A stretch of DNA of 9,459 nt from positions 1 through 9,459 of the forward strand of contig WJIO01000336.1 in NCBI GenBank assembly GCA_014730235.1, given 5' to 3'. The notes below the pieces were generated by a model that did no database searches, had not been told where the DNA came from, and was given only the letters and a program-made list of their open reading frames with translations. Of this stretch, positions 1-9,459 are shown in pieces. The translations under genes were made by a program, and so were the position numbers. The DNA is from Candidatus Poribacteria bacterium (lineage in GTDB: Bacteria; Poribacteria; DTPJ01; WJIO01). Position 1 is the stretch's first letter, and each line of letters opens with the position of its first letter.

Positions 1-443
1 GAAGAAGCACCTGTGATTCGTATGGCTGCACCGTTGTCGTCGGGCCATGTCTCTCCGTAGGTTTTACCGTTTCTGATGGTAAAACCCTTTACTATTGAGT
101 TTTCATCTTCTCCATTATGAAAATAGAATCCCCGGCGTCCACCTAATCCCTGACAGTCTATAATGCAATTTTCAGGACCGTTTTCTGATTTAACCTCAAT
201 TGATTTTCCACCAAAATCCAGGTTCACATTACCTGTACCTGTATATATACCATCCATTACGATGACTGTATCGTCGTTGACAGCCGCGTCTATACCATCC
301 TGAATCTTGTTAAAAGGATCAAAAATAGCACCACTTCCACCGGAAGCTGCTTCGGCATCTACATATATATTACTGGCACTAACCATGCCTGTTATAAATA
401 TTATACCCAGATATACTAACACAGCCTTAGAAAATATTTTCAT
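1..443 (-). CDS. Secreted right-handed beta-helix (pectin-lyase-like) protein, 3' end outside window
   Basis: The reverse strand reads ATG at 443-441 and stays open for 147 codons to the left edge, so only the N-terminus is present. Residues 1-23 form a signal peptide (Lys near the start, hydrophobic stretch VLVYLGIIFITGMV, VSA cleavage-like site), so the protein is exported. The mature start NIYVDAEAASGGSG, then DPFNKIQDGIDAAVNDDTVIVMDGIY at about 42-67, matches the first rungs of the DUF1565/parallel beta-helix family (IYVD..G..G..PF.tIq.Ai..A..gDtv.v..G.Y). Later GxxxxFTIRNG (about 116-126) is another helix rung. AAGGGG (451-456, read on the minus strand) lies 7 bases before the ATG and supports this start. 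The gene follows the FG-GAP gene by 38 bases in the same direction, so the two are probably co-transcribed. Family members bind or cleave polysaccharides or act as surface proteins. No catalytic residue can be named from this fragment. Confidence 0.85.
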   Translation of the reverse strand, partial: MKIFSKAVLVYLGIIFITGMVSASNIYVDAEAASGGSGAIFDPFNKIQDGIDAAVNDDTVIVMDGIYTGTGNVNLDFGGKSIEVKSENGPENCIIDCQGLGGRRGFYFHNGEDENSIVKGFTIRNGKTYGETWPDDNGAAIRITGAS

Positions 444-481
444 TTCCTTTCCCCTTAGTATTCCTTTGAATAAATTAGAAT

Positions 482-2251
482 TTATCTTTTTAATATCATC
501 TTGGCAGTTTGTTGGAAATCTCTGCCAATTATCCGGCAAAAATAGATGCCTGATGATACTTTCTCACCTTTGTCATTTTTTCCATCCCAATATGCTGCAA
601 GCTCTTTAGAAGCATATAATCCTGGAAATTTAAATCCCATATTCATAGAACGTACCAGGCATCCAGAGGAATCATATATGTTTATTGTAATATTACTTTG
701 CTCAGCCAATTGGTATGGAATCCAGGTTTCAGGATTAAATGGGTTGGGATAATTGGGTAAGAGGCGAGATTTATATTTTTTATCATAATCAGTATAAGAT
801 TTAAAATCTTTATTACCTGATATGGGGTTTGCTTTAGAATCATCAACAGACCAAAAACTTTCTTCTGCATTTATAACCTGGTTTGCCTTAATATTTGTCA
901 ATTTTGTAACTATACCTGATGGCCAGAATATATTTAATACATTGATAAAATCATTATTTCCCAGGCCAAATTCAACAACGGGGCTATTTTGTGAACCATA
1001 TCCAGAACCCCTGGTTGTCTCTCTGATCAAATTAATTCCACCGACGGATAAATTTAAACGGGTACCAATACCATCTCTGTTGCTTGAAGTACCTGTGAGT
1101 TTTATATACAGCCAGTTATTATCAGAACCATTATTCAGGTATAATTTATTGGCTTTGGTTGTGTAGGTTGTATATAGATCCAGATCACCATCGCTGTCAT
1201 AATCACTAAAAATAGCACTCCAGCTATTACCAAAGTCACCTAAACCGACTTCATGAGTCACTTCTTCAAAGGAGCCATCACCTTTATTATGAAACATGAC
1301 AGACCAGCCGTTCCATACTGCTAGGTATAAGTCAAGATGACCATCATTATCGTAATCACCAAAGGCAGGAGTGCTTTCCTTTCCTATATAGCTTATACCA
1401 AGTTCTGGGGCAACGTTTGTGAAAGTTCCATCGTTTTCATTGCGATACAGATAAACTTCCCTGCCTCCATCTACACATAAATCCAGGTCACCGTCGTTAT
1501 CATAATCGGCAAAAGCCGCTCCTGTACTTATATCGGGAATATCCACACCTGCATCTTCTGCTACGTCCTTAAATCCAAAACTATCATTGCGGTATAAAAG
1601 GTTTGACTCACCTTTATTAGTTACATATAAATCCATATCGCCGTCATTGTCATAATCAGCCCAGGTTCCACATCGCCCATTACCAGGATGCGCTACGTTC
1701 ATCTCCTGAGCTACATCTTCAAAGCTTTTTCCGCTTCTGTTTTTGTAAAGTATATTCGGTGCAGATTCGTTTGTTACATAAATATCCAGAAAGCTATCGT
1801 TATTAAAATCGGCAAAAGCCGCGCTTCTACCCCTGTTTGGGTTATTGATTCTTACATCCCTTGTAGCATCCCGGAATATTCCTGCACCTTCGTTTTGAAA
1901 GAATATATCCCAGCCATCGTTTACAGGTATATAAAGGTCTGGATCACCGTCGTTATCATAATCACCAAATACAGCACCAACTCCATCACCTTTTACAAAT
2001 ATACCGGCTTCTATAGTAGCATCGCTGAAAGTACCATCTCCGTTGTTGCGATATAGTATATCATGGGGATCGGCAGATACATAAAGATCCAGATCACCGT
2101 CCACATCATAATCAACAAATGCAAGTCCATTGCCCACTTCGGCTCCGGGAACATCTGCTTCCTCAGTGAAATCGGTGAAAGTTGCGCATATTCCGTATGA
2201 TATTCCCATTAAAAAAAATGGGATAATCATTATTAAAAACTTCTTAAACAT
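482..2251 (-). CDS. Secreted FG-GAP/VCBS beta-propeller protein with ASPIC/UnbV domain and C-terminal FlgD-like sorting tag
   Basis: The protein has 589 residues. A signal peptide covers about 1-23 (MFKKFLIMIIPFFLMGISYG). Seven repeats about 50 residues apart each carry an acidic DxDxDGD-type calcium-binding loop followed by LDLYV, at about 47-55, 97-105, 148-156, 199-207, 249-257, 299-307 and 350-358. This fits a seven-bladed FG-GAP/VCBS propeller. The third loop (DFNNDSFLD) is degenerate. Residues about 390-462 match ASPIC/UnbV (GIGTRLNLSVGG, GSGYGSQNS, FGLG, WPSG). Residues 497-589 start with NYPNPFNPETWIPYQLA and continue as a FlgD-like beta domain (AAYWDGKND, VSSGIYFCRI) ending in KMILKR, which resembles tags for secretion or surface anchoring. 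The role is probably an extracellular calcium-stabilised binding protein; the ligand is unknown. The start is supported by GGTGAT 8 bases upstream (2260-2265) and a good promoter. Cys22 is not in a lipobox, so it is not called a lipoprotein. Confidence 0.93.
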   Translation of the reverse strand: MFKKFLIMIIPFFLMGISYGICATFTDFTEEADVPGAEVGNGLAFVDYDVDGDLDLYVSADPHDILYRNNGDGTFSDATIEAGIFVKGDGVGAVFGDYDNDGDPDLYIPVNDGWDIFFQNEGAGIFRDATRDVRINNPNRGRSAAFADFNNDSFLDIYVTNESAPNILYKNRSGKSFEDVAQEMNVAHPGNGRCGTWADYDNDGDMDLYVTNKGESNLLYRNDSFGFKDVAEDAGVDIPDISTGAAFADYDNDGDLDLCVDGGREVYLYRNENDGTFTNVAPELGISYIGKESTPAFGDYDNDGHLDLYLAVWNGWSVMFHNKGDGSFEEVTHEVGLGDFGNSWSAIFSDYDSDGDLDLYTTYTTKANKLYLNNGSDNNWLYIKLTGTSSNRDGIGTRLNLSVGGINLIRETTRGSGYGSQNSPVVEFGLGNNDFINVLNIFWPSGIVTKLTNIKANQVINAEESFWSVDDSKANPISGNKDFKSYTDYDKKYKSRLLPNYPNPFNPETWIPYQLAEQSNITINIYDSSGCLVRSMNMGFKFPGLYASKELAAYWDGKNDKGEKVSSGIYFCRIIGRDFQQTAKMILKR

Positions 2252-2300
2252 CAGAACATATCACCGTGAGGAAACTAGAAATTGATACTATATTCAGTTA

Positions 2301-2329
2301 AATATAGCACTTATGGTTTCTTTGGTCAA
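2301..2329 (-). promoter_or_regulatory. Sigma70-like promoter for the two secreted-protein genes
   Basis: Read on the minus strand, TTGACC (2329-2324) is separated by exactly 17 bases from TATATT (2306-2301). Each hexamer matches the consensus at 5 of 6 positions. Transcription would start near 2294, giving a leader of about 43 bases before the ATG at 2251. The -35 box lies only 23 bases from the left end of the foldback element. Confidence 0.65.
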
Positions 2330-2352
2330 GCGAAAAATATTTGTATTAATAA

Positions 2353-2376
2353 GAACCTGTCCCAAATTAGTAGGTT
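2353..2376 (+). repeat. Left terminal inverted repeat, 24 bp
   Basis: This is the perfect reverse complement of 2611-2634. Its outer 13 bases (2353-2365) also pair with 2375-2387, so the left end alone folds into a 13-bp hairpin with a 9-base loop. Confidence 0.9.
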
Positions 2377-2395
2377 GGGACAGGTTCCGTTTTTA
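2353..2395 (+). terminator. Terminator-like stem-loop at left end of the element
   Basis: GAACCTGTCCCAA (2353-2365) pairs perfectly with TTGGGACAGGTTC (2375-2387) around the loop ATTAGTAGG. It is followed by CCG and a run of five T (2390-2394). On the plus strand this has the form of an intrinsic terminator. No plus-strand gene ends upstream, since the neighbouring gene reads away to the left. Any effect would be to block transcription entering the element from its left side, or the fold may simply be part of the mobile end. Confidence 0.35.
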
Positions 2396-2426
2396 CCAAG
2401 CATAAATTTTATGTCCGTGAAAACTT

Positions 2427-2548
2427 TGGCTCTTCCGGCTTGAGTGGGATAAAGATAAGAAACTTCTTTATGCTGTCATTCCTGCGAAAACAGGAATGAC
2501 AAGCTGAGAGAATTTTCAATTATAACCACACTGAACCCGGAAGAACCA
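2427..2548. repeat. Inner inverted repeat arms of the element
   Basis: TGGCTCTTCCGG (2427-2438) pairs with CCGGAAGAACCA (2537-2548) at 11 of 12 positions. The midpoint is 2487.5, the same as that of the central hairpin, so arms and hairpin form one nested fold. Confidence 0.6.
2475..2500. repeat. Central palindromic hairpin
   Basis: GTCATTCCTG and CAGGAATGAC form a perfect 10-bp stem around CGAAAA. One further T-A pair (2474/2501) and a GCT/AGC extension with a bulged A are possible. The sequence resembles the widespread GTCATTCC(C/T)GCGAAA-type REP-like palindromes found between genes in many bacteria. Confidence 0.75.
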
Positions 2549-2580
2549 GAAAATATAGTCATAATTAATTTAAAGGCTTA

Positions 2581-2601
2581 TCAGGAGCTTCGCCCTCCTG
2601 A
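2581..2601. repeat. Small hairpin near right end of the element
   Basis: TCAGGAG (2581-2587) pairs with CTCCTGA (2595-2601) around the loop CTTCGCC. The stem is 7 bp and perfect. It lies 9 bases inside the right terminal repeat. Confidence 0.6.
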
Positions 2602-2610
2602 ATTGTGAAT

Positions 2611-2634
2611 AACCTACTAATTTGGGACAGGTTC
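2611..2634 (-). repeat. Right terminal inverted repeat, 24 bp
   Basis: This is the exact reverse complement of 2353-2376. Unlike the left end it has no adjacent partner for TTGGGACAGGTTC, so the two ends are identical in the repeat but differ in local folding. Confidence 0.9.
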
Positions 2635-2649
2635 GAGCAGGATGAATAC

Positions 2650-2678
2650 TTGAAATGAATACAGAAATAAGGTAATAT
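2650..2678 (+). promoter_or_regulatory. Possible promoter for the methyltransferase gene
   Basis: TTGAAA (2650-2655) is followed after 17 bases by TAATAT (2673-2678). The -35 matches 5 of 6 and the -10 matches 4 of 6 consensus positions. It lies just outside the right end of the foldback element and about 50 bases before the ATG at 2727. The surrounding DNA is very AT-rich, so chance matches are likely. Confidence 0.4.
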
Positions 2679-2726
2679 ATGTTCCATTAGAAATATTAAA
2701 GCAAACTAATATTGATGGTTAAATAA

Positions 2727-3521
2727 ATGATTCACAAAAATATTATCAATACATACAGTGATTTAGCCCGATCAGGTAAATTTCCTGATGATACATATCT
2801 TCATAGAGATTTACTGAAGCTGATAAAAGACAGAGTTGGGAATACAGATCGGCTTAATATTTTGGATGTAGGTAGCGGCGCTGGTTACTTTGGTCTTAAC
2901 CTTACCCAAATGGAACATAATGTAACAATGATTGACCCATCTTATTCTGCTTTGCGTTTGGCCGGAAAGCGGGTTAAATATAGTAATATAAATTCAAAGG
3001 TAAATATAGTTGTGGGTGATGGGGAAATGTTACCTTTTACAAAGGATAAATTTGATATTATTGTTTGTATCTTTGTGTTTTCCCATCTTGAATCACCATC
3101 TAAAGCTTTATCAGAAATTGCCAGGGTTTTATGTAAAAACAGTAAAGCCTTAATATCCTTTGAGAATAAATTATGGCATGTGATTTCCAATTCTCTGAAA
3201 GAGGATTATAAACAGGCTTTTTCTCTGCTTCTTAAAGATAAACCTGCCATAAAAGCCTATGATATTTTACCACCAGTAAAGCTTTATACACTTTCAGAAA
3301 TACAGGAGATGTGCAATTCCTGCGGTCTGGATATTATTTCTGTATCAGGTTTAAGATACCTGACAGCCTTTCAGGAAGTGTTAAAAGGCATAGGAACTAC
3401 AGACGCTGAAAAGATACTTATATCAGATAAAAATGCCGGTGATCTGGAAAAAATATTATCTGATAATAAAGATTTTTTGCAAATAGCGCGTCATTTTTTA
3501 GTGGAGTGTTCGCCGGTTTAG
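2727..3521 (+). CDS. SAM-dependent methyltransferase, class I (UbiE/Methyltransf_11 type)
   Basis: The 264-residue protein has a Rossmann-like methyltransferase core. Motif I is ILDVGSGAGYFG (45-56), which binds the SAM methionine and adenosine side. Asp70 in TMIDPS is the usual acidic residue that contacts the ribose. GDGEMLPF (97-104) is motif II, FDIIVCIFVFSHLESP (109-124) motif III, and ALSEIARVLCKNSKALISF (127-145) the post-motif. The C-terminal part (about 150-264) is a variable cap that probably sets substrate choice and gives no further clue. Small molecules, quinones, sugars or lipids are all possible. The start is fixed because an in-frame TAA (2724-2726) directly precedes the ATG; no good ribosome-binding site is visible. 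It is separated by 120 bases and a promoter from the next gene, so it is probably its own unit. Confidence 0.85.
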   Translation: MIHKNIINTYSDLARSGKFPDDTYLHRDLLKLIKDRVGNTDRLNILDVGSGAGYFGLNLTQMEHNVTMIDPSYSALRLAGKRVKYSNINSKVNIVVGDGEMLPFTKDKFDIIVCIFVFSHLESPSKALSEIARVLCKNSKALISFENKLWHVISNSLKEDYKQAFSLLLKDKPAIKAYDILPPVKLYTLSEIQEMCNSCGLDIISVSGLRYLTAFQEVLKGIGTTDAEKILISDKNAGDLEKILSDNKDFLQIARHFLVECSPV

Positions 3522-3528
3522 TTTTTGG

Positions 3529-3557
3529 TTTACAAAATACTGCTATTGTGTTATAAA
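3529..3557 (+). promoter_or_regulatory. Sigma70-like promoter for the six-gene cluster
   Basis: TTTACA (3529-3534), a 17-base spacer and TATAAA (3552-3557) match the consensus at 5 of 6 positions in each hexamer. The start of transcription would be near 3564, giving a leader of roughly 78 bases before the GTG start at 3642. The leader contains a weak imperfect stem (CGGG at 3576-3579 with CCCG at 3591-3594) that is not followed by a T-run. Confidence 0.6.
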
Positions 3558-3628
3558 CAAGCGTGGAAAATTAAACGGGGGGTTAAAACTCCCGAATGAA
3601 TAGAAACTCATTAAGTTTTCAGAATGTC

Positions 3629-3635
3629 AGGAGGG
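3629..3635 (+). promoter_or_regulatory. Strong Shine-Dalgarno that selects the GTG start at 3642
   Basis: AGGAGGG lies 6 bases before GTG (3642-3644), the ideal spacing. It lies inside the reading frame opened by the upstream ATG at 3624, which itself has no ribosome-binding site. The annotated protein should therefore start at the GTG. Confidence 0.8.
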
Positions 3636-3641
3636 AATATT

Positions 3642-4538
3642 GTGAAGGTTTTATCATATAAAAGCAACAAAGGAGACCGGATTGGTCTGGAAACCAATCG
3701 CGGTATAATTGATTTTTCTGCCGGATTGCAGTTATATATATTGGTTGAGAAAGAGGAAACGACTCCGATAATTACAGATATTATGAGCCTTATAAAGAGC
3801 GGGATGTTTGATGATGAATTGTTCTCCCAGGTATTGGATTTCCTGGAACGTCATAAACTGGTAGATCGCTATATTGTGCCGGAAAAAGTTGTCCTTAATC
3901 CACCTATAACAAATCCATCAAAAATCGTCGCATTGGGACTAAACTACGCCAGTCATGCGGAAGAATCAGGCAGAGAAGCTCCGGAAGAGCCTGTTATATT
4001 CTGCAAAGCCCCTTCGGCTATTATTGGTCCTGAAGATAAGGTTGAAATAGATCCGGAGATCGGGAGAGTTGATCCGGAAGTTGAGATGGCTGTTATTATA
4101 AAGCACAAAGCCTGTAACGTATCCAGTGCTGATGCTGATAAATATATTGCCGGTTATACCATATTAAATGATATAAGCGCAAGGGACATGCAGAGCGCTG
4201 ATTTTGAAAAACGTAACCCCTGGTTCAGGTCTAAGAGCTTTGATACATTCTGCCCTATCGGGCCCTGCGTTGTGCTTCCTGATGAAATATCGTCAACCGA
4301 AGAATTGAATCTGGAAATTAAGGTAAACGGTGAAATAAGGCAAAAAAGCAATACCAAATATCTTATATTCAAAATACCTCAGCTTATTGAATATATTTCC
4401 CAGATAATAACCCTGGAACCCGGGGACATTATATCCACAGGAACACCAGAAGGTATTGCACCTATACAGCCCGGTGATGTAATGGAAGCCACTGTTGAAA
4501 AAATAGGCACACTTGTAAATTATGTCCGTTCAAAATAA
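3642..4538 (+). CDS. Fumarylacetoacetate hydrolase (FAH) family enzyme, acylpyruvase/diketo-acid hydrolase type
   Basis: With the GTG start the protein has 298 residues, normal for the FAH family, and begins MKVLSYKSNKGDRIGLETN. The FAH catalytic domain runs from about residue 92 to 298. Visible signatures are GLNYASHAEE (99-108), PVIFCKAPSAIIGP (117-130), the metal-site residues Glu146 and Glu148 (DPEVEMAVII) with Asp177 (GYTILNDISARDMQ), WFRSKSFDTFCPIGP (194-208) and ISTGTPEGI (264-272). The family uses Mg or Mn to cleave or decarboxylate diketo acids, giving pyruvate or oxaloacetate products; members act in aromatic and in deoxy-sugar catabolism. The transporter starts 10 bases after the stop. 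With sugar-type neighbours a 2,4-diketo-3-deoxy-sugar-acid hydrolase role is plausible, but the exact substrate cannot be read from sequence. Confidence 0.9.
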   Translation: MKVLSYKSNKGDRIGLETNRGIIDFSAGLQLYILVEKEETTPIITDIMSLIKSGMFDDELFSQVLDFLERHKLVDRYIVPEKVVLNPPITNPSKIVALGLNYASHAEESGREAPEEPVIFCKAPSAIIGPEDKVEIDPEIGRVDPEVEMAVIIKHKACNVSSADADKYIAGYTILNDISARDMQSADFEKRNPWFRSKSFDTFCPIGPCVVLPDEISSTEELNLEIKVNGEIRQKSNTKYLIFKIPQLIEYISQIITLEPGDIISTGTPEGIAPIQPGDVMEATVEKIGTLVNYVRSK

Positions 4539-4548
4539 TCAGGATTAG

Positions 4549-5712
4549 ATGAATATGGGCAAATATATTTCCCGTGATCTAAAGATTTTATCTATCGCTT
4601 TCTTTTTCCTGTTCATGGGATCGTCATTCCAGCAGTTTGTCCGACCTTATTTACAGGAAAGCACAAGCTGGAGCGAAATGCAAATATCGGCCATACTGAT
4701 AACGCTTTACAGTGTTATCATGGTATGGCGGATATTTATACAATATTCCGTAAAGTTGTTAGGTGATTATTTTTCCATTGTATTGGCTTCTTTAACTTAC
4801 TCCGGTTTTGTGCTTGTTTTATATCTGACAAAACAGTATCCACTGGTCATACTGGCGGCGTTAGTATGGGGATGGGGTGGCGCTTCTTTATGGATTGTAA
4901 GCAGTACTCAGGTTTTAGATGCTGTTAGTCAGTCCAGATACGGCCGGGCCTCGGGTATATTTTATGGCGCAACTCATGCCGGATTTGCCATAGGTGTATT
5001 ATTGCTGGGTAGAATGGGTCAACAGTATGGCAAGGATGCCATATTACTTACAGCCCTTACGGCTATGGTAATCGGCAATGTGGCTATGCTGTCTGTACCC
5101 CGAAGACGGGTTAATCGGGAAACAGGGATACGGACGTTGTTTTCGGTTATGCGCAGCACCAAGGCCAAAATCGTAAGTTTTTTCCTGTTTGCCTCTGCCC
5201 TGGGTTTTGGTTTTCTGTTAGGAGCTTTTACCGGTGTTGCTAGGGCCAAGGAAGAAAGCTTTATCTACCTGGCAAATGCGGCTTTTTTGTTTCCTCTGGC
5301 CAGGTTTATTGTAAGTCTGGTAGGAGGAAGTATATCCGATAAGCTGGGAAGAGCTAAGACCTTAATCTTACCATTTTTTGTCTGTTCTGCTGGATTGTTT
5401 CTCGCTGGTTTATGGTCGAATATTTTTACCATTGGCATAAGCGCCTTTGGTCTGGGGTTACTGGGAGGTCTTGTTCCTGTGGCAGCTATGGCTATAATCG
5501 GTGATTCGGCTAACATTGAGCGTCGGCATCTGGCATTTGGTGCTCTGTTCTTCTGGCGGGATCTGGGTGTAGTATTTTCCCTGTCTCTTGGACAATACCT
5601 GTTAGTCCGACTGGGGGAATTCCACCAGTGTTTTATTATATTTGCCTTTATATTTCTTGTTTGCGCTTTATTATCTATTGTTCTTATAAAACGGGAGGCT
5701 GAGGCATTTTAA
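4549..5712 (+). CDS. Major facilitator superfamily (MFS) transporter
   Basis: The 387-residue protein is almost entirely hydrophobic, with about twelve membrane segments in two six-helix halves joined by a basic loop (VPRRRVNRETG, about 183-193). GGSISDKLGRAKT (259-271) is an MFS motif A-like loop in the second half; the matching loop in the first half is not conserved. The C-terminus KREAEAF is short and charged. It lies in the inner membrane and is expected to be a secondary transporter; the substrate is unknown. Given its position directly after the FAH gene, uptake of the compound degraded by the cluster is a reasonable inference. AGGA (4541-4544) is 4 bases from ATG 4549 and 10 bases from a second in-frame ATG at 4555, so the start may be two codons later. 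Confidence 0.88.
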   Translation: MNMGKYISRDLKILSIAFFFLFMGSSFQQFVRPYLQESTSWSEMQISAILITLYSVIMVWRIFIQYSVKLLGDYFSIVLASLTYSGFVLVLYLTKQYPLVILAALVWGWGGASLWIVSSTQVLDAVSQSRYGRASGIFYGATHAGFAIGVLLLGRMGQQYGKDAILLTALTAMVIGNVAMLSVPRRRVNRETGIRTLFSVMRSTKAKIVSFFLFASALGFGFLLGAFTGVARAKEESFIYLANAAFLFPLARFIVSLVGGSISDKLGRAKTLILPFFVCSAGLFLAGLWSNIFTIGISAFGLGLLGGLVPVAAMAIIGDSANIERRHLAFGALFFWRDLGVVFSLSLGQYLLVRLGEFHQCFIIFAFIFLVCALLSIVLIKREAEAF

Positions 5713-5713
5713 T

Positions 5714-6100
5714 ATGTTGAATCTGCGTAAACGTCTGGGAGAAAAAGGTGAAAGTGTTGCTGCTAAATTTCTTAAACGCAAAGGATACAGTATTATAGAA
5801 AAAAATTTTAGCTGCAAACTTGGTGAAATAGACATTATTGCAGAAAAAGATAATACTATTATTTTCACCGAGGTAAGAACCAAAAATACAGATGAATTCG
5901 GTACACCCCAGGAATCTATAACCCCTAATAAAATTAAGCATATATCAAGAGTTGCCTTATATTATATTAAAGCTAATAAACTCTTTAAACGAAGCTGTCG
6001 TTTTGATGTAATTGCAGTAAATTATGCAAATAATTTCAAGAAACCCAGTGTAGAACATATTGAAAACGCGTTTTACTTAAGCAATAGATATAGGTATTAA
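5714..6100 (+). CDS. yraN: YraN/UPF0102 family putative nuclease-fold protein
   Basis: The 128-residue protein is the usual length for UPF0102. It shows the family pattern in order: GEKGESVAAKFLKRKGYSIIEKNF (about 9-32), GEIDIIAEKDNTIIFTEVRTK (about 37-57), FGTPQESITPNKIKHI (about 62-77) and RFDVIAV (about 97-103). The E-D-ExK-like arrangement (Glu38, Asp40, Glu53, with Arg55 where most members have Lys) resembles the PD-(D/E)XK nuclease core, but activity is not well established for the family. GAGG (5701-5704) lies 9 bases before the ATG, inside the last codons of the transporter gene, and only one base separates the two genes, so they are probably co-transcribed. A housekeeping gene of this kind is unexpected in a metabolic cluster. 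It is AT-rich compared with its neighbours. Confidence 0.85.
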   Translation: MLNLRKRLGEKGESVAAKFLKRKGYSIIEKNFSCKLGEIDIIAEKDNTIIFTEVRTKNTDEFGTPQESITPNKIKHISRVALYYIKANKLFKRSCRFDVIAVNYANNFKKPSVEHIENAFYLSNRYRY

Positions 6101-6122
6101 ATTTATCTAGTGAGGTAAGTCT

Positions 6123-7139
6123 ATGGCTACGGTATTTGTAACTGGCGGCGCAGGTTTCATCGGTTCCAATTTTGTGCGATATTGGCTGGACAACTATCCA
6201 GAAGATTTTATAATAAATTATGACGCTCTGACTTATGCAGGCAATCCGGCAAACCTGGCTGATATATCAGATAATAAATCTTATGATTATTTATTTGTTA
6301 AGGGTGATATAAATAACTATGAACTGATTTTACATTTATTTAAGCAGTATAAGCCTGATTATGTGATAAATTTCGCCGCCGAATCCCATAACAGCCGGGC
6401 CGTGTTAAATCCGAGAATATTTTACCAGACTAATGTATTGGGCACTCAGACACTTCTTCAGGCAGCTAGAGATGCCGATATTCCCAGGTTTCATCATATT
6501 TCCACCTGTGAGGTATACGGTGACCTGCCGCTGGATTCAGATGGGATATTTACAGAGAAATCACCCTATCGTCCCAGAACACCTTATAACTCATCAAAGG
6601 CTGGGGCAGATATGGCAGTTCGGGCCTATTATGAGACGTTTCATCTGCCTGTAACTATATCAAACTGCGCCAATAACTACGGACCATACCAGTTTCCGGA
6701 AAAAGTTATCCCATTTTTTACAATACGTGTTCTTCAGGGTGAAAAAATGACTCTCTATAAAAGCAGTCAAAATAAAAGGGAATGGTTGCATGTTTCAGAT
6801 CACTGCCAAGGTATAGATATTATTCTGAGAAAAGGTAAAATTGGTGAGACATATAACATAGGCAGCGGAATCGAGGCTGATGTGGAAACCGTTGCGGATT
6901 TAATACTGGATACCCTCGGTCTTGATCAATCTTACAAAACCTATGTGGAAGATCGTCCAGGACATGACCGTCGTTACCTTCTGGATTCAGGTAAAATCCG
7001 CAGGGAACTTGGTTGGAAACCCGGAATAGAATTCCAGAAGGGTTTTAAAGATACAGTAATCTGGTATAAAGATAACTCTGAATGGTGGAAACCGCTGTTA
7101 AAAAGTCTTGAGGTTAATGAAGATAAATGGAAAAAATAA
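6123..7139 (+). CDS. RmlB-like NAD-dependent dehydratase/epimerase (extended SDR), atypical active site
   Basis: The 338-residue protein aligns by eye along its full length with dTDP-glucose 4,6-dehydratase. It has VTGGAGFIGSNFVRY (6-20, NAD-binding glycine motif), DALTYAGN (34-41), NFAAESH (83-89), SSK with Tyr155 and Lys159 (YNSSK), NNYGPYQFPEKVIP (184-197), RPGHDRRYLLD (278-288) and ELGWKP (295-300). Two positions differ from RmlB. The catalytic segment reads STCEVYG (127-133), with Cys129 for the Asp that acts as acid in dehydration, and ESHNSR replaces ESHVDR. NAD-dependent oxidation of a sugar at C4 should still be possible, but classic 4,6-dehydration is uncertain. GAGG (6112-6115) 7 bases before the ATG supports the start. 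No other rml genes are nearby, so dTDP-rhamnose synthesis is not indicated. I therefore withhold the symbol rmlB. Confidence 0.88.
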   Translation: MATVFVTGGAGFIGSNFVRYWLDNYPEDFIINYDALTYAGNPANLADISDNKSYDYLFVKGDINNYELILHLFKQYKPDYVINFAAESHNSRAVLNPRIFYQTNVLGTQTLLQAARDADIPRFHHISTCEVYGDLPLDSDGIFTEKSPYRPRTPYNSSKAGADMAVRAYYETFHLPVTISNCANNYGPYQFPEKVIPFFTIRVLQGEKMTLYKSSQNKREWLHVSDHCQGIDIILRKGKIGETYNIGSGIEADVETVADLILDTLGLDQSYKTYVEDRPGHDRRYLLDSGKIRRELGWKPGIEFQKGFKDTVIWYKDNSEWWKPLLKSLEVNEDKWKK

Positions 7140-7154
7140 ATCCAGGAGATATAA

Positions 7155-8198
7155 ATGAGTAAAACCAGAAAATTTGCAGCTATTGATGGAGCAGGAGTTA
7201 TTTCTGTCCAAGAAGGGCCGATCCCGGAACCGGGTAATGGTGAAATCCTTGTGGAGGTTAAGGCATCATGTATAAGCTCCGGTACGGAATTGGGCGGGAT
7301 AAAGAACCGTCGGGAAAATCCAGGTTCGTCAGGCCCCAGGCCTTTTGGTTATCAAAATGCTGGAATAATAATTGCCAAAGGTGAAAACTGTGATGAATAC
7401 CAGATAGGCGACAAAGTAGCTTCTATTGGCGGAGGCTATGCGCTTCATGCAACTCATGCCTGTGTGCCAAAAAACCTATCTGTGCATATACCTGATGGTA
7501 TAAGTTACGAGATAGCATCTACCGTTCATCTGGGGGCGACTGGTCTTCATGCTGTGCGTCGGGCAAAGCTGGAATATGGTGAAAACGCAGCAATATTCGG
7601 TGCAGGAACGGTTGGGCAGTTTACAACACAATTTTCCAGGCTTTCAGGTGCTCATGTTATGGTTATTGACCAGTATGACCTGAGATTGAAAGCGGCAATT
7701 GAGGGTGGTGCGGATATTACCGTTAATTTCACTGAAGAGGATCTTGTCTTTATATCAAAGGATTTTACAAGAAATTACGGTATAGATGCTTCTTTTATAT
7801 GTTTTGGCGGCGATGCCAATCCTGCTTTGAAACAAATAAGGCAGATGATGAAAGTTTCACCTGATACCCATATTATGGGGCGATTGGTAATTGTTGGTGG
7901 TGCTACTATTTCTCATGGATTTGGCGCAAGTCTGGGTAATATGGATATACGAAGCTCTGCACGACCAGGGCCGGGATACCATGATGAAGAATATGAGAGG
8001 GGTAAAGATTACCCGACGGTATTCGTCCAGTGGACGACAAAGCGAAATCTGGAAGAAACATTAAGGGCGGTTCAGGAAGGTAAACTAAAGGTGAAACCGC
8101 TTATCAGTCATGTATGCCCACTGGATGAAGCTCCTGACATATGCGAAGAGATTATTCAGACTCCGGAAAAGACTCTGGCTGTTGTCTTAAAACCATAG
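7155..8198 (+). CDS. Medium-chain dehydrogenase/reductase (zinc-type ADH superfamily), catalytic zinc ligands not conserved
   Basis: The 347-residue protein has the two MDR domains: a GroES-like N-terminal half (EILVEVKASCISSGTEL, 30-46; PFGYQNAGIIIAKG, 63-76; YQIGDKV, 82-88) and a Rossmann half with AIFGAGTVGQF (146-156). Asp172 at the end of the second Rossmann strand (VMVIDQYD) suggests NAD rather than NADP. The structural-zinc four-Cys lobe is missing, and the usual GHE motif that supplies catalytic zinc ligands is GYQNAG here. Only Cys39 sits where a zinc ligand is expected. The enzyme may act without zinc. AGGAG (7144-7148) lies 6 bases before the ATG, and the preceding gene ends 15 bases upstream. 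The likely role is redox at a hydroxyl or keto group of a sugar or related compound; the substrate is unknown. Confidence 0.85.
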   Translation: MSKTRKFAAIDGAGVISVQEGPIPEPGNGEILVEVKASCISSGTELGGIKNRRENPGSSGPRPFGYQNAGIIIAKGENCDEYQIGDKVASIGGGYALHATHACVPKNLSVHIPDGISYEIASTVHLGATGLHAVRRAKLEYGENAAIFGAGTVGQFTTQFSRLSGAHVMVIDQYDLRLKAAIEGGADITVNFTEEDLVFISKDFTRNYGIDASFICFGGDANPALKQIRQMMKVSPDTHIMGRLVIVGGATISHGFGASLGNMDIRSSARPGPGYHDEEYERGKDYPTVFVQWTTKRNLEETLRAVQEGKLKVKPLISHVCPLDEAPDICEEIIQTPEKTLAVVLKP

Positions 8199-8210
8199 AG
8201 GTATTATAAT
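8182..8210 (+). promoter_or_regulatory. Possible internal promoter before the URO-D-like gene
   Basis: A perfect -10 hexamer TATAAT (8205-8210) lies 17 bases downstream of TTGTCT (8182-8187, 4 of 6 consensus). The widest gap in the cluster (38 bases) is here, so the last gene may have its own promoter in addition to read-through. Confidence 0.35.
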
Positions 8211-8236
8211 TCTATTCTAACAGGAGATTGTGGGCG

Positions 8237-9459
8237 ATGACTATAGAGGAAAAGAAAGACCGTGAAATAGTTCGTAATTTAGCCGCTCAGATCGTGGAAC
8301 TCGCAGAAAGTGATGAATATGAGAAGCGAAGAAAAAGATGGCGGGATGTAAATGCTTTAAGGAAACCTGATCGTTATCCGGTATGGTGCAGGCCTGTGGG
8401 TTGCTGGCCTGAACTTCTTCCGGAAGGAGATCTTGAGTGTAAAGATTCATTTTACCGTAATATGGAAAGGTCTATGCGTCGGAATCTGATTAAACATTCC
8501 ATAGGTGATGATACAATATTTGAACCCTGGTGGGGTGTTGGTGCAGCCTTTGACCGAGATACAGCTGATGTCTGGGGGGTGCCTATTAAACACACTCCAG
8601 CACCTACAGCAGGAGGGGCGTGGAAGTATGATCCCCCATTGAAAACAGAAGCGGATTTTGACCGACTCACTATACCTACCTATACATACAACGAGGAGAG
8701 GACAAAGCGTTCCCTGGAACGTATGCAGGATGTCCTGGGGGATGTTATGGAAGTTCGTCTGACTTGTGGAGTTCCTTTAGGGGCAGGCCTGGGTGGAACA
8801 GCGGCTTATCTTCGAGGGCTTGAACAGCTAATGTATGATATGGTTGACCGGCCTGATCTGGTTCATCGTCTTATGTCCCATCTACAGAAAGGTGTGTTAA
8901 AAGCTCAAACAACTCTGGAAGAAAGCGGTCTGCTTACTTTAAATAATAAAGGCCCTATGTTTTGCAGCGATCCGCCAAGGGAAGACGCGAGGCCAGGCAA
9001 TATAAAGCTTAACGATCTATGGGGACACACCGAAAGCCAGGAATTCCAGGAAGTCTCACCGGCTATGTGGCAGAAATTCTTGCTGGAATACCAGAAGCCT
9101 ATACTTTCCCGATACTGGCTTTCAAGTTATGGGTGCTGTGAAGACTTAACTCATAAGATTGATGGTGTTTTAAGCATACCCAATCTGAGGATTTTCGTCT
9201 GTTCCGCATGGACTGACCTTCAGAAAGTGGTTGACAAGGTAGGAAAAAATTATACAATTATGTGGCGGGAAAAGGCTTCAGCTATTGTTTTCCCTGACAG
9301 CATCAAACCTATTCGGGAAAATCAGGAGCAGGCCATGAAGATCGCCAGTGGGTGTTATGTCCAGATAGTTTTGCGGGAGTTGCAGACTCTGGATGGTAAA
9401 CCCAATAGACTTAAGGAATGGGCTGACAGCGCAAAAGAGGTAGCTGCTAAGTATACTTA
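8237..9459 (+). CDS. URO-D superfamily (uroporphyrinogen decarboxylase/corrinoid methyltransferase-like) protein, 3' end at window edge
   Basis: The frame from ATG 8237 is open for 407 codons and then shows TA as the last two bases, so the stop may be the very next codon. AGGAG (8222-8226) lies 10 bases upstream. Visible landmarks are a charged helical N-terminus (about 1-38), RKPDRYPVWCRPVGCWPELL (42-61), IFEPWWGVGAAF (94-105), DVWGVP (111-116), the middle TIM-barrel-like strands VRLTCGVPLGAG (173-184), YGCCEDL (298-304), IPNLRIFVCSAWTDL (314-328) and a C-terminal ELQTLDGKPNRLKEWADSAKEVA helix region. The pattern recalls the URO-D superfamily as it occurs in Planctomycetes and Poribacteria, where many copies exist outside heme synthesis. 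Relatives such as MtaA/MtbA move methyl groups from methyl-cobamide. The Cys pair at 300-301 could bind metal (inference). It is not a HemE orthologue by these motifs. Substrate unknown. Confidence 0.65.
   Translation, partial: MTIEEKKDREIVRNLAAQIVELAESDEYEKRRKRWRDVNALRKPDRYPVWCRPVGCWPELLPEGDLECKDSFYRNMERSMRRNLIKHSIGDDTIFEPWWGVGAAFDRDTADVWGVPIKHTPAPTAGGAWKYDPPLKTEADFDRLTIPTYTYNEERTKRSLERMQDVLGDVMEVRLTCGVPLGAGLGGTAAYLRGLEQLMYDMVDRPDLVHRLMSHLQKGVLKAQTTLEESGLLTLNNKGPMFCSDPPREDARPGNIKLNDLWGHTESQEFQEVSPAMWQKFLLEYQKPILSRYWLSSYGCCEDLTHKIDGVLSIPNLRIFVCSAWTDLQKVVDKVGKNYTIMWREKASAIVFPDSIKPIRENQEQAMKIASGCYVQIVLRELQTLDGKPNRLKEWADSAKEVAAKYT

Follow-up and report, generated by a model that had tools for sequence, protein, structure and literature searches.

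The foldback region at positions 2353-2634 of the window (the whole 9,459-nt stretch of Candidatus Poribacteria DNA analysed here, contig WJIO01000336.1) is, as read from its sequence, a mosaic of three non-autonomous repeat families, called here Y, X and Z, and not one MITE. It is probably a rearranged pile-up of non-autonomous derivatives, in which X and Y are promoter-targeting MITEs of ISLre2/ISKra4 type and Z is a separate, ISL3-like MITE. X and Y ends lie at a fixed distance upstream of predicted sigma70-type promoters, 9-bp target duplications flank many X copies and one Y copy, and an intact insertion sequence (IS) with X-like ends is present in the same genome. The host genome is a draft assembly of 5.53 Mb in 451 contigs with an estimated contamination of 4.8%, and the repeat families were sorted from 1.34 Mb of it (about a quarter), on contigs partly picked for carrying repeats.

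The foldback and its parts

The region sits in the spacer between two divergent genes, one for an FG-GAP protein and one for a methyltransferase (Table 1). Its arms, 2353-2376 and 2611-2634, form a perfect 24-nt inverted repeat, as the first-pass annotation had reported; the 282 bp given there as the interior are the whole region, and 234 nt separate the arms. The same annotation described nested inverted repeats. These are present, and region 2353-2634 folds with a DNA MFE of -61.4 kcal/mol (z -8.85 versus dinucleotide shuffles), but they prove to be a separate high-copy 120-bp palindrome (2428-2547) and one arm of a third repeat family. The left arm also belongs to a 35-bp foldback (2353-2387; 13-nt arms, 9-nt loop), a feature that had been missed.

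From left to right, the window carries the left Y palindrome, 8 nt, the left arm of an X-Z element, Z, 24 bases, and the right 63 bp of Y. The right X arm is absent from the window, and no partner copy of the presumed X target CCGTTTTTA was found on the right side. There is no target duplication around the 24-bp end pair, as had been noted at first pass. When searched against the genome, the whole 282 bp matched once and the inner part dozens of times, and no second copy of the whole was found among the 40 scored of 874 first-look candidates.

Searches of the window for RNA families and for tRNAs gave no match. The last open reading frame (ORF), at 8237-9457, is incomplete (at least 407 aa) and has no Pfam match at E 0.001. 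Positions 2649-2682, which hold the predicted methyltransferase promoter, match the 5' end region of an IS3-family element at C45 (85% identity over 34 bp); judged by this similarity, the predicted promoter may be an IS3 end remnant.

Table 1. Features of region 2353-2634 and its surroundings (window coordinates)
Feature	Position	Strand	Remarks
FG-GAP/ASPIC-UnbV repeat protein gene, secretion-tail-like C-terminus	482..2251	-	Neighbour of region 2353-2634
Promoter-like site toward FG-GAP gene: TTGACC (2324-2329), 17 nt, TATATT (2301-2306)	2301..2329	-	Predicted; 23 nt beyond left Y end
Left Y end, 24-bp inverted repeat	2353..2376	-	Identical 24-mer at C339
Y palindrome, 35 bp, arms 2353-2365 and 2375-2387	2353..2387	.	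Similar stand-alone palindromes at C218 and C264
Nine bases CCGTTTTTA adjoining X end, presumed X target sequence	2387..2395	+	Inferred from 9-bp duplications of complete X elements
X element left arm, CCAAGCATAAATTTTATGTCCGTGAAAACTTT	2396..2427	+	Repeat-family match
Family Z palindromic MITE, 120 bp	2428..2547	.	835 end matches genome-wide
Junction between Z and right Y part, no repeat match	2548..2571	.	
Right part of Y element, 63 bp	2572..2634	+	90% identity to C339 Y element, 84% to C30
Right Y end, 24-bp inverted repeat	2611..2634	+	Reverse complement of left end
Promoter-like site toward methyltransferase gene: TTGAAA (2650-2655), 17 nt, TAATAT (2673-2678)	2650..2678	+	Predicted; 15 nt beyond right Y end
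Class I methyltransferase gene	2727..3521	+	Neighbour of region 2353-2634

Three dispersed repeat families

The 24-bp Y end recurs at 18 genomic places at up to 3 mismatches, with varied flanks and none for a reversed control pattern. A 132-bp Y element at C339, without an intact X-Z insert, has a left end identical to the window's, and its right 63 bp are 90% identical. Other copies range from short palindromes without interior (C218, C264 and C306) to a 500-bp element at C164, which has 166 bp in common at 87% with a relic at C41, including an ORF remnant. At C191 a Z element lies inside a Y relic, at a place that is without Z in C41 and C164. A perfect 9-bp flanking repeat was found at the short C306 element, the sole case among six Y pairs; the other complete pairs, that of the window included, have no 9-bp duplication.

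The genome portion read yielded no autonomous Y element. The Y relic ORF matched no family profile and no intact relative of it was found, the relic protein had only a chance match among relatives and none in plasmids, and the exact Y-end pattern was absent from the GTDB contigs and viral contigs searched. IS3 was considered as the source of Y and rejected: the ends of the IS3 copies seem to differ from those of Y, and the Y relic at C41 apparently gained its IS3 stretch by a secondary fusion. Y was presumably moved by the same class of transposase as X.

Family X has ends of the form CCAAGCATAAA(A/T)TTTATG, and 10 of its 18 complete copies are flanked by a 9-bp duplication (at least 8 of 9 bases identical), against 0.62 expected. 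Z sits in many X copies at one fixed position, about 32 bp in from the X end, which means that composites of X and Z have spread. An intact IS of 1509 bp at C354 has X-like ends (up to 3 mismatches to the X consensus) and a perfect 9-bp duplication. Its 442-aa, ISKra4/ISLre2-like transposase scores 152.9 bits against ISKra4 (curated cut-off 205) and 144.5 bits against ISLre2, below the cut-off in both cases, and matches Pfam UPF0236 above cut-off. There is no clear promoter beside this IS. Neither the X-end pattern nor the X transposase was found in the viral contigs searched.

A second IS, at C264 (L081 827-2262, with 18-bp ends GAGTGCGATTTAAAATTG), belongs to the ISKra4 family with a score of 218 bits, above the curated cut-off. 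It lies between divergent predicted TTGACA promoters, at distances of 14 and 16 nt from its ends, and adjoins an apparent cobalamin-riboswitch-like leader. At L110 (18216-18421), a Z core is bounded by a Y end and, on the opposite side, by an X end, with flanks that match at about 7 of 9 positions by eye; one possibility is a hybrid element whose unlike ends were mobilised together.

The 120-bp palindrome Z has ends GGYTCTTCCGGGTTYAGTGTGG, which occur at 419 + 416 = 835 places genome-wide at up to 3 mismatches, with none for the reversed control. Perfect 8-bp direct repeats flank 42 of 116 complete copies, against 0.59 expected from shuffled pairs, and these target duplications are AT-rich, roughly AAATATTT. 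The 8-bp AT-rich duplications are a likeness to the ISL3 family, as are the Z ends GGYTCTTCCGGG, which look like those found next to ISL3 transposase fragments in the same assembly (GGTTCATCCGG); Z differs from that family in being a gene-less palindrome. The fragments, with similar but not identical ends, are at C342 and C391 of this draft assembly (estimated contamination 4.8%), and the genome portion read held no complete ISL3 element whose ends are identical to those of Z. A TAATCGTTAAAAA-like sequence recurs next to several Z copies (for example L074 465, L068 13668 and L184 275); it might be a further small repeat, or else a target that Z prefers.

Distance from element ends to predicted promoters

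The promoter spacing was first noticed when reading outward from Y ends and was then tested on the same sample, with controls. Promoters were predicted with a simple sigma70 matrix of textbook E. coli frequencies. X and Y ends lie 15-17 bp upstream of sigma70-type -35 boxes, whereas Z ends and random intergenic positions do not. A promoter-like site scoring at least 9 lies no more than 60 nt away from 38% of the X ends and 60% of the Y ends; the share is 4% both for Z ends and for random intergenic positions. The gap to these sites peaks at 15-16 for X and 16-17 for Y. With a score of at least 7 and a gap of 13-17, the counts are 33/112 for X and 12/30 for Y, against 4/254 for Z and 36/3000 for random junctions. 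Both shares, for X and for Y, lie above the 20% of sites with a promoter 13-17 bp from the end that PMC3942029 took as its threshold.

Counted without the matrix, the tetramer TTGA stands at gap 16 from 20 of 112 X ends (binomial P 1e-23) and 7 of 30 Y ends, over a background of 0.6%. TATAAT-like boxes peak at gap 39, matching the requirement for a 17-nt spacer. A k-mer count upstream of 134 promoter-like sites, in which X was not named, returned the X end at this position. Twelve of the 18 complete X elements have a promoter at gap 14-17 on at least one side; among the 10 whose duplication is intact, the number is 8. Ends that face a promoter are followed by an ORF start 45-250 nt further on in 22/32 cases for X and 10/12 for Y; for the other ends, the figures are 18/51 and 6/13.

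In the window, the gaps from the Y ends to promoter-like sites are 15 on the methyltransferase side and 23 on the FG-GAP side. A layout of Y and X like that of the window occurs at L104, where X is complete and flanked by a perfect 9-bp duplication, and where a promoter lies 16 nt past the far X end, so X and Y appear to aim at one spot. In five places X adjoins a Y end; the idea that X seeks out hairpins there was rejected, a shared promoter target being the better explanation. Plasmid copies of ISKra4 (cyanobacterial and other) have 9-bp duplications at several sites, and no clear spacing was seen by eye among the few read; the rule is thus not general in the ISKra4 family.

Probable assembly of the mosaic and comparison with known systems

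How would such a foldback arise? X and Y would be MITEs derived from Mutator-like DDE elements (ISLre2/ISKra4 type). A transposase acting in trans would insert them some 16 bp upstream of sigma70-type promoters and duplicate 9 bp of the target, as is seen at X and at a single Y copy. Z, a separate ISL3-like 120-bp MITE, would enter AT-rich 8-mers. In the order of events that we infer, promoter-targeting elements would have entered the divergent promoter region one after another, and the window's X-Z element would have ended up beside the 35-bp Y palindrome. Recombination or deletion would then have taken away the right half of the X-Z element and with it the right X arm, joining Z to the right Y part, so that two matching Y ends remain with no target duplication around them. 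Nested insertions of this kind would account for the foldback puzzle. The first-pass annotation had taken the missing duplication as a hint of a mechanism other than DDE transposition; a rearrangement fits it, and elsewhere X and the C306 Y copy have 9-bp and Z has 8-bp duplications.

Some observations sit less easily with this reading. No autonomous element of Y was found in the portion read, its relic ORF fits no family profile, its complete pairs other than C306 are without duplications, and the left gap of the window, at 23, falls outside 15-17. The intact IS with X-like ends has no clear promoter alongside, and its transposase stays under the curated ISKra4 cut-off. In addition, the promoters are predicted and the 1.34 Mb read were partly chosen for their repeats.

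Could the 24-bp Y motif be a transcriptional activator binding site, centred near -64, instead of a transposon end? Outward-facing pairs would then mark divergent promoters, and the window would hold an operator pair split by MITEs. The spacing of 16-17 nt to the -35 box is constant, promoter-like sites flank both sides of most complete Y pairs, and partnerless single Y motifs with a promoter exist (L120; L078 at 3701). However, copies at several loci remain similar inside the element, beyond the motif (over 63 bp for the window against C339 and C30, over 166 bp for C41 against C164), and one Y copy has a perfect 9-bp flanking duplication. The equal spacing in X, which is clearly a transposon, and the two-sided promoters also reported for symmetric-ended ISKra4 elements (PMC3942029) further make an activator site unlikely.

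Alternatively, X and Y might insert anywhere between genes and be kept only at one helical phase upstream of a promoter, where they would raise or preserve expression. A benefit of insertion at this position is conceivable, and X and Y elements are mostly intergenic, but Z, which is as dense and as intergenic, shows no spacing. Younger X copies, those with intact duplications, show it as strongly (8/10), and targeting is the published reading for this transposase group (PMC3942029). Retention by selection is quite improbable on these grounds, and the insertions are presumably targeted rather than selected.

The first-pass annotation had favoured a MITE. Its ends do come from a dispersed non-autonomous family, so any mobilisation would be in trans, but the 282 bp are not one mobile unit, since the pieces of three families are joined in it and no second copy was found. 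Movement of the whole by a DDE transposase in trans, for which the match of the perfect 24-bp ends to a dispersed end family might speak, is very doubtful given the lack of a second copy and of a target duplication, and an interior built from parts of other mobile families. A REP/RAYT element moved by an IS200-like single-strand process, also raised at first pass, is scarcely credible: the 35-bp foldback is superficially like a REP hairpin, but the one Y1_Tnp match in the genome, at C236, has no visible link to the Y repeats, and the associated families carry DDE-type target duplications.

Returning to a pile-up of promoter-targeting MITEs, the insertion rule itself is already published. Guerillot et al. 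2014 (PMC3942029) reported that TnGBS/ISLre2 elements, and some members of the ISKra4 group, insert 15-17 bp upstream of the -35 region in sigmaA promoters, with duplications of 8 or 9 bp in TnGBS/ISLre2 and ISKra4 elements and with promoters on both sides of symmetric-ended elements, ISKra4 among them; contact with the RNA polymerase initiation complex was proposed, by analogy with yeast Ty3. In a large survey (PMC9208149), ISLre2 and ISKra4 favour positions 50-250 bp from the neighbouring gene. What is new here is the occurrence of the rule in high-copy, transposase-less elements; a partial literature search found no paper on promoter-targeting MITEs of the ISLre2/ISKra4 group. These MITE-sized relatives of ISKra4/ISLre2 elements are numerous enough for the insertion rule to be read within one genome, and their many natural sites offer material on how the transposase finds promoters and on whether insertions alter expression. 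More tentatively, transposase-less promoter-targeting derivatives might occupy a sizeable share of the host's promoters, layered more than once at a given promoter and with the ends of two families mixed, as mobile regulatory DNA upstream of promoters.

The nearest known systems are the ISKra4 group (p-MULT 4) and ISLre2/TnGBS (p-MULT 3) of PMC3942029, which share with X and Y the position 15-17 bp upstream of the -35 box, the 8-9 bp duplications (for Y, at one copy) and symmetric ends of 18-39 bp, and the intact IS found here combines X-like ends with such a transposase. Unlike those elements, X and Y are short and transposase-less, many of their copies contain Z, and they lie layered at shared promoters; the transposase of X stays under both curated cut-offs, and Y ends start with G or A, whereas the group is reported with a terminal C. 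Prokaryotic MITEs with regulatory effects and mosaic TIME elements (PMC10969869; PMC4133298) are likewise miniature and form composite and mosaic structures, and the MITEs affect nearby promoters. TIMEs, however, are Tn3-derived, with 38-bp ends and 5-6 bp duplications, and the promoter effects of the reviewed MITEs are mostly due to promoters that the MITE itself carries, rather than to its insertion at a set distance upstream of a host promoter.
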